Shown one piece after another: positions 1 through 64,000 of a stretch of DNA of 64,000 nt. Position numbers and translations under genes: made by a program. Each line of letters opens with the position of its first letter. Position 1 is the stretch's first letter. Source of the stretch: Haloprofundus salilacus (GTDB lineage: Archaea > Halobacteriota > Halobacteria > Halobacteriales > Haloferacaceae); assembly GCF_020150815.1 (NCBI RefSeq), contig NZ_CP083723.1, forward strand, positions 1,798,001 through 1,862,000, written 5' to 3'. The notes below the pieces were generated by a model, which worked only from the letters and a program-made list of their open reading frames with translations, ran no database searches and was not told where the DNA came from.

Positions 1-522
1 GTCGCCGGAGTACGGCGCGTGCAGCAGCGTCGAGTGGGCGAGGCCGTCGGCGAGGTCCGCGACGGGGACGCCGACGCCGGGGCGTCGCGTCACCCCTCCG
101 GCTTCGGCGGCCGACCGAATCGGGTCGTACTCGTCGTCTCCGAGCGAGGCTTCGCCGGCGACGACGCCCGCGAGTGCGAGCGTCGCGTCCGGCGCGTCGC
201 CGAGTTCGCTCGCGACGCGGTACGCCGCGAGCGTCGCCGGCGACTCGTCGCCGGGAACGGCGAGTCGGGTCGCCGTCGCACCGACGGAAACGACAGTGTC
301 ACCCCGGTCGTCGGCGTCGTCGTCGACGACGCTCTCCGGATTTGCGCGGAGTTGGACGTGGAACGGAACGTCGGCGCTCCTGAGCGCACGCGCGAGGATG
401 CCACTTGCGGCCAGCGAGTCGCCGTCGGCGCGCGCGACGACCCGGACGAACGGGGCGTCGGCGAGCGCCGCGGCGACGGCGGCGGGGGCGGTCTCGGCGT
501 CGGCGGAGCGCGCGGTCGACAT
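1..522 (-). CDS. RecJ/DHH-family phosphoesterase-like protein (3' part outside window)
   Basis: The visible 174 N-terminal codons start with ATG at 522 and run off the left edge of the window without a stop. The segment ADGDSLAASGIL (residues 32-43) looks like the first motif of DHH/RecJ-type phosphoesterases, in a somewhat degenerate form. A RecJ-like gene lying directly downstream of rps15 is an arrangement I know from haloarchaea, where such proteins are discussed as GINS/CMG-associated exonuclease relatives. The start lies 3 nt past the S15 stop, so the two genes are very probably co-transcribed. Whether the catalytic DHH motif is intact cannot be judged here. DHH-family membership is likely; nuclease activity is inference. 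Confidence 0.75.
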   Translation of the reverse strand, partial: MSTARSADAETAPAAVAAALADAPFVRVVARADGDSLAASGILARALRSADVPFHVQLRANPESVVDDDADDRGDTVVSVGATATRLAVPGDESPATLAAYRVASELGDAPDATLALAGVVAGEASLGDDEYDPIRSAAEAGGVTRRPGVGVPVADLADGLAHSTLLHAPYSGD

Positions 523-525
523 TCG

Positions 526-990
526 TTATTCGAGGAGTTCGACGGCGACGTCGTAGCTGTAACGGAACGACGGGTCGAGCGCGTCGCCTCGGTAGTAGTT
601 AACGAGGCGGCGAATCTTCGACTCGGTGTTCTGCAGCGCTCGGCGGTTCTGGTGGTCCTGCGGGTTGCGCTGGACGTGTCTGCGGAGTCGAACCGCGCGT
701 TGCATCAGGTTCTTGAGGTCCTCGGGCAGGTCGTCAGACGCGTCGTTCTCCTCGAGAATCTCGGTGACCTTCTTGCCGGTCGCGAGTTTGACGTTCGGGA
801 CCGGGGTACCTTTGACGCCTTCGTCGCGCAGTTTCAGGCCGATGACGCTCGGGTCGTGGCCTTGCTCTGCGAGTTCGACGACGCGCTGTTCGATGTCGTC
901 GGCGTCGACGTCGCTCCACTCGGGGGATTCGTCTGTCACCGGGCGGTCCGAACCGGACGAGCCGCGGCGACGGGTGTGCATTCGTGCCAT
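526..990 (-). CDS. rps15: 30S ribosomal protein S15
   Basis: A 154-residue archaeal/eukaryotic-type S15 (uS15) of the small ribosomal subunit, which binds 16S rRNA helices. Recognisable segments are the N-terminal basic MARMHTRRRG, the central GVKGTPVPNVKL and the C-terminal SKIRRLVNYYR. The reading frame stays open upstream of 990, but MARMHTRRRG matches the family's N-terminus, so the ATG at 990 is chosen. The RecJ-like gene follows after 3 nt, suggesting one transcript. Confidence 0.97.
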   Translation of the reverse strand: MARMHTRRRGSSGSDRPVTDESPEWSDVDADDIEQRVVELAEQGHDPSVIGLKLRDEGVKGTPVPNVKLATGKKVTEILEENDASDDLPEDLKNLMQRAVRLRRHVQRNPQDHQNRRALQNTESKIRRLVNYYRGDALDPSFRYSYDVAVELLE

Positions 991-1240
991 AGTTCGAAAT
1001 TGGAACGGCACTGACCGCAGAAAGCGTGACCGACAGCTGTCGGTGCACTTCCGCAATCCCAAGCCCGGAGAGAGAACCCGGGCGAGTCAGAGTTGCGGCC
1101 GTGCTGTTCCCACAGGTGGGTTCCCCCGTCGAACGTTAAACCGTTTCGACTCGCGACGCTCGACGCGTTCGTTTCTGCGGTCGGGACGGTCGCCCGACCG
1201 CGTGGGGGTGTGGCACACGCGCCTGTACGAGTCGAAGCCC

Positions 1241-1248
1241 TTATTAAT
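1241..1248 (+). promoter_or_regulatory. TATA-like box of tRNA-Ala
   Basis: The AT-rich octamer TTATTAAT interrupts GC-rich DNA about 30-37 nt upstream of the tRNA 5' end, the right spacing for an archaeal TATA box. Inference from position and composition only. Confidence 0.55.
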
Positions 1249-1277
1249 CGGTCAGAGGTACGTGAGAGTGCAGACGA

Positions 1278-1349
1278 GGGCTCGTAGATCAGTGGTAGAT
1301 CGTTCCCTTGGCAGGGGAAAGGCCGCGGGTTCAAATCCCGCCGAGTCCA
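1278..1349 (+). tRNA. tRNA-Ala: tRNA-Ala (anticodon GGC)
   Basis: The sequence folds as a complete cloverleaf. The acceptor arms GGGCTCG and CGAGTCC pair with one G-T, the D arm carries GATC on both sides, the anticodon stem TTCCC/GGGAA encloses loop TTGGCAG with GGC at the anticodon position, and the T arm holds GGTTCAAATCC. The discriminator is A, and CCA is not fully encoded (the next bases are CTA). The DNA immediately behind it turns AT-rich and loses coding structure. Confidence 0.95.
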
Positions 1350-2185
1350 CTACGATTTCTTCGGCGTTAGCAACAAATGAGAGCATATGATCCTCACTAA
1401 CATTCTCCTTTACAAAATTGAGAGTCTTCGAGGATGAGTTTAGGGTTGTCAAACCTCACATCAGCCCTCAGACCCATCGAAAAACCACACAACTTCCGGT
1501 ACGAGTCATTATCAAAGAGAGCCTCGACAGTTCCTTGAGAGAGTCGCTTGAGGATTCAGAGGGACCTATTTAGGTTTCATAATCGGCCTCAGTCCCCGCA
1601 AGAGACCTTCTATTACCCCACTCAGGAGGTGAGTCTGAGCTATCAAGATCACAAATCGTGAAGAAGGACATTCAGCACGGATTCACAAAGATTAGCGACA
1701 GCGACCAGTACGCTCGAGTCTCTCGAATCAACGGGTAGAAAGAATACTCTGCCGAGAGCAGAAAGTAATGAAGACAAACGAGCTTGAATGGGCAAAACCG
1801 ATAGACGGAAACCGATTATGAAGATTCGAGTAGGTGAAAAAGAGAGCGATAAATCAGGAGTAACGGACGGGGAATTTGGCGCCTCATAGCGTCTAGCGCT
1901 CATTTTCTATATTTGACGATATAGGTGCGGCCACTTGCAACTGGCTCAGAGTCAAGGTTCAGATAGGGTTGTACGCCTCTCTTGCGGCGTGAAAACCGAT
2001 TATGAACGATACGTCGTGGGCCTGTCTGCATCGAGAAAGGCTCTCAGCCACTCCTGCGTGTTTGCCGCGATTATGAATCTCTGCAAATACTGTCAACTCA
2101 GCGTACTCACCACAGAATGTAAAGGGAGACCAGTGTCGGATACCGCCTATGCTGAGTTTTTCATTGTAGGCGGCGTACGTCAAGT
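1350..2185. other. AT-rich stretch without convincing genes behind tRNA-Ala
   Basis: About 0.8 kb with clearly lower GC than the flanks and frequent stops. No open frame has haloarchaeal-looking protein composition. The 14-mer AAACCGATTATGAA occurs twice (1809-1822 and 1993-2006), and a related CGATTATGAA lies near 2068. A short plus-strand stretch from about 1660 reads like degraded coding sequence interrupted by TAG. The last roughly 30 nt probably hold the promoter of the SOUL gene (GTTTTTCATTG near 2156). It may be the scar of an element once integrated at the tRNA. Confidence 0.5.
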
Positions 2186-2854
2186 ATGCGACGAACGACA
2201 AAACAACTCTTAGCCGCCGCCGGTGGCGCACTTGCGCTCTGGACAGGATGGGGCGTATACTCAACCTATGACGCCGAACGTGTCCCCTACGAGACCATCG
2301 CCGAGTACGGCGACGTAGAGATACGGCAGTACCCACAGACGGTGCTCGTCGAAACGACGGCCGATGACGAGGAAATGGCGTTCCGCCGCCTCTTCCGTTA
2401 CATTGGTGGGGCGAACGCCGGCGACGAGGAGGTGTCGATGAGTGCGCCCGTCACGACCGAGGCAGCCGGCGATGAGCGTTCGACGGCCGGTCCATCCCGC
2501 ACCGAAGAGGGCGAGGAGATTTCGATGACCGCGCCGGTCCGCACCGACGACGAGACTGGTCGCGTGAGGATGGCGTTCTACCTTCCCTCGGAGTACACCC
2601 CCGCAACTGCGCCGACGCCGACGAATTCGCAGGTTCGCCTCGTCGTCGAACCTGCACAGACTCTCGCCGTGCGCCGATTCTCGTGGTACGCAACCGACCG
2701 TCGGGTTCGACGTCAACAGCAGAAACTCCTTGACGGGCTCGAAGATGCCGGCGTTGAGACGCTCGGCGAGCCATTCCTCTTGCAGTACAACGACCCGTAC
2801 ACACCGCCGTTCATGCGGCGAAACGAGGTGGCTGTCGAAGTCGAGGTCGAGTGA
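2186..2854 (+). CDS. SOUL family haem-binding protein
   Basis: A 222-residue protein of the SOUL/HEBP family, known for haem or tetrapyrrole binding in eukaryotes; the archaeal role is not established. An N-terminal hydrophobic segment (about residues 7-25, with small Ala/Gly residues) suggests a membrane anchor or signal peptide. The family pattern follows: VPYETIAEYGDVEIRQYP near residue 32, the MSAPVTTE and MTAPVRTDD repeats, and the C-terminal LLQYNDPYTPPFMRRNEVAVEV. An Asp/Glu-rich insertion between the two APV segments is typical of haloarchaeal members. It is monocistronic, with AT-rich DNA before it. Confidence 0.9.
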   Translation: MRRTTKQLLAAAGGALALWTGWGVYSTYDAERVPYETIAEYGDVEIRQYPQTVLVETTADDEEMAFRRLFRYIGGANAGDEEVSMSAPVTTEAAGDERSTAGPSRTEEGEEISMTAPVRTDDETGRVRMAFYLPSEYTPATAPTPTNSQVRLVVEPAQTLAVRRFSWYATDRRVRRQQQKLLDGLEDAGVETLGEPFLLQYNDPYTPPFMRRNEVAVEVEVE

Positions 2855-3044
2855 ACTGCCTCAGGATTGAACCCCAAGACACTCACCCTGATCAGTAGAA
2901 CTGGACAGAGGAAAAAATCAGAGTGAACCAGAGACTCGTGCGCCAATTCGCCCTCGCAAAGCCGATGTCTATTGATTCCGCCAAAACCTTCAAGCGCCAC
3001 AGTATGGTCAGCCTCGAAAATCAGTACGACTCAGACAGCCATGA

Positions 3045-3053
3045 ATTTTTATA
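3045..3053 (+). promoter_or_regulatory. TATA-like box for the pilin-like gene at 3076
   Basis: ATTTTTATA lies about 25 nt upstream of the ATG at 3076. That spacing fits an archaeal TATA box serving a leaderless or nearly leaderless transcript, and it supports 3076 over upstream starts. Confidence 0.55.
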
Positions 3054-3075
3054 GGTTGGGGACAATTTGCCTCCA

Positions 3076-4560
3076 ATGCAGGAATCCGGGCCCGCGCGAG
3101 AGGGGCAGCTCGCGCGTGAAACAACGAGGAGGGAACGCGGACAGTCAGAACTTATTGGCTTCGTCCTATTATTTGGGTTAGTCATCGCCGGGACAGGGGC
3201 CGTCGTCGCGCTTGGCGGCGTCGCCATCGAGGACGCGCAAGGACAGTCGGAGTTCGACCAGGCCGAACAGGTGATGACGCTTTTCGACTCCAGAGTCGCG
3301 ACGGTTGCACTTGGCGACTCCGACATTAAGACTGTCTCGCTGGGACGCTCGAAGGGGCGATACACCGTCGATGAATCGAGTGGCTATCTCCGTATCGTCC
3401 ACGAGAACCACGCCGGCCCCGGAACCTCGGAGGATCAGGAGCTGTACAAAGAGTCGCTAGGTGCGGTCGTTTATCACACAGACGGCGGTACTGTCGCCTA
3501 TCAGGGCGGCGGAGTCTGGTCGAAACACAGCAACGGCGAGGCGACGATGGTGTCGCCGCCGGAGTTTCACTATCGCGACGGCACTTTGACATTGCCTGTC
3601 ATTCGGACGACCGGTTCGTCCGCGTCGGCCGGGTCGTCAAGCATGCGCGTTAGCGCCCAATCCCGTGGTATACCGGTATACCCCGACCCATCGACGGAGT
3701 ACGACGGGAGCGAAAAGCAGTACCTGAACCCGGTCCAGAACGGCCGTGTCGTCGTTGAGGTCAAAAGTGAATATTACCGCGCGTGGGCGGCGTTCTTCAG
3801 AAGCCGAACTGAGGGCACCGTTACGGAGGACCACGAGAGAGAGGTGGCGACAGTCACATTAGTCACACTCGGGACGAACGGTAACTTCCGGATGCCCGCC
3901 GAGCGTGGGTCAATAAACATCCGTGGGATGGCCGAACACAAGCTAGATGACTTCAGTATCAGACTACGTCCGGACGACAGCGATAGCGCTAACTTCAACA
4001 ACCTGCAGTGGTCGATCGCTGTCGAGGAGGGACGACAGCAGTTCGAGGTTCACCTCAGAAAGGGAGACGGAAATAAGTGCGAAACCGACGTCTCTGCGAG
4101 CGTCTACTACTCCGACGACGGTGGTAACACATATCACGGCTGGTATGACGAGGACGCGTTCACCACCCACTGCGAAGACCTCGACGGCGACGACGAAAAC
4201 GAGGTGCTGCTGGACGCGGACTTCCTCGCCAGTGATTCGAGTTTGGCGTACGGAAAGCTCGAGAAGAGCCAACTGATGCACTTCGATCCGGAAACGCTTC
4301 AGGAGTCTGTGACGTTCGACGAGCACGACGAGGATTCTGGAAAGACGTACCCAGATGACCGCAACACACTCCCGCTCTCAACGCTCATCACCCACTACTT
4401 CTCGCTGCTTTCGCCGTCGTTCGAGCTGACTGTCTACGACAAGAACTCAAACACCATCAGCGAAAGCGCCTCCAATGGCCGAATCGTCTATGAAGGTGAT
4501 GAGAACTATGTCACCTATCTGCAGGTCAGCGAGAGTAAAATCACAGTCGAACTCGACTGA
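3076..4560 (+). CDS. Large type IV pilin-like membrane-anchored protein
   Basis: A 494-residue protein with the archaeal pilin N-terminal pattern: basic residues, then RGQSELIGFV opening a hydrophobic helix (about residues 20-45). This fits cleavage by a PibD-type prepilin peptidase before QSE and assembly of the helix into a pilus or anchoring in the membrane. Next comes SEFDQAEQVMTLFDSRVATVALGDS, characteristic of a haloarchaeal family I know as DUF7289-like (number from memory). The rest is a large Asp/Ser-rich extracellular region. It converges with the pilus operon on the other strand and could be a minor pilin or adhesin of that system. Start chosen at the ATG 25 nt after the TATA-like box. 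Confidence 0.8.
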   Translation: MQESGPAREGQLARETTRRERGQSELIGFVLLFGLVIAGTGAVVALGGVAIEDAQGQSEFDQAEQVMTLFDSRVATVALGDSDIKTVSLGRSKGRYTVDESSGYLRIVHENHAGPGTSEDQELYKESLGAVVYHTDGGTVAYQGGGVWSKHSNGEATMVSPPEFHYRDGTLTLPVIRTTGSSASAGSSSMRVSAQSRGIPVYPDPSTEYDGSEKQYLNPVQNGRVVVEVKSEYYRAWAAFFRSRTEGTVTEDHEREVATVTLVTLGTNGNFRMPAERGSINIRGMAEHKLDDFSIRLRPDDSDSANFNNLQWSIAVEEGRQQFEVHLRKGDGNKCETDVSASVYYSDDGGNTYHGWYDEDAFTTHCEDLDGDDENEVLLDADFLASDSSLAYGKLEKSQLMHFDPETLQESVTFDEHDEDSGKTYPDDRNTLPLSTLITHYFSLLSPSFELTVYDKNSNTISESASNGRIVYEGDENYVTYLQVSESKITVELD

Positions 4561-4637
4561 GGTGACGAGAAGACGGCGGTTCGATAGGCGTGGCCAGACT
4601 TGCGTAGCGTCATTCTGCTGGGGGGATCACCACATGA

Positions 4638-4913
4638 GTTGGAATACCGCCAATTTCGGCCGGAAGCGGTGATGTCCACGACCGCTTCGTCGGCAAGAAA
4701 AAGCTAAGAACTGTCATCGCACACCACGCAACCGTCTCTTCGCAGTACGAGCGCTCGACAACCGCTCGTGAATGTCTCAGGCGTGGACGTGTTGGGACGT
4801 GGTTTCCTACTCCCGTCGACTTCGTTCCACGTGACGATCTCGTCGCCACGTTTGAAATTCGGTATCGAGACGGTCAGGCGTTCACTGTTGGACCGCTCGC
4901 TGTCTTCGTCTGA
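4638..4913 (+). pseudogene. Coding-like remnant without start codon
   Basis: A frame of 91 codons ends at TGA 4911-4913. Its translation has natural-looking, non-repetitive composition (for example RGRVGTWFPTPVDFVPRDDL and FEIRYRDGQAFTVGPLAVFV), but the frame begins at a TGA with no usable start codon. It sits between the convergent pilin-like genes. It could be the C-terminal remnant of a deleted gene or chance. No family was recognised. Confidence 0.3.
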
Positions 4914-4995
4914 CTCAGTTATCGTCGTCGAAAACGGTGGACCTATTCGAAGATCAGCGACAGAGCCGAGTCAGTCAAACTACACGATGGGGAAG

Positions 4996-5793
4996 TCAGT
5001 CGAACTCGACGCTAAGGTACGTTGCGGTAACCTGTATCCGGTCGGCGGGGATGTCCGAACACGTGACCGTCGACGCCGCCGCACCGGTCAACTCGCACTC
5101 ACGACCCAATTCGTCTTCGAGGTATCGTTCCCACGCAGGCGCTCGCTCCGGCGTCGTGTCGAGGCTGAGCGTCGCCGTCGTGTCTGTCGCTTCGAGGAAT
5201 CGTTCGGTTGAGGCGTGTTCGACACGAACCAGCACCGTCATCGATCCGCCGACGTTCGTCCGATCGCCCCCGGGATTTGTGAGAATCATCGGTACCAAAA
5301 GTACCCGCTCGTCACCGACCACCCGGTAGACGAGGTCCGGCTCTCGGAGCATCACCGCTCCCCCGCCAGGGTCTGTACGGATGACTGCGCCGTTCTCATA
5401 GACAAGCTCGGACCCAGATCCAGTCCGGAAGACGATTGGCTGGTGGGATTTTTCCGGGTCGTCGGTCGCATCCCGGCCGGCGATGTTAACGCCGACGGAG
5501 TGCGATTGCCCCAGAAGCAGTTGCGCCTCGGCGAGTTTGAGTTCGGTCGCCCGACTCGGCGCGTCCTCGTGGTGGATGTCTGCGAGGTTGTCGGCCATCA
5601 CATCGAAGGCGCGCTCGGCGTTCGTGAAGCGCTCGGCGTCACGAGCGTCCTGTAATCCTGAGAAACCGGAGACGTAGACGACACCGACCATCCCGGTGAT
5701 AAGCGCAAAGACGAGGATGAAGCTCACCGTCTCGCTCACTGCTCGCGAGTGGCGACTCGGCTCAGATTCTGTTAGTTGAGATCGATTACGCAT
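4996..5793 (-). CDS. Type IV pilin-like protein (AVSETVSF type)
   Basis: A 265-residue protein, last gene of the pilus operon. The N-terminus is SRAVSETVSF followed by a hydrophobic helix (about residues 19-42), then a SGLQDARDAERFTNAERAFDVMADN segment typical of haloarchaeal pilus-operon proteins annotated as DUF7289. The remainder is a beta-rich extracellular domain that ends in a short acidic tail. The start overlaps the end of the preceding gene by 8 nt, arguing for translational coupling. Likely a minor or structural pilin-like subunit with prepilin-peptidase processing before the helix; the exact role is unknown. Confidence 0.8.
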   Translation of the reverse strand: MRNRSQLTESEPSRHSRAVSETVSFILVFALITGMVGVVYVSGFSGLQDARDAERFTNAERAFDVMADNLADIHHEDAPSRATELKLAEAQLLLGQSHSVGVNIAGRDATDDPEKSHQPIVFRTGSGSELVYENGAVIRTDPGGGAVMLREPDLVYRVVGDERVLLVPMILTNPGGDRTNVGGSMTVLVRVEHASTERFLEATDTTATLSLDTTPERAPAWERYLEDELGRECELTGAAASTVTCSDIPADRIQVTATYLSVEFD

Positions 5794-6268
5794 TTTCGAT
5801 CACCAGTTTGGTTCCCGTATAACGGATGTTCACGTCACCGCCACCGAACGAGGCGTCGGCGATTGTCGTGTGCGTCGTGAATGAGACGGTGACCGTCACA
5901 TCTGGGTTAGACGTCGACAGTTGAATCGAGTTGGCACTGCCGTCATCATCAGTGTCGACCATGTCGATGGCGTAATTCGTGCCGACGACACGCGGGGGGA
6001 GCTGTCTGTCGAGTCGTACCGTCCCTGACGGCGCAGATTGCACTAGCGCGTCCGCCGTCTCGAGGTCCGCAGCCAGTTGCTGGCCGACGACACGGAGTTC
6101 GTTTTCAACTGTCCGGTCGCGCTGGTCTTCGACTACTCCGCCGCCTGCGATGAGTAGACCTGTAATGAGTATTGCCGTGATACCGAGCGCAAGGACGTAC
6201 GATAGCGTTGTCGACGCAGCGCGGTCGGTCCGCGTCGGCGATGACCACGACGAGTATCGACTACACAT
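5786..6268 (-). CDS. Type IV pilin-like protein (DUF7266 type)
   Basis: A 160-residue protein. The N-terminal RAASTTLSYVLALGI opens a hydrophobic helix (about residues 17-40), followed by VVEDQRDRTVENELRVVGQQLAADLETAD, the pattern of a haloarchaeal pilus-associated family I know as DUF7266. A small C-terminal beta-rich domain ends in TKLVIENA. The ATG at 6268 is preferred over one 18 nt upstream because it forms an 8-nt overlap with the preceding stop, in keeping with the operon's other junctions. Probably a minor pilin. Confidence 0.8.
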   Translation of the reverse strand: MCSRYSSWSSPTRTDRAASTTLSYVLALGITAILITGLLIAGGGVVEDQRDRTVENELRVVGQQLAADLETADALVQSAPSGTVRLDRQLPPRVVGTNYAIDMVDTDDDGSANSIQLSTSNPDVTVTVSFTTHTTIADASFGGGDVNIRYTGTKLVIENA

Positions 6269-7223
6269 TGGGTTCACCCGGTGCAACCCGAATCGTCGTT
6301 TCGTAGTCGAGCTCCGATGATGAGTAGGCGAAGTTGACGGTCACAGCATAGATGACTTCCTTTGATTTCGGAACTTCGTCGTCGACCGATCCGTCAACAA
6401 CGAACCGGTAGGTCCCGCTCACCTGGTCGCCGTTCACGTAGGCCACATCGTAGGTCGTCGAATCCTTGAAGAATTCCAACGCCGGACAGGGTTCTCCGCC
6501 GACCGTGGCGGATGTAATATCGACCGTGACGAACTCATCAGCGGACGCGTCGTCGTACAGCGCGCAGTGATTGGATTCTTCGATTTCACCCTCGCTCGTG
6601 AGTCTAACGACTTTGACACGCAGGTCGTCGTCATTGACTTGCAGGAGGCGAACCTGATAGGTTTCGCCATCGTCTGCGGTGAACTCGGTGGCGAACGCAT
6701 CGTCTTCGGACAAGGCGAGCGACCCGATTTTGACCCGCTGTTCGAACGCACGGAGGCCGTCGTGGCTCGAGGCGACGGTCCAGTCGGTCGTCGAATCTTC
6801 CGCGGGGACGAACTGCCCGTCTGTCGACTGATTGGCGGCTGTACCGGAGTCGAACGACACGTACGAGACGTTTACCACGCGACCGTTGCGGACGCTGAAA
6901 TTGCCAACTTGGCGGTTGAGTTCATTCACACCTCCTTTCACTGCAGTTTCCACTTCCGCCTCGTCGAATGACTCACGGTTTCGGTTCTCATAGGCGATGA
7001 GTCCGGCGACGCCCGCTTCCACGTCGGCGCGAGTGTCTAGTGCCGCCGATGCGCCTGCGGCGTCGGTGCTCCGCGACGCGAGGTTCTCAGTGTAGATTGC
7101 GGAGTTGAGGATGAGCGAGAGCGCGACGAAGACGACCGCCAGCGAGAGCGCCCCGACGAGGAACAACTGTGCTCGTGAAACGTCGTCCCACGGGTCATCT
7201 CGGAAGCGACTCACATCCGCCAC
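6261..7223 (-). CDS. Type IV pilin-like protein (DUF7261 type)
   Basis: A 320-residue protein. The hydrophobic helix (about residues 18-45) is introduced by SRAQLFLVGALSLAVVFVALSLILN, matching a haloarchaeal pilus-operon family (DUF7261 as I recall it). It is followed by YTENLASR and a large acidic extracellular region containing a Cys pair (NHCALYD and EPCPALEF) that could form a disulfide. It overlaps both neighbouring genes by 8-13 nt. Predicted exported subunit; no enzymatic motif seen. Confidence 0.8.
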   Translation of the reverse strand: MADVSRFRDDPWDDVSRAQLFLVGALSLAVVFVALSLILNSAIYTENLASRSTDAAGASAALDTRADVEAGVAGLIAYENRNRESFDEAEVETAVKGGVNELNRQVGNFSVRNGRVVNVSYVSFDSGTAANQSTDGQFVPAEDSTTDWTVASSHDGLRAFEQRVKIGSLALSEDDAFATEFTADDGETYQVRLLQVNDDDLRVKVVRLTSEGEIEESNHCALYDDASADEFVTVDITSATVGGEPCPALEFFKDSTTYDVAYVNGDQVSGTYRFVVDGSVDDEVPKSKEVIYAVTVNFAYSSSELDYETTIRVAPGEPNV

Positions 7224-7852
7224 ACAACCACCTCCACCCGCAGGACCGTGTAAACGCCACTGTCAATCCCGTCGATGTCCTCGGCGTAGAAGTTATCTTC
7301 GTTTATCTGCGTCTTGGGGTCCGTTGGTTCGGCGATGCCGTCGCCGTCCTCGTCGTCGTACAGCACCGCGTCGTCGTACAATGTCACAAGTTGCGTCGCC
7401 GTCGCCGCGTTGTCGCTCGGTTCGCCCTGATAGAAGAGGCGCTGGCGGCGTTCGCCGCCCCCGTCGGTGTGATAGCGGACGTAGACGTTCGCTGCGACGC
7501 TACGGTCGCCGAACGTAGAGCTGAGTATCCGCCCGAACTCGGTGGGCGGATAGCCGGCGGTGTAGTACTCTTCATTGGTCGCTCCTCGGAACTCATCGTC
7601 GCCGTCACCGTCGGAATCACCCCAAAATAGCAGCGTCCGTTCGAGCGCCCCTGAGTCGGCCGCGGCGGTGAGGACGCCTTCGGCCGTCGCCTGCTGTTGA
7701 TTCTCGATGTGCTGGCTGGAGGTACTCGCAGATAGCGGCGTTACCGCGGTTACTTGGAGGGCGAAGATGACGCTCGTGATGAGAATCAATGCTGACATCA
7801 CGGCTTCGAGCGTGTGTGCTTGACCACGGTCAGATTTGCGTCCGCGAGTCAC
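7211..7852 (-). CDS. Type IV pilin-like protein (DUF7288 type)
   Basis: A 213-residue protein. The N-terminal DRGQAHTLEAVMSALILITSV opens the membrane helix, then TPLSASTSSQHIENQQQATAEGVL, which fits the DUF7288-type pilus-operon family. The central region is very rich in Asp and Gly (GDSDGDGDDEF, YDDEDGDGIAEP) and might bind divalent cations; that is inference. Its start overlaps the preceding stop by 4 nt, and its end overlaps the next gene by 13 nt. Confidence 0.8.
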   Translation of the reverse strand: MTRGRKSDRGQAHTLEAVMSALILITSVIFALQVTAVTPLSASTSSQHIENQQQATAEGVLTAAADSGALERTLLFWGDSDGDGDDEFRGATNEEYYTAGYPPTEFGRILSSTFGDRSVAANVYVRYHTDGGGERRQRLFYQGEPSDNAATATQLVTLYDDAVLYDDEDGDGIAEPTDPKTQINEDNFYAEDIDGIDSGVYTVLRVEVVVWRM

Positions 7853-8451
7853 CAGACGCGCACCTCCAGTTGTCCGGTCTCACCGGCGAGCGAAACGGCT
7901 CGCCACGCGACGACGACCGAGCCGGTGTCGGTTGGCGGTGACTGTCCGGCTTCGAACCGAACATCGCAACCGCTAGCGTCGGCTTCGACGACGCGGCGTT
8001 CAGCGTTGTCCCAACAGAGGCGTTCAATGCCGTCGCCGCTTCGGTCGCCATCGATGGTGATGTGAAGATTGACGCGGCTCGAGACCCCCACACGTTCGTT
8101 CACAGTCACCGCGTCAGGGTCGAAGCCGCAGTCGAAGTCGCCCATCACCGAGGCGCCGAAGAACACTGCCGCACACTCGCCGTCGACACGGTAGGGCGTC
8201 TCAGGGGCGCTCAGTACCCCACCGACGAGGTTCGAGGCGACTCGGTCGGCGACGACGGTGTCCTCCTGCCCGCCGCCGGCAAACGGTGAGAGCATTGATG
8301 GGATGAACGCGATGACGAACGCGACGGCGAGGAGAAAGACGCCTGCGCCGATGGCGAAGTCGATGGTCGTCTGTGCTCGGGCATCGCGTCGGGTCGTTGG
8401 GCCGCTGCCGTCGCGACGTTCCGTGCGACGGGAGTCACGCCAAAATCTCAT
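7849..8451 (-). CDS. Type IV pilin-like protein (DUF7287 type)
   Basis: A 200-residue protein. Basic residues and DARAQTTIDFAIGAGVFLLAVAFVIAF form the prepilin-like N-terminus, followed by a short domain with four Cys (ECAAVFF, DCGFD, LCWDN, GCDVRF), unusual for the operon and possibly two disulfides. The pattern matches the DUF7287-type family. The ATG at 8451 is chosen over one 15 nt upstream because it shares ATGA with the stop of the pilC-like gene. Confidence 0.8.
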   Translation of the reverse strand: MRFWRDSRRTERRDGSGPTTRRDARAQTTIDFAIGAGVFLLAVAFVIAFIPSMLSPFAGGGQEDTVVADRVASNLVGGVLSAPETPYRVDGECAAVFFGASVMGDFDCGFDPDAVTVNERVGVSSRVNLHITIDGDRSGDGIERLCWDNAERRVVEADASGCDVRFEAGQSPPTDTGSVVVAWRAVSLAGETGQLEVRVW

Positions 8452-10484
8452 CCTACCACCATCCACACCGCCAGGGCGATGGTCTGCAGCACGACGACGT
8501 ACTTGACGCCCGAGATGATGTCGGCGTCGCGGATGTAGCCGCTGATGAACGCCGATAGCACAGCCTGTAGCGTGACCGCGTGGAAGAACAGCACCGAGAG
8601 AACGTTGGTGTCGACGCCGCCGCCGAAACTCATGCCTCCAGCATTCGTCTCTCCACCGCTGCTTTGAGTCAACCCAGACATCACGTCAAGGAATTGTGTC
8701 TTCAGGATGGCCATCACCGCCAACAGCGTGAGGTAGGTCATGATGATGATGACCACCTGCATCCGCGCTCGTGACTTCCGTTCGCGGTCGATGTCGTCCT
8801 GATTTTCGGAGGCCTGTGCGGCTGTCGTGAGCACTTCTGTGATCTGACTGGACGCCTCTTGTGCTTTGGTGATGAGTTTGACTGTCCGCGCCAATCGCGG
8901 AATATGATACTTGTTGTTGAATTCGACGAATGCCTCTCTGAGACTCATTCCGTAGTGGACCTTTGCATACATCACCTCAAACTCGTCTGCAAGTTTACCT
9001 GACGAGGTATCAGAGACCGATTTTACCGATTCAAGCAGCGTTTGGCCGGTGGCGTTGGCGCTCGACAGTTTTCGGAGGTTGTCGGAGAGTTTACCGATGA
9101 CGGCGTTTCGCGAGTAGACGTTCCAGGTGTGAAACACCGCCAGCGGAATGGCAATGAGATACGACGGGATGTACCACCATACAAACGTCCCCCAGACAGG
9201 TTGGGCGACCAACTCATCCCACGACAACGGGGCGGCACCGTTAGCAGCCGAGATGCCGACGATTACTACAGCGACGGGAACGGTGAACACCAGCGTGAAA
9301 AGCGGGTTCTCGCGGAAGAAGATGTGCGGTCGTTTCAGCAATTCCTTCGTCTTGTATGTCCCCTCGCGATTCTTCACGCGGTCGAAGAGGCTGAATTCGC
9401 CGACGAAGCTCTCGATAAGACCGAGGTGAATCAGCCCTTCTTTGTTGGTCTCAGCGAGTCGTTCGCTGCTGTCAGCCGGGTCAAGATATCCGTCGCCAAT
9501 TTCGTCCTGTTTCACCGTCGAGACGAGGACAAGGAAGCCCACGCCGGTGATCGGGATCAGGCCGTACACCGTTCCGTACAGCAGCATGTCGTCGGCATTG
9601 CCGAGCATACTCATGATGACGAGGATGATGATGAGCAAGAGTGGAAACAGCGAGAGCGTCATGTACATCTCGCCGAACAGTTCGAGTGTTTCGAGCGTCA
9701 GCTCCTGCTGCTGTTTGGCGGTGCGCATGTGCTTGTCCTTCTTATCGTCGAGGAACTGCTCCATGTTCCCGCCGGAGTTGACGATGGAGAGCATGTCCGT
9801 CAGAAACTGTGAGAGTTCTTTGCTCGGCGTCTCCATCGCCTGTTTATGAATGGCGGTGCGATAGTCGGTGCCGAAATATTCCGTCTCCTGGACAATGCTG
9901 CGGAACTCGTAGGAGACTTCGCCGTAGGTGTCCTCGGCCTTGGCCATCGCCTCCAGAATCTCCAGTTGGTTCAGTCCCCCAACTGACAGCGCGTACATGA
10001 ACGAGATGGAGTCGGAAAGCAGCATGTCTATCTCGCGCTTGCGCGCCGACGCCGTCGAGTATGGAAGCGCCAGCAGCGTGCCGAAACCGAGACCGAAGCC
10101 GATAGAACCGAACACCAACCCCGTGATGCCGACGGCGGCGGGCATCTTCATCGCCTCCAGGAGGTCGACAACCGCTGGGTTTGGGATGCGCGCACCGAGC
10201 GACAGCATCTCCGTGTTGATGACGCCGAACTGAAACAGCGCATAGCCGAGAAGCGTCCCAATGAGCCATAGTACGAGCCCGATGAGTACGCCGACCGCCA
10301 GTGCCTGCGAGATATACAGTTCGACTGTCGTTGTCACGCGAGCCTGTGTGAGTTTCTCCTCTACGTCGCCGACGAAGTCGCCGTCGGGGTCGAATAACCA
10401 CGTGAAAAGCGGATAGAACGCGTCGCCGAGCATCTCTCCCGCGTTGGCGCTTCTCGCCCCGTTCGACCCAGTGTCGAGGCTCAT
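8448..10484 (-). CDS. pilC: PilC-like type IV pilus assembly membrane protein (T2SF domains)
   Basis: A 678-residue integral membrane platform protein of the archaeal type IV pilus/TadC family. Two GspF/T2SF-like cytoplasmic helical domains, recognisable by segments such as FMYALSVGGLNQLEILEAMA and LSSANATGQTLLESV, are each followed by clusters of transmembrane helices; the C-terminus ends in hydrophobic segments (YVVVLQTIALAVWMVVG). In such systems PilC couples the PilB ATPase to pilin extraction from the membrane. It overlaps the pilB stop by ATGA and is in turn overlapped by the first pilin-like gene, a tightly coupled operon. Confidence 0.93.
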   Translation of the reverse strand: MSLDTGSNGARSANAGEMLGDAFYPLFTWLFDPDGDFVGDVEEKLTQARVTTTVELYISQALAVGVLIGLVLWLIGTLLGYALFQFGVINTEMLSLGARIPNPAVVDLLEAMKMPAAVGITGLVFGSIGFGLGFGTLLALPYSTASARKREIDMLLSDSISFMYALSVGGLNQLEILEAMAKAEDTYGEVSYEFRSIVQETEYFGTDYRTAIHKQAMETPSKELSQFLTDMLSIVNSGGNMEQFLDDKKDKHMRTAKQQQELTLETLELFGEMYMTLSLFPLLLIIILVIMSMLGNADDMLLYGTVYGLIPITGVGFLVLVSTVKQDEIGDGYLDPADSSERLAETNKEGLIHLGLIESFVGEFSLFDRVKNREGTYKTKELLKRPHIFFRENPLFTLVFTVPVAVVIVGISAANGAAPLSWDELVAQPVWGTFVWWYIPSYLIAIPLAVFHTWNVYSRNAVIGKLSDNLRKLSSANATGQTLLESVKSVSDTSSGKLADEFEVMYAKVHYGMSLREAFVEFNNKYHIPRLARTVKLITKAQEASSQITEVLTTAAQASENQDDIDRERKSRARMQVVIIIMTYLTLLAVMAILKTQFLDVMSGLTQSSGGETNAGGMSFGGGVDTNVLSVLFFHAVTLQAVLSAFISGYIRDADIISGVKYVVVLQTIALAVWMVVG

Positions 10485-13400
10485 TCGTCGCCCTCGTCGG
10501 CCACCTCGTCGTCACTCGATGTCTGTCCAAAGTTCCAGTCGTCGTCGAGTTCCGACTCGGCTTTAGCGTCGGCCGGTTTGTCTGACTCGTCGCTGTCGTC
10601 TCTATCGTCGGTACTGTCAGCATCCTCGCCGCGTACAGATTCCTCACTCGTTTGCTCAAAGGTGTCGTTGGGGTGTGAGTCAGATGATGGAATTCTTTCT
10701 GAGGGATCGGAGCCGATGAACATCGGCTCGTCGCCGAACGCCATGGGGTCGGCTTCATCGTCCGCGACGCTCGGACCGTTGTCCGAGAGGTCCATACCGC
10801 GGGCAAAACTGGTCTCGTCAACGACCGAATCTCCACCGTACATGTCGGTGGAGTTGTCGGATTCGACGTTGTCGGAGTCTACGGGGACCTCAGAGGCGGT
10901 GTCGTTATGTCGCCCAACAGCGCTGTCATCGTCGCCGCTGTCGCTCGTTGCGTCGCCCTCGCCCGCGTCCTCTTCTTCGCCGGCGGCTGCTTCGCTTGCA
11001 TCGCGGAAGTTGTTCGATTCGTCCGCTTCGTCCGGTTCGCCCTCCGTGAGCGCGGACACGTCGCTTTTATCCGTTTCGGCTTTCTCGTTGAGTGCTGGAT
11101 CGTCGCTTGATTCGTCCAGCGCTGGATCGTCGCTCGTTGGCGTCGACGACGTGGCCGTCACGTCCGCCGCGGGTTCGACGTCCGAGAGCACGTCGGCGAC
11201 GCTACCGACGGGTTCGCCGCGGTACTGCTCGAACAGTTCCTCCTCAGCCCGCTGCAGAATCTCGCGGGCCTCTGCCAGCGTCTCGGCGTCGGGGTCCGGT
11301 CGCGGCACCATCTCCTCCATCTCCGGGTCGATGTCGATGAGCACCGACTCCATCTCGCGGAGGTCTTCGAGGCTCCGCTCCAACTGGTCGTCGGCCATCA
11401 GCGTCAGGATGGTGTCGGGGTCGTTGATGAACGCCTGGAACGTCGCCGCCACCTGGGTGTAGGTGTTCAGCCCGCAGTCGATGAGGTACGCGAGGACGAC
11501 CTGCCGCTGGAACATCTCCGAGCGCAGCGTCTCCTCGGACCACCCGCGGTCGAACTTGATCTCGTCAAGGGTGTTCGAGTCGCCCATCAGTAGGAACTCG
11601 TCGTCCTCGGCCTGCCACTGGTAGACGTCCTGAACGTTTATCTCGTCGTTCTCGGCGTCGTAGTGGTTTATCTCGGTGAGCGACTTGTTCCGGCGAACCT
11701 TGTTACCCTGTACTCGGGTGGAAGTCTGAATCGAGACGAGGTCCAGAGCCGAGAACATCGTCTTCGAGACGTTGATCGGTTCGGTCGTGAAGCGCTTGAG
11801 CACCTCGCCGACGGAGTCGGCGTGGAACGTCGTGTACGTCGTGTGTCCCGTGGACATCACCTGAAACAGCGTCCGCCCCTCCTCGCCGCGAATCTCGCCC
11901 ATCACGATGTAGTCGGGGCGCTGTCGGAGCGCGGCCTCCAGCAGGTCGAACTCGTCGACGTCGCCTTTGTCGTCGTCGGAGAACGACGGCCGGGTGACCG
12001 AGGCGATCCAGTTGCGCTGCGGGAGTTCGACCTCGCGGGTGTCCTCAATGGAGACGATCTTCGTGTTCGAAGGGATGAAAAGCGAGACGGCGTTGAGGCT
12101 GGTCGTCTTCCCCGAGGCAGTGCCGCCGGCGAAGATGAGCGACTTGTGGTTCTCGATGCAGAGCCACAGGAACGCCATCTCGTCGAGCGAGAACGTGTGC
12201 CAGCAGATGAGGTCGATGGGTGTGAACGGCACTTCCTTGAACTGTCGGATGGTGTAGTTCGTCCCGTGGTCCGACACCTCCTTGCCGAGCGTCAACTGCG
12301 CGCGCGACCCGTCGGGGAGCGTGGCGTCAACCTGCGGGCGGCGCTTCGAGATGCCTTTGCCGGAGCGCTGGGCGAGTTTGACGACGAAATCGTCTAACTC
12401 CGTCTCCTCGTGGTAGACGTTCGTGATTATCTGCTCGTAGTCGCCGTGGTAGACGAACACCGGCGAGTTGTAGCCGTCGCAGGAGATGTCCTCAACGTTG
12501 ATGTCGTGTTTGATGCCGTCGATGCGCTCGTAGCCGATGAAGTCACGCGTCAGGAAGTAGAGCAGTTTGTCGACCTGGTACTCCGTGAGGTCGGCGTCGT
12601 CGTCGGCCAGCACCGCCGGTTCGGGACGGGCCGAGATACCATCGAGTCCGGCGCTCTCGCGCTCGGCAGGGCGGTAGCCGAGGAGGCGGACGAGTTTCCC
12701 CGCGACGCCCTCGTCGTCGCCGGCGATTCCGAGGCGGTCGGCGAGCGCATTTGCGAACGGTTCCGTCTCTTTGCGACTGTAGAGGTCGTATCGCTCCAAC
12801 AGTTCGAACGTCTGCTCTTCGATAACGCGGCGTCGGTGACCGTCGCCGCCGACCACGTCGTCGTCGGCGTACTTGATAGCCGTGCGGAGTTTGCCGGTGA
12901 GATACTCCTCTAACTCCCTCTCCAACCGGTTCATGTACGGTTGGACGACGTAGTACTTGTCCTCGTTCTCCTTCGTGGAGTGGAAGATGATGACGAACGC
13001 GTACGGCTCGTTCACCCAGTAGCGTTCGACCTCCTCGAAGTGCGTCTTCTTCGGCATCGGCACCGCCTTCTCCAGATCGTAGCGGTTGACGACCGTCGTC
13101 GTCCCCGCGTCGGTCGAGAAGAACTCGTCCTCGTCGAAATCTCCCCTCGTGTTGACGGTGCGTTTCTCGACGAGTTCCTCCAACTCGTCGGCGCGGTCGC
13201 TCAGGTGCGAGATGGTGTTCTCGATGGCGTCTGGGTCGTGTCCCAGTGCGTCGACCGGATCGAACCGCTCGATTTCGCCATCGGCGTCGCGGGGGCGACT
13301 GCCGTCGTCCTCGTAGTAGTACTCGCGTTTGTAGTGTTCCCAGAGATACTCGTCCTTGACGACCGGCGTCGTCTCGGGGTCGCAGAACGCCTCGAATAGT

Positions 13401-13741
13401 TCCTGCAGCGTCTCGGCGTTATCGCCCGCGAGACCCACACGCGAGTCGATGTCGTCGGGGTGAAAGCCCAGAAACGACACCGGGTCAAGCGGGATGCGGT
13501 CCCAGTCCGCGCCGGCGGGTTTCGTCGGTGCGTCGTCGTCCTCCCAGCGGTCGGTGCCCGGCGCGGGTCGAAGCCCGCGGTAGAGGTCGTCGGCCGCCCC
13601 CGGCGGCCCGTACTCGTCGAGGTACTCCGCCCACGTGTACTCCCCCACGGCGGCCGGGCGACGCGCCTCGGAGTCCGACGTGCCGTCGTTGGCGTCGTCG
13701 AACTGCCCGGAGTCCGAGTCGGCTGCGTCGTCGATAGCCAT
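10481..13741 (-). CDS. pilB: PilB-like type II/IV secretion ATPase with long acidic tail
   Basis: A 1086-residue hexameric-ATPase-family protein that powers pilus assembly. The N-terminal domain carries YWVNEPYAFVII. The ATPase core has Walker A GGTASGKTT at about residue 538, Asp box SIEDTREVELP, and Walker B-region YIVMGEIRGEE with the downstream STGHTTYTTFHADS. Residues from about 865 on are a low-complexity tail rich in Asp, Ser and Glu, absent from the 564-residue paralogue at 43273-44967. The ATG at 13741 opens the Asp-rich start MAIDDAADSD; the frame upstream is Asn/Phe-rich and in AT-rich promoter-like DNA. First gene of the operon. Confidence 0.94.
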   Translation of the reverse strand: MAIDDAADSDSGQFDDANDGTSDSEARRPAAVGEYTWAEYLDEYGPPGAADDLYRGLRPAPGTDRWEDDDAPTKPAGADWDRIPLDPVSFLGFHPDDIDSRVGLAGDNAETLQELFEAFCDPETTPVVKDEYLWEHYKREYYYEDDGSRPRDADGEIERFDPVDALGHDPDAIENTISHLSDRADELEELVEKRTVNTRGDFDEDEFFSTDAGTTTVVNRYDLEKAVPMPKKTHFEEVERYWVNEPYAFVIIFHSTKENEDKYYVVQPYMNRLERELEEYLTGKLRTAIKYADDDVVGGDGHRRRVIEEQTFELLERYDLYSRKETEPFANALADRLGIAGDDEGVAGKLVRLLGYRPAERESAGLDGISARPEPAVLADDDADLTEYQVDKLLYFLTRDFIGYERIDGIKHDINVEDISCDGYNSPVFVYHGDYEQIITNVYHEETELDDFVVKLAQRSGKGISKRRPQVDATLPDGSRAQLTLGKEVSDHGTNYTIRQFKEVPFTPIDLICWHTFSLDEMAFLWLCIENHKSLIFAGGTASGKTTSLNAVSLFIPSNTKIVSIEDTREVELPQRNWIASVTRPSFSDDDKGDVDEFDLLEAALRQRPDYIVMGEIRGEEGRTLFQVMSTGHTTYTTFHADSVGEVLKRFTTEPINVSKTMFSALDLVSIQTSTRVQGNKVRRNKSLTEINHYDAENDEINVQDVYQWQAEDDEFLLMGDSNTLDEIKFDRGWSEETLRSEMFQRQVVLAYLIDCGLNTYTQVAATFQAFINDPDTILTLMADDQLERSLEDLREMESVLIDIDPEMEEMVPRPDPDAETLAEAREILQRAEEELFEQYRGEPVGSVADVLSDVEPAADVTATSSTPTSDDPALDESSDDPALNEKAETDKSDVSALTEGEPDEADESNNFRDASEAAAGEEEDAGEGDATSDSGDDDSAVGRHNDTASEVPVDSDNVESDNSTDMYGGDSVVDETSFARGMDLSDNGPSVADDEADPMAFGDEPMFIGSDPSERIPSSDSHPNDTFEQTSEESVRGEDADSTDDRDDSDESDKPADAKAESELDDDWNFGQTSSDDEVADEGDE

Positions 13742-13962
13742 TGGGAGTGAGTTGTATTCATTATTGAAAAATGCTTCCACCAAATTAACTCTCAATTACT
13801 TTGGACTAATTAAGTGTGAGGAGAGACGACTCGAATCGGAAACCCGAGGGAGGAGTTCGTTTTCGACTCCGTACAGCCGCTACACGACTGCCAACTGCCG
13901 ACGCACCAAACCCGACCCGGTACTCGTCGTCACCGTCTGCACGAGCATTACCCCAAAAGCGG

Positions 13963-14781
13963 TCACTCGAAACAGTCGACGGCATCGTCGTCGTATCCGA
14001 TGACGGCGGGTTGTCCCTGCTCTCTGGAGAGCCTGAACCCGTGCGTAGAGAAACCCAATCGCTGCAACAACTCGGTTATCTGTTTGTGGTTGCCGTGCGT
14101 CTCGACGTAGACGAGACGGCATCGGTCGGCCGCCAGCGACTCACTGAGACCGGTCAGAACCTCGATACCGACACCCTGAACGTCGACTTTCGTCACGGTC
14201 GGCGGTGGCGCGACTCCGGTTTTCACGAGCGCGTCACCCGACGTCGTCTCCATCGGAATCCGTTTGAGCGGGGTCCCTATCGGATAGGTCGTGTCGAGCG
14301 ACCCGTGCTGTGCCCCCGAGTCCGGGGTGTCATACACGTTGAACTCGGTCGCTCGCCGGCAGTCTGAGAGAGGAGAACGAACCACCTCGGCGGCGATGCC
14401 GTTCGCTTCGAGATTCGCCTCCAGTCGGTCCGCGTTCGGCGGATACGGCTCGAACGGGACGACGGAGCCGTCAGTGAGCAAGTTACCGACGAGACAGCTG
14501 TAGATCCCGATGTTCGCGCCGACGTCGAAGAACACGTCGTCCGGTCGAATCTGTGAGAGGAGATGTCTGAGGATGCAGTCTTCCTCCCAGATGCGATAGT
14601 TCAGATTCCCCCACTCGACGACGTTCGTGGGGGTGAAGACGGCTTGCGCTCCGCAGGATTCGACGAGACACCGTGGATTCGACCGAAGGTATGCACGCAC
14701 GGCAGCGTCGTGAACGAACGTCGCGTACTCGTGTGCTCGCGTGCCGCGTAGGAGGTCTCCGATAGCACCGACAACTGTCAT
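13963..14781 (-). CDS. FkbM family SAM-dependent methyltransferase
   Basis: A 272-residue protein. The SAM-binding motif is DVGANIGIYS at about residues 86-95, the acidic end of strand two is VPFEPYPPNADRLEANL, and the family's late motif reads TKVDVQGVGIEVLTGL, a variant of the usual KIDVEG. FkbM enzymes methylate hydroxyls, often of sugars or small molecules. It lies upstream of pilB on the same strand but separated by about 220 nt of AT-rich promoter-like DNA, so it is probably its own unit. Glycan modification is a guess. Confidence 0.85.
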   Translation of the reverse strand: MTVVGAIGDLLRGTRAHEYATFVHDAAVRAYLRSNPRCLVESCGAQAVFTPTNVVEWGNLNYRIWEEDCILRHLLSQIRPDDVFFDVGANIGIYSCLVGNLLTDGSVVPFEPYPPNADRLEANLEANGIAAEVVRSPLSDCRRATEFNVYDTPDSGAQHGSLDTTYPIGTPLKRIPMETTSGDALVKTGVAPPPTVTKVDVQGVGIEVLTGLSESLAADRCRLVYVETHGNHKQITELLQRLGFSTHGFRLSREQGQPAVIGYDDDAVDCFE

Positions 14782-15003
14782 ACAATCTACATTCGATTTT
14801 CGAGTATATAATGTCTATTTCGTGACTGTATGACGCTATTGTAAGCGTGAAACTGGACGTGAACTGTTAGAATCCGTCGTGTGCGACACACTACCGAGGG
14901 GGAGTTGCGCGAGGTGTAGAGAGTGAAGCACACAGGTAGTTCGACGAACAGAGACACTCGAGATAGCAGATAGCAAGGCGTCGACGTGAGTCATCCGAGG
15001 AGT

Positions 15004-15079
15004 GGTTCGAATCCCACATGCGTCGCTCTGCGGTCTCGCTTCGTTCGGCACGAAGAGCGGGCGTGGCGGGATTCGAACC
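15004..15079. repeat. Inverted T-arm repeat next to tRNA-Arg
   Basis: GGTTCGAATCCC at 15004-15015 is the exact inverse of GGGATTCGAACC at 15068-15079. The second arm is the T arm of the minus-strand tRNA-Arg, so an inverted copy of the T arm lies just beyond the tRNA 3' end. The DNA between them contains an imperfect hairpin (CGCTCT...AGAGCG) with TCGCTTCGTTCG in its loop region. The left arm itself can form a T-arm-like hairpin (GTGG/CCAC). Confidence 0.75.
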
Positions 15080-15130
15080 CACGATCTAGAGGTTAGGAAC
15101 CTCTCGCCCTATCCGCTAGGCCACACGCCC
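15058..15130 (-). tRNA. tRNA-Arg: tRNA-Arg (anticodon CCT)
   Basis: The minus strand folds as a 73-nt cloverleaf. Acceptor GGGCGTG pairs with CACGCCC, the D arm holds GGCCTAGCGGATAG-type sequence, the anticodon stem AGAGG/CCTCT encloses TTCCTAA with CCT at the anticodon position, and the T arm is GTGGGTTCGAATCCCGC. The discriminator is G. Confidence 0.95.
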
Positions 15131-15208
15131 CGGCGCAGATTTGTGGCCGTCGCTAAAAAGCGTGCGCTTCGGCGGTAGAAATGATGCCCGACGAGTCGGG
15201 CAGAACGA

Positions 15209-15502
15209 TCAGTTGCTGCTCTGCTCGGTCGCTTCGTTGTTCGTCTGCGTCGACGTGGAAGCCGACGTCGAGGTGGACGAACTGGCGTTGTCGGTCGCAT
15301 CGTCCGAGGAGCCCTCCATTTCCTGCAGCTCCTCTTCAATCTCTTCGCGTCCTTTCTTGAACTCGCCCATCGCCTGCCCCGTCGAGCGCGCGAGCTTCGG
15401 CAGCTTGTTCGCGCCGAACAGCAGGACGATGATGAGGAGGATGATGAGCATCTCGGGCCCCCCCGGAAGCGCCCCGAACAGTGGTAATGCGGTGTCGAAC
15501 AT
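15209..15502 (-). CDS. tatA: Sec-independent protein translocase subunit TatA
   Basis: A 97-residue TatA/E-type subunit of the twin-arginine translocase. A short N-terminus leads into the transmembrane helix GPEMLIILLIIVLLFGANKLP, then the hinge and amphipathic helix KLARSTGQAMGEFKKGREEI, then an acidic Ser/Thr-rich tail. TatA oligomers form the conduit for folded proteins; haloarchaea export much of their secretome this way. A closely similar paralogue lies at 18514-18777. No other tat gene lies nearby. Confidence 0.95.
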   Translation of the reverse strand: MFDTALPLFGALPGGPEMLIILLIIVLLFGANKLPKLARSTGQAMGEFKKGREEIEEELQEMEGSSDDATDNASSSTSTSASTSTQTNNEATEQSSN

Positions 15503-15702
15503 CTCTACTCCTGCTTAACTCTGTAGCGGTTATAGGCTTTTTGCTCAGCGAGTCAACCCCGTCAGATGACAGAAACCGGCGGACGCAAACATGGTCGACC
15601 GGCCGACAGCAGCGCATTCGACGGCGACGACGCGCCGTCGTCCGGTTCGAATCCCGAGAACGGTACCGCAAGCGCAAGTGTCATTTCGTTCAACTGCTTT
15701 CG

Positions 15703-16191
15703 ATGAGTATGATCGACGTAGGAGACAACGCACCCGACTTCACCGTTCCGCTGGCCGACGGCGACGTCGGTTCGTTCACGCTCTCGAACCGACTCGACGA
15801 AGCGCCGCTCGTTCTCGCGTTCTTCCCCGCGGCGTTCACCGGCACGTGTACGACCGAAATGTGTACGTTCCGCGACCGAATCGCGAACTTCGACGCCATA
15901 GACGCCAGCGTCTACGGCGTCAGCATCGACACGCCGTTCACGCTCAACGAGTTCCGCCGACAGAACGAACTGAACTTCCCGCTTTTGAGCGACACGAACC
16001 GGACGCTCATCGACCGCTACGACGTGTCGATGGATTTCGCGTCACTCGGCGTCTACGACGTGGCCAAGCGCGCGGTGTTCGTCGTCGACGATGAGGGGAC
16101 GGTGACGTACCGGTGGGTGAGCGACGACCCCGGCGTCGAACCGGACTACGAAGCGGTGCAGACGGCCGCGGCCAGCGTCGCCGACGACTGA
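15703..16191 (+). CDS. Peroxiredoxin (AhpC/TSA-type)
   Basis: A 162-residue thiol peroxidase reducing hydrogen peroxide and organic peroxides. The family start GDNAPDFTVPLADG is followed by FFPAAFTGTCTTEMCTFRD, with the peroxidatic Cys at about residue 49 and a second Cys five residues later; GVSIDTPFTLNEFR and FPLLSDTNRTLIDRYDV follow. The frame is open further upstream, but homology-like sequence begins only at MSMIDVGD, so the ATG at 15703 is chosen. Confidence 0.93.
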   Translation: MSMIDVGDNAPDFTVPLADGDVGSFTLSNRLDEAPLVLAFFPAAFTGTCTTEMCTFRDRIANFDAIDASVYGVSIDTPFTLNEFRRQNELNFPLLSDTNRTLIDRYDVSMDFASLGVYDVAKRAVFVVDDEGTVTYRWVSDDPGVEPDYEAVQTAAASVADD

Positions 16192-16239
16192 ATACCCCCG
16201 AAAGCAAGTTCTTTTGCGCGCCCGAGTATTGGGTCGGAT

Positions 16240-17067
16240 ATGAGTAGTGACGCTTCAGTTGACCCGAAAGACCCGAGCGACGGGGGGCGAGAGTACGATC
16301 CCGATGCCGAGCACGCCTACCCCGACGAGAAACTGAACGAGATTCTCCCCAAACTGCTCGACGACCCCGAAGTGACGACGTATCTGGAGGCGCAGAACGT
16401 CAATGCCGTCACGCGGAAGGGGTACAACGACCACGGGACGAAGCACATCGAAATCGTCCGGAACCGCGCGCTCCGCCTGTACGACCTGCTCAAGCGCGGC
16501 GGCGTCGAGTTCAACGGCGCGCGCCAGCAGGGGCTCGGCGAGGCGGACGAATCCGTCATCGTCGCGCTGGCGGCGACGCTCCACGACATCGGACACATCG
16601 TCCACCGCGACGAGCACGCCTACTACTCGATTCCGCTCGCGGCGGACCTCCTCGACCGCTTCCTCCCGCAGTTCTACGAGACGCCGGGCGTCGTCCGGAT
16701 GAAAGCCGAGGTGCTGCACGCCATCCTCTGTCACCACACCGAGGAGGACCCGCTCACACACGAGGCAGGCGTCATCCGCATCGCCGACGCGCTCGACATG
16801 GAGCGCGGGCGTTCGCGCATCCCCTACGAGAAGGGCGGCCGCGGCATCAACACCCTCTCCAGTCAGGCGATCAACAGCGTCGCGCTGAAGGAGGGCGACG
16901 ACGTGCCCGTCCTCGTTGAGATAGAGATGATAAACGCGGCGGGCGTCTACCAGGTCGACAACCTCCTGAAGGCGAAGATGCACAACTCCCGACTGGAAGA
17001 GGACATCCGCATCATCGCGGTCAACACCAAAGCCGACGACCAACTCGTCGAGCGCATCGAACTCTGA
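16240..17067 (+). CDS. HD-domain metal-dependent phosphohydrolase
   Basis: A 275-residue protein with an HD superfamily core. Upstream His in DHGTKHIEIVRNRA, the LHDIGH motif at about residues 113-118, then a conserved HRDEHAYYSIPLAADLL stretch, AILCHHTEEDP and IRIADALDMERGR. The metal-binding His and Asp residues look intact, so it is probably an active phosphohydrolase, but the substrate is not evident. It has its own start 49 nt after the peroxiredoxin stop; the two genes may be co-transcribed. Haloarchaeal homologues are usually annotated only as HD-domain protein. Confidence 0.88.
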   Translation: MSSDASVDPKDPSDGGREYDPDAEHAYPDEKLNEILPKLLDDPEVTTYLEAQNVNAVTRKGYNDHGTKHIEIVRNRALRLYDLLKRGGVEFNGARQQGLGEADESVIVALAATLHDIGHIVHRDEHAYYSIPLAADLLDRFLPQFYETPGVVRMKAEVLHAILCHHTEEDPLTHEAGVIRIADALDMERGRSRIPYEKGGRGINTLSSQAINSVALKEGDDVPVLVEIEMINAAGVYQVDNLLKAKMHNSRLEEDIRIIAVNTKADDQLVERIEL

Positions 17068-17211
17068 GACGCTCGACGGTCCGGGACGGAGACGCTTCGG
17101 AGACACCGCGTCCACGACGACTCGTTTTCCGCCGTTGCCTGTGTGAACTACCCGCTAAGGCGTCCGCTATGCGGTCATTTATCCGTTCCCTCGCCATTTC
17201 GAATCGTAACT

Positions 17212-18507
17212 GTGGTTTCGGTACCGGGCCGGTCGCTGGCGCTGCTCAAAAATCGGGAGTTCGCCGCCCTCGCCGGAACGGCGTTCGCCCGTAGCCAAGC
17301 GTACTCGACGGTCGTCATCGCGCTGGCGCTGTACGCCGACCTGTACCAGACGACGGGTGTGGTCGAAGGACTGTTCGGCACGGCGTTCGCGCTGACGCAG
17401 CTGCTCATCGTTCTCCCGCTGGGGCGGAAGATAGACACGGGTAACGCCAAGCACTACTTGCTCGCCGGGTTGGCGCTGAACGTCGTCGTCTTCGGGGCGT
17501 TCATGCTCGTCGATAGCGCGGTTCACGTCGTCTTGGTGCGGATGTTACAGGGTATTGGCGCGAGTTTGCTCTGGATCACCGGGTCAACGGTCGTCGGTGA
17601 GATAAGCCCTGACGACGAGAGCGGCCGGTGGCTGGGATCGTACAATCAGGTCGCCGCGCTCTCCAGTCTGCTCGGCGACATCGTCGGCGGCTATCTCCTG
17701 TACGCCCACGGCTTTCATCTCACGTATCTCGTGTTGAGCGCGGTGACCGTCGGCGCGTTCGTCCTCGTGTTTCTCAATCTTCGGTCGAACCCCGGGGGTC
17801 GAAAAAACGCCGAGGAAGCGACGAGCGTCGAGACGTTCCGGGCACTGCTCGACAGGCCGATGATTCGGGCGCTGGTGTTCTTCCGCCTCTCGTTCAGCGT
17901 CGGGAAAATGGCCGTCATCATCTTCCTGCCCATCTTCGCGTACGGCCAGTTCGGCATCGAGGCGTTCGCCGTCGGGTGGATTCTCGCGGGCGGTAAACTC
18001 ACGAAGTCGCTGTCGCAGGGGTACGTCGGCGACCTGACCGACCGCATCGGGCGAAAGCCGTACTTCGTCGCCGGGGGCGCGCTGTTGTACGGCGTCGGAA
18101 CGGCGTTCATCCCCTTTGCGCTCGTCGCCGAGGGTGCGTTCGAACCGATACGGGTGGAGACGTTCGAGGGGACGCTGACACTCGGCGGCGCGTTCTTCTC
18201 GCTGTTCGCCGCCTACGCGCTGTTGGGCGTCGCCGACAGCCTCCGCCTCCCGGCGAGCATGGCGCTGTTCGTCGAGGAGGGCGAGCGGTTCGACTCCGTC
18301 GCCAGTAGCATGTCGCTTCGCTCCATCTCGTGGAAAATCGGGCAGGTAGCGGGACCCCTGATGGTCGGGTTCGTCAAAGACACCGTCTCCAACACGGCGG
18401 CGTTTCTGTTCGCGGCGGGGTTCATCGTCTTCGCGACGGGTGTGTTCGTACTCACCTACCGCCGGATGAAACCTGGAGAGGCGGCGATCCCCGTTCCGAG
18501 CGACTGA
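17212..18507 (+). CDS. Major facilitator superfamily transporter
   Basis: About 431 residues with roughly twelve hydrophobic segments and MFS loop signatures: the cytoplasmic loop 2-3 stretch LPLGRKIDTG and the second-half counterpart YVGDLTDRIGRKPYFVAGG. Substrate unknown. The frame opens at 17143, but the sequence before 17212 is not transporter-like, and a TTTATC element about 34 nt upstream of the GTG at 17212 fits a leaderless start there; this start choice is inference. Its last codons approach a convergent tatA gene within 6 nt. Confidence 0.85.
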   Translation: MVSVPGRSLALLKNREFAALAGTAFARSQAYSTVVIALALYADLYQTTGVVEGLFGTAFALTQLLIVLPLGRKIDTGNAKHYLLAGLALNVVVFGAFMLVDSAVHVVLVRMLQGIGASLLWITGSTVVGEISPDDESGRWLGSYNQVAALSSLLGDIVGGYLLYAHGFHLTYLVLSAVTVGAFVLVFLNLRSNPGGRKNAEEATSVETFRALLDRPMIRALVFFRLSFSVGKMAVIIFLPIFAYGQFGIEAFAVGWILAGGKLTKSLSQGYVGDLTDRIGRKPYFVAGGALLYGVGTAFIPFALVAEGAFEPIRVETFEGTLTLGGAFFSLFAAYALLGVADSLRLPASMALFVEEGERFDSVASSMSLRSISWKIGQVAGPLMVGFVKDTVSNTAAFLFAAGFIVFATGVFVLTYRRMKPGEAAIPVPSD

Positions 18508-18513
18508 TTCCGC

Positions 18514-18777
18514 TCAGTTCGTCGAACGCGACTCGGCGTTCGTCTCTGTCTCCGTCTCGGTTACGGCGTCGCTGTGCGAGTCGTCGACCGTCGACGAGGA
18601 CGACTGTCGAAGTTCCTGTTCGATCTCGTCTCGGCCCCGCCTGAACTCGCCCATCGCCTGTCCCGTAGAGCGCGCGAGCTCCGGGAGCTTGTTCGCGCCG
18701 AACAGCAGGACGATGATGAGGAGGATGATGAGCATCTCGGGACCGCCGGGTAGTCCACCGAAGAGTACGAACGTCAT
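18514..18777 (-). CDS. tatA: Second TatA-type translocase subunit
   Basis: An 87-residue TatA paralogue. Residues from GGPEMLIILL to STGQAMGEF are almost identical to the TatA at 15209-15502, differing mainly after the amphipathic helix and in the Ser/Glu/Thr-rich tail. The frame is open further upstream, but TatA homology begins at MTFVLFGG, so the ATG at 18777 is used. Near-identity at DNA level points to a recent duplication or gene conversion between the two loci 3.3 kb apart. Confidence 0.93.
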   Translation of the reverse strand: MTFVLFGGLPGGPEMLIILLIIVLLFGANKLPELARSTGQAMGEFRRGRDEIEQELRQSSSSTVDDSHSDAVTETETETNAESRSTN

Positions 18778-18945
18778 TTCGAGCAGTAGGGACGTTGTGC
18801 ACCGAGATAAACCCGCCGCGTCCGCCGGCGCCGACGCCGTTCTCGTATTTAAAGGCCTTGTTAGTACAGGCACTTCCACTTCGGAGAAGTGCTATGAGAT
18901 ACGGACGGCACAGCGGTGGCTGTGCCGGTGAGACACTCTACATCG

Positions 18946-19179
18946 ATGGAGAAAGTAGACCGAGACAGCGCGACGACAGAACCGGACGGTGACGACTACA
19001 CGCTGACCGAGTACTGCGCCGACTGCGAGCGCGAGACGGAACACAAAGTCGAGGTGAGTATCGTCTCGACGAGCGACGAACAGCAGACGAACCCGGACAA
19101 CCGGAAGTTCGCGCGGGTACCGTGCCGAACCACGACGTGTCTCAGTTGTGGGACCGTCACGGAACGACTCCGCCGCTGA
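18946..19179 (+). CDS. Small zinc-ribbon-like protein
   Basis: A 77-residue protein with two Cys pairs, YCADCERETEH and later PCRTTTCLSCGTVTERLRR, spaced as in a zinc beta-ribbon. Haloarchaea carry many such conserved small proteins without known function. The ATG at 18946 is favoured because the acidic, conserved-looking sequence begins there. The gene stands alone between the convergent tatA and the propeller gene. Confidence 0.75.
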   Translation: MEKVDRDSATTEPDGDDYTLTEYCADCERETEHKVEVSIVSTSDEQQTNPDNRKFARVPCRTTTCLSCGTVTERLRR

Positions 19180-19292
19180 CCCTCTGTCGAGCGTCTGACC
19201 GTAGTCGGCGTCACTGGAATTTCTGCCCCTTCGTACACTCACGTTCGGCTCAAAAAACAGTTACAGTTTGAGAGGAACTATCTCGTGATATC

Positions 19293-20576
19293 GTGTCGAA
19301 CCCACAGTCATCCCGCCGCCGGTTTCTCGCTGCCAGTGGTGCGGTCGGTATCGGTGGTCCGCTCGCCTCCTTCCGGTCCCGACGCACCGATTCCAACGAG
19401 GGGTCCCAACAGACGGACTCGCAGCGTCAGGAAGAGTCCGGGCGACGGAACCAGTCGCAACAGTCTCGCGGTGCGTGGCCGATGTTTCAAAGCGACGCCG
19501 CCAACACGGGCTACCAGATAGACGGCGTCGGTCCGTCGGAGGGAGTGACGGTTCGCTGGAAGTTCACACCCGGGACGCAACGGGTTCTCGGACGCGAGGT
19601 CAGCGGAATTCTGTCGAGTCCGGCCGTCATCGACGACACGCTCTACTTCGGAGCGAACGACGGTCAACTGTACGCCAGAAACGTCGAAAACGGCGGCGGG
19701 CGGTGGCGGTTCGAGTCGGGGCAAGTGCTCGCTCGGAGTCCTGCCGTCGCCGATGGGGTCGTCTACGCGGGCGCGTCGACGGGAAAACAGCCGATCTACG
19801 CGCTCGACGCCGACGACGGAAGCCAGCGGTGGTCGTTCGAGACCATCAACGAGTCAGGCCGAGCAACGAAGGGGCGTTCGCCCAGCAGTCCGACTGTTAT
19901 CAACGATACCGTCTACGTCGGAGGGGCCGAAAAGTCGCTCGTCGACCAGCGCGGGGCAGTGTACGCGCTTGATGTCCAGACCGGTGAACCGCGCTGGACG
20001 GCACGGGTTGGGGGGTACGTCGACAGCACACCCGCCGTCGACGCCGACAGCGTCTACGTCGGCGACTCGACCGGAACGGTGTACGCGCTCGACGTCGACA
20101 CCGGCGAAGTGCAGTGGCAGTTCGCGACCGACGACATCATCCGGAGCAGTCCGACCGTCGCCAACGGCGTCGTCTACATCGGCAGCAACGACACGAACGT
20201 ATACGCGATAGATGCCCAAAACGGCGTTCAGCGCTGGCAGTACGTCACGCGCAACGGCGTCCAGAGCAGTCCGAGCGTCGCCGACGGCGTGGTGTATATC
20301 GGCAGCGACGACGGCGGCATGTATGCGCTCGACGCGAGAACCGGCCGGGAACGATGGCGCTACCCGACTGGCGGCTACGTCAGGAGCAGTCCGACCGTCG
20401 CCGGCGACACTGTCTACGTCGGCAGTTCCAGTTCGAGCGTCCACGCCGTCGACGCCGACAGCGGCGAGCGTCAGTGGCGCTTCGGAACCGACGGCAACGT
20501 GCTCAGCAGTACCGTCGCCGTCGAGGGCGTACTCTACGTCGCCGCCCTCGGCGGGTCGGTGTACGCGCTGGAATGA
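19293..20576 (+). CDS. Tat-exported PQQ-type beta-propeller protein
   Basis: A 427-residue protein starting at GTG. The N-terminal SSRRRFLAASGAVGIGG is a twin-arginine signal, so export as a folded protein is likely. After a Gln/Ser-rich linker come about eight PQQ-like repeats with the recurrent pattern SSPTVANGVVYIGSND...YAIDAQNG..RWQ, expected to close into an eight-bladed propeller. Such proteins act as extracellular scaffolds; no Trp-docking dehydrogenase active site was seen, so a bound PQQ cofactor is not implied. Confidence 0.9.
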   Translation: MSNPQSSRRRFLAASGAVGIGGPLASFRSRRTDSNEGSQQTDSQRQEESGRRNQSQQSRGAWPMFQSDAANTGYQIDGVGPSEGVTVRWKFTPGTQRVLGREVSGILSSPAVIDDTLYFGANDGQLYARNVENGGGRWRFESGQVLARSPAVADGVVYAGASTGKQPIYALDADDGSQRWSFETINESGRATKGRSPSSPTVINDTVYVGGAEKSLVDQRGAVYALDVQTGEPRWTARVGGYVDSTPAVDADSVYVGDSTGTVYALDVDTGEVQWQFATDDIIRSSPTVANGVVYIGSNDTNVYAIDAQNGVQRWQYVTRNGVQSSPSVADGVVYIGSDDGGMYALDARTGRERWRYPTGGYVRSSPTVAGDTVYVGSSSSSVHAVDADSGERQWRFGTDGNVLSSTVAVEGVLYVAALGGSVYALE

Positions 20577-20682
20577 ACCGAGCGAGAGAGTCGTCGTCGC
20601 GCTCGTCGCGAGAGCTCGCCGCAACAGTTCGTCGCGGCAGGCTACACAGTTTTATCCCGAGGCCTCGCATCGACCGGCAGCG

Positions 20683-21078
20683 ATGAACGTAGAACTGTTC
20701 GGAACTACTGTGAGGCTGGACGAAACCGCGGTGTCGGCGTCGCCGAGCGAACTCCGTCGACAACTCGCCGCCTACGAGTCCGGAGCGCGGCGGACGTTCG
20801 ACCTCGACGTGCACCGACCCGACGGGTTCGTCGGCAACGTGATGGAAGCGATGGCCCAGATACCGTACGGCGAGACGCGCACCTATGGCGAACTCGCGGC
20901 GACGCTGGACACCGCCGCCGTCGCCGTCGGCGGCGCCTGCGGCCGCAACCCCGTCCCGCTCGTCGTTCCCTGTCACCGAGTCGTCGGCGCGGACTCCCTC
21001 GGCGGCTTCTCCGCCGGCGGCGACGACGGTCTCGCACTGAAACGGCGGCTGCTTGACCACGAGCGCGCGAACCGATAA
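20683..21078 (+). CDS. ogt: Methylated-DNA--protein-cysteine methyltransferase
   Basis: A 131-residue suicide DNA-repair enzyme removing alkyl groups from O6 of guanine. The active-site motif VVPCHRVVG places the acceptor Cys at about residue 97. Upstream helix-turn-helix features are IPYGETRTYGELA and the conserved CGRNPVPL. The N-terminal domain is short, as in archaeal forms. A TATA-like TTTTATC lies about 30 nt before the ATG, supporting this start and a leaderless transcript. Confidence 0.93.
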   Translation: MNVELFGTTVRLDETAVSASPSELRRQLAAYESGARRTFDLDVHRPDGFVGNVMEAMAQIPYGETRTYGELAATLDTAAVAVGGACGRNPVPLVVPCHRVVGADSLGGFSAGGDDGLALKRRLLDHERANR

Positions 21079-21129
21079 CGACCGAGATACGGCGCTAGCT
21101 ATTAGCCGCCTCACCGTCTACTGTCAATT

Positions 21130-21420
21130 ATGAGTGAAGAATCCGGACGGCGGAACCTCCGGATGCCCACGGACGACGAGCAGTTCGCGCTCGTGACGAA
21201 CATGCAGGGGTACGGTCGCGTCAGACTCCGGTGCAACGACGGGGAAGAGCGGATGGGACGCATCCCCGGCCGGATGCGAAAGCGCATCTGGATTCGGGAA
21301 GGCGATATCGTCCTCGTCGAACCGTGGGACTGGCAGGACGAGAAAGCCGACATCGTCTGGCGCTACGACAATCAGGACGCCGAACAGCTCCGCGAAGAGG
21401 GTCACATCACCGTCGGGTGA
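21130..21420 (+). CDS. eif1A: Translation initiation factor aIF-1A
   Basis: A 96-residue S1/OB-fold initiation factor of archaeal ribosomes, family length. Recognisable are [26 protein letters not shown], then [33 protein letters not shown], and an acidic C-terminus. It promotes correct start-codon and initiator tRNA placement in the 30S subunit. Confidence 0.97.
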
Positions 21421-21510
21421 GGCGACGGGCCGGCGTCCGTGCCGCGTTCGCTTCGTCCGTGCTTCGTCTCGTCTTCACTTCGCTTTCGCGTTTCCATCTT
21501 TCTTCGAGGA

Positions 21511-21868
21511 GAGAATCCCGCCGTAAACGGCGGGCGTGAATCCGACACCTCCTCCACAGACTGCATTCTGACGCTCATACGGATATTCAAGTAATCACGG
21601 GTCGTCGCATGACATACACCGAGGCGGTCTCACCGCCCACCTAAATGCACACTATCGGGACTCCGAGACCCAGACTGTTCGAGACACCCTCTCGAACCGA
21701 TGTGGTGTCTCGGTCAAGATAACTCCGAGTCCCCTTGGCGGGGATAGGAGTAACGGCGGTGTGGCCCCGCCATCGGCCTGTCATGCCGACCGGTCGTCTA
21801 CCAGCAAATATCCCAACCCAGCGGTGCGGACGTGGGAAGCCCCGTCGGTTACGACGGGGAGGAGATCA
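21511..21868 (+). mobile_element. IS200/IS605-like non-autonomous element or remnant
   Basis: Two strong hairpins delimit about 360 nt without an open gene: CCCGCCGT-AA-ACGGCGGG at 21517-21534, in the context GAGAAT...GCGTGAATCC, and CCCCGTCG-GTTA-CGACGGGG at 21840-21859, preceded by GTGGGAAG and followed by AGGAGATCAC. I know closely similar ends from haloarchaeal IS200/IS605 (IS1341-type, tnpB) elements. The right part would correspond to the structured omega-RNA-like 3' region. No tnpA or tnpB frame is present. The right end coincides with the stop codon of the neighbouring minus-strand gene. Confidence 0.6.
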
Positions 21869-22267
21869 CTCCGGCTGTCCGTCGGTCAGCTCGAACAGCC
21901 GTTCGTACTCCTCGGGCAGTTGCGCTCTCACGTCTTCCATCTCGCCCGCCGGAGCGACTTCGTCCACGAGCGCGACGATAGCCTGTGCGTGGAACGCGGC
22001 GTCCGCCGCGTCGTCGGGGTCGGTCATTCCCTCGCGCTCGGCGACCCGGTTGACGAACTCGTCGAAGCCGAAGCGCTGACCGGAGTCCGCTTCGAGCAGA
22101 TACCGGTCTATCTCCATCGGCAGTGGGCCGGCGAGGTCCTCGGCCTCGCCTTCCTGCAGTCGCTCGCCGAGCGTGGTGAGCGTCGCCCGGACGGCGCGGA
22201 CCGACTCGCCCGTGTTGGCTAGCTCGAGTCGATTCTGGACGTGACCGGTGAACTCGTCGAAGTTCAT
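21866..22267 (-). CDS. DUF2267 family protein
   Basis: A 133-residue helical protein with the DUF2267 pattern: MNFDEFTGHVQNRLEL, then ATLTTLGERLQEGEAEDLAGPLPMEIDRYL, and later FGFDEFVNRVAEREG. The biochemical role of this family is unknown. The ATG at 22267 starts the conserved segment; the upstream in-frame ATG adds 13 unrelated residues. Its stop codon lies in the right end of the IS200/IS605-like element, so insertion may have reset the C-terminus. Confidence 0.85.
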   Translation of the reverse strand: MNFDEFTGHVQNRLELANTGESVRAVRATLTTLGERLQEGEAEDLAGPLPMEIDRYLLEADSGQRFGFDEFVNRVAEREGMTDPDDAADAAFHAQAIVALVDEVAPAGEMEDVRAQLPEEYERLFELTDGQPE

Positions 22268-22416
22268 CTGTTGGCCTCCGTGGAGGCTAGCGGCAGCCGG
22301 TTCCATAAGTGTGGACCTGCACTATCGAATCCGCTGGTGACCGCGTGCGGGGCGTCTATCAGCCTGTAGATACAAGCACCACCTATCTCTGCGATCGGAA
22401 CGTTCTCCCTCGTGCG

Positions 22417-22659
22417 ATGGTTCGAGAGTTCACCGACGACGACCGGAACAAACGCGTCGTAACCGCCGAGGGTACCGAGGTCGGGACGATACGCGAGGTG
22501 AACGGCGACCGCGCGACGGTCGACCGTGACGGCGACGCGAGCCTCACGGAGAAGGTAAAAGACCTCCTCGGGTGGGGCGACGACGACTCGAACGAACTAC
22601 GCACCGAACACATCGACGAGTACGACGAGGGTCGGGTCCGACTCCGACGCTCGCCGTAA
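22417..22659 (+). CDS. PRC-barrel-like small protein
   Basis: An 80-residue acidic protein. KRVVTAEGTEVGTIREVNGDRATVDRD resembles a PRC-barrel strand pattern (GxxVGxVxxV), followed by a DLLGWGDDD segment common in haloarchaeal homologues. Function unknown; such proteins are thought to be RNA- or protein-binding adaptors. The start is chosen where conserved-looking sequence begins. Confidence 0.75.
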   Translation: MVREFTDDDRNKRVVTAEGTEVGTIREVNGDRATVDRDGDASLTEKVKDLLGWGDDDSNELRTEHIDEYDEGRVRLRRSP

Positions 22660-22766
22660 GTCGGCGTCGAGTTCGTCGACCCGAGCGTTTTCTTCGCGCT
22701 ATCGCCGCCGCACGGAGAACCGACTACGCCGCGGAGCGTCGCCGTCGAGCCGGTACGACGTGGCGT

Positions 22767-23081
22767 TCAGTCGTTCTCCGAGGTGTCGGGCAGTTCGGGG
22801 TCGCCCAACGGACGCTCCGAATTCCGGAGGGAGGCCGAGACGTCGCGGACGCCGATAGTGTCCAGAATCTGCCGGAGCGTCTGGCCGCGGTCGGCGCCGC
22901 GGGGTGCGTCGATGCAGGATAGGTGGACGAACGCGCTATAGATGTCGCCGCCGAGCGTGTTCGAGACCGAGAAGAGGCGCTGCTCGACGGCGAAGTCGCC
23001 GAGGCGAAGCTCGACGACCGGTTCTTCCTCGGCGAGGTCGCCGCCGCAGATGTCGCACGTGGGTTGGCCGTTGTTGTTCAT
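22767..23081 (-). CDS. Hypothetical small Cys-containing protein
   Basis: A 104-residue protein beginning PTCDICGGDL, with a later FVHLSCID, so a Cys2-His-Cys metal site is possible. The middle (ELRLGDFAVEQRLF) is beta-rich and the end acidic. I recognise no family beyond general resemblance to haloarchaeal single-domain zinc proteins. Monocistronic, on the opposite strand to its left neighbour. Confidence 0.65.
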   Translation of the reverse strand: MNNNGQPTCDICGGDLAEEEPVVELRLGDFAVEQRLFSVSNTLGGDIYSAFVHLSCIDAPRGADRGQTLRQILDTIGVRDVSASLRNSERPLGDPELPDTSEND

Positions 23082-23265
23082 GAGGCGAGAGAGTTATGCG
23101 GCGTAGCGACGAGAAAGTACGGAACGGTCCGTCTATCCGAGTGTGTCGGTGCCGGACGCGTTGTGTCGCTGCGAGGACGCGTTGTATCGACGCGTCCGCG
23201 TCGACGGCGACTCGGTGTCGTCACAGCGGCAGCGTCACCGCGTCCGCGTCGACCTCGAACAAAGA

Positions 23266-24501
23266 TCACGTGCCGTCCGGCACTATCTCCCCTGGCGCTT
23301 CGCTCATGTACTCGTCCATCTTCCGCGCGAGCGCGAGCGCGAACTCCTCGTCGTTGACCGCGGCGTCCATCTCGATGAGTTCGATGTTCGAATCGAGAGC
23401 GTCGCGGACGGCGTCGAACAGCGCCTCGTCGGCGTCGGGGTCGTAGAAATCCTCGCCCTCTGCGTCGAGCATAGAGACGCCTTTGAGCGGCAGATACACC
23501 GCGACAGGTCCCGACGCGTCGTTCAGTTTGGTTGCAAGAATCTCGCCGAGTTCAGCCGTCTCCTCCGACGTCGTCCGCATCAGCGTCACCTGCGGGTTGT
23601 GTTGGTGGAACGTCCGGTCCTCGAACCGCTCGGGCACCGAATCGGGCGGGCCGAAGTTTACCATGTCGAGCGCCCCTACCGAGACGACGTGCGGGATTCC
23701 CATCTCGCCGGGCGCGTTGAGTCGGTCAGGTCCGGCGTTGAGCACGCCGCCGACGAGTTCGTCGGCCCACTCGGTCGTCGTCACGTCGAGCACGCCGTCG
23801 ACGACGCCCTGCCGAACTAAACTCTCCATCGCTCGACCGCCGGAGCCGGTCGCGTGGAAGACGATGGTCTCGTAGCCGCGGTCTTCGAGGTACTCGCGGG
23901 CCGTCTGGACGCACGGCGTCGTGACGCCGAACATCGTGAGAGCGATGGTGGGCTTCTCCTCGACTTCGACGTCGGCGTCGCTGGCGACCATCCCGGCCGT
24001 CGCCAGCGCCGCGTTCGCGATGATGCGCCGCGAGAGTTGGTTCAGCCCCTCAATGTCGGCGACCGAGTACATCATCGTGACGTCTTTGAAGCCGACGTAC
24101 GGTTCGACGTCGCCTGACGCCATCGTCGACACCATCAGCTTCGGAACCCCGACGGGGAGCGCGCGCATCGCCGTCGTCGCGACGGAGGTGTTGCCCGACC
24201 CGCCGAGTCCTAGAATGCCCTCCAAGGTGCCCTCCCCGTGAAGTCGCTCGGCGATGGCGGCGGCACCGCGACCCATCGCGTCCATCGCCTCGCCGCGGTC
24301 GCCGCCCTCTCGAAGCGACTGGAGGCTCGTACCGCCGGCCTCCGCGACCGCCTCCGCGGCGGTGTCCGGCGCGAACTCCGGGTCGCCCATCACGCCCACG
24401 TCGACGACGTGGACGTCGACGCCCTGCGCCTCGATGACGTCGCGGGCGAACGCGATCTCTTCGCCCTTCGTGTCGAGCGTTCCGACGACGACGACGCTCA
24501 T
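23266..24501 (-). CDS. Tm-1-like ATP-binding domain protein (UPF0261)
   Basis: A 411-residue protein of the UPF0261/Tm-1 family, named after a tomato virus-resistance protein. The start VVVVGTLDTKGEEI and the glycine-rich ILGLGGSGNTSVATTAMRALPVG are typical, as are the later DVTTTEWADELVGG and PLKGVSMLDAEGEDFYDPDAD. It lies 87 nt downstream of the PEP-hydrolase-like gene on the same strand; the two families occur together in many bacteria and archaea, sometimes fused. The reaction is unknown. Confidence 0.92.
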   Translation of the reverse strand: MSVVVVGTLDTKGEEIAFARDVIEAQGVDVHVVDVGVMGDPEFAPDTAAEAVAEAGGTSLQSLREGGDRGEAMDAMGRGAAAIAERLHGEGTLEGILGLGGSGNTSVATTAMRALPVGVPKLMVSTMASGDVEPYVGFKDVTMMYSVADIEGLNQLSRRIIANAALATAGMVASDADVEVEEKPTIALTMFGVTTPCVQTAREYLEDRGYETIVFHATGSGGRAMESLVRQGVVDGVLDVTTTEWADELVGGVLNAGPDRLNAPGEMGIPHVVSVGALDMVNFGPPDSVPERFEDRTFHQHNPQVTLMRTTSEETAELGEILATKLNDASGPVAVYLPLKGVSMLDAEGEDFYDPDADEALFDAVRDALDSNIELIEMDAAVNDEEFALALARKMDEYMSEAPGEIVPDGT

Positions 24502-24588
24502 GGTTTCGTCTCCCTCGCTTCGGCGGTCGATTCGAGTCCTCGATCCGACGGTGCGCCGTCGTTCGTGGACAGGTCGTCTCGAGCCATG

Positions 24589-25428
24589 CTACAGTTCTAT
24601 CTCCTTGAACTCGCGGGCCTGGTTCTCGATTGCCTCCTCGGTCGGGAGGCGCTCGATGCTGGACGCGCCGAAGAAACCGACGACGCCCTCGGTGTTGTCG
24701 AGGACGTACGCCGCGTCGTCGGGCCACGCTATCGGGCCGCCGTGGCAGATGACCATCACCTCGTCGTCGACGTCCTTCGCCGCGTCGTGAATCGCTTGGA
24801 CGCGCTCGGCGGCGGTGTCGAGGTCGAGCGACGTTTCGGCGCCGATGTCGCCGCTGGTCGTCAGCCCCATGTGGGCGACGACGACGTCGGCGCCCGCCTC
24901 GGCCATCTCGCGCGCTTGCTCGGTGTCGAAGACGTACGGACAGGTGAGCATCTCCTGCTCACTGGCCTCGCGGATCATCTCCACCTCCTTGTCGTAGCCC
25001 ATGCCGGTCTCCTCGAGGTTCCGCCGGAACTGGCTGTCCTCGTCGATGAGACCGACCGTCGGGAAGTTCTGGACGCCCGAGAACCCGCGACGCTTCAAGT
25101 CCGCGACGAACACGTCCATCTGGCGGAACGGGTCCGTCCCGTTCACCCCCGCGAGGACCGGCGTCTCCTCGACGACCGGAAGGACTTCGTGACCCATCTC
25201 GACGACGATCTCGTTGGCGTCGCCGTACGGCAACAGTCCGGCCAGCGACCCGCGGCCGCCCATCCGATAGCGGCCGGAGTTGTAGATGATGAGCAGGTCG
25301 ATGCCGCCGCGCTCGGCGAACTTCGCCGAGATACCGGTTCCGGCGCCCGCGCCGATTATCGCTCGGCCCTCCTCGACCGTCGCGCGGAGTGCGTCGAGCG
25401 ATTCGTTGCGTGTGAATTGGTTTGGCAT
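24589..25428 (-). CDS. PEP-hydrolase-like TIM-barrel protein
   Basis: A 279-residue TIM-barrel protein of the phosphoenolpyruvate hydrolase-like family (Pfam PEP_hydrolase as I recall). Typical segments are AIIGAGAGTGISAKFAERGG, LLIIYNSGRYRMGGRGSLAG, VLAGVNGTDPF, GVQNFPTVGLIDE and VICHGGPIAWPDDA. The ATG at 25428 begins MPNQFTRNESL; the sequence upstream in the same frame is not conserved-looking. Forms a two-gene unit with the Tm-1-like protein. The family name reflects homology; the actual substrate is not known. Confidence 0.9.
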   Translation of the reverse strand: MPNQFTRNESLDALRATVEEGRAIIGAGAGTGISAKFAERGGIDLLIIYNSGRYRMGGRGSLAGLLPYGDANEIVVEMGHEVLPVVEETPVLAGVNGTDPFRQMDVFVADLKRRGFSGVQNFPTVGLIDEDSQFRRNLEETGMGYDKEVEMIREASEQEMLTCPYVFDTEQAREMAEAGADVVVAHMGLTTSGDIGAETSLDLDTAAERVQAIHDAAKDVDDEVMVICHGGPIAWPDDAAYVLDNTEGVVGFFGASSIERLPTEEAIENQAREFKEIEL

Positions 25429-25499
25429 ACCGTGGTAGAGTATGTCACTTACCGGTAAATAATGAGTGCCGTCCGACACCAACGTCGAATCGTGTCGGC

Positions 25500-27242
25500 T
25501 CAGTCGTACGAGTAGTGGAGTTCGACCGCTATCGTTCCGTTCTGTCGTTCCGTCGTGACCGACGCGCCGATCGGCCGTCGCGGCAGTTGGGTGTAGCTGT
25601 CGATGCGCACCGTCACCTCGTTGCTGGTGCGTAACTGTATCCACGATTCGACGGTCCCCTCCCGCACGTATCCAGGCGACTGCGCTCGCGGGAACGTGCC
25701 GGAGGCCGCACTGACGTTGTGCGGTATCCCCGAGATGCGCACGGTCGTGTCGTCAGGAGCCTCCGCGAGTTCCCCTTCGAGCGTGGTGAGCGTCAACCGA
25801 TTCGTCTCGCCGGCAGTGTTCCACTCGTCGTAGTTGTGGACGAGCGGCGAGGTGACCGCGAGCGAGAGAACGAACACCGTAGCGATAACCGTCAGCGCCG
25901 CGCTCGCGTCCAGTTCGCGGGCGTCGAAGTCGACGTTTCGAGCACCGGTCACAAATACGACCGCAACAATTCCCATCGCCGGCGTGAGAAACAGGTAGCC
26001 GTTGCGCATCGTGTAGTCCGCGCTGATTAGAAACAGCGCGACAGGTGCCGCGAGCCAGACGGCGAAGAACGCGAGCGGTTGACCGACGCCCCCGTCGACG
26101 AGCGTCCGCTGACTCGGAAGCGCGCGGAGCGCGAATAGCGCACCCCCGACGAGGGTAGCGACGAAGGCGGCGCCGACGAGGGCGGAGTACGGAGTCGGAT
26201 AGCCGAGAAGCACCGTCCCGAGACCAGCGCGGTCTGCGAGGACGGCGACGAACGGTAAACTGCCGAGACCGCCGGAGACCACCGCGAGCGCGATCGCGCC
26301 CGCCCGCTGTCTCGGGTGTCGGACGGCGAGACTGACGAGGGCGACGGCGAGGAGGCCGAGCACCGCGCCGACTGCGAGCGACGGGCCGCGTCCGACGCCT
26401 CCGAACGCCGCGGTGACGAGGTCTCTGGTGTAGGTGAGCGAGAGGACGTACTTCACGACGACGTCGACGGCGATTCCGAGCGACAGCGGCGGGCTCCTGT
26501 GATAGCCACCGAGTCCGCCCAGCACCGCGACTCTCACCCCCACGTAGACGACGGAGACGAGGACGAACGGGGCGAACGACCGGAGCGCGGTCCGAACAGC
26601 CCGGGCGACGTCGCGGCTCGAGGTGGTCCCTACACCGGCGAACTCGTCGAGGACGACCCACGCGAAGACGAGTCCGGGGAACAGAAGCGAGAGCTCCTTC
26701 GTCAGAACCGCGAGCGCGTACGCGCCGACGGACCCGGCGAGCAGCCAGCGGGAGTCACGTCGACGACCGCGGACGAGAAACAAGAGTGCCGAGAGCAGAA
26801 AGACGCTCATGAGCAGGCTGTGGCGGCGAGCCGTCGAGGGAACGACCTCTGCCGTGAGCGGATGGAGCGCCACGAGCAGACCAGCGAGTGTCCCGGTCTC
26901 CGAGTCGGTCACCGCGGCCACGACGAGCGCGGAGAGCGCCACCGCCACGCCGTGAATCACGAGGTTGGTGAGGTGGTAGCCGGTCGGATCGACCCCCCAG
27001 AGCGCGTAGTCGAGCGCGTGCGAGAGGCTCGCGACCGGCCGGTAGAACAGCGCGACCTTGGTGAACCGGGTTCCGGCCATCAGCGGTTGCGTGAATAGCT
27101 CTGCGACTCCCGCTACCGTAGATACCCGACTCGACGCGGTGAGGGTGATCGTGTCCGTCGCCACGAACCAGTAGCCGAGCGCCTCGACGTGCGCCAGTGC
27201 GGCGAGGGCGGCGACGCCGAGCAGAATCAATCGCTGCTTCAT
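25500..27242 (-). CDS. Polytopic membrane protein, GT-C glycosyltransferase-like
   Basis: A 580-residue protein with about ten or more hydrophobic segments and a hydrophilic C-terminal domain of about 100 residues. An early loop carries FYRPVASLSHALDYALWGVDP and HLTNLVIHGV, a pattern seen in GT39/TMTC-like lipid-linked sugar transferases; an acidic catalytic pair is not obvious. It sits in one minus-strand block with a GtrA-like and a GT2 protein, suggesting lipid-linked glycan assembly at the membrane. Function inferred mostly from context. Confidence 0.75.
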   Translation of the reverse strand: MKQRLILLGVAALAALAHVEALGYWFVATDTITLTASSRVSTVAGVAELFTQPLMAGTRFTKVALFYRPVASLSHALDYALWGVDPTGYHLTNLVIHGVAVALSALVVAAVTDSETGTLAGLLVALHPLTAEVVPSTARRHSLLMSVFLLSALLFLVRGRRRDSRWLLAGSVGAYALAVLTKELSLLFPGLVFAWVVLDEFAGVGTTSSRDVARAVRTALRSFAPFVLVSVVYVGVRVAVLGGLGGYHRSPPLSLGIAVDVVVKYVLSLTYTRDLVTAAFGGVGRGPSLAVGAVLGLLAVALVSLAVRHPRQRAGAIALAVVSGGLGSLPFVAVLADRAGLGTVLLGYPTPYSALVGAAFVATLVGGALFALRALPSQRTLVDGGVGQPLAFFAVWLAAPVALFLISADYTMRNGYLFLTPAMGIVAVVFVTGARNVDFDARELDASAALTVIATVFVLSLAVTSPLVHNYDEWNTAGETNRLTLTTLEGELAEAPDDTTVRISGIPHNVSAASGTFPRAQSPGYVREGTVESWIQLRTSNEVTVRIDSYTQLPRRPIGASVTTERQNGTIAVELHYSYD

Positions 27243-27317
27243 TCGGGGTATCGTGATAGTCAGCGTCCGTTCGAATAACTTCTCTGGCGGTTCTCACGGC
27301 GGGTAAACCCGCGTCCC

Positions 27318-27824
27318 TCAGCCGGGACGTTGGACTCGCCACGTGAACAGGCTCTCGGTGACGAAGTTGACGCCCATCCCGGCGACGATACCAACTCCGC
27401 TCGCGACTACCAGCCAGAGGTCGACGCTCTCGAACGTCAGGTCGACGAACAACACGTTGTAGACGACCGAGAAGACGAGCAGTTGGACGCCGACGCCGCC
27501 GGCGCGCACGAGGTGTGATCTGCCCAGTCGGCGAACCGATGCGCGGGTGCCGGCGACGCCCTCGCCGTCGAACGTCCAGTGTTCGTTAAGCAGGAACATG
27601 ACAACGATGGCCGTCTCGATACCACCGAGTTTTGCGAGTTCGGCAGCGGCACCCGGAACGCCCAGCGCCGCTGCGAGCGTCGCTGCAATGCCTGACTGCG
27701 AGAGGAGCAACAGCACCGCGAAGTCGCAGACTGCGCCAACGGCGCCGACGGAGACGAACTGACCGAAGCGGGCGAGCGAGATCGCGGCGGCGAGACGCTC
27801 GCGGAGCGTGGACCGCTGGCTCAT
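27318..27824 (-). CDS. GtrA family membrane protein
   Basis: A 168-residue protein with four hydrophobic helices. The GtrA pattern is visible: RFGQFVSVGAVGAVCDFAVLLLL, then VVMFLLNEHWTFDGEG and the terminal GMGVNFVTESLFTWRV. GtrA proteins are thought to help flip or position lipid-linked sugars. It lies between a GT2 transferase (upstream) and a GT-C-like membrane protein (downstream) on the same strand, a common envelope-glycosylation trio. Confidence 0.9.
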   Translation of the reverse strand: MSQRSTLRERLAAAISLARFGQFVSVGAVGAVCDFAVLLLLSQSGIAATLAAALGVPGAAAELAKLGGIETAIVVMFLLNEHWTFDGEGVAGTRASVRRLGRSHLVRAGGVGVQLLVFSVVYNVLFVDLTFESVDLWLVVASGVGIVAGMGVNFVTESLFTWRVQRPG

Positions 27825-27956
27825 CTATCGCTGGACCCGACTCCGTCCCTGCGGTGCGTGCAGGCGCGACTCCGGCGCCGGTATTGGACGATCGTCCCGA
27901 GGTTCGTCTTTGAAGCGTACGTGACGAGCATGGCGTGACAGAGTAGCGTCTCGACC

Positions 27957-28727
27957 TTACGTTCTGTTCTTGCTTCTGTTCGCGGGTTCGATTCGACCGT
28001 TCGAGGGAACGCGGTACTGCCAGAACAGTCGAGCGAACCGCTCGGCGAACAGCGGGCCTTCGCGCAGAATCCGGAAACTGCTTTCACCTTCGTCTCTCCC
28101 CCGGAAGGAGACGGGCACCTCCGTGTACGTTCGGGCGTTCATGTGCGCGCGGATGGGGAGTTCGATGGTGATGTCGAAGCTCTCGGATTCGAGGTTCTCG
28201 ACGCCGACGTCGTCGATGACCTCCGCGCGGTAGGCAGTGAAGATGTTCGTGACGTCCTCGGAGTCGATGCCGAACGCGACCTTCGCGGTGTTGTTCGTGA
28301 GCCTGTTGAGCACCAGTTTCAGCGGCGGATACCCCTCGACCGACCCCCCGGGAGCGAACCGAGAGCCGTAGGCGATGTCGTTGCCAGACTCGACCGCTTC
28401 GACGAGACGGAGCGCGTGCCGCGGGTCGTCGGAGAAGTCCGACATGATAGGGACGAGGATGTCGCCCTCCGCGGCGGCTAAGCCGGTTTTTATCGCGTTA
28501 CCGAACCCGCCGTTGCCCTGCCGGTGGACGGGGGTCACCGCGGGTAGTTCGTCGGCGAGGGCGTCGGCGATTGCGGGGGTGTCACTCGGGTCCTCGTCGT
28601 TGACCACGAGAACGATCTCGAACTCGCGCGTCGCGTCGTCCTCCTCGAACGCGACGACGATCTCGGAAACCAGTTTTCGAACGTTCTCTTCTTCGCTGTA
28701 CGCGGGTGTGATGATGCTCACGTCCAT
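27957..28727 (-). CDS. GT2 family glycosyltransferase (dolichyl-phosphate mannose synthase-like)
   Basis: A 256-residue GT-A-fold enzyme without C-terminal membrane helices. N-terminal VSIITPAYSEEENVRKLV is the nucleotide-sugar site, MSDFSDDP carries the metal-binding acidic motif, and GSRFAPGGSVEGYP and VSFRGRDEGESSFRI fit the DPM1/dolichol-phosphate sugar family. Expected to transfer a sugar from a nucleotide donor to a polyprenyl phosphate. First gene of the three-gene block; divergent from gmd across about 550 nt. Confidence 0.88.
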   Translation of the reverse strand: MDVSIITPAYSEEENVRKLVSEIVVAFEEDDATREFEIVLVVNDEDPSDTPAIADALADELPAVTPVHRQGNGGFGNAIKTGLAAAEGDILVPIMSDFSDDPRHALRLVEAVESGNDIAYGSRFAPGGSVEGYPPLKLVLNRLTNNTAKVAFGIDSEDVTNIFTAYRAEVIDDVGVENLESESFDITIELPIRAHMNARTYTEVPVSFRGRDEGESSFRILREGPLFAERFARLFWQYRVPSNGRIEPANRSKNRT

Positions 28728-29276
28728 GATTTGGTGTTGACGGGTTTCGACCGAACGAGTTCGAACTCGAACGGCGGGTTCGACCGGAGCTGCGTTCGGC
28801 GGGCGTGCGATAGCCGCCGACCTCGAAACGGCGTGAATCTGTCGTCCGGTCGACGCTGCGACGTCCGCGAGAGGGTGACGCTCCGCTCTTGGGAGCGTAC
28901 CTCAGTCTCGTGTCCAACCCGAACGTCCGGGAGACACTCAGTTCCGACCGACTCTACTGCACAGTAGCACGGCTGCCCTCTTATTCGTTGAGGCCGATGT
29001 TAAAATAAATTACAAGATGGTTCAGGAGATATTGTTCATCTGCTACTAGTACGAGGGCTGACTTCTCCTACGCTGGTTTCCGTCGGCCTCTCACCGGTGG
29101 AGTCGACTCGAGCGTCGAAAACGACGGGAGAACAGTATCGACGGCGATGACAACAGTTGGGAAAGGAGGTTAATCGCTCACTATCGAAGAGGTGGTGCGA
29201 TAAGCGAGTACTTCTCAGGCGAACCGATTTGGTAAGTTCCGGGTAACTTCATGGGTTCCTGTAGAAGCGCCTCGTG
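28728..29276. other. Divergent intergenic region with two expected promoters
   Basis: About 550 nt between divergent operons. The centre (around 28990-29035) is AT-rich (TGTTAAAATAAATTACAAG). No open frame with protein-like composition was seen on either strand. It should contain promoters for the glycosyltransferase block to the left and the gmd cassette to the right. Confidence 0.55.
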
Positions 29277-30245
29277 ATGAGTGACCGAGCGCTAATCACG
29301 GGCATCACCGGGCAGGACGGAAGCTATCTGGCCGAGCATCTTCTGCGCGAAGGGTACGAGGTGTACGGGCTCGCGCGGTGGACGAGCACGTCGAACGAGG
29401 ACCGCATCGAGCACATCCGCGACGACCTGAACCTCCTGACGGGTGATTTGGCCGACCAGCCCTCGCTCGACCGGGCCGTCGAGGCGGCCGACCCCGACGA
29501 AGTGTACCACCTCGGCGCGCTCTCGTTCGTCCCCGAGAGCTTCACGCAACCGACGGTCACCTCGAACGTGACCGGACTGGGGACGACCCGAATGCTCGAA
29601 GCGATTCGAAAGTACGACCCGGAGATTCGATTCTATCAGGCGGGAACCAGCGAGATGTTCGGGAACGCCCCGGACGAGCGCCAGTCTATCGACACTGGGT
29701 TCTACCCGCGCAGCCCCTACGGCGTCTCAAAGCTCTACGCCCACTGGATGACGGTCAACTACCGGGAGGCCCACGGGATGTACGCGACCAACGGTATCTT
29801 GTTCAACCACGAGTCGCCGCGGCGCGGAACGCAGTTCGTCACGCGCAAGATAACGCGAGCGGCGGCCCGCATCGCCGTCGGCGAACAGGACGAACTTCGT
29901 CTCGGAAACCTCAACGCCAAGCGCGACTGGGGGCACGCCCGCGACTACGTGAAAGCGATGCATCTGATGCTCCAGCAGGACGAACCGGACGACTACGTCG
30001 TCGGAACCGGCGAACACCACACCGTGCGCGAGTGCGCGCAGATCGCCTTCGACGAGGTCGGCCTCGAGTGGGAGGAGTACGTCAAGGTCGACGAGAAGTT
30101 CTTCAGAGCCGCCGAAGTCGACGCGCTCCAAGCCGACCCCTCGCGGGCAAAACGGAAACTGGAATGGGAGCCGACGACGACGTTCGACGAGATGATTCGA
30201 GAGATGGTGCAGAAAGATCTCGCGGCCGTGCGGTCCGATGACTGA
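29277..30245 (+). CDS. gmd: GDP-mannose 4,6-dehydratase
   Basis: A 322-residue extended short-chain dehydrogenase converting GDP-D-mannose to GDP-4-keto-6-deoxy-D-mannose. Features are the NADP-binding GITGQDGSYLAEHLL, the family's GTSEMFGNAP with the catalytic Ser-Glu region, SPYGVSK with Tyr at about 148 and Lys at about 152, and the HESPRRGTQFVTRKI segment typical of Gmd. ATG at 29277 chosen. The next gene starts 8 nt before its stop, so the three genes to 32464 form one operon. Confidence 0.93.
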   Translation: MSDRALITGITGQDGSYLAEHLLREGYEVYGLARWTSTSNEDRIEHIRDDLNLLTGDLADQPSLDRAVEAADPDEVYHLGALSFVPESFTQPTVTSNVTGLGTTRMLEAIRKYDPEIRFYQAGTSEMFGNAPDERQSIDTGFYPRSPYGVSKLYAHWMTVNYREAHGMYATNGILFNHESPRRGTQFVTRKITRAAARIAVGEQDELRLGNLNAKRDWGHARDYVKAMHLMLQQDEPDDYVVGTGEHHTVRECAQIAFDEVGLEWEEYVKVDEKFFRAAEVDALQADPSRAKRKLEWEPTTTFDEMIREMVQKDLAAVRSDD

Positions 30246-31209
30246 GTCCGTGCTGGTCACCGGCGGGTCGGGGTTCATCGGCCGTCACGTGCTCGAAGAA
30301 CTCCGGGACGCGGGGTACGGTGTTGCCGCGTTGACCCATGCCTCGCCGCTGCCGGACCGCCCCGGATTCGAGGCGGTCGACGCCGTCGACGGCGACGTTA
30401 CCCGGTTCGAGTCGCTGCCGTCGTTCGAGCCGTACGACGCCGTCGTCCACCTCGCGGGCGTCGTCTCCGTCGGCGACTCGCTCGAACGCCCCAGACGCAC
30501 CTACGAGGTGAACACGACCGGAACGGTGAACGTGTTCGAGCGGGCGCGCGCGGACGACGTCGGCAGCGTCGTCTACGGCAGTAGCGCGGCCATCTACGGC
30601 ATCCCCGACGAACTGCCGATAACCGAATCGCAGTCGGTCGAGCCGCTGCACCCCTACGCAGCGAGCAAACTCGCGGGCGAACAGGTGGCGAAAGCGACGG
30701 CGAACGCGTACGAACTCGACGTGGCGGTCGTCCGGCCGTTCACCACGTACGGTCCCGGACAGCGGTCCGACAACCTGATACCGCACGTCGTCTCCCAACT
30801 GCAATCGGGTGCGGACGTGCTTGAACTCGGGAATCTCTCGCCGACGAGGGACTTCGTCTACGTCCGCGACGTCGCGTCGGCGATTCGGACCGTCGTCGAC
30901 AGCGATCGACAGGCGGCGGACGAGGGGACGACGGACGACTCGCCGACGGCCGCCGATTCGACGGCGGACGTCTACAACGTCGGGAGTGAGTCGGAGACGT
31001 CGGTGCGAGAGGTCGTCGAACGGCTTCGGAGCCTGATGGAAAGCGACGCCAGTATAGAGTCGACAAAGAAGCGAGACGAGCGGGTCGAAATCCCGCGGAT
31101 GGTGGCGGACTGCAGTCGGTTGAAGCGTCTCGGGTGGCGGCCGGAGTTCGACCTCGAATCGGGGTTGGAACAAACGATCGCCCAGGAGGACTCACAGAAA
31201 CATGAGTGA
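30238..31209 (+). CDS. NAD-dependent epimerase/dehydratase (SDR family)
   Basis: A 323-residue extended SDR. VTGGSGFIGRHVLEELRD binds the dinucleotide, GSSAAIYG holds the catalytic Ser region, YAASK supplies Tyr at about 140 and Lys at about 144, and VRPFTTYGPGQRSDNLIPHV is typical of sugar-nucleotide enzymes. In the gmd context it may be a C-4 ketoreductase or C-5 epimerase/reductase acting on a GDP-keto-deoxysugar; UDP-glucose 4-epimerase-like activity is the alternative. Overlaps both neighbours by 8 nt. Confidence 0.88.
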   Translation: MTESVLVTGGSGFIGRHVLEELRDAGYGVAALTHASPLPDRPGFEAVDAVDGDVTRFESLPSFEPYDAVVHLAGVVSVGDSLERPRRTYEVNTTGTVNVFERARADDVGSVVYGSSAAIYGIPDELPITESQSVEPLHPYAASKLAGEQVAKATANAYELDVAVVRPFTTYGPGQRSDNLIPHVVSQLQSGADVLELGNLSPTRDFVYVRDVASAIRTVVDSDRQAADEGTTDDSPTAADSTADVYNVGSESETSVREVVERLRSLMESDASIESTKKRDERVEIPRMVADCSRLKRLGWRPEFDLESGLEQTIAQEDSQKHE

Positions 31210-32464
31210 ACTTGACGAGCGGATGGAACGCATCGCGGCGGAAGTCGAACGACACTTCAAGGAGCGACACAAGGAGTTTGTCCCGGGCGAGACGCCGATT
31301 CGGCTGAGTGAACCGACGTTCGGCAGCGAGGAGGTCGTCGAGGCCATCGAGTCACTGCTGTCGACATGGGTGACGATGGGCGACAAAGTCGAGCGGTTCG
31401 AGCGCGGGTGGGCCAACTACGTCGGCGCGGAGCACGCGACGATGGTCAACTCCGGGTCGTCCGCGAACCTGCTAGCGATGAAGACGCTCGCCGAGGACCG
31501 AATCGACCCCGGCGACGAAGTCGTCGTCCCGGCGGTGTCGTGGTCCACGAGCCTCTTTCCGATTCTCGACATCGACGCCGAACCGGTGCTCGTCGACGTC
31601 GACCCCGAGACGTACACGCTCGACGTCGACGAACTCGCCGAGGCGATAACCGACGACACGGCGGGCGTCGTCCCGGTCCACCTGCTCGGCAACCCCTGCG
31701 AGATGGACCCGATACTCGACCTCGCCGAGGACCACGACCTGGCGGTGATGGAGGACTGCTGCGAAGCCCACGGCGCGGAGTACCGGGGCCAGAAAGTCGG
31801 GACGTTCGGCGACCTCGGGACGTTCAGCTTCTTTTTCTCGCACCACATCTCGACCATCGAGGGCGGGATGGTCGTCACCGACGAACAGTCGTACCTCGAC
31901 AGAACGCGGATGGCCCGAGCGCACGGGTGGGTTCGCGAACTCGACGACGAGTCGTTCTCGGCGGAGCACCCCGACATCGACGAGCGGTTCCTCTTCGCCT
32001 CGCAGGGGTACAATCTCCGACCCACCGACATCCAGGGCGCGTTCGGCATCCACCAACTGGAGAAACTGGAACCGTTCGTCGAGAAGCGTCGCGAGAACGC
32101 GGCGTACCTCAACGAGCGACTGGAGCGGTACGACGAGTACTTCGACGTGCTCCACGAGCGCGACGGGACGCGCTGTTCCTGGTTCGCCTATCCGCTTCTC
32201 GTCGAGGAGTCGGCGCCGTTCGGCCGGGACGACCTGCAAGAGCATCTCGAAGCGAACCGGATCGAGACGCGACCGATCCTCGCGGGCGACCTGACCCGGC
32301 AACCGGTGATGGAGCGAATCCCTCATCGTGTGGTCGGCGAGCTGGAGGGGTCAGAACACCTCCACTTCGATGGTCTGTTCGTCGGCAACCATCACGGACT
32401 CGACGAACCGCGGTTGGAGTACATCGCCGACACCGTCGAAACGTTCGTCGAAGAACACGACTAA
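31202..32464 (+). CDS. DegT/DnrJ-fold PLP enzyme of sugar 3-dehydratase type (ColD/E1-like)
   Basis: A 420-residue fold-type I PLP protein of the DegT/DnrJ/EryC1 group. The segment FSFFFSHHISTIEGG shows His at about residue 214 where aminotransferases have the PLP-binding Lys. That substitution is the hallmark of the 3-dehydratases ColD (GDP-4-keto-6-deoxymannose 3-dehydratase) and E1/RfbH. Other family parts are NSGSSANLL, DCCEAHGAEYRGQKVGTFGDLG and YNLRPTDIQGAFG. With gmd in the same operon, the ColD-type reaction on GDP-4-keto-6-deoxymannose is the best prediction. Specificity remains inference. Confidence 0.87.
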   Translation: MSELDERMERIAAEVERHFKERHKEFVPGETPIRLSEPTFGSEEVVEAIESLLSTWVTMGDKVERFERGWANYVGAEHATMVNSGSSANLLAMKTLAEDRIDPGDEVVVPAVSWSTSLFPILDIDAEPVLVDVDPETYTLDVDELAEAITDDTAGVVPVHLLGNPCEMDPILDLAEDHDLAVMEDCCEAHGAEYRGQKVGTFGDLGTFSFFFSHHISTIEGGMVVTDEQSYLDRTRMARAHGWVRELDDESFSAEHPDIDERFLFASQGYNLRPTDIQGAFGIHQLEKLEPFVEKRRENAAYLNERLERYDEYFDVLHERDGTRCSWFAYPLLVEESAPFGRDDLQEHLEANRIETRPILAGDLTRQPVMERIPHRVVGELEGSEHLHFDGLFVGNHHGLDEPRLEYIADTVETFVEEHD

Positions 32465-32568
32465 CGGGCGGCGTTCGGCAACCGTCGGTGTGAGGCATCG
32501 AGACGCCCGTTCCGATCGAGAAGGGACTCGCGGTACGCCTATGCGCTCAGCGACTCAACCGGAAACCG

Positions 32569-33582
32569 ATGCGCACCGCAGCATTCACCGAACTCGTCGG
32601 TCCCGACGGCGTCGGCATCGTCGACGAACCGACCCCAGAACCGGGTCGAAAAGAGGCGGTCGTCGATGTCGAAGCCTGCGCGATAAACCGACACGACCTA
32701 TGGATACTCGAAGGCGACTCCGCGATGGTCGACGCCGCGGACCTCCCGTTCGTCAGCGGACTCGACGTCGCCGGCGTCGTGGCGTCCGTCGGCGACGACG
32801 TGACTTCGGTCGAACCCGGCGACCGGGTCGTCCTCTGTCCGAACGAGACCTGCAGGACCTGTCGGTTCTGCCGCGAGGGCCCCGAGAACCTCTGTGAGAA
32901 CTTCTCGCTGTACCACGGCGGACTCGCCGAATCCGCGCTCGTCTCGGCCGACCGCCTCGTCTCGCTGCCCGACTCGGTCGACGCGACGACCGCCGCGGCG
33001 CTCCCGACCGCCTACATGACCGCCTTCCACATGCTCCGACGCGCGAACGTTGGTCCCGGCGATCTGGTCTTCGTTCCAGGTACGACCGGAGGCGTCGGCG
33101 TCGCGAGCGTCCAACTCGTCGACGTGCTCGGCGCTCGGACCGTGGGTACGTCCTCGTCGGCAGCGAAACTCGACCAGTTGGAGGAGCTGGGTCTCGACTA
33201 CATCGTCGAAGGGACCGACATCGAGGAGATTCGGGTGGCCGTTCGAGAGGTCGGGGCGCCGGATGCGGTGCTCAACCACCTCGGCGGACCGTACACCGAA
33301 CTCGGATTGGACCTCCTGCGTCACGGGGGCCGGATGGTCGTCTGCGGTCGGACCGCCGGCAGCCGCTCCGAAATCGACGTTCCCGACCTGTTCCTCGGTC
33401 ACAAGCACCTCATCGGCAGCACGATGGGGACACAACTCGACCTCGAACGGTTGGTCGATCTTGTCGCGGACGGGTCGCTTTCGCCCGAAATTCACGAGAC
33501 GTACCCGCTCGAAGAAACGGGGGAAGCGTTCGCCGCGATGCAGGACCGTGAGCACGTCGGTAAAATCGTCGTAACGGCCTAA
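32569..33582 (+). CDS. Zinc-type medium-chain alcohol dehydrogenase
   Basis: A 337-residue MDR-superfamily oxidoreductase. N-terminal catalytic domain has NRHDLWILEG, SGLDVAGVV and the structural zinc site CRTCRFCREGPENLC; the nucleotide domain has PGTTGGVGVASVQLVDVLG. The catalytic zinc Cys common in alcohol dehydrogenases is replaced by Asn in AINRHD, so the enzyme may lack catalytic zinc, as in quinone-reductase-like members. Substrate unknown. Separated by about 100 nt from the sugar operon. Confidence 0.88.
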   Translation: MRTAAFTELVGPDGVGIVDEPTPEPGRKEAVVDVEACAINRHDLWILEGDSAMVDAADLPFVSGLDVAGVVASVGDDVTSVEPGDRVVLCPNETCRTCRFCREGPENLCENFSLYHGGLAESALVSADRLVSLPDSVDATTAAALPTAYMTAFHMLRRANVGPGDLVFVPGTTGGVGVASVQLVDVLGARTVGTSSSAAKLDQLEELGLDYIVEGTDIEEIRVAVREVGAPDAVLNHLGGPYTELGLDLLRHGGRMVVCGRTAGSRSEIDVPDLFLGHKHLIGSTMGTQLDLERLVDLVADGSLSPEIHETYPLEETGEAFAAMQDREHVGKIVVTA

Positions 33583-33795
33583 ACGTGCGGGCAGAAGCGA
33601 TAATCCGAAGAATCGTCTCCGACTTTCTGAACGCCGGCGCAGGTAATCGCTCTGAGCTTTTTACTGCACCAGACACCGTCCAGCACGCGTCGTTTCCCAC
33701 TCGTCACAGACGAATACAGTCCGGAGAACACACTGTCGTTTTTGCCGTCTCCTCCTGTAACTTATCGACGTAGCCGTCGAAATTCTGAGAATAGC

Positions 33796-34878
33796 ATGAC
33801 GATCGATACTCCAGAATCACTCCGAGAGCACCTGCAGTGGGCGATTCAGGTCGAACTCTCGACTATCCCCGCGTACCTCTACGCAATGTATTCGATCGAC
33901 GACGACGCCGCCGTCCCGTATCGGCTCATCCGGAGCGTCGTCGTCGAAGAGATGCTCCATACGGCCCTCGCAGCGAACGTGCTCACCGCCGTCGGCGGTG
34001 AGCCGCGGTTCTACGACGAGGACGTCGTCCCGTCGTATCCGATGGCGCTGCCTCACCATCGGCCCGAGATCGTCGTCAACTTAGAGCGGGCCTCCCCGGA
34101 GGTGATCGAGCGGGTGTTCGTGACGATCGAGCGACCCAGAGCGGTCGGCGGGCTACCGGAAGACGACGACTACGAGACGATCGAGCAGTTCTACATGGCC
34201 GTCGAGGACGCCATCGAACGCCTCGACACCAAGGCGGGGTTGTTCGAGGCAGACCGGACCGACTGTCAGATGACAAAGTCGGACTACTACGCTCCCGTGG
34301 AGTACGATTTCGAGGAGAGCGGCGGACTCCATCCGGTTGTCGACCGGGAGACGGCCACCCGCGCGGTCGAGACGATCGTTCACCAGGGCGAGGGGTACCG
34401 GGACGCCGAGTACGCGGATCCCGACCACCACGAGCAGACGCACTACTACAAGTTCAAGCAGATCGCCGACGGGATGCATCCGCTCGGCGAGACGCGCCCG
34501 GTGCCGACTAACCCCCGCTTCGCCGAGTACCCCGAGCATCTCCGTCCGGCCGCGGATCTGTTCAACGCCTGCTACTCGTACCTCTACGTCCTGTTGGACG
34601 GGCTGTACTCCCCCGTCGATCCCGAGACGAAGGACGACCTCGTCCTCGAACTGTACGGCGTGATGATGGCGGCGATGCGGCCGTTGGCTCGGTGGCTGAC
34701 GCGACAACCCCTCGACGACGGCGGGGCCGAACACGCCGCGCCGACCTTCGAGTTCTACCGCTTCGACGGAGACCCGACGGAGGAGCTACACCGACTCGCG
34801 GACAAAGTCACGGACCGAAATCCGGAACTCGCCCACGTCCGCGGCGCGCTCGTCCAGCTCCGGGGCGTCAGTCGGTGA
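33796..34878 (+). CDS. VioB-type ferritin-like domain protein
   Basis: A 360-residue protein with the four-helix ferritin-like domain of the VioB/iminophenylpyruvate dimer synthase family: LREHLQWAIQVELSTIPAYLYAMYSI with the first metal Glu, VVEEMLHTALAANVLTAVGG with an ExxH pair, and later KFKQIADG. A di-iron site is likely; the family includes oxidases of violacein-type pathways and many uncharacterised proteins. The ATG at 33796 starts the homologous region. It converges with a CDGSH protein 18 nt away, suggesting a shared iron-related role. Confidence 0.85.
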   Translation: MTIDTPESLREHLQWAIQVELSTIPAYLYAMYSIDDDAAVPYRLIRSVVVEEMLHTALAANVLTAVGGEPRFYDEDVVPSYPMALPHHRPEIVVNLERASPEVIERVFVTIERPRAVGGLPEDDDYETIEQFYMAVEDAIERLDTKAGLFEADRTDCQMTKSDYYAPVEYDFEESGGLHPVVDRETATRAVETIVHQGEGYRDAEYADPDHHEQTHYYKFKQIADGMHPLGETRPVPTNPRFAEYPEHLRPAADLFNACYSYLYVLLDGLYSPVDPETKDDLVLELYGVMMAAMRPLARWLTRQPLDDGGAEHAAPTFEFYRFDGDPTEELHRLADKVTDRNPELAHVRGALVQLRGVSR

Positions 34879-34896
34879 GCAGATCGCTCGAAAACG

Positions 34897-35568
34897 TCAC
34901 TCGCCCTCGGTCGAGAAGCCGATTCGGGCGTGGGTCCCGTCGCAGAAGGGTTTCTCCTCCGAGTGTCCACACCGGCAGAGCCAGACATCCGTTCCGCGGA
35001 ACATCGACCCGTCGTCCTCCCCTCTCATCTCGAACGGCCCGCTGACGCGGAGCGGACCGTTCGACGTCGGCACGACGGAGAGTCGGCCTTCGCCCGTCCT
35101 CGCTTCGGTCCCGGCGTCGTCTGTGGCGTCGTCCGCGACGGTTCCCGGCGCCTCGAACTCGATTTCGAGGTGGGAGTTGTCGCAGAGCGGCTTGTTGCCC
35201 GAGGCACCGCACCGACACAGCGCGACCCGAGTGTCTGCGAGCAGTTCCTCGCCGTCCGGCGTCTCGATCACGCTGTCGCCGTGGACGTAGTGCGGCCCGT
35301 CCGCAGTAACGGTGACGGTGTTCTCGTCGGGGACGGCTTCCTCGGGACCGTCGTCCGTCCGTTCGTAGTGGAGCGCTCCGGTGGGACACCGCTCGATCAC
35401 CTCGGCGAGGTCGTCGACGTCCGCTTTGTCCGGTTCGATCCACGGACGTCGGTCCGGATCGAACACACTTGGCAGGCCGCGGACGCACTCTCTCGCGTGG
35501 ATGCACCGCCGCACGTCGTAGCTGACCTCGATCCCTTCGCCGGTGTACTCGTAAATTTCCTCTTCCAT
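34897..35568 (-). CDS. CDGSH iron-sulfur protein with N-terminal divergent ferredoxin-like domain
   Basis: A 223-residue three-part protein. The N-terminus (residues about 1-70) has RRCIHARECV and ERCPTGALHYE, a divergent single 4Fe-4S ferredoxin domain. Two CDGSH motifs follow: CRCGASGNKPLCDNSH near residue 122 and CRCGHSEEKPFCDGTH near 202, each expected to hold a 2Fe-2S cluster with Cys3His ligation. In all, three iron-sulfur clusters for electron or cluster transfer. Its convergent partner is the VioB-type ferritin-like protein. Confidence 0.92.
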   Translation of the reverse strand: MEEEIYEYTGEGIEVSYDVRRCIHARECVRGLPSVFDPDRRPWIEPDKADVDDLAEVIERCPTGALHYERTDDGPEEAVPDENTVTVTADGPHYVHGDSVIETPDGEELLADTRVALCRCGASGNKPLCDNSHLEIEFEAPGTVADDATDDAGTEARTGEGRLSVVPTSNGPLRVSGPFEMRGEDDGSMFRGTDVWLCRCGHSEEKPFCDGTHARIGFSTEGE

Positions 35569-35949
35569 CGCTCGTCTCTAGACGGTCAGGAGCTTCGTTA
35601 AGATTCCTGGCGCGGATGTGGTCGAGGACGAGGTTTCGGTGGTTCAACTACCGTCGTCTGTGGCCACGCGAACTGGCGGATCGTGAAGACTCGGAAGCCT
35701 CGAAGGGGAGAGAGGGATGCGCCGGCCGGAGTTCACCGAGCGAAACGAGTTGAACTTCGAGAGACGCAGTCTCGTCGGAATTTGGAATCCGGGTTGGAGA
35801 CAGAACCTACGTCTCGAGTTCTTCGATAACGCCGAGGACGGTAATCCGGTCGATAAACAGTTCCAGCTGCGGCCCGTTCCGAGGGTCCCTGCGACGGATC
35901 TCCCGGACGAGAAGGGACGTGCGGTATTGCTGCTCGAAGTTAAAGGAGG
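35569..35949. other. Intergenic stretch without supported gene
   Basis: About 380 nt. A plus-strand frame at 35717-35953 exists but has no recognisable composition, start context or homology-like pattern. GC falls towards its right side as the lower-GC patch begins. I see no RNA gene or repeat in it. Confidence 0.5.
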
Positions 35950-36129
35950 TTAAACACCAGTCGATTTCCCGTCGAGCGGGTCCTCCTTCGTGACGTTTAT
36001 CGCGTTTTTCAGCCTGACTAGCTCGACTTCGTGTCGATCGTCTGCGTGACGAACGAACTCCGCCTGCGCACTTTCGAAACCCTCGAAGAATTGGTCTTCT
36101 GAGCACGTTTCACAGAGAAGACGATACAT
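35950..36129 (-). CDS. Small Cys-pair protein downstream of HalOD1 gene
   Basis: A 59-residue protein beginning MYRLLCETCSEDQFFEGF and ending in a short acidic/basic tail. The CxxC pair and the short length match the many small zinc-finger-like proteins of haloarchaea, and FVRHADDRHEVEL supplies His residues that could complete a metal site. Its ATG lies one base after the TAA of the HalOD1 gene, so the two are translated from one message. Function unknown, plausibly regulatory. Confidence 0.7.
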   Translation of the reverse strand: MYRLLCETCSEDQFFEGFESAQAEFVRHADDRHEVELVRLKNAINVTKEDPLDGKSTGV

Positions 36130-36130
36130 C

Positions 36131-36394
36131 TTAGATCTCGACTTTTCGTTCCATAATGGAGATTTTGCCGTCTGTCTGCGCGACGATTTTTAATCCATTG
36201 TACTCGAATTCGATTATAGCAGGCTCCTCAACGCTCTCGGAAATCCGGTCAAGAGCGGTAGTATCGATCGCTTCGTAGAGTGGAGGTCCGATATCGTGTT
36301 TCTCCACATCTCTGAATTCAGCAATCGCTTTTACAATATTCACCGATAATGAACTTCCATCAATAAACTGATACTCCTGCTCTTCGCTGGCCAT
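36131..36394 (-). CDS. HalOD1 output-domain protein
   Basis: An 87-residue protein matching the haloarchaeal HalOD1 domain: SLSVNIVKAIAEFRDVEKHDIGPPLYEAIDTTALDRI, then a short beta hairpin EFEYNGLKIVAQTDGKISI. This domain is thought to be a signalling output module, found alone or behind receiver/PAS domains. ATG at 36394 chosen, since the frame's upstream residues are not conserved-looking. The gene is clearly poorer in GC than its neighbours outside 35.9-37.1 kb. Confidence 0.88.
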   Translation of the reverse strand: MASEEQEYQFIDGSSLSVNIVKAIAEFRDVEKHDIGPPLYEAIDTTALDRISESVEEPAIIEFEYNGLKIVAQTDGKISIMERKVEI

Positions 36395-36518
36395 TCTCAG
36401 AGGTGGAGACGCAGCGATATCCAAAAAGATTACCGCTTAGGTGAGGCGTATTATATCCGAGATGCAATTTTGTTTTTATTTCCCAAACTGAAACCCAGAT
36501 ACAAAATTGGATGCTTAA

Positions 36519-36992
36519 TTATTCCTTTGAGAGTTTGTCTTCCCCAAAGTGATTGAACGGACGAGTGTATTCGCCTCGTTGGAGTTGCTCTCGTTCGATA
36601 GTAAGCCCTAAATCGACCAAATCGGAGGCGACCTGGTTGATTTTCTCTGAGTCGTTCGTTACTGCGAGAACCCGGATGTTATCGTTCGCACTCAACATCT
36701 CCTGGACGTTTACCACATGCGATATCTGAAGCGCTTTCTGAGCGAGATCTTCTCGCTCTAGAACCGGTGCGGTACAGGTGAACTGGAGCCGAATCGGAAA
36801 TCCGGCTCGTTCGTAGTCGACGACCGGGATGTACTTATCGATGATACCCTGGTCCTCCAATTTCTGGATTCGATTCCGTATCGTCTGGTCGGACACAGGG
36901 AGCTCTTCCGCCATATCAACTGGAGTCTGCTTGCGTGCGTCCGTCTGAAGCAGATGGAGAATACCGAGATCAATCTCGTCGAGTCGATCCAT
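36519..36992 (-). CDS. Lrp/AsnC family transcriptional regulator
   Basis: A 157-residue regulator. The N-terminal winged helix-turn-helix spans MDRLDEIDLGILHLLQTDARK and SDQTIRNRIQKLEDQGII; the effector-binding RAM-like domain follows with SHVVNVQEMLSANDNIRVLAVTNDSEKINQVASDL. The frame extends upstream, but homology begins at MDRLDEID, so the ATG at 36992 is used. Target genes are unknown; the neighbouring HalOD1 unit is a candidate. Low GC, with A/T-rich codons unlike the flanking genes. Confidence 0.9.
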   Translation of the reverse strand: MDRLDEIDLGILHLLQTDARKQTPVDMAEELPVSDQTIRNRIQKLEDQGIIDKYIPVVDYERAGFPIRLQFTCTAPVLEREDLAQKALQISHVVNVQEMLSANDNIRVLAVTNDSEKINQVASDLVDLGLTIEREQLQRGEYTRPFNHFGEDKLSKE

Positions 36993-37274
36993 GCTTTCGA
37001 GACGCGTACCACGAGACGATGCAAAGGTTCTTCGGAATTCGAAACCTTCTAAATTATTTCGGACTCCTTCCAAACATTCAAAGTCGACCTGCGAATAGAT
37101 GAGTAATCCGCACATCGTACCGTGACTCACGGGTCGAGCGTTGGACGACGGGGACTTGAGTAACTCTAATTACTCCGGGGAGACGCTCGGAATAACGAAC
37201 AGCGCGGAAAATTCGTCGGTCAGGACAGAGCAGATTGAACGTCTGCGAGGGTCGGGCGGTTCGCGATCGAAGGG

Positions 37275-37357
37275 AGTGCGCCGACCGGGATTTGAACCGG
37301 AGCAAGACGGTCGCGCTCACTTCGTTCGCGCGCTACGACTTGCAGGATTCAAATCCC
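37275..37357. repeat. Partial copy of tRNA-Gly 3' end with inverted T-arm
   Basis: Positions 37275-37298 repeat the tRNA-Gly 3' end at 37430-37453 with one mismatch in 24 nt. Within the copy, GGGATTTGAA at 37287-37296 is matched by TTCAAATCCC at 37348-37357 as an inverted repeat, and the DNA between forms an imperfect palindrome (GCAAG...CTTGC) containing TCACTTCGTTCGCGCG. The layout parallels the one at tRNA-Arg (15004-15079) and looks like a recombination or attachment site. Confidence 0.75.
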
Positions 37358-37431
37358 TTTGAGACGCGTTCACTGCTTCAGAGCCTCGCGGCGAGATGAA
37401 ACTCGCCGCTCAGATAGTGGAATCGAAAAAG

Positions 37432-37502
37432 TGCGCCGGCCGGGATTTGAACCCGGGCCATGAGCTTGGAAGGCTCAGGTCCTGCCACTAGACCACCGGC
37501 GC
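37432..37502 (-). tRNA. tRNA-Gly: tRNA-Gly (anticodon TCC)
   Basis: A 71-nt minus-strand cloverleaf. Acceptor GCGCCGG pairs with CCGGCGC, the anticodon stem TGAGC/GCTCA encloses CTTCCAA with TCC as anticodon, and the T arm is CCGGGTTCAAATCCCGG. The discriminator is A. A partial copy of its 3' end lies about 155 nt towards the low-GC patch. Confidence 0.95.
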
Positions 37503-37587
37503 GCAGTTACCCAGTTCTGGACGAGAGAATAAGGGTGTTACTCTTCGCGGTCGTCGCGGACAGAACACCGACACCGAGAAAACCCGT

Positions 37588-39108
37588 TCACGCACCGCTA
37601 GAACAGTTATAACGCACCAGCTCGACGCGCTCGGTCGGTTCCGGACCGTCGAACCGCGTAGGCTGTTCGACGTACGAAACGGTGACGCTCCGCAACTCGC
37701 CCTCGCGCTTTTCGTTCCAACGGTCGCAGAGGTAGCCCGCGAACTCGCGCTGAACGTCCTCGTCGCCCGACCAGTAGGCATCGACCAGATACTTCCGCCA
37801 GCGCGAACTCGGGTACATCTCAAGCGTGTCGGGTCGCTCGTCGCCGACGGGCGAGGACAGGTAGTAGGCGTCCACCCGTTTTCCCGACCGGAGTTCGCCG
37901 GGCGCGACGTACCAGCCGTCGCTCGTCGGCGGGTGCGGCGCGAACATGTTCCACGTGTGGTCCGCCGGGTCGAGCGCCGGTTCTCCGCGCCCGGGCATCG
38001 AGACGAACCCGACGGCGAGGGCGTTCCAGACGAGAATCGCCGCTAGCAACACCGCGACGACCGCGGGGACGACGCGGGCACCCCAGCGGCGGAGCGCGGC
38101 GACGCGTTGCGAGGCGGCAACACGCGGCGTCCCATCGGAACGTAACCGGTCGAGTCCAGCGGGGACGCCGAGTCGCGTCGCCGCCGATTCGGCTGGCCCC
38201 GAGAGGCGTGCGGCTGCCCTGTTCCACGCCGACGAGGGGAGAAAGACGAGAAGCGCCGCGATCGAGACGAGCGGAAATAGCCCGATGCGCATCGTGAGAA
38301 ACATCCCGAGGTGCATCCCGACGAACAGCGAGACGAACGCCGTCCGGAGACGACCCGTCAGCAGAAGCAGCAGCGGCGACGCGACGACCATCGCCAACCA
38401 GAGCCAGCCGAACGCGCGAAGCAGCGCCGGAAACTGCGCGAGCGTGTCGCCGAGCAGGACGGTGAGCTGCTGGAGATTCAGGACATATCTGACCGCCTCG
38501 CCGTCGAGCCAGAGATCGCCTCTGAGTTTGAACACCGCGTTGACCGAGTAGACGAGGACGACCTGAACCAACAGCGCGGCGGACGCGATACCTGCGATTC
38601 GCTCTCGCCGCGCTTCGGACCGCCGGAGCGCGTCGAGCGACCAACGTTCGCCGAGCGGGAGGAACAGCCCCCAGAAGAGAAGTCGCCGAAGCACCGAGTC
38701 GCCGCCGTTGAGTACGTCGGGATTCCGCGCGTGCAGCGAGACGAGAAGGACGAACGAGAGCAGCACTGCGAGTCGCGTCCGGTATCCCAGCAGCAGCGAC
38801 AGCGCGCAGAGGCCGGCGAGGAGAAACAGCAGCGCCTGAAACCACGCGGCCCCCGAGAGGGGGTGTATCGACATTTGCGAGAGTGTGGGATACTGCTCGT
38901 ACAAGAGCGTCCGCGGGAAGACGCCCGCGTCGGTGTAGAAGGCGACGAGGGAGCGCGCGCGGAGCAGCAGATCGACGAGCAACAGCAGGCCGAGCGAGAT
39001 GCGGAGGGCAGCAAGCGCTCGGGTGTCGATACCGAAGCGGGTCGCGAGGGCAGTAGAGAGATGGGCACGAAGGCTCGTCGCGGAGGGAGGGCTACCCGTA
39101 TCGCTCAT
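37588..39108 (-). CDS. HTTM-domain membrane protein
   Basis: A 506-residue polytopic protein of the HTTM (horizontally transferred transmembrane, gamma-carboxylase-like) group. An early SLGLLLLVDLLLRARSLVAFYTDAGVFPR, then SVLRRLLFWGLFLPLGERWSLDALRR and NAVFKLRGDLWLDGEAVRYVLNLQQ are typical, with about seven or eight hydrophobic segments and a hydrophilic C-terminal part. HTTM proteins resemble vitamin-K-dependent carboxylase membrane domains; archaeal function is unknown. ATG at 39108 preferred to one 33 nt upstream. Confidence 0.88.
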   Translation of the reverse strand: MSDTGSPPSATSLRAHLSTALATRFGIDTRALAALRISLGLLLLVDLLLRARSLVAFYTDAGVFPRTLLYEQYPTLSQMSIHPLSGAAWFQALLFLLAGLCALSLLLGYRTRLAVLLSFVLLVSLHARNPDVLNGGDSVLRRLLFWGLFLPLGERWSLDALRRSEARRERIAGIASAALLVQVVLVYSVNAVFKLRGDLWLDGEAVRYVLNLQQLTVLLGDTLAQFPALLRAFGWLWLAMVVASPLLLLLTGRLRTAFVSLFVGMHLGMFLTMRIGLFPLVSIAALLVFLPSSAWNRAAARLSGPAESAATRLGVPAGLDRLRSDGTPRVAASQRVAALRRWGARVVPAVVAVLLAAILVWNALAVGFVSMPGRGEPALDPADHTWNMFAPHPPTSDGWYVAPGELRSGKRVDAYYLSSPVGDERPDTLEMYPSSRWRKYLVDAYWSGDEDVQREFAGYLCDRWNEKREGELRSVTVSYVEQPTRFDGPEPTERVELVRYNCSSGA

Positions 39109-39196
39109 CTGGTCGGTATCACGACGAGTCGGGCTATTCAATCATTCCATCGGCGTCCGAGCGGCGGAGACGGACCGAATCAGAAGAACTGACTCC

Positions 39197-40246
39197 TCAG
39201 TCGTCGTCCGCGGGCGGCGCAAGCGCGCCTTCGAAGGTGCGGGCGGCGTCGCGGACGCGAGCGCCCAGAGCTGGCGTCTCGTCGAGTTCGACGGGGCCGT
39301 TCTCGCGGATCTCTTCGAGGCTCCGCGGGAACTCCCGGAGATCGTAGTGGATGCCGATACCGGCTTTCGCGCCCTCGCCCATCGCGACCGGAACCTGATT
39401 GTGTCCGGGGACGATGTCGCCGACGGCGACGACGCCCTCGACGCTCGTCCGCCCGTGGTCGTCGACGGGGATGGTCCCGTCGTCGTTGAGGTCGCAGCCG
39501 AGTTGCTCGGCGAGGTCGGTGTTGTAGTTCGAGCCGTACATCGGGAAGCCACCGCGGTACTCGCGGAACTCGCCGTCTTCGAACTCGAATCCGTTCAGCC
39601 AGCCGTCGTCTCCCTTCTCCATGCCGGTGATCTCGGCCTCGACGACGTCGACGGGGTGCGCGCGGAGTCGCTCGTCGGTCTCGTCGCTCCACTCGGGGTC
39701 GTCGCCGCGCAGCAGCAGGTCGACCTCGTCGGTGAAGTTGAGCATGATCATCGCGACGTGGGCGGCGCTCTCGCCGTTGCCCATCACGTACACCGGTCGG
39801 TCGATGAACATGTACGCGTCGCAGTGCAGACAGTAGTGTAACCCCTTCCCCGTTCGCGGCAGCGGCGGGTCGGGTCGCTCGTCCGAAAAGCCAGTCGCGA
39901 TAACGACGCGTCGGGCGAGGAACTCGCCCTCGTTGCCAACGAGGCGGAACCGGCCGTCGTCGGTGCGCTCGGCGTCCGTCACCAGATCACGGTGGAAGTC
40001 GGCACCGTACTCTTTGACTTGCTCGCGGGCGGTCTCCAGAAACTCGTTGCCCGAGACGTCCTCGGTGACGCCGATGACGTTGTGGGTGTCGAGCATCATC
40101 GCAGCGCGGCCGCCGCCCCGGTCGACGACCGCGGTGTCGTGGCCGAGTCGGGTCGTGTACAGTGCCGTCGAGAGTCCGGCGGGGCCGCCACCGACGACGA
40201 CGACGTCGTACTCCGCCGGTCCGTCGGCCGCAGAGGTCTCACTCAT
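39197..40246 (-). CDS. Thioredoxin reductase-like FAD/NAD(P) oxidoreductase
   Basis: A 349-residue flavoprotein. FAD-binding VVVVGGGPAGLSTALYTTRLG, redox-active CLHC at about residues 137-140, NAD(P) motif VMGNGESAAHVAM, and the late FAD motif GVVAVGDIVPGHNQVPVAMGEGAKAG are all present. It transfers electrons from a nicotinamide cofactor to a thioredoxin- or glutaredoxin-like partner. The open frame is longer upstream, but MSETSAADGPAEYDV is the sensible start. Last residues form an acidic tail. Confidence 0.92.
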   Translation of the reverse strand: MSETSAADGPAEYDVVVVGGGPAGLSTALYTTRLGHDTAVVDRGGGRAAMMLDTHNVIGVTEDVSGNEFLETAREQVKEYGADFHRDLVTDAERTDDGRFRLVGNEGEFLARRVVIATGFSDERPDPPLPRTGKGLHYCLHCDAYMFIDRPVYVMGNGESAAHVAMIMLNFTDEVDLLLRGDDPEWSDETDERLRAHPVDVVEAEITGMEKGDDGWLNGFEFEDGEFREYRGGFPMYGSNYNTDLAEQLGCDLNDDGTIPVDDHGRTSVEGVVAVGDIVPGHNQVPVAMGEGAKAGIGIHYDLREFPRSLEEIRENGPVELDETPALGARVRDAARTFEGALAPPADDD

Positions 40247-40371
40247 CGCCTGCCTCTTGGAGCGGCCATCGTTTAAGAACTTAGCTCGCGTGCGACTGTC
40301 GTACCCGCCCGGGAAGGAGTGACACGGACCGCCGCCGGCGTTGCATCGACATCGCCGAACTCGACGCCCGC

Positions 40372-41028
40372 TCACTCCACGACGGCGTAGCAGTTGCCGC
40401 TGGAGACGAACACGTCGACGGGCGCGAGTCGGCTCGAATCGAGATCTTCGCGGAACTCCTCGGGATCGTAGATGTGGTAGAACCGGGGAAGCCGCTCGCC
40501 GCCGGGAAGAGTCCAGTCGACGGTCGTATCGAAGCCTTCGGTCTCCTCGAACTTGCTGTGTTCGGTGCTCCACGCGCTGACGAGCGCGCGTCCGCTGGGC
40601 CGGAGCACTCGCGCGAGTTCGTCGAGGCTCGCCACTCTAGCCTCGCGAGACGCGAGGTGGTGTAAGGTGGCGACGTAGACGGCGAGGTCGAACGTCCCGG
40701 CGCGAAACGGCAGTCGTGACGCGTCGCCGTGGACGAGCGACACGTCGAACCTGCGCTCGGTCGCGCGCTTTCGGGCTTCACGGAGGAGTTCACGACTCAC
40801 GTCGAGACCAACGACTTCGTCGGCGTGCGCCGCCAGCAACTCGCAGTGACGCCCGTTCGCACAGCCGACGTCGAGCGCTCTCGTCGCCGGTCCGTCACCC
40901 GTCACGTCGGCGACGAACGACTCCACCTCGGGCCAGGGGTACTCGCGCGTCGCCGCGAAGTGTTCGGCGATGGCGTCGTACGTCGCTCGCGGGTCGCCGT
41001 CCATGGACGACGGTTCGTCGGCGCGCAT
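40372..41028 (-). CDS. Class I SAM methyltransferase, Trm9/ALKBH8-like
   Basis: A 218-residue methyltransferase. AIAEHFAATREYPWPEVESFV is characteristic of the Trm9/ALKBH8 tRNA methyltransferase group, and ALDVGCANGRHCELL is the SAM motif, followed by VGLDVSRELL and ATLHHLASREARVASLDELARVLRPSG. In yeast Trm9 completes mcm5-uridine at the wobble position; a tRNA-modifying role here is family-based inference. A start 24 nt further in is possible. Confidence 0.85.
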   Translation of the reverse strand: MRADEPSSMDGDPRATYDAIAEHFAATREYPWPEVESFVADVTGDGPATRALDVGCANGRHCELLAAHADEVVGLDVSRELLREARKRATERRFDVSLVHGDASRLPFRAGTFDLAVYVATLHHLASREARVASLDELARVLRPSGRALVSAWSTEHSKFEETEGFDTTVDWTLPGGERLPRFYHIYDPEEFREDLDSSRLAPVDVFVSSGNCYAVVE

Positions 41029-41092
41029 AAACCTGCTACGACCCGCGCCGAACCCGCTTCGTCAGCGGCGATCGCCGACTCGACACTCAGGC

Positions 41093-43276
41093 TCAGATGA
41101 ACGCGAAGCCAAGCGACGTCAACGCGAGCAGGACGGCGACGTGTTTGAGACCGTCGAGGGGCGTTCCCTCGCCGAGTTGCCCCGCGACGACGCCGGAACA
41201 GACGGCGTGGACGACGCACATGTGGTAGAGCGTGAGCGTGTACAGTCCGACGGAGACGTCGGTGAAGCCAACGAGTCCCGCCGCGCCGCCGGAGGCGACG
41301 CCTGCGCTCGGAGCGGCGGCCTGCGCCTCCTCGACGGCGGGGACGAACGCGAGCGTCACGGCAGCGACGATAGCGAGGAAGACGAAAAAGGAGATGTAGA
41401 TGACCATCTGGTAGGTGAGCATCTCCTGGCGGCGCTCCTCGCGGAGCCGTTGGGTCGCCTCGGCCTCGTCGGCGGCGATGCGGAGGACGGGACCGAGTTC
41501 GCCGCTGGCGCGCGCGGCGTTGGCGACCAGCGCCGACGCCCGGGTCACCATCCCCGACCCGACGCGGCGGTCGAACCGCGCCAGCGCCGTCTCGACGTCC
41601 GCACCCCACTCGATGTCGCGCCAGAGCCGTCTCACTTCGGGCGTGAGCGCGCCCAGGTCGCTCTCGGCGACTCGCTCGAAGCTCTCGACGACAGTCAGCC
41701 CCGCCTCGTTGACGCTCGCCAGTCGGTCGAGGAAATCGGGGACAGCGGCCTCGTAGGCGCGGATACGACGCTTGCGTAGTTCGTGGACAAGCGCGACGCC
41801 GCCGAAGGCGACGGCCGCCGCCTCGACGAACGGCCCGTCGAGCGCCGTCACCGCCGCGACGAACTCGTAGGGAACCGAGTCGACGCGGACGACAAACCAG
41901 AGGAGCGCCAGCGGAACGCTGAACAACAGCGCCCGCACCGGGCGGTCGAGAAGCACACCGTAGGGGTCCGAGAGCGTCGACCGGAGCGGCCGGAGACGGT
42001 CGGAGAGCGCCAACCGCTCGCGGTCGGCCCGCCAGCGGTCTGTACCGGTCGCAGCGTCCGTCGCGTCCGTCGCGTCGGTCGAGGCGCTCGTCGACGCCTC
42101 AGCCATCGAGGTGCCGCCGTCGGCGACGACGTCGGCGGTGACGCCGGCGGGCACCTTTCCCACGTCGGGGTCAAGGCGGTTCGACGGCGGGCGGAACGAC
42201 TGCGTGAGGCTGTCGACGTAGACGACGAAGCCCGCCGTCGCCAGCGGTACGCCCAGATAGACGATGAACCGGAGCATCGGGAGCGTGTCGCTCAGCACGA
42301 GACCGATGACCACAAGGATGGTGACGAGAAGCAGCGGCCCGACGACCAGAATCGAAACGTACGCCTCCGCGAACGTCGCCAGCAGTTCGAGATACCGTAG
42401 CTGTTGGGACTCGGCCTTCGTCTCGTAGCGCTCGTACTGGTCGTTGAGAAACGCCGAGAGGTTCCGCCCACTGCCGAGGACGCTCGCGAGGTTCTCAGCG
42501 AACTCGGCCATATCCTCGCTGGGTGTCCGCCGGGCGGTCCGCGATAGCGCCGTCAGCACGTCGGTGCCGAATGCCTCCATCTCTCTAACGGCGACGCCGA
42601 TTTCGACCGCCGCCTCACCGTAGACGCCGTCGTTCTCGGCGAGCGTCGAGAGCACCGTCGGAAACGACGTGCCGCTTCGCGACAGCGCGTAGACGAACGC
42701 GACGGTCCGCGGCAGCGACGCGTCGATGCTGTTCGACCGGGTGCGCGCCGTCGTGGCGTGGAGATACCAGCGCGCCCAGTAGTAGCCGACGCCGAGCACC
42801 GTCGCGACACTCCCCCCCGTCGCCAGCAGCAGCAGAAAGCGCGCGCCGTGGCGAATCGACCCCGCATCGTCGACGACGGCGGTCCCCGCGAGCGTCTCCG
42901 CGGCTTCCAGCGACGGAACCGCGAGCAGTCCGAGCGCTGCACCGACGCACGCACCAGAAAACGCCAGGACGGTCGAAACAAAGAGCGTCCGCGCAGCGTG
43001 AGTGTGGTGACTCTCGGCGACGTGGGCAGCGCGGAGGCGGTCGGCCTGTCGGACTTTCCGCGGACCGTCGGTCGCAACGTAGTCACCGAAGACGAGCGTC
43101 GACGCTCGGGTGAGCAGGCGATTTGTCGGCGGGTGAACGACGGAGAGGGCGAGCGGAACGCAGAGTACAATCGAGAGCGCGACCGCGGACGCGACTCCCG
43201 CGTTGGGAATCACCGCGGCCGCGTTGGGAGTCAATGCGGCCGCATCGGGGGTCACCGCGCCTGCGACGAGGGTCAC
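41093..43276 (-). CDS. pilC: Second PilC-like pilus platform protein (T2SF domains)
   Basis: A 727-residue protein with about eight to ten hydrophobic helices around two T2SF-type cytoplasmic domains (VYALSRSGTSFPTVLSTLAENDG and LASVNEAGLTVVESFERVAES), the same architecture as the PilC at 8448-10484. It starts with GTG in a GTGA overlap with the upstream pilB-like stop; the much longer open frame beyond is not coding here. A Thr/Asp/Ala-rich insertion (about residues 380-410) lies between the two halves. No pilin-like gene follows it. Confidence 0.9.
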   Translation of the reverse strand: MTLVAGAVTPDAAALTPNAAAVIPNAGVASAVALSIVLCVPLALSVVHPPTNRLLTRASTLVFGDYVATDGPRKVRQADRLRAAHVAESHHTHAARTLFVSTVLAFSGACVGAALGLLAVPSLEAAETLAGTAVVDDAGSIRHGARFLLLLATGGSVATVLGVGYYWARWYLHATTARTRSNSIDASLPRTVAFVYALSRSGTSFPTVLSTLAENDGVYGEAAVEIGVAVREMEAFGTDVLTALSRTARRTPSEDMAEFAENLASVLGSGRNLSAFLNDQYERYETKAESQQLRYLELLATFAEAYVSILVVGPLLLVTILVVIGLVLSDTLPMLRFIVYLGVPLATAGFVVYVDSLTQSFRPPSNRLDPDVGKVPAGVTADVVADGGTSMAEASTSASTDATDATDAATGTDRWRADRERLALSDRLRPLRSTLSDPYGVLLDRPVRALLFSVPLALLWFVVRVDSVPYEFVAAVTALDGPFVEAAAVAFGGVALVHELRKRRIRAYEAAVPDFLDRLASVNEAGLTVVESFERVAESDLGALTPEVRRLWRDIEWGADVETALARFDRRVGSGMVTRASALVANAARASGELGPVLRIAADEAEATQRLREERRQEMLTYQMVIYISFFVFLAIVAAVTLAFVPAVEEAQAAAPSAGVASGGAAGLVGFTDVSVGLYTLTLYHMCVVHAVCSGVVAGQLGEGTPLDGLKHVAVLLALTSLGFAFI

Positions 43277-44967
43277 CGTCTCGCCCCGTCGGTCGCCGAG
43301 TCGGCCGTCGAACCGGCGAGACGGTCGCCATCGCCGTCGGCGTCGACGCGTGAGAGCGCCGCCTCGGGGTCGGCGTAGTACTCGTTGACGAGCGCCGTGA
43401 AGCGTTGGAAGTCGGAGATTCCCCGTTCGTGAAGCGCGTCGAGAAAGCGCTTTCGTCGGTCGAGTTCGCGCAAGAGCGTCGAGCGACTCCACCCTCGTTC
43501 GGTCTGAATCTCGCCGAGCAGGTCGCTGTCGTGGCGAGTGAACTCGTCGCGTCCGGGATCCCACGAGAAGGAGGAGGAGTAGTCGAGTTCGCCCGTCCGC
43601 TGGTCGATACCCCCGAGTTCGCCGATGACTTTCGTGCGCCGAACCCGTTCGCCGTCGAAGCGGGTGAGCGTCTGTATCGAGAGGATGTCGAGCGACTGCA
43701 CCATTGCGCGCGGCACGTTGATGGGCTCGTTCTCGAGTCGGTTGATGACCGTCTCGATGCTGTCGGCGTGCATCGTTGAGAACGTCGTGTGGCCGGTGTT
43801 CATCGCCTGGAACAGCGTCACCGCCTCGCTACCGCGCACCTCGCCGACGAGGATGTACTCGGGGCGGTGTCTGAGCGCCGAGCGCAGGAGGTCGTACATG
43901 TCGACGTCCGCGCCCTCGTGGCGGCGCTCGCGCGTGACGCCCGAGAGCCAGTTGTCGTGGTGTAGCGCGAGTTCACGGGTGTCCTCGATGGAGAGCACTT
44001 TCGCCCGCGGCGGGATGAACATCGAGACGGCGTTCATCGAGGTGGTCTTCCCCGACGCGGTGCCGCCGGCGAAGACGAGCGACTTGTTGTGTTCGATGCA
44101 GAGCCAGAGGTACGCCATCTGGTCGGCGCTGAACGTGCCGAACTCGACGAGGTCGACGGGAGTGAACGGCTCTTCGGCGTACTGGCGGATCGTGAACGCG
44201 GATCCGCGGGGGGTTACCTCCTCGCCGAGCGCCAGTTCCGCGCGCGACCCGTCGGGCAGCGTCGTCTCGACGATGGGGTCGCCGACGGAGATGTGTCGCC
44301 CCGACTGCTGGGCGAGGCGGACGACGAAGTTGTCGAGTTCGGCTTTGTCGAAGCTGATGTTCGTCGCGATGTCGGCGTAGTCGTCGTGGTAGGCGAACAG
44401 CGGGACGCCGTAGCCGTCGCAGGAGATGTCCTCGATGCGCGAGTCGGCTAACAGCGGGTCAATGCGGCCGAACCCGCGGAAGTCGCGATGGAGGTAGTAC
44501 AGCAGCGCGTGGAAGCTCTCGGTTCCCGGCGAGACGCCGTACGATTCGAGCAGTTCTCGGAGCGCGCGGGCCAGCGGGTCGTCTTCGAGCGCCGCGTCCG
44601 CGCTGTCGGCGGCGCTCGCGGCGGCGTCGCCGAACAGCAACGGCTCCCGGATGTCCGTCGCGACCCGCCGGAGCAACGCCCGCTCGAACCCGTCGAGCTC
44701 GGGTTCGACGGTGTGATAGCGGTGGGCGCTCTCGGCCGCGTCGTACGTGACGACCACGTAGGCGTACGGCGCGTTCACCCAGTAGCGGTCGACTTCCTCG
44801 TGACCGTCGGGCGGGTCGAACGTCGAAAGCGGCCCGTCGGTCTGCGGGCTGAGTGGGCGAACCGCTACATCGACCCCCCGCAGCAGTTCGAGCGTCCGAG
44901 CGGCGCGCTGTCGAAGTGCGTCGAGGGGCGTCGTGGGGGGGTCGGAAGCCGTCGAATCATCAGACAT
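43273..44967 (-). CDS. pilB: Second PilB-like secretion/pilus ATPase
   Basis: A 564-residue ATPase of the archaeal PilB/type II-IV secretion family. The N-terminal RYWVNAPYAYVVV and ISCDGYGVPLFAYH match the PilB at 10481-13741. Walker A GGTASGKTTS lies at about residue 298, Asp box SIEDTRELALHHDN, Walker B-region YILVGEVRGSEA, then TGHTTFSTMHADS. It lacks the long acidic tail of the first copy. ATG at 44967 chosen at MSDDSTASDP. Coupled to the pilC-like gene by a GTGA overlap. Confidence 0.92.
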   Translation of the reverse strand: MSDDSTASDPPTTPLDALRQRAARTLELLRGVDVAVRPLSPQTDGPLSTFDPPDGHEEVDRYWVNAPYAYVVVTYDAAESAHRYHTVEPELDGFERALLRRVATDIREPLLFGDAAASAADSADAALEDDPLARALRELLESYGVSPGTESFHALLYYLHRDFRGFGRIDPLLADSRIEDISCDGYGVPLFAYHDDYADIATNISFDKAELDNFVVRLAQQSGRHISVGDPIVETTLPDGSRAELALGEEVTPRGSAFTIRQYAEEPFTPVDLVEFGTFSADQMAYLWLCIEHNKSLVFAGGTASGKTTSMNAVSMFIPPRAKVLSIEDTRELALHHDNWLSGVTRERRHEGADVDMYDLLRSALRHRPEYILVGEVRGSEAVTLFQAMNTGHTTFSTMHADSIETVINRLENEPINVPRAMVQSLDILSIQTLTRFDGERVRRTKVIGELGGIDQRTGELDYSSSFSWDPGRDEFTRHDSDLLGEIQTERGWSRSTLLRELDRRKRFLDALHERGISDFQRFTALVNEYYADPEAALSRVDADGDGDRLAGSTADSATDGARR

Positions 44968-45367
44968 ACTGTTCGTTCGAAGTTCAGCGACCATTCCGGC
45001 GCGGGGGTCTTAAAACTGGGCGTCGCCGACAACGGCAACCGGCCGACAGAGCGAGCGCGCGTGAGTCGAAATACGGGCATGTCGAAACACGGGTAAGTCG
45101 ACGGCACGGACGAGTCAACGTACAGTCGGATATGGGATCGGCAGCGCGGACGAATCGCGCGCAGAGACGAATCAGCGTCGCGAGCGAGTCCCCGGGTGGA
45201 GCACTCGGACCGAGAGACCGGAGACGGAGACCCAGACGCCCGAGACGGAAACCCAGACGCCCGAGGACTGGGACCGAAACACGAGACGGCGGGCGGTCGA
45301 ATTGTCCCGCTCGTCTGCGGTTCGGCGTTACGTTCATACCGCCTCGTGCCGAAGTTCCACCTATCGA
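44968..45367. other. Intergenic stretch with a 21-nt tandem duplication
   Basis: About 400 nt between the divergent pilB-like and DUF5793 genes. GAGACGGAGACCCAGACGCC at 45221-45240 is repeated with one change at 45242-45261, a two-copy tandem repeat with 21-nt period. No gene with convincing composition was found; promoters for both flanking genes are expected. Confidence 0.55.
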
Positions 45368-45844
45368 ATGAGGCGGGATTACTTCGAACTGGCAGTCGAA
45401 CAAATCGACTGGGTCGAAACCGGCGAAACGCCCGAGAAGCCGACGGTCAAGATAGACTTCTACGGCCCGGCGGAACTCCTCCGAAGACGTCTCTCCGACG
45501 TCGACGGTGAGCTTCTCGACGCGAAACAGACCGACGTCGCGTTTCGACTCCAGGAATCGCTGGACGAGAACCCCGAGGCGCCGGGGGTCGTCAGCGTCAC
45601 GAACCGCATCACCGGCGACTTCGTCCTCGAACTGAACGAGGACGCCGACGACGTGCTGAAGTTCATCCGCGCCGCCCGCGAGTACGGCGAAGCGTCCGGC
45701 GACGACGACGGCCAGTATCGAGTCGAACTGTTCATCGAAGGCGAACCACTCGTCACCTACGAGAAGTCGACGTTTCTGGTGTACAACGACGACGGAGACT
45801 TGTTGCGCCGACAGAGTCTCATCCCCTCCGGCGTCGAACTCTGA
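45368..45844 (+). CDS. DUF5793 family protein
   Basis: A 158-residue protein of a haloarchaeal family I know as DUF5793. It starts MRRDYFELAVEQIDW and carries PTVKIDFYGPAELLRRRL, VSVTNRITGDFVLELNEDADDVLKFIRAAREYGEA and YRVELFIEGEPLVTYEKSTFLVY. No catalytic motif is evident. Monocistronic, followed by a gene with its own promoter region. Confidence 0.85.
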   Translation: MRRDYFELAVEQIDWVETGETPEKPTVKIDFYGPAELLRRRLSDVDGELLDAKQTDVAFRLQESLDENPEAPGVVSVTNRITGDFVLELNEDADDVLKFIRAAREYGEASGDDDGQYRVELFIEGEPLVTYEKSTFLVYNDDGDLLRRQSLIPSGVEL

Positions 45845-45967
45845 GTCCGAGCGAGTCGAACTCCCGCCGTCTGCCGCCCTTTCCGCCGAAACGTCGGTCG
45901 CCGCCGGTCACCGGAAACGTCGCCTGAATCACGCCTCTTATAACGCTCAACCGCCGTATTCGTCCCC

Positions 45968-46594
45968 GTGAAGAACGTCACCGACCGTACGAGCAACCCG
46001 TTCGGCATGCGGCCGTCCTGCGCCGAGTTCGTCCCCGGCTACGGCGACGCCAACGCGCATTTTCACGTCGTCGGCGACCACCCCGGCGTCCACGGCGGCG
46101 CCGACACCGGCGTCCCGTTCACCAACGAGGCGGGGCGGAGACTCCAGAACGCGCTTGTCGACGCGGGATTACTCCGTAGTTCGGGCGACGAACCCGAGGT
46201 AGAGAGGACGTTTCTCTCGTACCTCCACATGTGCGTCGCGGAGACGACGCCGACGCAGACGGAGTACGACGACATGGAGCGGTTCTTCGACGCCGAACTC
46301 CGCGCCATCGCCGCGCACGTCCTCGCCCCGGTGGGCGCGCGAGCGACGAAACACGTGCTCGAAACGTACACCGCACAGGCGTGGAAGACCGAGATCGACA
46401 TGGAGAGACTTCACGCGACGGAGATACGCGGCAGTGGCTGGCTTGTCGTCCCCGTCAAAGACCCCGCAGAGTGGGAAGACGGCGACGCCGAGCGCCTCGT
46501 TGAGGCGCTGTTGACGCTGCAGTCGACGGATTATCGCCGCGAGACGGACCTCGGTCGGTTCCTCCCCGGCGACGAACCGTACCTCGTTCGTTGA
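45968..46594 (+). CDS. Uracil-DNA glycosylase superfamily protein
   Basis: A 208-residue protein starting at GTG. CAEFVPGYGDANAHFHVVGDHPGVHGG and GVPFTNEAGRRLQNALVDAGL correspond to the first catalytic motif region of UDG-superfamily enzymes (G-E/D-x-P-G), with the later SYLHMCVAETTPTQTEYDD and VLAPVGARATKHVL. Removal of uracil or other damaged bases from DNA is the family role; haloarchaea have several such paralogues. The usual GEAPG is here GDHPG, so activity is uncertain. Confidence 0.85.
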   Translation: MKNVTDRTSNPFGMRPSCAEFVPGYGDANAHFHVVGDHPGVHGGADTGVPFTNEAGRRLQNALVDAGLLRSSGDEPEVERTFLSYLHMCVAETTPTQTEYDDMERFFDAELRAIAAHVLAPVGARATKHVLETYTAQAWKTEIDMERLHATEIRGSGWLVVPVKDPAEWEDGDAERLVEALLTLQSTDYRRETDLGRFLPGDEPYLVR

Positions 46595-47014
46595 GTCCGA
46601 TTCGAAAAATAATTATAATTACCGCCGATTTAGGACGACTGTCCAGCGAAGCGGACGTGTTTTTACTATATTTGAATATACCGCAGTAATTCATCGTTTT
46701 TCTGCGTGTTTTAACCACGTCATCCGAGCATTCAGGCCGATATTGGACTGACCCAAGGATTTTTATTGATATCTATCAAATCGGTGATTGGCGTGCGTGG
46801 ATGTCCATGCCGCCGTTTGCGACTGCGGACTGGTGCTCACCGCAGTGGCTTGGTCAAATGCGGTCCGCCCTGCGGACCGTTTCCCACTCTTCTGAGCGGC
46901 GTTACTCCGAAAGCGACGAGTCGGTGAAAAGACAGGCGACGAATACAGGCGACGAGTGCGGATGACGAATAATGGCGGCGAGAGCGGCGAATACGGGCGG
47001 CGAACCGCGAGCGA
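46595..47014. other. AT-rich intergenic stretch
   Basis: The first 170 nt are unusually AT-rich for this genome and contain runs of T. The right half holds a perfect 8-bp hairpin, CGGTCCGC-CCT-GCGGACCG at 46861-46879, and a possible short gene described separately. No known RNA or transposase was recognised. Confidence 0.55.
46801..46965 (+). CDS. Possible short gene of unknown function
   Basis: A 54-codon frame beginning MSMPPFATADWCSPQWLGQMR. A TATA-like TTTTTATTGAT lies about 32-42 nt upstream, which would suit a nearly leaderless transcript. It contains two Cys (residues 12 and about 53) and ends Gly-Asp-Glu-Cys-Gly. The frame also includes the hairpin at 46861-46879, which argues equally for a structured RNA. 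No family recognised. Confidence 0.3.
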   Translation: MSMPPFATADWCSPQWLGQMRSALRTVSHSSERRYSESDESVKRQATNTGDECG

Positions 47015-48682
47015 TTACGCCGTCGGGTCGGCGGTCCGGTCGCGCAGCTCCGTCCGGCGAATCTTCCCCGTCACGGTTTTCGGCAGGTCGTCGACGAACT
47101 CCACCTCGCGCGGGTACTCGTGCGCCGAGAGCTCTTCGCGGACGTGCTGTTGGATCTCCTCGGCGAGGTCGTCCGACGGCGTCTCGTCCTCGGCGAGGAC
47201 GACGTACGCCTTCACGATGTTACCGCGCTCGGGGTCGGGTTTCGGCACGACGGCGGACTCGGCGACGGCGGGGTGTTCGCCGAGCGACGACTCCACCTCG
47301 AACGGGCCGATTCGGTAGCCGGACGAGAGAATGACGTCGTCGGCGCGGCCCTCGAACCAGAAGTAGCCGTCCTCGTCCTTCTGGGCGAGGTCGCCCGAGA
47401 GGTACCAGTCGTTCACGAAGCAGTCGGCGGTCTGCTCGGGCTTGTTCCAGTACTCCGCGAAGAAACAGGGGAAGTCGCCGCGGTGGGCGATCTCGCCCGT
47501 CTCACCCGGCCCGAGCGGTTCGCCCGTCTCGGGATCGACGATGTCGGAGGTGACGCCCGGCAGCGGTTTGCCCATGCTCCCCGGACGGAGTTCCATCGTC
47601 GGGTAGTTGTTAATGACCATGTTGCCCGTCTCCGTCTGGCCGTACGTGTCGTACACCGTCACGTCGAGTCGGTCCTCGGCCCAGTCGATGACCCCAGCGC
47701 TCAGCGGTTCGCCGATGCTCAGCGCGTGTCTGAGGTCGAGGTCGACGCCCGCGAGCACCTCCTCGTTCGCCCGGAGCATCCGGTAGGCGGTGGGGACGCT
47801 GAACAGCACGGAGACGGGGTACTCGTCGAGGAGGTCCGCCCACGTCTCGGGGTCGAACTCGCCCTCGTACGTAAACAGCGTCGTCCCCCAGAACCACGCG
47901 CCGAGTGTGTTGATGGGACCGGTGAGCCACCCCAAGTCGGCGGTGCTCCAGTAGAGGTCGTCCGGTTGGAGGTCGACGGCAAAGCGCTGGGTCGCCGCGA
48001 CGCCCGCGACCCACCGCTGTTTGTGGAGGACGCCCTTCGCGAGACCGGTCGTCCCGCTGGTGTAGTACAGCAGCGCGTCGTCCTCGCCGCCCGTTTCGAC
48101 GACGTCGTACTCGTCGCTCGCCTCCGACATCGCGCGCTCGAAGTCCACGTCATCGTGGCGCTCGTCGCCGTGAGCGTCGTCCGCGCCGAGGACGATTACG
48201 GTCTCGACCGAGGGCGCGTCGTCGAGCGCGCGTTCGACCGTCTCCTCGTTGTCGGCGGTCGTGACGACGAGTTTCGCATCGCAGTCGTCGAGGCGGTAGG
48301 CGATGCCGTCGGGACCGAACCGCTCGTTAACGCTGCCCCAAACGGCACCCGTTTTCAGCGTCCCCACGAGCGCGACGTAGTGCTCGGGCACCCGCGGCAT
48401 GTAGGAGAACACCCGATCGCCGCGCTCGACGCCGACCGATTCGAGCACGTTCGCGAAGCGGTTCGACTGCGCTTTCAACTCGGCGAAGGAGAGCGTCCGG
48501 CGCGACCCGTCCGTTCCGACGTAGCGGAGCGCGACGTTCTCGCCGTCGGCGGCGTGGCGGTCGCACACCTCGTGCGCGATGTTCAGTCGCTCCGGCGCGT
48601 CCCAGTCGGCCTCGCCGTAGATATCGTCCCACGCGAACGAATCGTACGTCTCCTCGTACGAGTCTAGGTTGTTCTGTGTCAT
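47015..48682 (-). CDS. AMP-forming acyl-CoA synthetase
   Basis: A 555-residue ANL-superfamily enzyme that adenylates a carboxylic acid and transfers it to CoA. LLYYTSGTTGLAKGVLH is the AMP-binding P-loop, VYDTYGQTETGNMV the adenine-binding motif, RADDVILSSGYRIGPFEVES the hinge, and PKTVTGKIRRTELRDR carries the C-terminal catalytic Lys. Size and sequence suit acetyl/medium-chain acyl-CoA synthetases. ATG at 48682 follows a TTG codon in frame. Acid specificity is not readable from sequence. Confidence 0.92.
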   Translation of the reverse strand: MTQNNLDSYEETYDSFAWDDIYGEADWDAPERLNIAHEVCDRHAADGENVALRYVGTDGSRRTLSFAELKAQSNRFANVLESVGVERGDRVFSYMPRVPEHYVALVGTLKTGAVWGSVNERFGPDGIAYRLDDCDAKLVVTTADNEETVERALDDAPSVETVIVLGADDAHGDERHDDVDFERAMSEASDEYDVVETGGEDDALLYYTSGTTGLAKGVLHKQRWVAGVAATQRFAVDLQPDDLYWSTADLGWLTGPINTLGAWFWGTTLFTYEGEFDPETWADLLDEYPVSVLFSVPTAYRMLRANEEVLAGVDLDLRHALSIGEPLSAGVIDWAEDRLDVTVYDTYGQTETGNMVINNYPTMELRPGSMGKPLPGVTSDIVDPETGEPLGPGETGEIAHRGDFPCFFAEYWNKPEQTADCFVNDWYLSGDLAQKDEDGYFWFEGRADDVILSSGYRIGPFEVESSLGEHPAVAESAVVPKPDPERGNIVKAYVVLAEDETPSDDLAEEIQQHVREELSAHEYPREVEFVDDLPKTVTGKIRRTELRDRTADPTA

Positions 48683-48766
48683 CAACGACCGTGATGATAA
48701 CCGGAGGAATAACGGTACGGAATGGTTAAGTCGATAGAATTGTCGAAATTTTATAAGTTTGGTGGC

Positions 48767-49441
48767 TCAGAGCGATTCGGCGAACTCGCGGAACCGCCGC
48801 CCTCCGTCCGACCGAACCGGGTCGCCGTGGCCCATCCCCACCACCTCGACGCCGTCGAGGTGGTCGGCCAACTGGCGAATGCTCTCGTCGTTACGGTCGG
48901 CGTCGTAGGCGAGCGCCGACGGGAGGCGTCCGAATCGGCCGTCGTCGCCGCGGACGAGGTCGCCGACCAGCGCAAGTCCGTACTCGCGGTGGACGAACGA
49001 CGTGTGGCCGGGCGTGTGGCCTGGGGTCCGGTAGGCGACGAACGGACCGACAGCGTCGCCGTCGACGATGCGTTCGACGGAGAGGTCGGGAGCGTCGACG
49101 AACGCGCCGAGCGCGCGCTGGAGCGCACCCTTGTGGTTGCCGAGCGGCGGTTTCGCCTCGCCAAGCAGAAAACTCGCGTCGGGTTCGCTGGCGTAGACGG
49201 GCGCGTCGAGACCCATCTCCGCCAACCCGGCGAGCGCGCCGACGTGGTCGATGTCGTAGTGGGTAAGGAGCACGCGTTCGACTTCGGCGAGCGAGTAGCC
49301 GGCGCGTTCGACGTACTCGCAGAGTCGGGCGGCGTCCATCGGCGTCCCGGCGTCGACGAGCGTCAGTCCCTCGGCGTCGACGAGATAGGCGTTGACGCCG
49401 CGGAGCGGTACCCGCCACGTCGTGTCGGAAGGCGGACTCAT
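48767..49441 (-). CDS. MBL-fold metallohydrolase
   Basis: A 224-residue metallo-beta-lactamase-fold hydrolase. The metal motif reads THYDIDHVG, with Asp at the position of the second His of HxHxDH, a known variant. Further ligands are GHTPGHTSFVH and the terminal GMGHGDPV. The start PLRGVNAYLVDAEGLTLVDAG is typical of the family. Glyoxalase II-like or similar hydrolases belong here; substrate unknown. Confidence 0.88.
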   Translation of the reverse strand: MSPPSDTTWRVPLRGVNAYLVDAEGLTLVDAGTPMDAARLCEYVERAGYSLAEVERVLLTHYDIDHVGALAGLAEMGLDAPVYASEPDASFLLGEAKPPLGNHKGALQRALGAFVDAPDLSVERIVDGDAVGPFVAYRTPGHTPGHTSFVHREYGLALVGDLVRGDDGRFGRLPSALAYDADRNDESIRQLADHLDGVEVVGMGHGDPVRSDGGRRFREFAESL

Positions 49442-49471
49442 GCAGGTGGGTACGAGCGCCGGAAGGAAAAA

Positions 49472-49588
49472 TCAGGCGACAGAGAGTGACCAGAGTCGGT
49501 ACAGTACCGCGAGGCCGACTGGTGGAGCCACTGCGGCCACGGCGACGCTGACCCGTACGGTCCCGAAATGCACTCGGCCGCGCTCCAC
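49472..49588 (-). CDS. Possible small single-helix membrane protein
   Basis: A 38-codon frame from GTG at 49588 (a shorter start exists at 49573) encoding one hydrophobic helix (SVAVAAVAPPVGLAVLYRLW) and a short tail. It follows the DnaJ gene by 41 nt on the same strand, so co-transcription is possible. Short and without a strong start signal, hence low confidence. Confidence 0.35.
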   Translation of the reverse strand: MERGRVHFGTVRVSVAVAAVAPPVGLAVLYRLWSLSVA

Positions 49589-49629
49589 GCCGTCCGCGCG
49601 GACTGTCCGGGTAGCGTTCCCCGACGGTC

Positions 49630-50682
49630 TCACCGCGTCGCCCAGAGGTAGCGCCCCACGTCGCCGAGGAACAGCGACGCCGAGAGGACCGGAACCAGGA
49701 CGACCAGAACAAGCGTCGGCGCGACCATCGTCGCGAGAGCGGCGCTCAGACCGAGTGCGGCGAGCGGGGCGAACGACCCGACGGCGTACAGCCACGTCGC
49801 GCCTTTGCCGAAGCGGGAGACAGTGACGACGAGCGAGAGGGGGAGCGCGACGGCACCGACCGGGAACAGGAGCGCTTCGGGCGTCGCCGCCGGTGTTTGC
49901 GCCGACGCGAGCACGAACTCCAGAAGACTGGTGAGACCGAACGACCCGGTCAGCGCCGTCGACGGCGCGCTCGCGAGTTCGGTCGCGAACGATTCGAGCG
50001 CCGGACGTTGGCCGAGCAGGAACTGCGCGACGCCGGCGACGTACAGTATCGTCGCGCCGAGGACGCTCGCCCAGTGGTACGAGAGCGTCCGGCGACGACG
50101 CGACCGAGCGTCGGTTTTATTGCGCTGTTGTCGACGGCGGGCGCGACGGGCCTGCCGCGCTCTGGCGCGGGCGTTGGCCGCGTCCGGGTCGTGACCGCCG
50201 GCAGTCGCACCGCTGGTTCGGCTACTCGATCGGCGACGAGTCGAGCGACTGCGGGCGCTTCCGGCGGTCGAGGCAGTTTGGGAGGACGACGCGCCGGTCG
50301 ACGAACGGTTCGTGGAGGCGGTCGACTTCGACGTGGTGCTGCGACTCGAACGCGACGACGCGGCGGACGAACCGCTCGTGGTACTCGCGGAACCCGACGC
50401 GTCCGCCGACTCGTCGTCGCCGCCCCAGCGCGACGCGGACGGGTAGCCTTTCATCCGCTTTTTGACGTACGTCGCATGTCCCAGTCGCTCGTAGTCGGCG
50501 CGCTCGGACTCGTCGGAGAGCACGTCGTACGCCCGGCGAATCGTCTGGAACTGCGCGGTGGCGCGGTCGTCGTCGTTCACGTCCGGGTGGTACTCCCGCG
50601 CTTTCGCCCGGTAGGCGGCTTTCAGCTCCGCCTGTGTCGCGTCGTCGGAGACGCCAAGGAGGTCGTAGAAGTTCTCGGGCAT
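49630..50682 (-). CDS. J-domain protein with C-terminal membrane region
   Basis: A 350-residue protein. Residues 1-66 form a J domain with the Hsp70-contacting HPD at about residues 32-34 (MPENFYDLLGVSDDATQAELKAAY). A Ser/Thr-rich, then Arg/Ala-rich linker runs from about 85 to 185, and the C-terminal half has about four hydrophobic helices. It is not classical DnaJ, since Gly/Phe and zinc-finger regions are absent. It presumably recruits DnaK to the membrane; the client is unknown. Confidence 0.88.
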   Translation of the reverse strand: MPENFYDLLGVSDDATQAELKAAYRAKAREYHPDVNDDDRATAQFQTIRRAYDVLSDESERADYERLGHATYVKKRMKGYPSASRWGGDDESADASGSASTTSGSSAASSRSSRSTTSKSTASTNRSSTGASSSQTASTAGSARSRSTRRRSSSRTSGATAGGHDPDAANARARARQARRARRRQQRNKTDARSRRRRTLSYHWASVLGATILYVAGVAQFLLGQRPALESFATELASAPSTALTGSFGLTSLLEFVLASAQTPAATPEALLFPVGAVALPLSLVVTVSRFGKGATWLYAVGSFAPLAALGLSAALATMVAPTLVLVVLVPVLSASLFLGDVGRYLWATR

Positions 50683-50880
50683 GCCCTGTTGCGGAAGCGC
50701 TACGCAAGCCCCCGGTTTGAATGTACCGGAGCGTGACTTTCAAGAAAGAGTGGAGGTGGCCGAACGCGAAAGCCGGGGAACCGATCGAACGCGCGGACGG
50801 AAGATGTGGTCGAACACCGAGACGAATCGATCGTAATCGAAAGTGGGAAACCTCATACCGATTCGCCGAGTGGTTCGACC

Positions 50881-51867
50881 GTGAAGCGAATCCAACTTGG
50901 GAACACCGTCTTCGAGGGAAAAAACGACGTCTACCTCCTCGACGGGGAGACGACGACCCTCGTCGACACGGGCGTCGCCACCGCGGCCGTGCGCGACCAA
51001 CTCGAATCCGAGTTGGCGGCGTACGGCGTCGCCTTCGCCGACGTCGACGAGATTCTTCTCACCCACTGGCACTACGACCACGCCGGCCTCGCCGGCGAGA
51101 TACAGGCCGAGAGTGACGCCGTCGTCCGCGTCCACGAGGCCGACGCGCCGCTGGTTGCGGGCGATGAGAGCGCGCTCTCCGCGGAGAACGAGACGACGCG
51201 ACGGAAACTTCGCGAGTGGGGACTGCCCGACGACCGCCGCGAGGAACTGCTGGAGTTCCTCGGCGACCACGAGAGTCTCGCGGGTCGCCCCGCGGACGTG
51301 ACGCCGTTCGAGGACGGCGAGACGTTCGACGTCGACGGCCGCGAGTACGAGACGTTCCACCTCCCCGGCCACTCGGCGGGTCTCTCCGCGTTCGCCTTCG
51401 AGGGCGAGTCGGGCGAGGAGGCGTTCGTGGGCGATGCGATTCTCCCCAAATACACGCCCAACGTCGGCGGCGCGGACGTGCGCCTCGACGCCCCGCTGGA
51501 ACTGTACGTCGACAGCCTCGTCCGGTTCATCGACCGCGACTTCGACCGCGCGTGGCCCGGCCACCGCGACGTCATCAACGACCCCTCTGCGCGGGCGGCG
51601 ACCATCCTCGACCACCACCGCGAACGGACCGAGAACGTCGTTGGCGTGCTTCGCGAGCGCGGCCCGAGCGACCCGTGGACGGTGAGCGCCGAACTGTTTG
51701 GAGAATTGAAAAACATCCACGTGCTCCACGGTCCGGGCGAGGCGTTCGCGCACCTCGCCCACCTCGAACAGCGCGGCGTCGCCGAACGCGACGGCAACGA
51801 CTACGCGCTGGTCGACGACGACCCGGCTATCGACGATCTGTTCCCGACGGTCGACGTGCGGTCGTAG
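50881..51867 (+). CDS. MBL-fold hydrolase with C-terminal helical domain
   Basis: A 328-residue metallo-beta-lactamase-fold protein. LLTHWHYDHAGLAGEI is the canonical HxHxDH site, FHLPGHSAGLSAF and WPGHRDVINDP supply later ligands, and ILDHHRERTENVVGVL starts a C-terminal winged-helix-like domain typical of the glyoxalase II/LACTB2-like group. The GTG at 50881 begins the homologous region KRIQLGNTVFEGKNDVYLL; the frame upstream is not conserved-looking. LACTB2-type members act as nucleases in other organisms; activity here is unproven. Confidence 0.88.
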   Translation: MKRIQLGNTVFEGKNDVYLLDGETTTLVDTGVATAAVRDQLESELAAYGVAFADVDEILLTHWHYDHAGLAGEIQAESDAVVRVHEADAPLVAGDESALSAENETTRRKLREWGLPDDRREELLEFLGDHESLAGRPADVTPFEDGETFDVDGREYETFHLPGHSAGLSAFAFEGESGEEAFVGDAILPKYTPNVGGADVRLDAPLELYVDSLVRFIDRDFDRAWPGHRDVINDPSARAATILDHHRERTENVVGVLRERGPSDPWTVSAELFGELKNIHVLHGPGEAFAHLAHLEQRGVAERDGNDYALVDDDPAIDDLFPTVDVRS

Positions 51868-51913
51868 CGCCACGAGCGTAGTCGGTCGCTCGGTGGTGGG
51901 GCGTGATTGCGCA

Positions 51914-52105
51914 TCAGCCAGCGAGTCTTGTTGTCTTCTCCTCTTTCCTCTTGTTGCACCGCTGGCAGCGGTACGCGTCGACGCGTTCGCTGTTCTCGGC
52001 GCTCTCGGCACGCACGGCGGACTCGTCCGATTCGGTGGGCCACTCGTGGCCGAGAATCCAGCAGATGACGACGGTGAATCCGTCGACGGGTTTGGGGCCC
52101 CACAT
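51914..52105 (-). CDS. Small CxxC protein of DUF1660-like type
   Basis: A 63-residue protein starting [22 protein letters not shown] and ending [17 protein letters not shown]. The pattern of hydrophobic N-terminus, GHxW and C-terminal CxxC resembles small phage/archaeal proteins annotated as DUF1660. A TATA-like TATTAAGTAC about 25 nt upstream supports the start. It is divergent from rpo11. Function unknown. Confidence 0.65.
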
Positions 52106-52214
52106 ATCACCCGATTGCGATCTTGTGTACTTAATACTGCGGAGTGTGAGAACCGTCGAGCGCGTGGCGGCGGAAGACGAAACACTAAACCGGCCCGGAA
52201 CGGAACGCAGGGGC

Positions 52215-52502
52215 ATGGAACTGCGGGTCATCGACAAGACCGACGAGGAACTCCGCATCGAAGTCGCCGGGGAAGACCACACGTTCATGAACGTGCTCAA
52301 GGGCGCACTGCTGGAGACAGAGAGCGTCATCGCCGCGACGTACGACATGAACCCCGAGCAGTCGGGTGGCCAGACCGAACCCGTGCTCACCGTCAAAACC
52401 GACGGCACCGACCCCCTCGACGCGCTCGGCGAGGCCGCCGGGCTGGTCCAAACCCAGATGGGTAGCCTCCGCGACGCGTACGAGTCGGCCGCGGGCGCGT
52501 AG
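52215..52502 (+). CDS. rpo11: DNA-directed RNA polymerase subunit Rpo11 (RpoL)
   Basis: A 95-residue homologue of eukaryotic Rpb11, which dimerises with Rpo3 to nucleate RNA polymerase assembly. Typical segments are [22 protein letters not shown] and an alpha-like [28 protein letters not shown] at 52215 chosen; the frame's upstream part overlaps another gene and is not conserved-looking. Confidence 0.95.
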
Positions 52503-52640
52503 GCTGGCCGATTCTCGGGGCTTCCCCGTCGGTGCTCTCTTCTCTGGGTTTTCGTCTTCTCTCGCGTCAGGGAGCGACAAGCGCCCACTCGCGGCACTTT
52601 TCGTAGTCGACGTTACTTTTCGCAGTCGGCGTCGCTCTTT

Positions 52641-53207
52641 TCACTCAGTTTCGTAGCCTTCGCTCGACTCGTACGTCTTCTCGCCCCCCTCGATAGCGAC
52701 GTCGAGCCAGTTTTCGACCGGAACCATCGGGCACTCGTAGCGCGCGGAGTACGCGCAGAATGGGTTGTACGCGAGGTTGAAGTCGACGACCCACCGGTCG
52801 CCGAGACGGTCCTCCTCGGCGTGCAGATCGAGATACCGGCCTGCGCCGTACGTCTCCTCGTCGCTGGTCTCGTCGCGGAACGGGACCCAGAGGCCGGGGT
52901 CGTCGGCGCTGCGGCGATACGCTTGCAGCGTCTGCTCGTCGCCGTCGACCTGTAAGCGGAACTCGCCCCAACGGAGGTACTCGCGCTCCCCGTCGGTCGT
53001 CGTCGCGACGACGACTCGTTCCTTCTCCACGTGTTCGTGCAGGTCGAGTTCGAAGCGGTAGTTTTCGTCCGGCGGGTAGTAGCGCAGTCCCTCGAAGTCG
53101 GGGCGCTCGGCGTCCGGAATCGGCGACTGCGGATTGTCGCCGAAGTAGTCGTCTTTCTCGCGGCGCTGCTGTTCGAGGGTGGCCTCCCAGTCGGTCGGTG
53201 CGCTCAT
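52641..53207 (-). CDS. DUF1684 family protein
   Basis: A 188-residue protein with the DUF1684 pattern: start WEATLEQQRREKDDYFGDNPQSPIP, then FEGLRYYPPDENYRF, RWGEFRLQVDGDEQTLQAYR and a strongly conserved end, VDFNLAYNPFCAYSARYECPMVPVENWLDVAI. The NPxCxY and CP motifs suggest a conserved catalytic or metal site, but no reaction is known. Faces hisF across about 100 nt on the same strand. Confidence 0.9.
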   Translation of the reverse strand: MSAPTDWEATLEQQRREKDDYFGDNPQSPIPDAERPDFEGLRYYPPDENYRFELDLHEHVEKERVVVATTTDGEREYLRWGEFRLQVDGDEQTLQAYRRSADDPGLWVPFRDETSDEETYGAGRYLDLHAEEDRLGDRWVVDFNLAYNPFCAYSARYECPMVPVENWLDVAIEGGEKTYESSEGYETE

Positions 53208-53303
53208 GGGTGTAGATACGGGAGCCGGATAAATCAGCGTTCGTCGCGCGTGCCGACGGCGCGCACCACGGCGAAAGCGACGAGCGAGCGGAGGGCGAAC
53301 CGA

Positions 53304-54116
53304 TTACAGTCGAACCGGCACGTCGCGCTCGTCGAGATACTCCTTCACGTCGTGAATCGAGTACTCGTCGAAGTGGAAGATGGAGGCGGCGAGTCCGGCG
53401 TCCGCGCCCGCCTCGGTGAACACCTCGTACATGTCCTCGGGACCGCCGCACCCCGACGACGCGATGACCGGCGTCGAGACGGCGTTGCAGACAGCTTTCG
53501 TCAGTGGGATGTCGTAGCCGTCCTTGGTGCCGTCGGTGTCGATGGAGTTGACGAACAGCTCGCCCGCGCCGCGGGATTCGGCCTCCTCCGCCCACGACAC
53601 CACGTCGATGCTGGTTCCCTTGCGGCCGCCCTTGACCGTGCACTCGAACCAACAGGACTCGCCGTCGACCTGCGCGTAGTGGTCGCCGTCCTCGTCGTAC
53701 CGGCGGCGGGCGTCGACGCTGATAACCATGCACTGACTGCCGAACGCTGCCGCGCCCTCGGTGATGAGTTCGGGACGTTCGAGCGCCGCGGTGTTGATAG
53801 AGACCTTGTCGGCACCGGCGCGGAGCGTCTCCTTGATGTCCTCGCGGGTGCGGATGCCGCCGCCGACGGTCAGTGGGATGAACACCTCGTCGGCGACGCG
53901 CGAGACGGTGTCGAGCATCGTCTCGCGGCCGTCGGCGGAGGCGGTGATGTCGAGGAAGACGAACTCGTCTGCGCCCGCTTCGTTGTAGAGCTTCGCCATC
54001 TCGACCGGGTCGCCGGTGTACCGCAGATCTTCGAAGTTGACGCCGGTGTAGACGGCCGGGTTCCCGTCGTCGTCCAAGTCCACGTCGATACAGGGGATGA
54101 TGCGCTTCGTCAGCAT
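53304..54116 (-). CDS. hisF: Imidazole glycerol phosphate synthase subunit HisF
   Basis: A 270-residue TIM-barrel cyclase of histidine biosynthesis, partner of the glutaminase HisH. Catalytic Asp in [12 protein letters not shown] near the N-terminus and in VISVDARR, with phosphate-binding [29 protein letters not shown] and [15 protein letters not shown]. Slightly longer than bacterial HisF because of a loop [19 protein letters not shown]. No other his gene lies in the window. Confidence 0.95.
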
Positions 54117-54575
54117 TCGCTATCGGACGCTTCGCGGGTGGCGGGTTTCACGGTTTCGACTACGGGAGCGCGCTCTCGACGACGAGAACCGATACGACAT
54201 GTCGGTGTGGTCGGTTCTGAGGGGGGTGAGAAGAAAGTTGACACACCGTTTCGCTCACCACCTTCACAGTAGTCGGACCGTGATGGCTCCGACGCTCACG
54301 GATACTCTCTCACGGCGGTAATACTCGTCGCCAACACGGATAGGCCGATCCTCGAACGGTGTGAAAATTCGACGGCCGTCGGACTCAGTTCGTCGCTCAG
54401 TTCGTCTCGCAGCCCGTGCGAAAGCCGTTCTCCGAGGGTTCTGATGCGGACGTGGTTCGCGAATCCGTCGCCGAAACCGACCCATAGTATATTGGGTCGA
54501 CCACGAGAGCCGACTTCGGTGAAGCGGCCAGCCGAGGCAATTCGCTGGAGGTGGTTCGTTTCGCGAGACGGTCCG
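54117..54575. other. Intergenic stretch between hisF and the GH13 gene
   Basis: About 460 nt. On the minus strand a stop-free frame runs from the alpha-glucosidase end to 54296 with natural-looking composition (for example LGERLSHGLRDELSDELSP) but has no ATG or GTG start. An alternative overlapping frame starting near 54485 is Arg-rich and looks spurious. The hisF promoter is expected near 54140. Confidence 0.5.
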
Positions 54576-56369
54576 TCAGTCGAGCCGATAGACGCGGCTC
54601 TCCCAGGGGCGGAGCGCGAGCGCGTCCACGTCGTGTTCGACCGGAGGGCCGTCAGCGGCCTCGTAGTTGCCGACCAGCAGTTCGGCGGTGGTGTCGTCGA
54701 GCGACTCCCGAAGGTAGTCGGGCAGTTCGAACGCCGTCTTCCGGTCGGCGAAGTTGTGCAGGACGAGGGCGGTCTCGTCGCCGAGCGTCCGCGTGTACGT
54801 CCAGAGGCGGTCGTGCTCGCCGTAGTGCATGTCGTAGTCGCCGTAGACGAGCACGTGGTCAGACTTTCGGACGTCGATGAGTCGGCGGTAGTAGTGCCAG
54901 ATCGACGCCGGGTCGTCGCGGGCGGCGTCGACGTTTATCTCCTCGTAGTTTGGGTTGACGTTTATCCACGGCTCGCCGTCGGTGAAGCCCGCGTTCTCGT
55001 CGTCGGACCACTGCACCGGCGTCCGGGCGTTGTCACGGCTGTTCGCGCGCACGCCCTCCTTAATCTCGTCGAACGTCCCGACGTCGCCGATGTCCATCGC
55101 GTGTTCGACCGGGTTGATCGTCTCGACGTCGCGGAACTCGTCGATGCTGTCGAACGGAAAGTTCGTCATTCCGATCTCCGCGCCCTGGTAGACGTACGGC
55201 GTCCCGCGGAGAGTGAAGAGCACCGTCGCGAGTAGTTTCGCGGACTCAACGCGGTACTCCTCGTCGTTGCCGAAGCGCGACACCGACCGCGGCTGGTCGT
55301 GGTTGCTGAGATAGAGGCTGTTCCAGCCGTCGGGGTAGAGCCCGTTCTGCCAGCGGGTGAAGACGCGCTTCAACTGCGGGAGCTTCCAGTCGTGGTAGTC
55401 CCAGATGTTCTCGCCGAGGTCCAACAGCACGTGGTCGAAGTGAAACAGCGTGTCGAGTCCGTCGCCGTCCTCGCCGATGTACCGAAGCGCCTCCTCCATC
55501 GGCATCTCCTGGCCGATCATCTCGCCGACGGTGAACGTGTCGTAGTTCGAGAGCACCCGGTCGTGCATCTCCCTGATGTACTCGTGAACCTTCGGGCCGT
55601 CGATGGTGCCGCCGAAGTCGTCGTACACGTGCGGCGGGTCGTGTTGGGTGACGCTGTCCGGTTTCGAGATGAGGTTGATGACGTCCATCCGGAAGCCGTC
55701 GATACCTTTCTCGAGCCACCACTCCATCATCTCGAACACGTCGTCGCGAACGTCGGGGTTCTCCCAGTTGAGGTCCGGCTGTTTGCGGTCGAAGAGGTGC
55801 ATGTACCACTCCTCGCTCTCCTCGTCGTACGCCCACGCGGGACCGCCGAAGAACGACCCCCACTCGTTCGGTGGGGCCTCGTGTTCTGGGCCTTCGTGGC
55901 CGGTGAAGCCGTCTACGTCGGTCCGGCCGTGTCGCCAGATGTAGTAGTCGCGGTACTCGCTGTCGGGGTCGAGCGACTTCGTGAACCACGCGTGCTCGTC
56001 GGAGGTGTGGTTGACGACGAGGTCCATGATAAGTCGAATATTCCGGTCGTGGAGCCCCTCCAGTAGCTCCTCCCAGTCGTCCATCGTGCCGAACTCGTCC
56101 ATGACGGACCGGTAGTCGGCGATATCGTAGCCGTTGTCCGCGTTCGGCGACTCGTACACCGGGTTGAGCCAGACGATGTCGATGCCGAGCGCGTCGAGGT
56201 AGTCGAGTTTCTCGACGATTCCGGGGATGTCGCCGACGCCGTCGCCGTCGCTGTCGTTGAAGCTCCGCGGGTAGATCTGGTAGACGACCGACTCTTTCCA
56301 CCAAGCCCTGTCGACGTGCGGGGGGTCGGCGTCCTCGCTCGTCGCATCTGATGTCTCCTTCACGGCCAC
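54576..56369 (-). CDS. GH13 alpha-glucosidase / oligo-1,6-glucosidase type
   Basis: A 597-residue cytoplasmic glycoside hydrolase. The (beta/alpha)8 catalytic domain carries region I DLVVNHTSDEH, region II GFRMDVINLI with the nucleophile Asp at about 227, region III VGEM with the acid/base Glu at about 281, and region IV LSNHDQPR with the transition-state Asp. The signature WWKESVVYQIYPRSFNDSDGDGVGDI points to the exo-acting alpha-glucosidase/oligo-1,6-glucosidase/trehalulose group. No secretion signal, so intracellular maltodextrin or isomalto-oligosaccharide use is likely. Confidence 0.92.
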   Translation of the reverse strand: MAVKETSDATSEDADPPHVDRAWWKESVVYQIYPRSFNDSDGDGVGDIPGIVEKLDYLDALGIDIVWLNPVYESPNADNGYDIADYRSVMDEFGTMDDWEELLEGLHDRNIRLIMDLVVNHTSDEHAWFTKSLDPDSEYRDYYIWRHGRTDVDGFTGHEGPEHEAPPNEWGSFFGGPAWAYDEESEEWYMHLFDRKQPDLNWENPDVRDDVFEMMEWWLEKGIDGFRMDVINLISKPDSVTQHDPPHVYDDFGGTIDGPKVHEYIREMHDRVLSNYDTFTVGEMIGQEMPMEEALRYIGEDGDGLDTLFHFDHVLLDLGENIWDYHDWKLPQLKRVFTRWQNGLYPDGWNSLYLSNHDQPRSVSRFGNDEEYRVESAKLLATVLFTLRGTPYVYQGAEIGMTNFPFDSIDEFRDVETINPVEHAMDIGDVGTFDEIKEGVRANSRDNARTPVQWSDDENAGFTDGEPWINVNPNYEEINVDAARDDPASIWHYYRRLIDVRKSDHVLVYGDYDMHYGEHDRLWTYTRTLGDETALVLHNFADRKTAFELPDYLRESLDDTTAELLVGNYEAADGPPVEHDVDALALRPWESRVYRLD

Positions 56370-56427
56370 ACAGACGGGCGGAAGCCATTTAGTTGTGTTT
56401 TAGTAGGCAGGTGCAGTAGCCCCTGGC

Positions 56428-56628
56428 ATGACCGACCAGAGCAAGCCGAGCGAGCGCCGCGACGTCGACGAAGGGGCGGAACCGCACCAGGAGGCCGAGG
56501 ACACGACGGCGGGCGAGCGAACGACCGCGCCGCAGAGCGCGTACACGATGAGCCAGGTGAGCACCGGGTTCGTTGTCCTGCTCGTCGGTCTCGCCGTCGT
56601 CTTCGGTATTCCGCTGCTTCTCGCCTGA
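56428..56628 (+). CDS. Small membrane protein of DUF7550-like type
   Basis: A 66-residue protein: an acidic disordered N-terminus followed by one hydrophobic helix (MSQVSTGFVVLLVGLAVVFGIPLLLA). This matches a conserved haloarchaeal family I recall as DUF7550. Divergent from the alpha-glucosidase gene by 58 nt. Function unknown. Confidence 0.75.
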   Translation: MTDQSKPSERRDVDEGAEPHQEAEDTTAGERTTAPQSAYTMSQVSTGFVVLLVGLAVVFGIPLLLA

Positions 56629-56658
56629 GCGGGGGAACCGAGACGACCGTCGCCGATG

Positions 56659-56676
56659 TTTTTGGCAAGCCTAAAA
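56659..56676. promoter_or_regulatory. Imperfect palindrome upstream of GT2 gene
   Basis: TTTTTGGC-AA-GCCTAAAA is an inverted repeat with one mismatch and a 2-nt spacer, about 25 nt before the ATG at 56702. It shares core form and spacing with the perfect palindrome at 59863-59880 and overlaps the expected TATA position, so it may be an operator, or only a promoter with chance symmetry. Confidence 0.4.
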
Positions 56677-56701
56677 AACCGGGCGTCCGTCCGTCCGGAC
56701 G

Positions 56702-57568
56702 ATGAGCGACACGAGCGGACCGACGGGCGCCGAACGAGCGGGAGAGCGAAAGTTCGACGCCGGCGATACTGGCAAGATCGACGAGGAGCGCGGTCAAACC
56801 CGCGAGGACGGTCAAACTGACGAGAGCGAGCGTCGGACGGCCGTCGACGAGAGCGACGAAGTCGACGAAACCGGCCGGAACCGTCCCTACACGTTCGACG
56901 ACGTGAGCGTCGTCATGGGGACGTACAACGAGGAGGCGGCCATCGAGTCGGTGCTCTCCGACATCGACGAGGTGACCGACGGCCGAGCGGAGGTCGTCTG
57001 CGTCGACGGGTCATCGGACCGGACGCCCGAGATAGCCCGCGAACACGGCGCGCGGGTCGTTCGGCAGAAACCGCAAGGCTACGGCGTCGCCGTGGAAGCG
57101 GCGCTGACGGCGGCGTCGCGGCCGGTCATCGTCACGACTGACTGCGACGGCACCTACCCGATGGAGCAGCTCCCCCAGTTTCTCGACGCCATCAACGACG
57201 GCTACGACGTGGTAAGCGGCGACCGACTCTACCACGGCGCGGCGGCGATGCCGGCGTTCAACCGCCTCGGCAACGTCGCGTTCGCACTGCTAGCGAGCGC
57301 GCTCATGGGACACCGCGTCCGCGACACGACGACGGGGATGCGCGCGTACCGCCGCCGCGTCGTCGACGACATCGAGTGGACCGAGAACACGGGACTGTCG
57401 GCCGAACTCCTCATCCGCTCGCTGATGCGCGGCTACGCCGTGACGGAGCTACCCATCGAGTACGACGAACGACTCGGCGAGACGAAACTCGACCCGCTCG
57501 GCGGCGGAGCCGCTATCGCGAAATCCATCGTGAAGGTGTGTCTCGAAGAGCGGCGGCGACGAGAGTAA
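56702..57568 (+). CDS. GT2 family glycosyltransferase (DPM1-like) with acidic N-terminus
   Basis: A 288-residue protein. Residues 1-60 are acidic and disordered; the GT-A domain follows with VVMGTYNEEAAIESVL, VVCVDGSSDRTPEIA, TTDCDGTYPMEQL (DxD metal site), GDRLYHGAAAMPAFNRLGN and YDERLGETKLDPLGGG. Predicted to charge a polyprenyl phosphate with a sugar. It ends without membrane helices. Probably monocistronic. Confidence 0.88.
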   Translation: MSDTSGPTGAERAGERKFDAGDTGKIDEERGQTREDGQTDESERRTAVDESDEVDETGRNRPYTFDDVSVVMGTYNEEAAIESVLSDIDEVTDGRAEVVCVDGSSDRTPEIAREHGARVVRQKPQGYGVAVEAALTAASRPVIVTTDCDGTYPMEQLPQFLDAINDGYDVVSGDRLYHGAAAMPAFNRLGNVAFALLASALMGHRVRDTTTGMRAYRRRVVDDIEWTENTGLSAELLIRSLMRGYAVTELPIEYDERLGETKLDPLGGGAAIAKSIVKVCLEERRRRE

Positions 57569-57623
57569 GTCGCGAGAGTGGAAACGGCGACGCGACTCGT
57601 CGACAGCGGCTGAACGCCGGTCG

Positions 57624-59324
57624 TTACAGCGACTCGTCGATGTAGTCGGCCGTCCGAAGCGCGAGCGCGGCGATGGTGAGCGTCGGGTTCATCGCGCCGC
57701 TCGTGACGAAGGCGCCGGAGGACGGAATCCAGAGGTTCAAGAGGTCGTGCGTCCGGAGGAGGGGGTCGACGACGCTCGATTCGGGGTCCGTTCCCATCCG
57801 CGTCGTCCCCATGTGGTGGTAGGCCGGGCCGGTGTTGTCGGGTCCGACAGTCCACTCGATGTCGACGCCCATCGCCTCTAACACCGTCCGCTGAATCTCG
57901 TTGGCCCGGCGGAGTGTCCGTTTCGTCCGCTCGTCGATGCGCCAGTGAATCGCCGGGATGGGGTTGCCGTGGTCGTCGGTCCGTTCGGGGTCCAGCGCGA
58001 TGCGGTTCTCCGCTCGGGGGAGTTGCCCGACGAGCGCGCCCATCGCGACGTGATTTCCGTATCCTTCGCGGAGTTGCGGCAGCAGGTCGTCGCCCCACGT
58101 GTCGGCTCCGAGCGCCATCTCGACCGGCGACGGACCGGCGTAGTTGAGAAACTCCAGTTTTATGGGCCCGATGTCGGCGTCGCTCGGCGGAATCGAACCG
58201 TCGATCCCCTCGACTCCAGCCCCCGGGTCGTCGTAGAACTGATGGCTCTCGGTGGTGATGAACCCGACGTGGTTCTGTCGCGTCCGCCGGTCGAGCGTCC
58301 CGCCCATCCCGGCGAACAGGTGGTCCATGAAGTATCGGCCGACGAGTCCCGAGGAGTTCGCGAGGCCGGCGGGATACTGCTCGGATTCGGAGAGGAGGAG
58401 CAGTCGCGGGTTCTCGACGCCGCCGCAGGCGAGGACGAACGCCCGTGCCTCCTGTCGGTACTCGTCGCCGTCGGGCGTCGCGTAGACGGCCGCTTCGACG
58501 CGTTCGCCCGCGTCGTCGTGTTCGAGTCGCTGGACCGGCACTCGGTCGAGAACACGCGCGCCAGCCGCCTCGGCCTTCTCGACGTGACTCTCGGCGGTGT
58601 ACTTCGCGCCGGACGGGCAGACGGGCTTGCACGTCCCGTAACCGACGCACGCCGAGCGGTCGTCGTACGGTTCGGAGTTTCGCGCGTTGGGTACCGAGTG
58701 CGTCGTCACACCGACGCGCTCGCACGCCTCGGCGAACAACGAGTCGCTGTAGGACGGCTCGAACGCTGGGAGCGGGTGGGGTTCGTCGCGTGGCGGCGCG
58801 AACGGATTGTCCGACGCGCCCGCGACGCCCAGTGCGGACTCCGCCTCGGCGTAGTACGGCATCAGGTCGTCGTAGTCGACGGGCCAGTCGGCGGCGACGC
58901 CGTCGCGACTCCGCCGCTCGAAATCCGACTCGTGGAGGCGCATCACCATCCCCTGCCAGTGGAGCGTCGACCCGCCGACGCCCTTCACGCGGGCGACGTT
59001 CAGCGGGTAGAACCGCTCCCCGGGCGTCGTGAAGGCGTCTCTTGGGCCGCTCATGTCCCACACCTCGTCGCCGTTGTGAATCGGGCGAATCGTCCGCTCC
59101 ATCCGTTCGAGGCGGTCGGTCGAATCGAATCGGGGGCCCGCTTCGAGGACGACCACGTCGTAGCCCCGGTCGGCGAGTCGGTGGGCGACGAGGCCGCCCG
59201 CCGGTCCTGCGCCGACGACGCAGACGTCGACGCGCTCGCTCGGCGTTCGGTCCGGTTTGTCCCCGTCGGGTTCGCCCCCGTCCGCCTCGTCTCCGTTCCC
59301 CTCGTCGGCGTCGCTGGCGCTCAC
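57624..59324 (-). CDS. GMC family oxidoreductase
   Basis: A 566-residue FAD enzyme of the glucose-methanol-choline group. FAD site VCVVGAGPAGGLVAHRLADRG near residue 35, then GVGGSTLHWQGMV, GVENPRLLLLS and the C-terminal HHMGTTRMGTDP and NLWIPSSGAFVTSGAMNPTLTIAA. A Cys-containing loop (CVGYGTCKPVCPSGAKY) resembles gluconate or sorbitol dehydrogenase large subunits. It starts at GTG in a GTGA overlap with the small-subunit gene, so the two form an oxidoreductase complex. Substrate unknown, probably a sugar or alcohol. Confidence 0.92.
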   Translation of the reverse strand: MSASDADEGNGDEADGGEPDGDKPDRTPSERVDVCVVGAGPAGGLVAHRLADRGYDVVVLEAGPRFDSTDRLERMERTIRPIHNGDEVWDMSGPRDAFTTPGERFYPLNVARVKGVGGSTLHWQGMVMRLHESDFERRSRDGVAADWPVDYDDLMPYYAEAESALGVAGASDNPFAPPRDEPHPLPAFEPSYSDSLFAEACERVGVTTHSVPNARNSEPYDDRSACVGYGTCKPVCPSGAKYTAESHVEKAEAAGARVLDRVPVQRLEHDDAGERVEAAVYATPDGDEYRQEARAFVLACGGVENPRLLLLSESEQYPAGLANSSGLVGRYFMDHLFAGMGGTLDRRTRQNHVGFITTESHQFYDDPGAGVEGIDGSIPPSDADIGPIKLEFLNYAGPSPVEMALGADTWGDDLLPQLREGYGNHVAMGALVGQLPRAENRIALDPERTDDHGNPIPAIHWRIDERTKRTLRRANEIQRTVLEAMGVDIEWTVGPDNTGPAYHHMGTTRMGTDPESSVVDPLLRTHDLLNLWIPSSGAFVTSGAMNPTLTIAALALRTADYIDESL

Positions 59325-59854
59325 CGCTCCGGCCCCCGTCGGTAGCTCTCGGTCCCTCCAGCGTACCCCTGCGGGTTCTCGATGCCGACGAGTTCGCCGC
59401 CCGCGGGCGACGTGTAGAGCGCGTACTGCAGTTCGTTGACGACGAAGTACCGAACGCGCTCGGCGTCGGTCCCTTCGGGGTCGGGGGCGGCCGTCTCCGC
59501 GCCCAGCTGCCGGAGCAGTTCGTCGCGCTCCTCGCGCGCCAACTCGGGCACCGTCGCGCCGAACCAGTCGACGGCGTACTCCTCGACGAGCGCAGCCGTC
59601 TCGACGACGCCGCGTTCGTACGTCGATCGTTCCGCCGCCCGCCCGACGACGTACGTCTCGACGAACTCGGCGACGTTCTCGACCGCCGAGGGGTAGACCG
59701 CCTCCGCGAGGGCGACGAGCGTCTCGCCGGTCGGAACGTCCGGCGTCTCCTCTCCGCCGGTATCCAACCGGTCCCAGGCGAGCGCACCCGCGCCCCCGAC
59801 GGCGACGCCGCCGCCCGCGAGCGCGGCCAGCGCGTCCCGTCTCGTCAACTCCAT
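59321..59854 (-). CDS. Gluconate 2-dehydrogenase subunit 3-like protein (Tat substrate)
   Basis: A 177-residue protein of the gluconate dehydrogenase subunit 3 family. The N-terminal TRRDALAALAGGGVAVGG is a twin-arginine signal, so it and its GMC partner are probably exported together as a folded complex. The body has ALAEAVYPSAV, FVETYVVGRAAERST and RYFVVNELQYALYTSPAGGELVGIENP. First gene of the two-gene operon; a perfect palindrome lies 9 nt upstream of its ATG. Confidence 0.9.
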   Translation of the reverse strand: MELTRRDALAALAGGGVAVGGAGALAWDRLDTGGEETPDVPTGETLVALAEAVYPSAVENVAEFVETYVVGRAAERSTYERGVVETAALVEEYAVDWFGATVPELAREERDELLRQLGAETAAPDPEGTDAERVRYFVVNELQYALYTSPAGGELVGIENPQGYAGGTESYRRGPER

Positions 59855-59862
59855 CGCCTTCG

Positions 59863-59880
59863 GTTTAGGTCAACCTAAAC
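59863..59880. promoter_or_regulatory. Perfect palindrome, candidate DtxR-type operator
   Basis: GTTTAGGT-CA-ACCTAAAC is an 8-bp perfect inverted repeat with a 2-nt spacer, ending 9 nt before the small-subunit ATG of the GMC operon. TTAGGT/ACCTAA half-sites are typical for DtxR/SirR/IdeR-type metal-responsive repressors. Position at the transcription start suggests repression. The regulator is inference. Confidence 0.6.
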
Positions 59881-60016
59881 AAAGAGGTTGTGATTTCCGA
59901 GGGCGGAGAGTCGGGTAGCGAGAGTCGATCCGGCACACGTCGGGCGAGTAGTTCGTTGGTCCTCCAGTTAGCCATCCGTAAAGATATCTGGATAGCTTTC
60001 CGTATAGGTTTCTAAA

Positions 60017-60055
60017 CTACGATTCGTCGATATAGTCGGCCGCCGAGGAACACAG
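60017..60055 (-). pseudogene. C-terminal remnant of a GMC-like gene
   Basis: The minus strand reads CSSAADYIDES followed by TAG, against RTADYIDESL at the C-terminus of the GMC protein at 57624. DNA similarity stretches over about 25 nt. It may be the tail of a second, mostly deleted GMC gene or a local duplication. Upstream reading frames are not GMC-like. Confidence 0.4.
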
Positions 60056-60122
60056 ACGGGATGTCAGCGGTCCGGCCGTCACCGCCCCTGTGCGCGGTCG
60101 GCGTTTCTGCACGCGGTCGCCG

Positions 60123-62294
60123 TCACCTCGACGCTGTCGACGCCGCCGTCGCGTTCGTCTCCACCGAGACGCCGTCGAGGTAGTCGCCGTCCGGTCCGAC
60201 CCACGTCCCCTCGCGGCCGCACTCCGTCTGCAGCCGACAGACGCGCGTCTCGGGCGGCCACTGCGCCCGAATCTCGTCGTCGTCACGGTCGACCGTCAGT
60301 TCCTGTCGGTACGTCACCGACTCGCCTGCGGGACCGGCGAAGGTGACGACGAGGTCGACCTCGCTCGCGTTCGGCGGGAGCGGAACGTCGGGTCCGTCGG
60401 CGTCGCCGCCTGCGCGGTCGAGGTTCGTCACCCGCGCGCCGTCGGGCGTCACGGTCCACTCGACGGCGACGGTGCCGCCGTCGTCGAACTCGTCGACCGA
60501 GTAGCGGGCGTACCCCCGTTCGGTCTCGACGCGGACGCTGACGCTCGTACTCCCGGCGGGGACGCCAACGGTCGTCTCGGCGTCGACGCGGTCGCCTCCC
60601 AGCAGTTCGAGTCGCTGCAGTTCGGGGTCGACCGGTTCGACCGCGCCGGCCCACGCGCCGCGGTAGGTGAACCGATACACCGACCGGTTATCGACGGCTT
60701 CGAGCGTTTCGAAATCCCTGTCGGGGCCGCTATCGAGCGTGTACACCACGTTGCCGTCGAAGCCGGGGTCGTTCCGGAGAGACTGGAACGGGTGGTTCTG
60801 CCAGTCGCCGTAGGGGCCGGGAACAAAGACGAGCGCGCGGTCAAACTCGGTCCGCTCGAACGGTTCGTACACCGCCGCCAGCGAGTCTGTCCGCTGGCGG
60901 TTCTCCGCGTAGGGATCGGCGACGACCGACGCCTCCGCGGCGGCGACGACCGGCGCGGAGACGAGCAACAGACCGACGAGAACGAGGCGAGCGGTCCGGC
61001 GATTTCGGCGGACGGCGACCGTTCGGGACACCGCGTCGGCGACGGCGACGATTCCTCCGGCGGCTAAGACGCCGAACGGAACGAGGAGGTCGAAGTAGTA
61101 GAACGGGCCGAGCAACTCGAAGAGACCGTTCGCGAGGCCGTTGTGTATCCCCCAGAAGTACGCGTTGCCGACGACGACAGAGACGGCGACGCCGAGCAGG
61201 AGCGCTCGCACACCGTGAGCAGAGAGGTCGGTCGGGTCCGGTGCGACGGGAGCGCCAGCGCGCCGCCAGTGGACGACGGCGACACCGACGCCGGCGGCGG
61301 CGAGGAGCGTCCCCGCGCTCCCGGCGGCGACCCACTCGGTGAACAGCAGCGAGAGCGCCTCGACGGTGACGACAGCCGCCAGTTCCGGGGTGTAGTCGAC
61401 GACGTAGCCCTGAATCTCTCGCTCGCCGAAGCCGAGGCCGTCGCGGGGGGCGAACGCCTCGTAGGGGAACAACAGCGGGTCGCCGGTGACGGCGGCGTTG
61501 TAGCCGAGCGTCAGCGCGACGAACGCAAGACCGGGGACGGCGACGGCAGTCGTCCGAACTAGCGTCTCGCGGAAGCGGTCGGTGCCGAGAGCGCGAAAGA
61601 GAACGGCGAGCGAGTGGACGATGAACGGTGCGGCGAACTGCACCGCCGTGAACTGCCGGGCGAAGAAGGCCGCGCCGACGGCGACGCCCGCGACGAACGC
61701 CCAGCGGCGACTCCTCGCCCTCACCGCCCGGACGTAGGCGACGGCGAAACAGAGATTCAGAAACGTCGTCGGCGCGTAAGCGAGATAGACGGAGGAAGAG
61801 AAGAGAAACAGCGGCGACGCGAGGACGAACGCGCCGGCGAGCAGGCCGACGCGCTCGTCGAACGCCGCGCGACCGACAAGCGCGACGAGTGCGACGATTC
61901 CGGCGGCGACGACGACGAGCGCGGCGGCGTACCCGCCGGTGAGCGTGCGCGAGAGCGCGAAGACGGCGGGGACCATCGGCGTGTACTTTCCGTACATGCG
62001 GAGCGACTCGCCGCCGACGTCGACGACGAAGAACCACGGTCTGACCACCTCCGCGAGCGCCCCTGGTCGGAGAAACAACTGCCCGTCGAGCAGCATCGCC
62101 GCCTGCATGAGGTAGACGCCCTCGTCGTCGTTGACCGAGTGGTAGGCGAACAGGTCGGTCGCCAGCCAGCCGACGACGACGGCGGCGAGAGCAGAGAGGC
62201 CGAGGACGCCGAGTACGAACGCCCGACTGCGGGCGGACGACGCGAGGGCGGCGAGAGAGGGTGCGTTCGCGGGGCGGCGGTCCGGCGGCGACAT
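60123..62294 (-). CDS. GT39-like polytopic membrane glycosyltransferase
   Basis: A 723-residue protein with about twelve hydrophobic helices in the first 500 residues and a soluble beta-rich C-terminal domain. The first loop, YHSVNDDEGVYLMQAAMLLDGQLFLRPG, carries the acidic Asp/Glu pair typical of GT-C lipid-linked sugar transferases. Later VYTLDSGPDRDFETLEAVDNRSVYRF and the tail are exoplasmic. Predicted to glycosylate a surface target using a lipid-phosphate sugar. Its ATG overlaps the preceding ABC stop (TGATG). Confidence 0.8.
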   Translation of the reverse strand: MSPPDRRPANAPSLAALASSARSRAFVLGVLGLSALAAVVVGWLATDLFAYHSVNDDEGVYLMQAAMLLDGQLFLRPGALAEVVRPWFFVVDVGGESLRMYGKYTPMVPAVFALSRTLTGGYAAALVVVAAGIVALVALVGRAAFDERVGLLAGAFVLASPLFLFSSSVYLAYAPTTFLNLCFAVAYVRAVRARSRRWAFVAGVAVGAAFFARQFTAVQFAAPFIVHSLAVLFRALGTDRFRETLVRTTAVAVPGLAFVALTLGYNAAVTGDPLLFPYEAFAPRDGLGFGEREIQGYVVDYTPELAAVVTVEALSLLFTEWVAAGSAGTLLAAAGVGVAVVHWRRAGAPVAPDPTDLSAHGVRALLLGVAVSVVVGNAYFWGIHNGLANGLFELLGPFYYFDLLVPFGVLAAGGIVAVADAVSRTVAVRRNRRTARLVLVGLLLVSAPVVAAAEASVVADPYAENRQRTDSLAAVYEPFERTEFDRALVFVPGPYGDWQNHPFQSLRNDPGFDGNVVYTLDSGPDRDFETLEAVDNRSVYRFTYRGAWAGAVEPVDPELQRLELLGGDRVDAETTVGVPAGSTSVSVRVETERGYARYSVDEFDDGGTVAVEWTVTPDGARVTNLDRAGGDADGPDVPLPPNASEVDLVVTFAGPAGESVTYRQELTVDRDDDEIRAQWPPETRVCRLQTECGREGTWVGPDGDYLDGVSVETNATAASTASR

Positions 62295-63439
62295 CAGCGG
62301 TCGACGACGGTCTCGGCCCCTTCGGGGAACCACGAGAGGTCGTGCGTCGCCGCCAGCGAGAGGGCGACGCGCTCGCCCCGTTCGAGGTGAACGTCGTGGT
62401 TGTGCATGCAGCTCACCGACTCGCCGGAGTCGAGTTCGATCTCGTATAGCGCCGTCGGACCGAGGTAGCGTCGGGAGGCGACGACGCCGACGCCGTCGCC
62501 GTCGGAGTCCGGAGTCGCTTCGAGGTCGTCCGGGCGGACCAGAAGTTCTATCGCCGAGCCCTCGTACTCCGGCGCGAGGCCGTGAATCCGCTCGCGTGGG
62601 ATGTCGCCGACGGCAGTGGAGACGACGTCCCGACCGACCGTGCCGCCCAGGAAACTCGCGTGGCCGAGGAAGCTCGCGACGAACCGCGACTCGGGGTGCT
62701 GGAACACCTGCTCGGGACGACCGACCTGTTCGATGCGTCCGGCGTTGACGACGGCGACGCGGTCCGACATCGACATCGCTTCCTCCTGGTCGTGGGTGAC
62801 CGAGACGGCGGTTACGCCCGCCTCCTTGAGGATGCGACGCACCTCCTCTCGCATCCGGACGCGGAGGTCGACGTCGAGGTTCGAGAACGGTTCGTCGAGC
62901 AGTAACACCGCCGGCTCGGGCGCGAGCGAGCGCGCCAGTGCGACGCGTTGCTGCTGCCCTCCGGAGAGTTCGTCGGGATACGAGTCGCGCTGAGCGTCGA
63001 GACCGACGAGGTCCAGCAGTTCGCTCACGCGCGCCTCGCGTTCGGCCTCGTCCCACTCCTTCAGCCCGAAGGCGACGTTCTCGCCCGCAGTGAGGTGCGG
63101 AAACAGCGCGAACTCCTGGAAGACGACGCCGACGCCGCGCCGCTCGGGCGCGCGGAACGACCCGTTTCCGGAGACGACGTCGCCGTCGAGGCGAATCTCG
63201 CCCGCGTCCGGCCGTTCCAGTCCGGCAACGAGCCTGAGCGTCGTCGTCTTCCCGCAACCCGAGGGACCGAGCAGCGTCAGTATCTCGCCTTCTTCGACGG
63301 AGAGCGAGAGGTTCCGGATGACCGTCTCGTCGCCGAAGCGCTTGGAGACGCCGTCGAGTTCCAGCACCGATTCGTCCGAGCGAGTCGACTCCGCCGTCGA
63401 GCGCACCGTCGTCTCGTTGACCATCGTGTTATCGACCAT
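62294..63439 (-). CDS. ABC transporter ATP-binding protein (iron/thiamine-uptake type)
   Basis: A 381-residue ABC ATPase. Walker A GPSGCGKTT at residues 58-66, Q-loop FQEFALFPHL, signature LSGGQQQRVALARSL at about 158, Walker B LLLDEPFSNLD, H-loop VTHDQEEA, and a C-terminal regulatory OB/TOBE domain from about residue 255. Sequence and the downstream-organised permease suit Fe(III)- or thiamine-type importers. Overlaps the next gene by 3 nt; translated after the permease gene. Confidence 0.93.
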   Translation of the reverse strand: MVDNTMVNETTVRSTAESTRSDESVLELDGVSKRFGDETVIRNLSLSVEEGEILTLLGPSGCGKTTTLRLVAGLERPDAGEIRLDGDVVSGNGSFRAPERRGVGVVFQEFALFPHLTAGENVAFGLKEWDEAEREARVSELLDLVGLDAQRDSYPDELSGGQQQRVALARSLAPEPAVLLLDEPFSNLDVDLRVRMREEVRRILKEAGVTAVSVTHDQEEAMSMSDRVAVVNAGRIEQVGRPEQVFQHPESRFVASFLGHASFLGGTVGRDVVSTAVGDIPRERIHGLAPEYEGSAIELLVRPDDLEATPDSDGDGVGVVASRRYLGPTALYEIELDSGESVSCMHNHDVHLERGERVALSLAATHDLSWFPEGAETVVDR

Positions 63440-63540
63440 CGTCTATCACCAGTGTCGAACCGCAGTCGTTCGTGCCATCGTTGTTCGAATCATCGTTCTT
63501 CGAATCGGTGTCGCCGTTTTCCGTGTGTTCGTTCAGTCCA

Positions 63541-64000
63541 TCACTTGACATCGTACCCCTCCTGCGAGACGATGACGAGCATCGAGAGCCCGGAGACGGC
63601 GAGAAGGATGAGCGCCGGCACCGCGGCGCGGCCGAAGTAACCCTGACTGTACGCCGACCAGACGCGCGTGACGAGCGTCTCGAACCCCGTCGGCGCGAGA
63701 AACAGCGTCGCCGGGAGCTCCTTCATCGTCGTGAGAAAGACGAGCGCCATCCCGCCAAGCAGCCCCGGTGCGACGAGCGGGAGCGTGACACTCCGAAACG
63801 CGCCGCTCGGGGTTCGCCCGAGCGTCCGCGCCGCCTCTGGCAGTTTGGGGTCGACCCGGAGGAACGACGCCCGGAGCGACCCGACCGCCTGCGGGAGAAA
63901 GCGGACAACGTAGGCGAACACCAGCAGGTAGAGCGTCTGGTAGACGGGGCGCGCGTAGGAGGTACCTAGATAGACGAGCGCCAGTCCGATGACCACGCCG
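63541..64000 (-). CDS. ABC transporter permease, iron type (5' part outside window)
   Basis: The visible C-terminal 152 codons show FVFAYVVRFLPQAVGSLRASFLRVDPKLPEAARTLGRTPSGAFRSVTLPLVAPGLLGG-like order: hydrophobic helices and the EAA loop (LPEAARTLGRTPSGAF) that contacts the ATPase. It belongs to the FbpB-type binding-protein-dependent permeases, usually two fused halves. The stop lies 102 nt before the ATPase start. The upstream solute-binding protein should lie to the right of the window. Confidence 0.9.
   Translation of the reverse strand, partial: GVVIGLALVYLGTSYARPVYQTLYLLVFAYVVRFLPQAVGSLRASFLRVDPKLPEAARTLGRTPSGAFRSVTLPLVAPGLLGGMALVFLTTMKELPATLFLAPTGFETLVTRVWSAYSQGYFGRAAVPALILLAVSGLSMLVIVSQEGYDVK

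Follow-up and report, generated by a model that had tools for sequence, protein, structure and literature searches.

Our analysis shows that the DNA behind tRNA-Gly(UCC) in the window (the whole stretch of 64,000 nucleotides analysed here, C1:1798001-1862000 of source genome G000, a 3.73 Mb haloarchaeal chromosome) belongs to an order-wide family of short, non-coding, structured cassettes linked to tRNA genes. The explanation we favour, with a probability of roughly 55%, is that such cassettes sit behind intact tRNAs and are exchanged by site-specific recombination at the T-loop. No account of such units was found in the open-access literature, the scope of a search outside which most subscription journals fall.

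On the minus strand the tRNA (37502-37431) is followed by a hairpin (H1), a spacer and a second hairpin (H2), in which an inverted T-arm (37357-37348), an apex and a T-arm copy (37296-37287) succeed one another before a tail runs to 37277; the flank CTCCCTTCG follows directly after this acceptor-tail copy (Table 1). A first-pass annotation of the sequence had reported a copy of the tRNA 3' end 155 nt away, and recomputing the direct repeat returned the same coordinates and spacing as well as the same identity of 23/24 across AGTGCGCCG[A/G]CCGGGATTTGAACC; over the longer segments 37275-37303 and 37430-37458, 26 of 29 positions agree. The T-arm had also been described as mirrored by an inverted arm, and this was confirmed: the arms GGGATTTGAA lie at 37287-37296(+) and 37348-37357(-) and enclose a hairpin with CACTTCGTTCG at 37318-37328. 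Sites resembling GGGATTTGAA occur seven times in the window against 1.2 expected (0/100 shuffles), and CACTTCGTTCG by itself shows no enrichment across the window. Folding at the locus gave z = -2.5 for H2 (as DNA) and z = -3.5 for the whole trailer (as RNA). No integrase is encoded in the 155-bp unit, and all units examined are of non-coding length.

Table 1. Features of the unit at tRNA-Gly(UCC) and of the related arrangement at tRNA-Arg(CCU), in window positions.
Feature	Position	Strand	Basis
Intact tRNA-Gly(UCC), anchor and target of the unit	37431..37502	-	ARAGORN; Rfam RF00005, 68.5 bits
Duplicated segment, tRNA nt 53-73 (G53 to discriminator base)	37432..37452	-	Identity profile of 79 tRNA/copy pairs
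Inserted 155-bp unit: H1, spacer, H2 and copy of nt 53-73	37277..37431	-	Comparison of orthologous sites
Hairpin H1 (apical stem 37388-37409)	37371..37419	-	Folding; H1 block common to tRNA-Gly(GCC) units
Hairpin H2 (left arm, inverted T-arm; right arm, T-arm copy)	37287..37357	-	Folding; covariation in related H2s
Inverted T-arm, left foot of H2	37348..37357	-	Matches tRNA-specific T-stem above shuffles
H2 apex CGCG-C-GA-AC-GAA-GT-GA-G-CGCG, with tandem G.A mismatches and GNA triloop	37312..37332	-	Sequence; no variation at the G.A columns of the two aligned classes
Second copy of tRNA nt 53-73, 20/21 identical	37277..37297	-	Sequence comparison
tRNA-Arg(CCU), anchor of truncated-looking unit	15057..15130	-	tRNA prediction
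Truncated-looking tRNA-Arg unit with an H1-like hairpin and an inverted T-arm but lacking the tail copy	15005..15056	-	Searches for arms and tail copies

The edges of the duplication are sharp. Across 79 tRNA/copy pairs, identity climbs from 0.27 at the third base before the T-loop to 0.81 at nt 52 and 0.97 at G53, remains at or above 0.92 through nt 73 and drops to 0.59 at the following base. Since it increases at G52/G53 and declines beyond nt 73, the duplicated segment corresponds to tRNA nt 53-73. An att-like core is duplicated and the tRNA is left intact, as in a tRNA-integrated tyrosine-recombinase element.

Indel variation at the orthologous site had been named beforehand as a test, and it is present. 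In G010, a genome of the same genus, the orthologous tRNA-Gly(UCC) leads directly into CTCCCTTCGGTCGCG with no unit in between; relative to this state the source genome carries 155 bp extra, which end in the tail copy and are followed by the same flank. At the orthologous Gly(UCC) of Haloprofundus marisrubri, 137 bp with a different H1 and H2 precede the same flank. The G010 flank contains a decayed older tail, Halogeometricum pallidum carries a third H2 class at tRNA-Gly(UCC), and in G036 and G070 the tRNA is followed by a different flank and no unit. At Gly(GCC) of G010, H1 is as in relatives and H2 is different. Modules are also common to different tRNAs of one genome (27 H1 or H2 pairs at E<1e-4), for example the H1 of Asp and Phe in G070 (93.5% over 62 nt) and the H2 of Lys and Ser in G036 (90.6% over 53 nt). 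Because empty, 155-bp and 137-bp states exist and modules recur behind different tRNAs, the units are dynamic and probably mobile cassettes; judged from these sequences, the states at the Gly site would fit gain or loss alike.

Within the source genome, near-copies of the last 24 nt (at most 4 mismatches) lie within 420 nt downstream of eight tRNAs, compared with one in the upstream flanks and none on the reverse strand. The same plan is found behind Gly(GCC), Glu(UUC), Ser(GGA), Ser(UGA, two units), Met, Asp, Tyr and Pro, and decayed versions stand behind several further tRNAs. The assertion that tRNA-Arg(CCU) has the same architecture held in part: an H1-like hairpin and an inverted T-arm are there, the tail copy is not, and its absence gives the arrangement the appearance of a truncated unit. 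A second tRNA-Gly-like gene, degenerate and with a predicted anticodon of two bases, was noted ~350 bp behind tRNA-Gly(GCC) (G000:C1:400592-400665), and G036 has a similar one behind its Gly(GCC).

The distribution of the family was surveyed with a strict pattern (inverted T-arm, AGTGAG, T-arm), with the reversed pattern as control. Matches were obtained in 66 of 148 genomes of the same family, representing 21 of 28 genera; across the order (Halobacteriales) 37 of 53 genomes had at least one, whereas among 242 genomes of the phylum beyond the order there were none, and the control gave no match in any genome listed. Nearly all matches examined stand behind an intact tRNA and end in the tail of that same tRNA; at least one match in the survey, that in G016, has the look of a probable chance occurrence. 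Most first units are 76-190 bp long, non-coding and free of gene remnants, and follow the two-hairpin plan. Units of this design stand behind 26 tRNA isoacceptors, and this order-wide recurrence strongly supports the earlier suggestion of a common mechanism at unrelated tRNAs. Among 194 tRNAs examined, one or more downstream copies were counted at 103, two or more at 30 and three or more at eight, fractions that outside the source genome are not a census because this enriched set was partly collected via unit matches. At two-copy loci the proximal copy is the closer match more often than the distal one (19 versus 7).

Covariation argues for a conserved fold. Gap-free H2 alignments were built for two size classes, 31 sequences of 58 nt and 22 sequences of 69 nt, the Gly unit being among the latter, and standard pairing reaches 97.7% and 98.1%, respectively. 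Double-changed cells number 24 and 41 against 8.2 and 10.4 in shuffles (0/500 shuffles reach the observed values), counts that do not represent independent events because the sequences are related; shifting the partner columns abolishes the compensatory signal. Every sequence has the tandem G.A mismatches of the apex (31/31 and 22/22), and in the 69-nt class a T.T and a C.A mismatch are retained as well. The inverted left arm matches the T-stem of the tRNA to which it belongs in 101 of 200 cases, compared with 69.7 +- 5.3 for T-stems of other tRNAs, these counts being partly dependent because units come from the same genus. Whole units fold with a median z of -2.8 versus -0.5 for flanks of equal length. 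In the strand test on the H2 alignments, G.T and A.C pairs occupy 16 and 13 inner cells, a near balance that favours neither strand, and folding is better for the sense strand in 39 of 53. Against Rfam no family matches the unit, the tRNA alone scoring above cut-off.

How do these units compare with known systems? Integrons have been described in archaea (PMC9668308), and integron cassettes resemble the units in several respects: they are short and strung in tandem, a hairpin site with inverted arms closes each of them, the edge falls at G^TT, and additions tend to adjoin the anchor; the units differ in carrying no gene and in having a tRNA T-loop as anchor. A folded hairpin site with complementary arms, as expected of attC, is borne out by the compensatory changes. 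The attC core boxes were not recovered in the units (mean 4.3-4.7 of 7 positions for RYYYAAC, R''; 5.0 of 7 for GTTRRRY, R'), and the three recombinases scanned with the integron-integrase model, out of six Phage_integrase matches, were far below its cut-off or unmatched. Elements of the SSV, pNOB8, SNJ2 and pT26-2 integrase families likewise target the 3' part of a tRNA and regenerate it (PMC8371274), whereas the units, at ~140 bp, lack integrase and genes and carry paired hairpins. The MITEs, PATEs and short mobile repeats (SMRs) of Haloquadratum walsbyi (PMC3119063) are also short, non-coding and mobile, PATEs having near-terminal palindromes and SMR-A measuring ~110 bp (PMC3119063). They are, however, not described as tRNA-specific; PATEs and SMRs make no target duplication and MITEs have terminal inverted repeats, whereas the units target tRNAs and duplicate 21 nt. 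The two ends of the unit differ, with an H1 start at one and a T-arm tail at the other, and nt 53-73 are duplicated in the 79 profiled pairs, contrary to the lack of target duplication that defines PATE/IS605 elements. The units lack features by which integron cassettes, integrase-bearing elements and PATEs are defined, match no Rfam family, and are placed here among short non-coding repeats linked to tRNA genes. The nearest known precedent is the E. coli tyrT distal repeats (rtT RNA), ~178-bp units arrayed in tandem behind a tRNA gene, each including the tRNA 3' end, and known from a single enterobacterial locus; we know of no inverted T-arm hairpin in them.

Recombination at the T-loop ranks first among the mechanisms considered and is our best inference. 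Each cassette, placed directly behind an intact tRNA, comprises H1, H2 and a fresh copy of nt 53-73; the right arm of H2 repeats the T-loop of its own tRNA and the left arm is the reverse complement. Gain and loss would proceed by strand exchange at G53/T54 of the T-loop, with H2 serving as partner site or as a folded single-stranded site; new units would tend to enter next to the tRNA, whose function would be preserved by the regeneration of nt 53-73. The T-loop, 7 nt long between inverted stems, has the classical form of a tyrosine-recombinase core, and G53^T54 is where the cut would fall if this loop were the overlap region. Simple crossover would import the element's own tail, and modules are common to tRNAs with different tails; an extra step would therefore be needed, either an exchange of modules or a staggered cut that duplicates the target. 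Candidate enzymes are integrases of mobile elements or the single-copy haloarchaeal XerA-like tyrosine recombinase (G000:C1:1211548-1212597), which scores below the XerA equivalog cut-off. At E<1e-30 its gene was detected in each of the 53 genomes tested from the order and in no other genome tested, a co-distribution that is a lead only, as any order-core gene would show the same. XerA of Pyrococcus abyssi reportedly also binds, though with lower affinity, stem-loops from att sites that are unrelated (PMC8371274). A side observation concerns the N-terminal 100 residues of the XerA-like protein (L083 6549-7601), which match PDB 9i5v (E 1e-11), a ribosome-bound chain of 401 residues that was deposited as RaiA. 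A bolder version, which we regard as tentative and rather doubtful, would have the cassettes enter tRNA T-loops in the form of folded single-stranded DNA, the target's own T-loop supplying a hairpin arm and every tRNA acting as an attachment site, in a distinct, order-wide, integron-like class served by a resident recombinase.

The tail copy had been taken for an ordinary integrative-element footprint, and more generally the units could be attL/attR scars of tRNA-integrating viruses or plasmids after internal deletion. Archaeal integrases do prefer tRNA 3' ends (PMC8371274), nt 53-73 are plausible as an att core and integrases lie near unit arrays in the source genome. Yet the compact size, the uniform two-hairpin plan and the lack of gene remnants of most first units speak against such scars, and at the Gly locus the tail copies enclose 155 bp of non-coding hairpin DNA only, so that the footprint is unsupported there. 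Neither 2.9 million viral contigs nor 50,697 phage records contained a match to the unit, and a viral or phage origin was rejected. Three integrases, of the six Phage_integrase matches in the genome, sit between a tRNA (Leu UAG, Val UAC and, judging from a decayed 3' end adjoining the integrase, presumably Thr UGU) and an older unit array that carries the displaced 3' end of the corresponding tRNA; because of this position, islands enter the same tRNAs and do not appear to bring the units. Altogether we consider scars improbable. A plasmid reservoir was likewise rejected: two matches on the 0.83-Mb replicon of Natronorubrum bangense lie behind its own tRNA-Gly and tRNA-Val, one lies inside a tRNA-Cys-like gene in a Haloarcula plasmid tRNA array, and two comprise the apex hairpin only. 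The AT-rich patch at 35.9-37.1 kb, to which the tail copy had been tied, is a strain-variable insertion (window 35780-37218) with a HalOD1 gene and an AsnC/Lrp-type regulator; H. marisrubri lacks it, window positions 37219 and 35778 being directly joined there, and the idea that the unit is its scar was dropped, the patch being a separate indel not bounded by the tail copy.

The units might instead be cotranscribed with the tRNA and act as structured trailer, terminator or small RNA, much like the E. coli tyrT distal repeats. Compensatory changes, tandem G.A mismatches and GNA loops suit RNA and single-stranded DNA equally, the sense-strand preference in folding speaks for RNA, and hairpins can terminate transcription in Haloferax volcanii (PMC7237163). 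A functional RNA nevertheless seems unlikely: presence differs between close species and between tRNAs, so the unit is dispensable, and no Rfam family accommodates it. A terminator role through T-richness was discarded, T-richness just behind the tRNA being equal with and without units. A Cas1- or casposase-like staggered cut at nt 53 and 73, reminiscent of CRISPR adaptation, would produce the exact 21-bp target duplication regardless of the tRNA, and both the tendency to stack next to the tRNA and the travel of modules without a tail are consistent with it. It leaves the fit of the inverted arm to its own tRNA unexplained, however, and we judge it unlikely as well.

The units account for a large class of haloarchaeal tRNA 3'-end duplicates that are usually taken for virus or plasmid scars, and a tail copy behind a haloarchaeal tRNA is by itself not evidence of a genomic island. 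They provide many natural insertion sites with base-exact edges, and halophiles with genetics would be a tractable system for studying how structured DNA enters essential genes without breaking them. Apart from the units, the apex C-GA-AC-GNA-GT-GA-G was also seen with unrelated stems in intergenic DNA away from tRNAs (L011, L012 and L013, around 1501). In the Haloarcula halophila plasmid unnamed2 (L286 1131-1269), an H2-type hairpin lies within a tRNA-Cys-like gene at GGT|TC, with no proximal tail, in a dense tRNA array adjoining a TROVE-domain gene.
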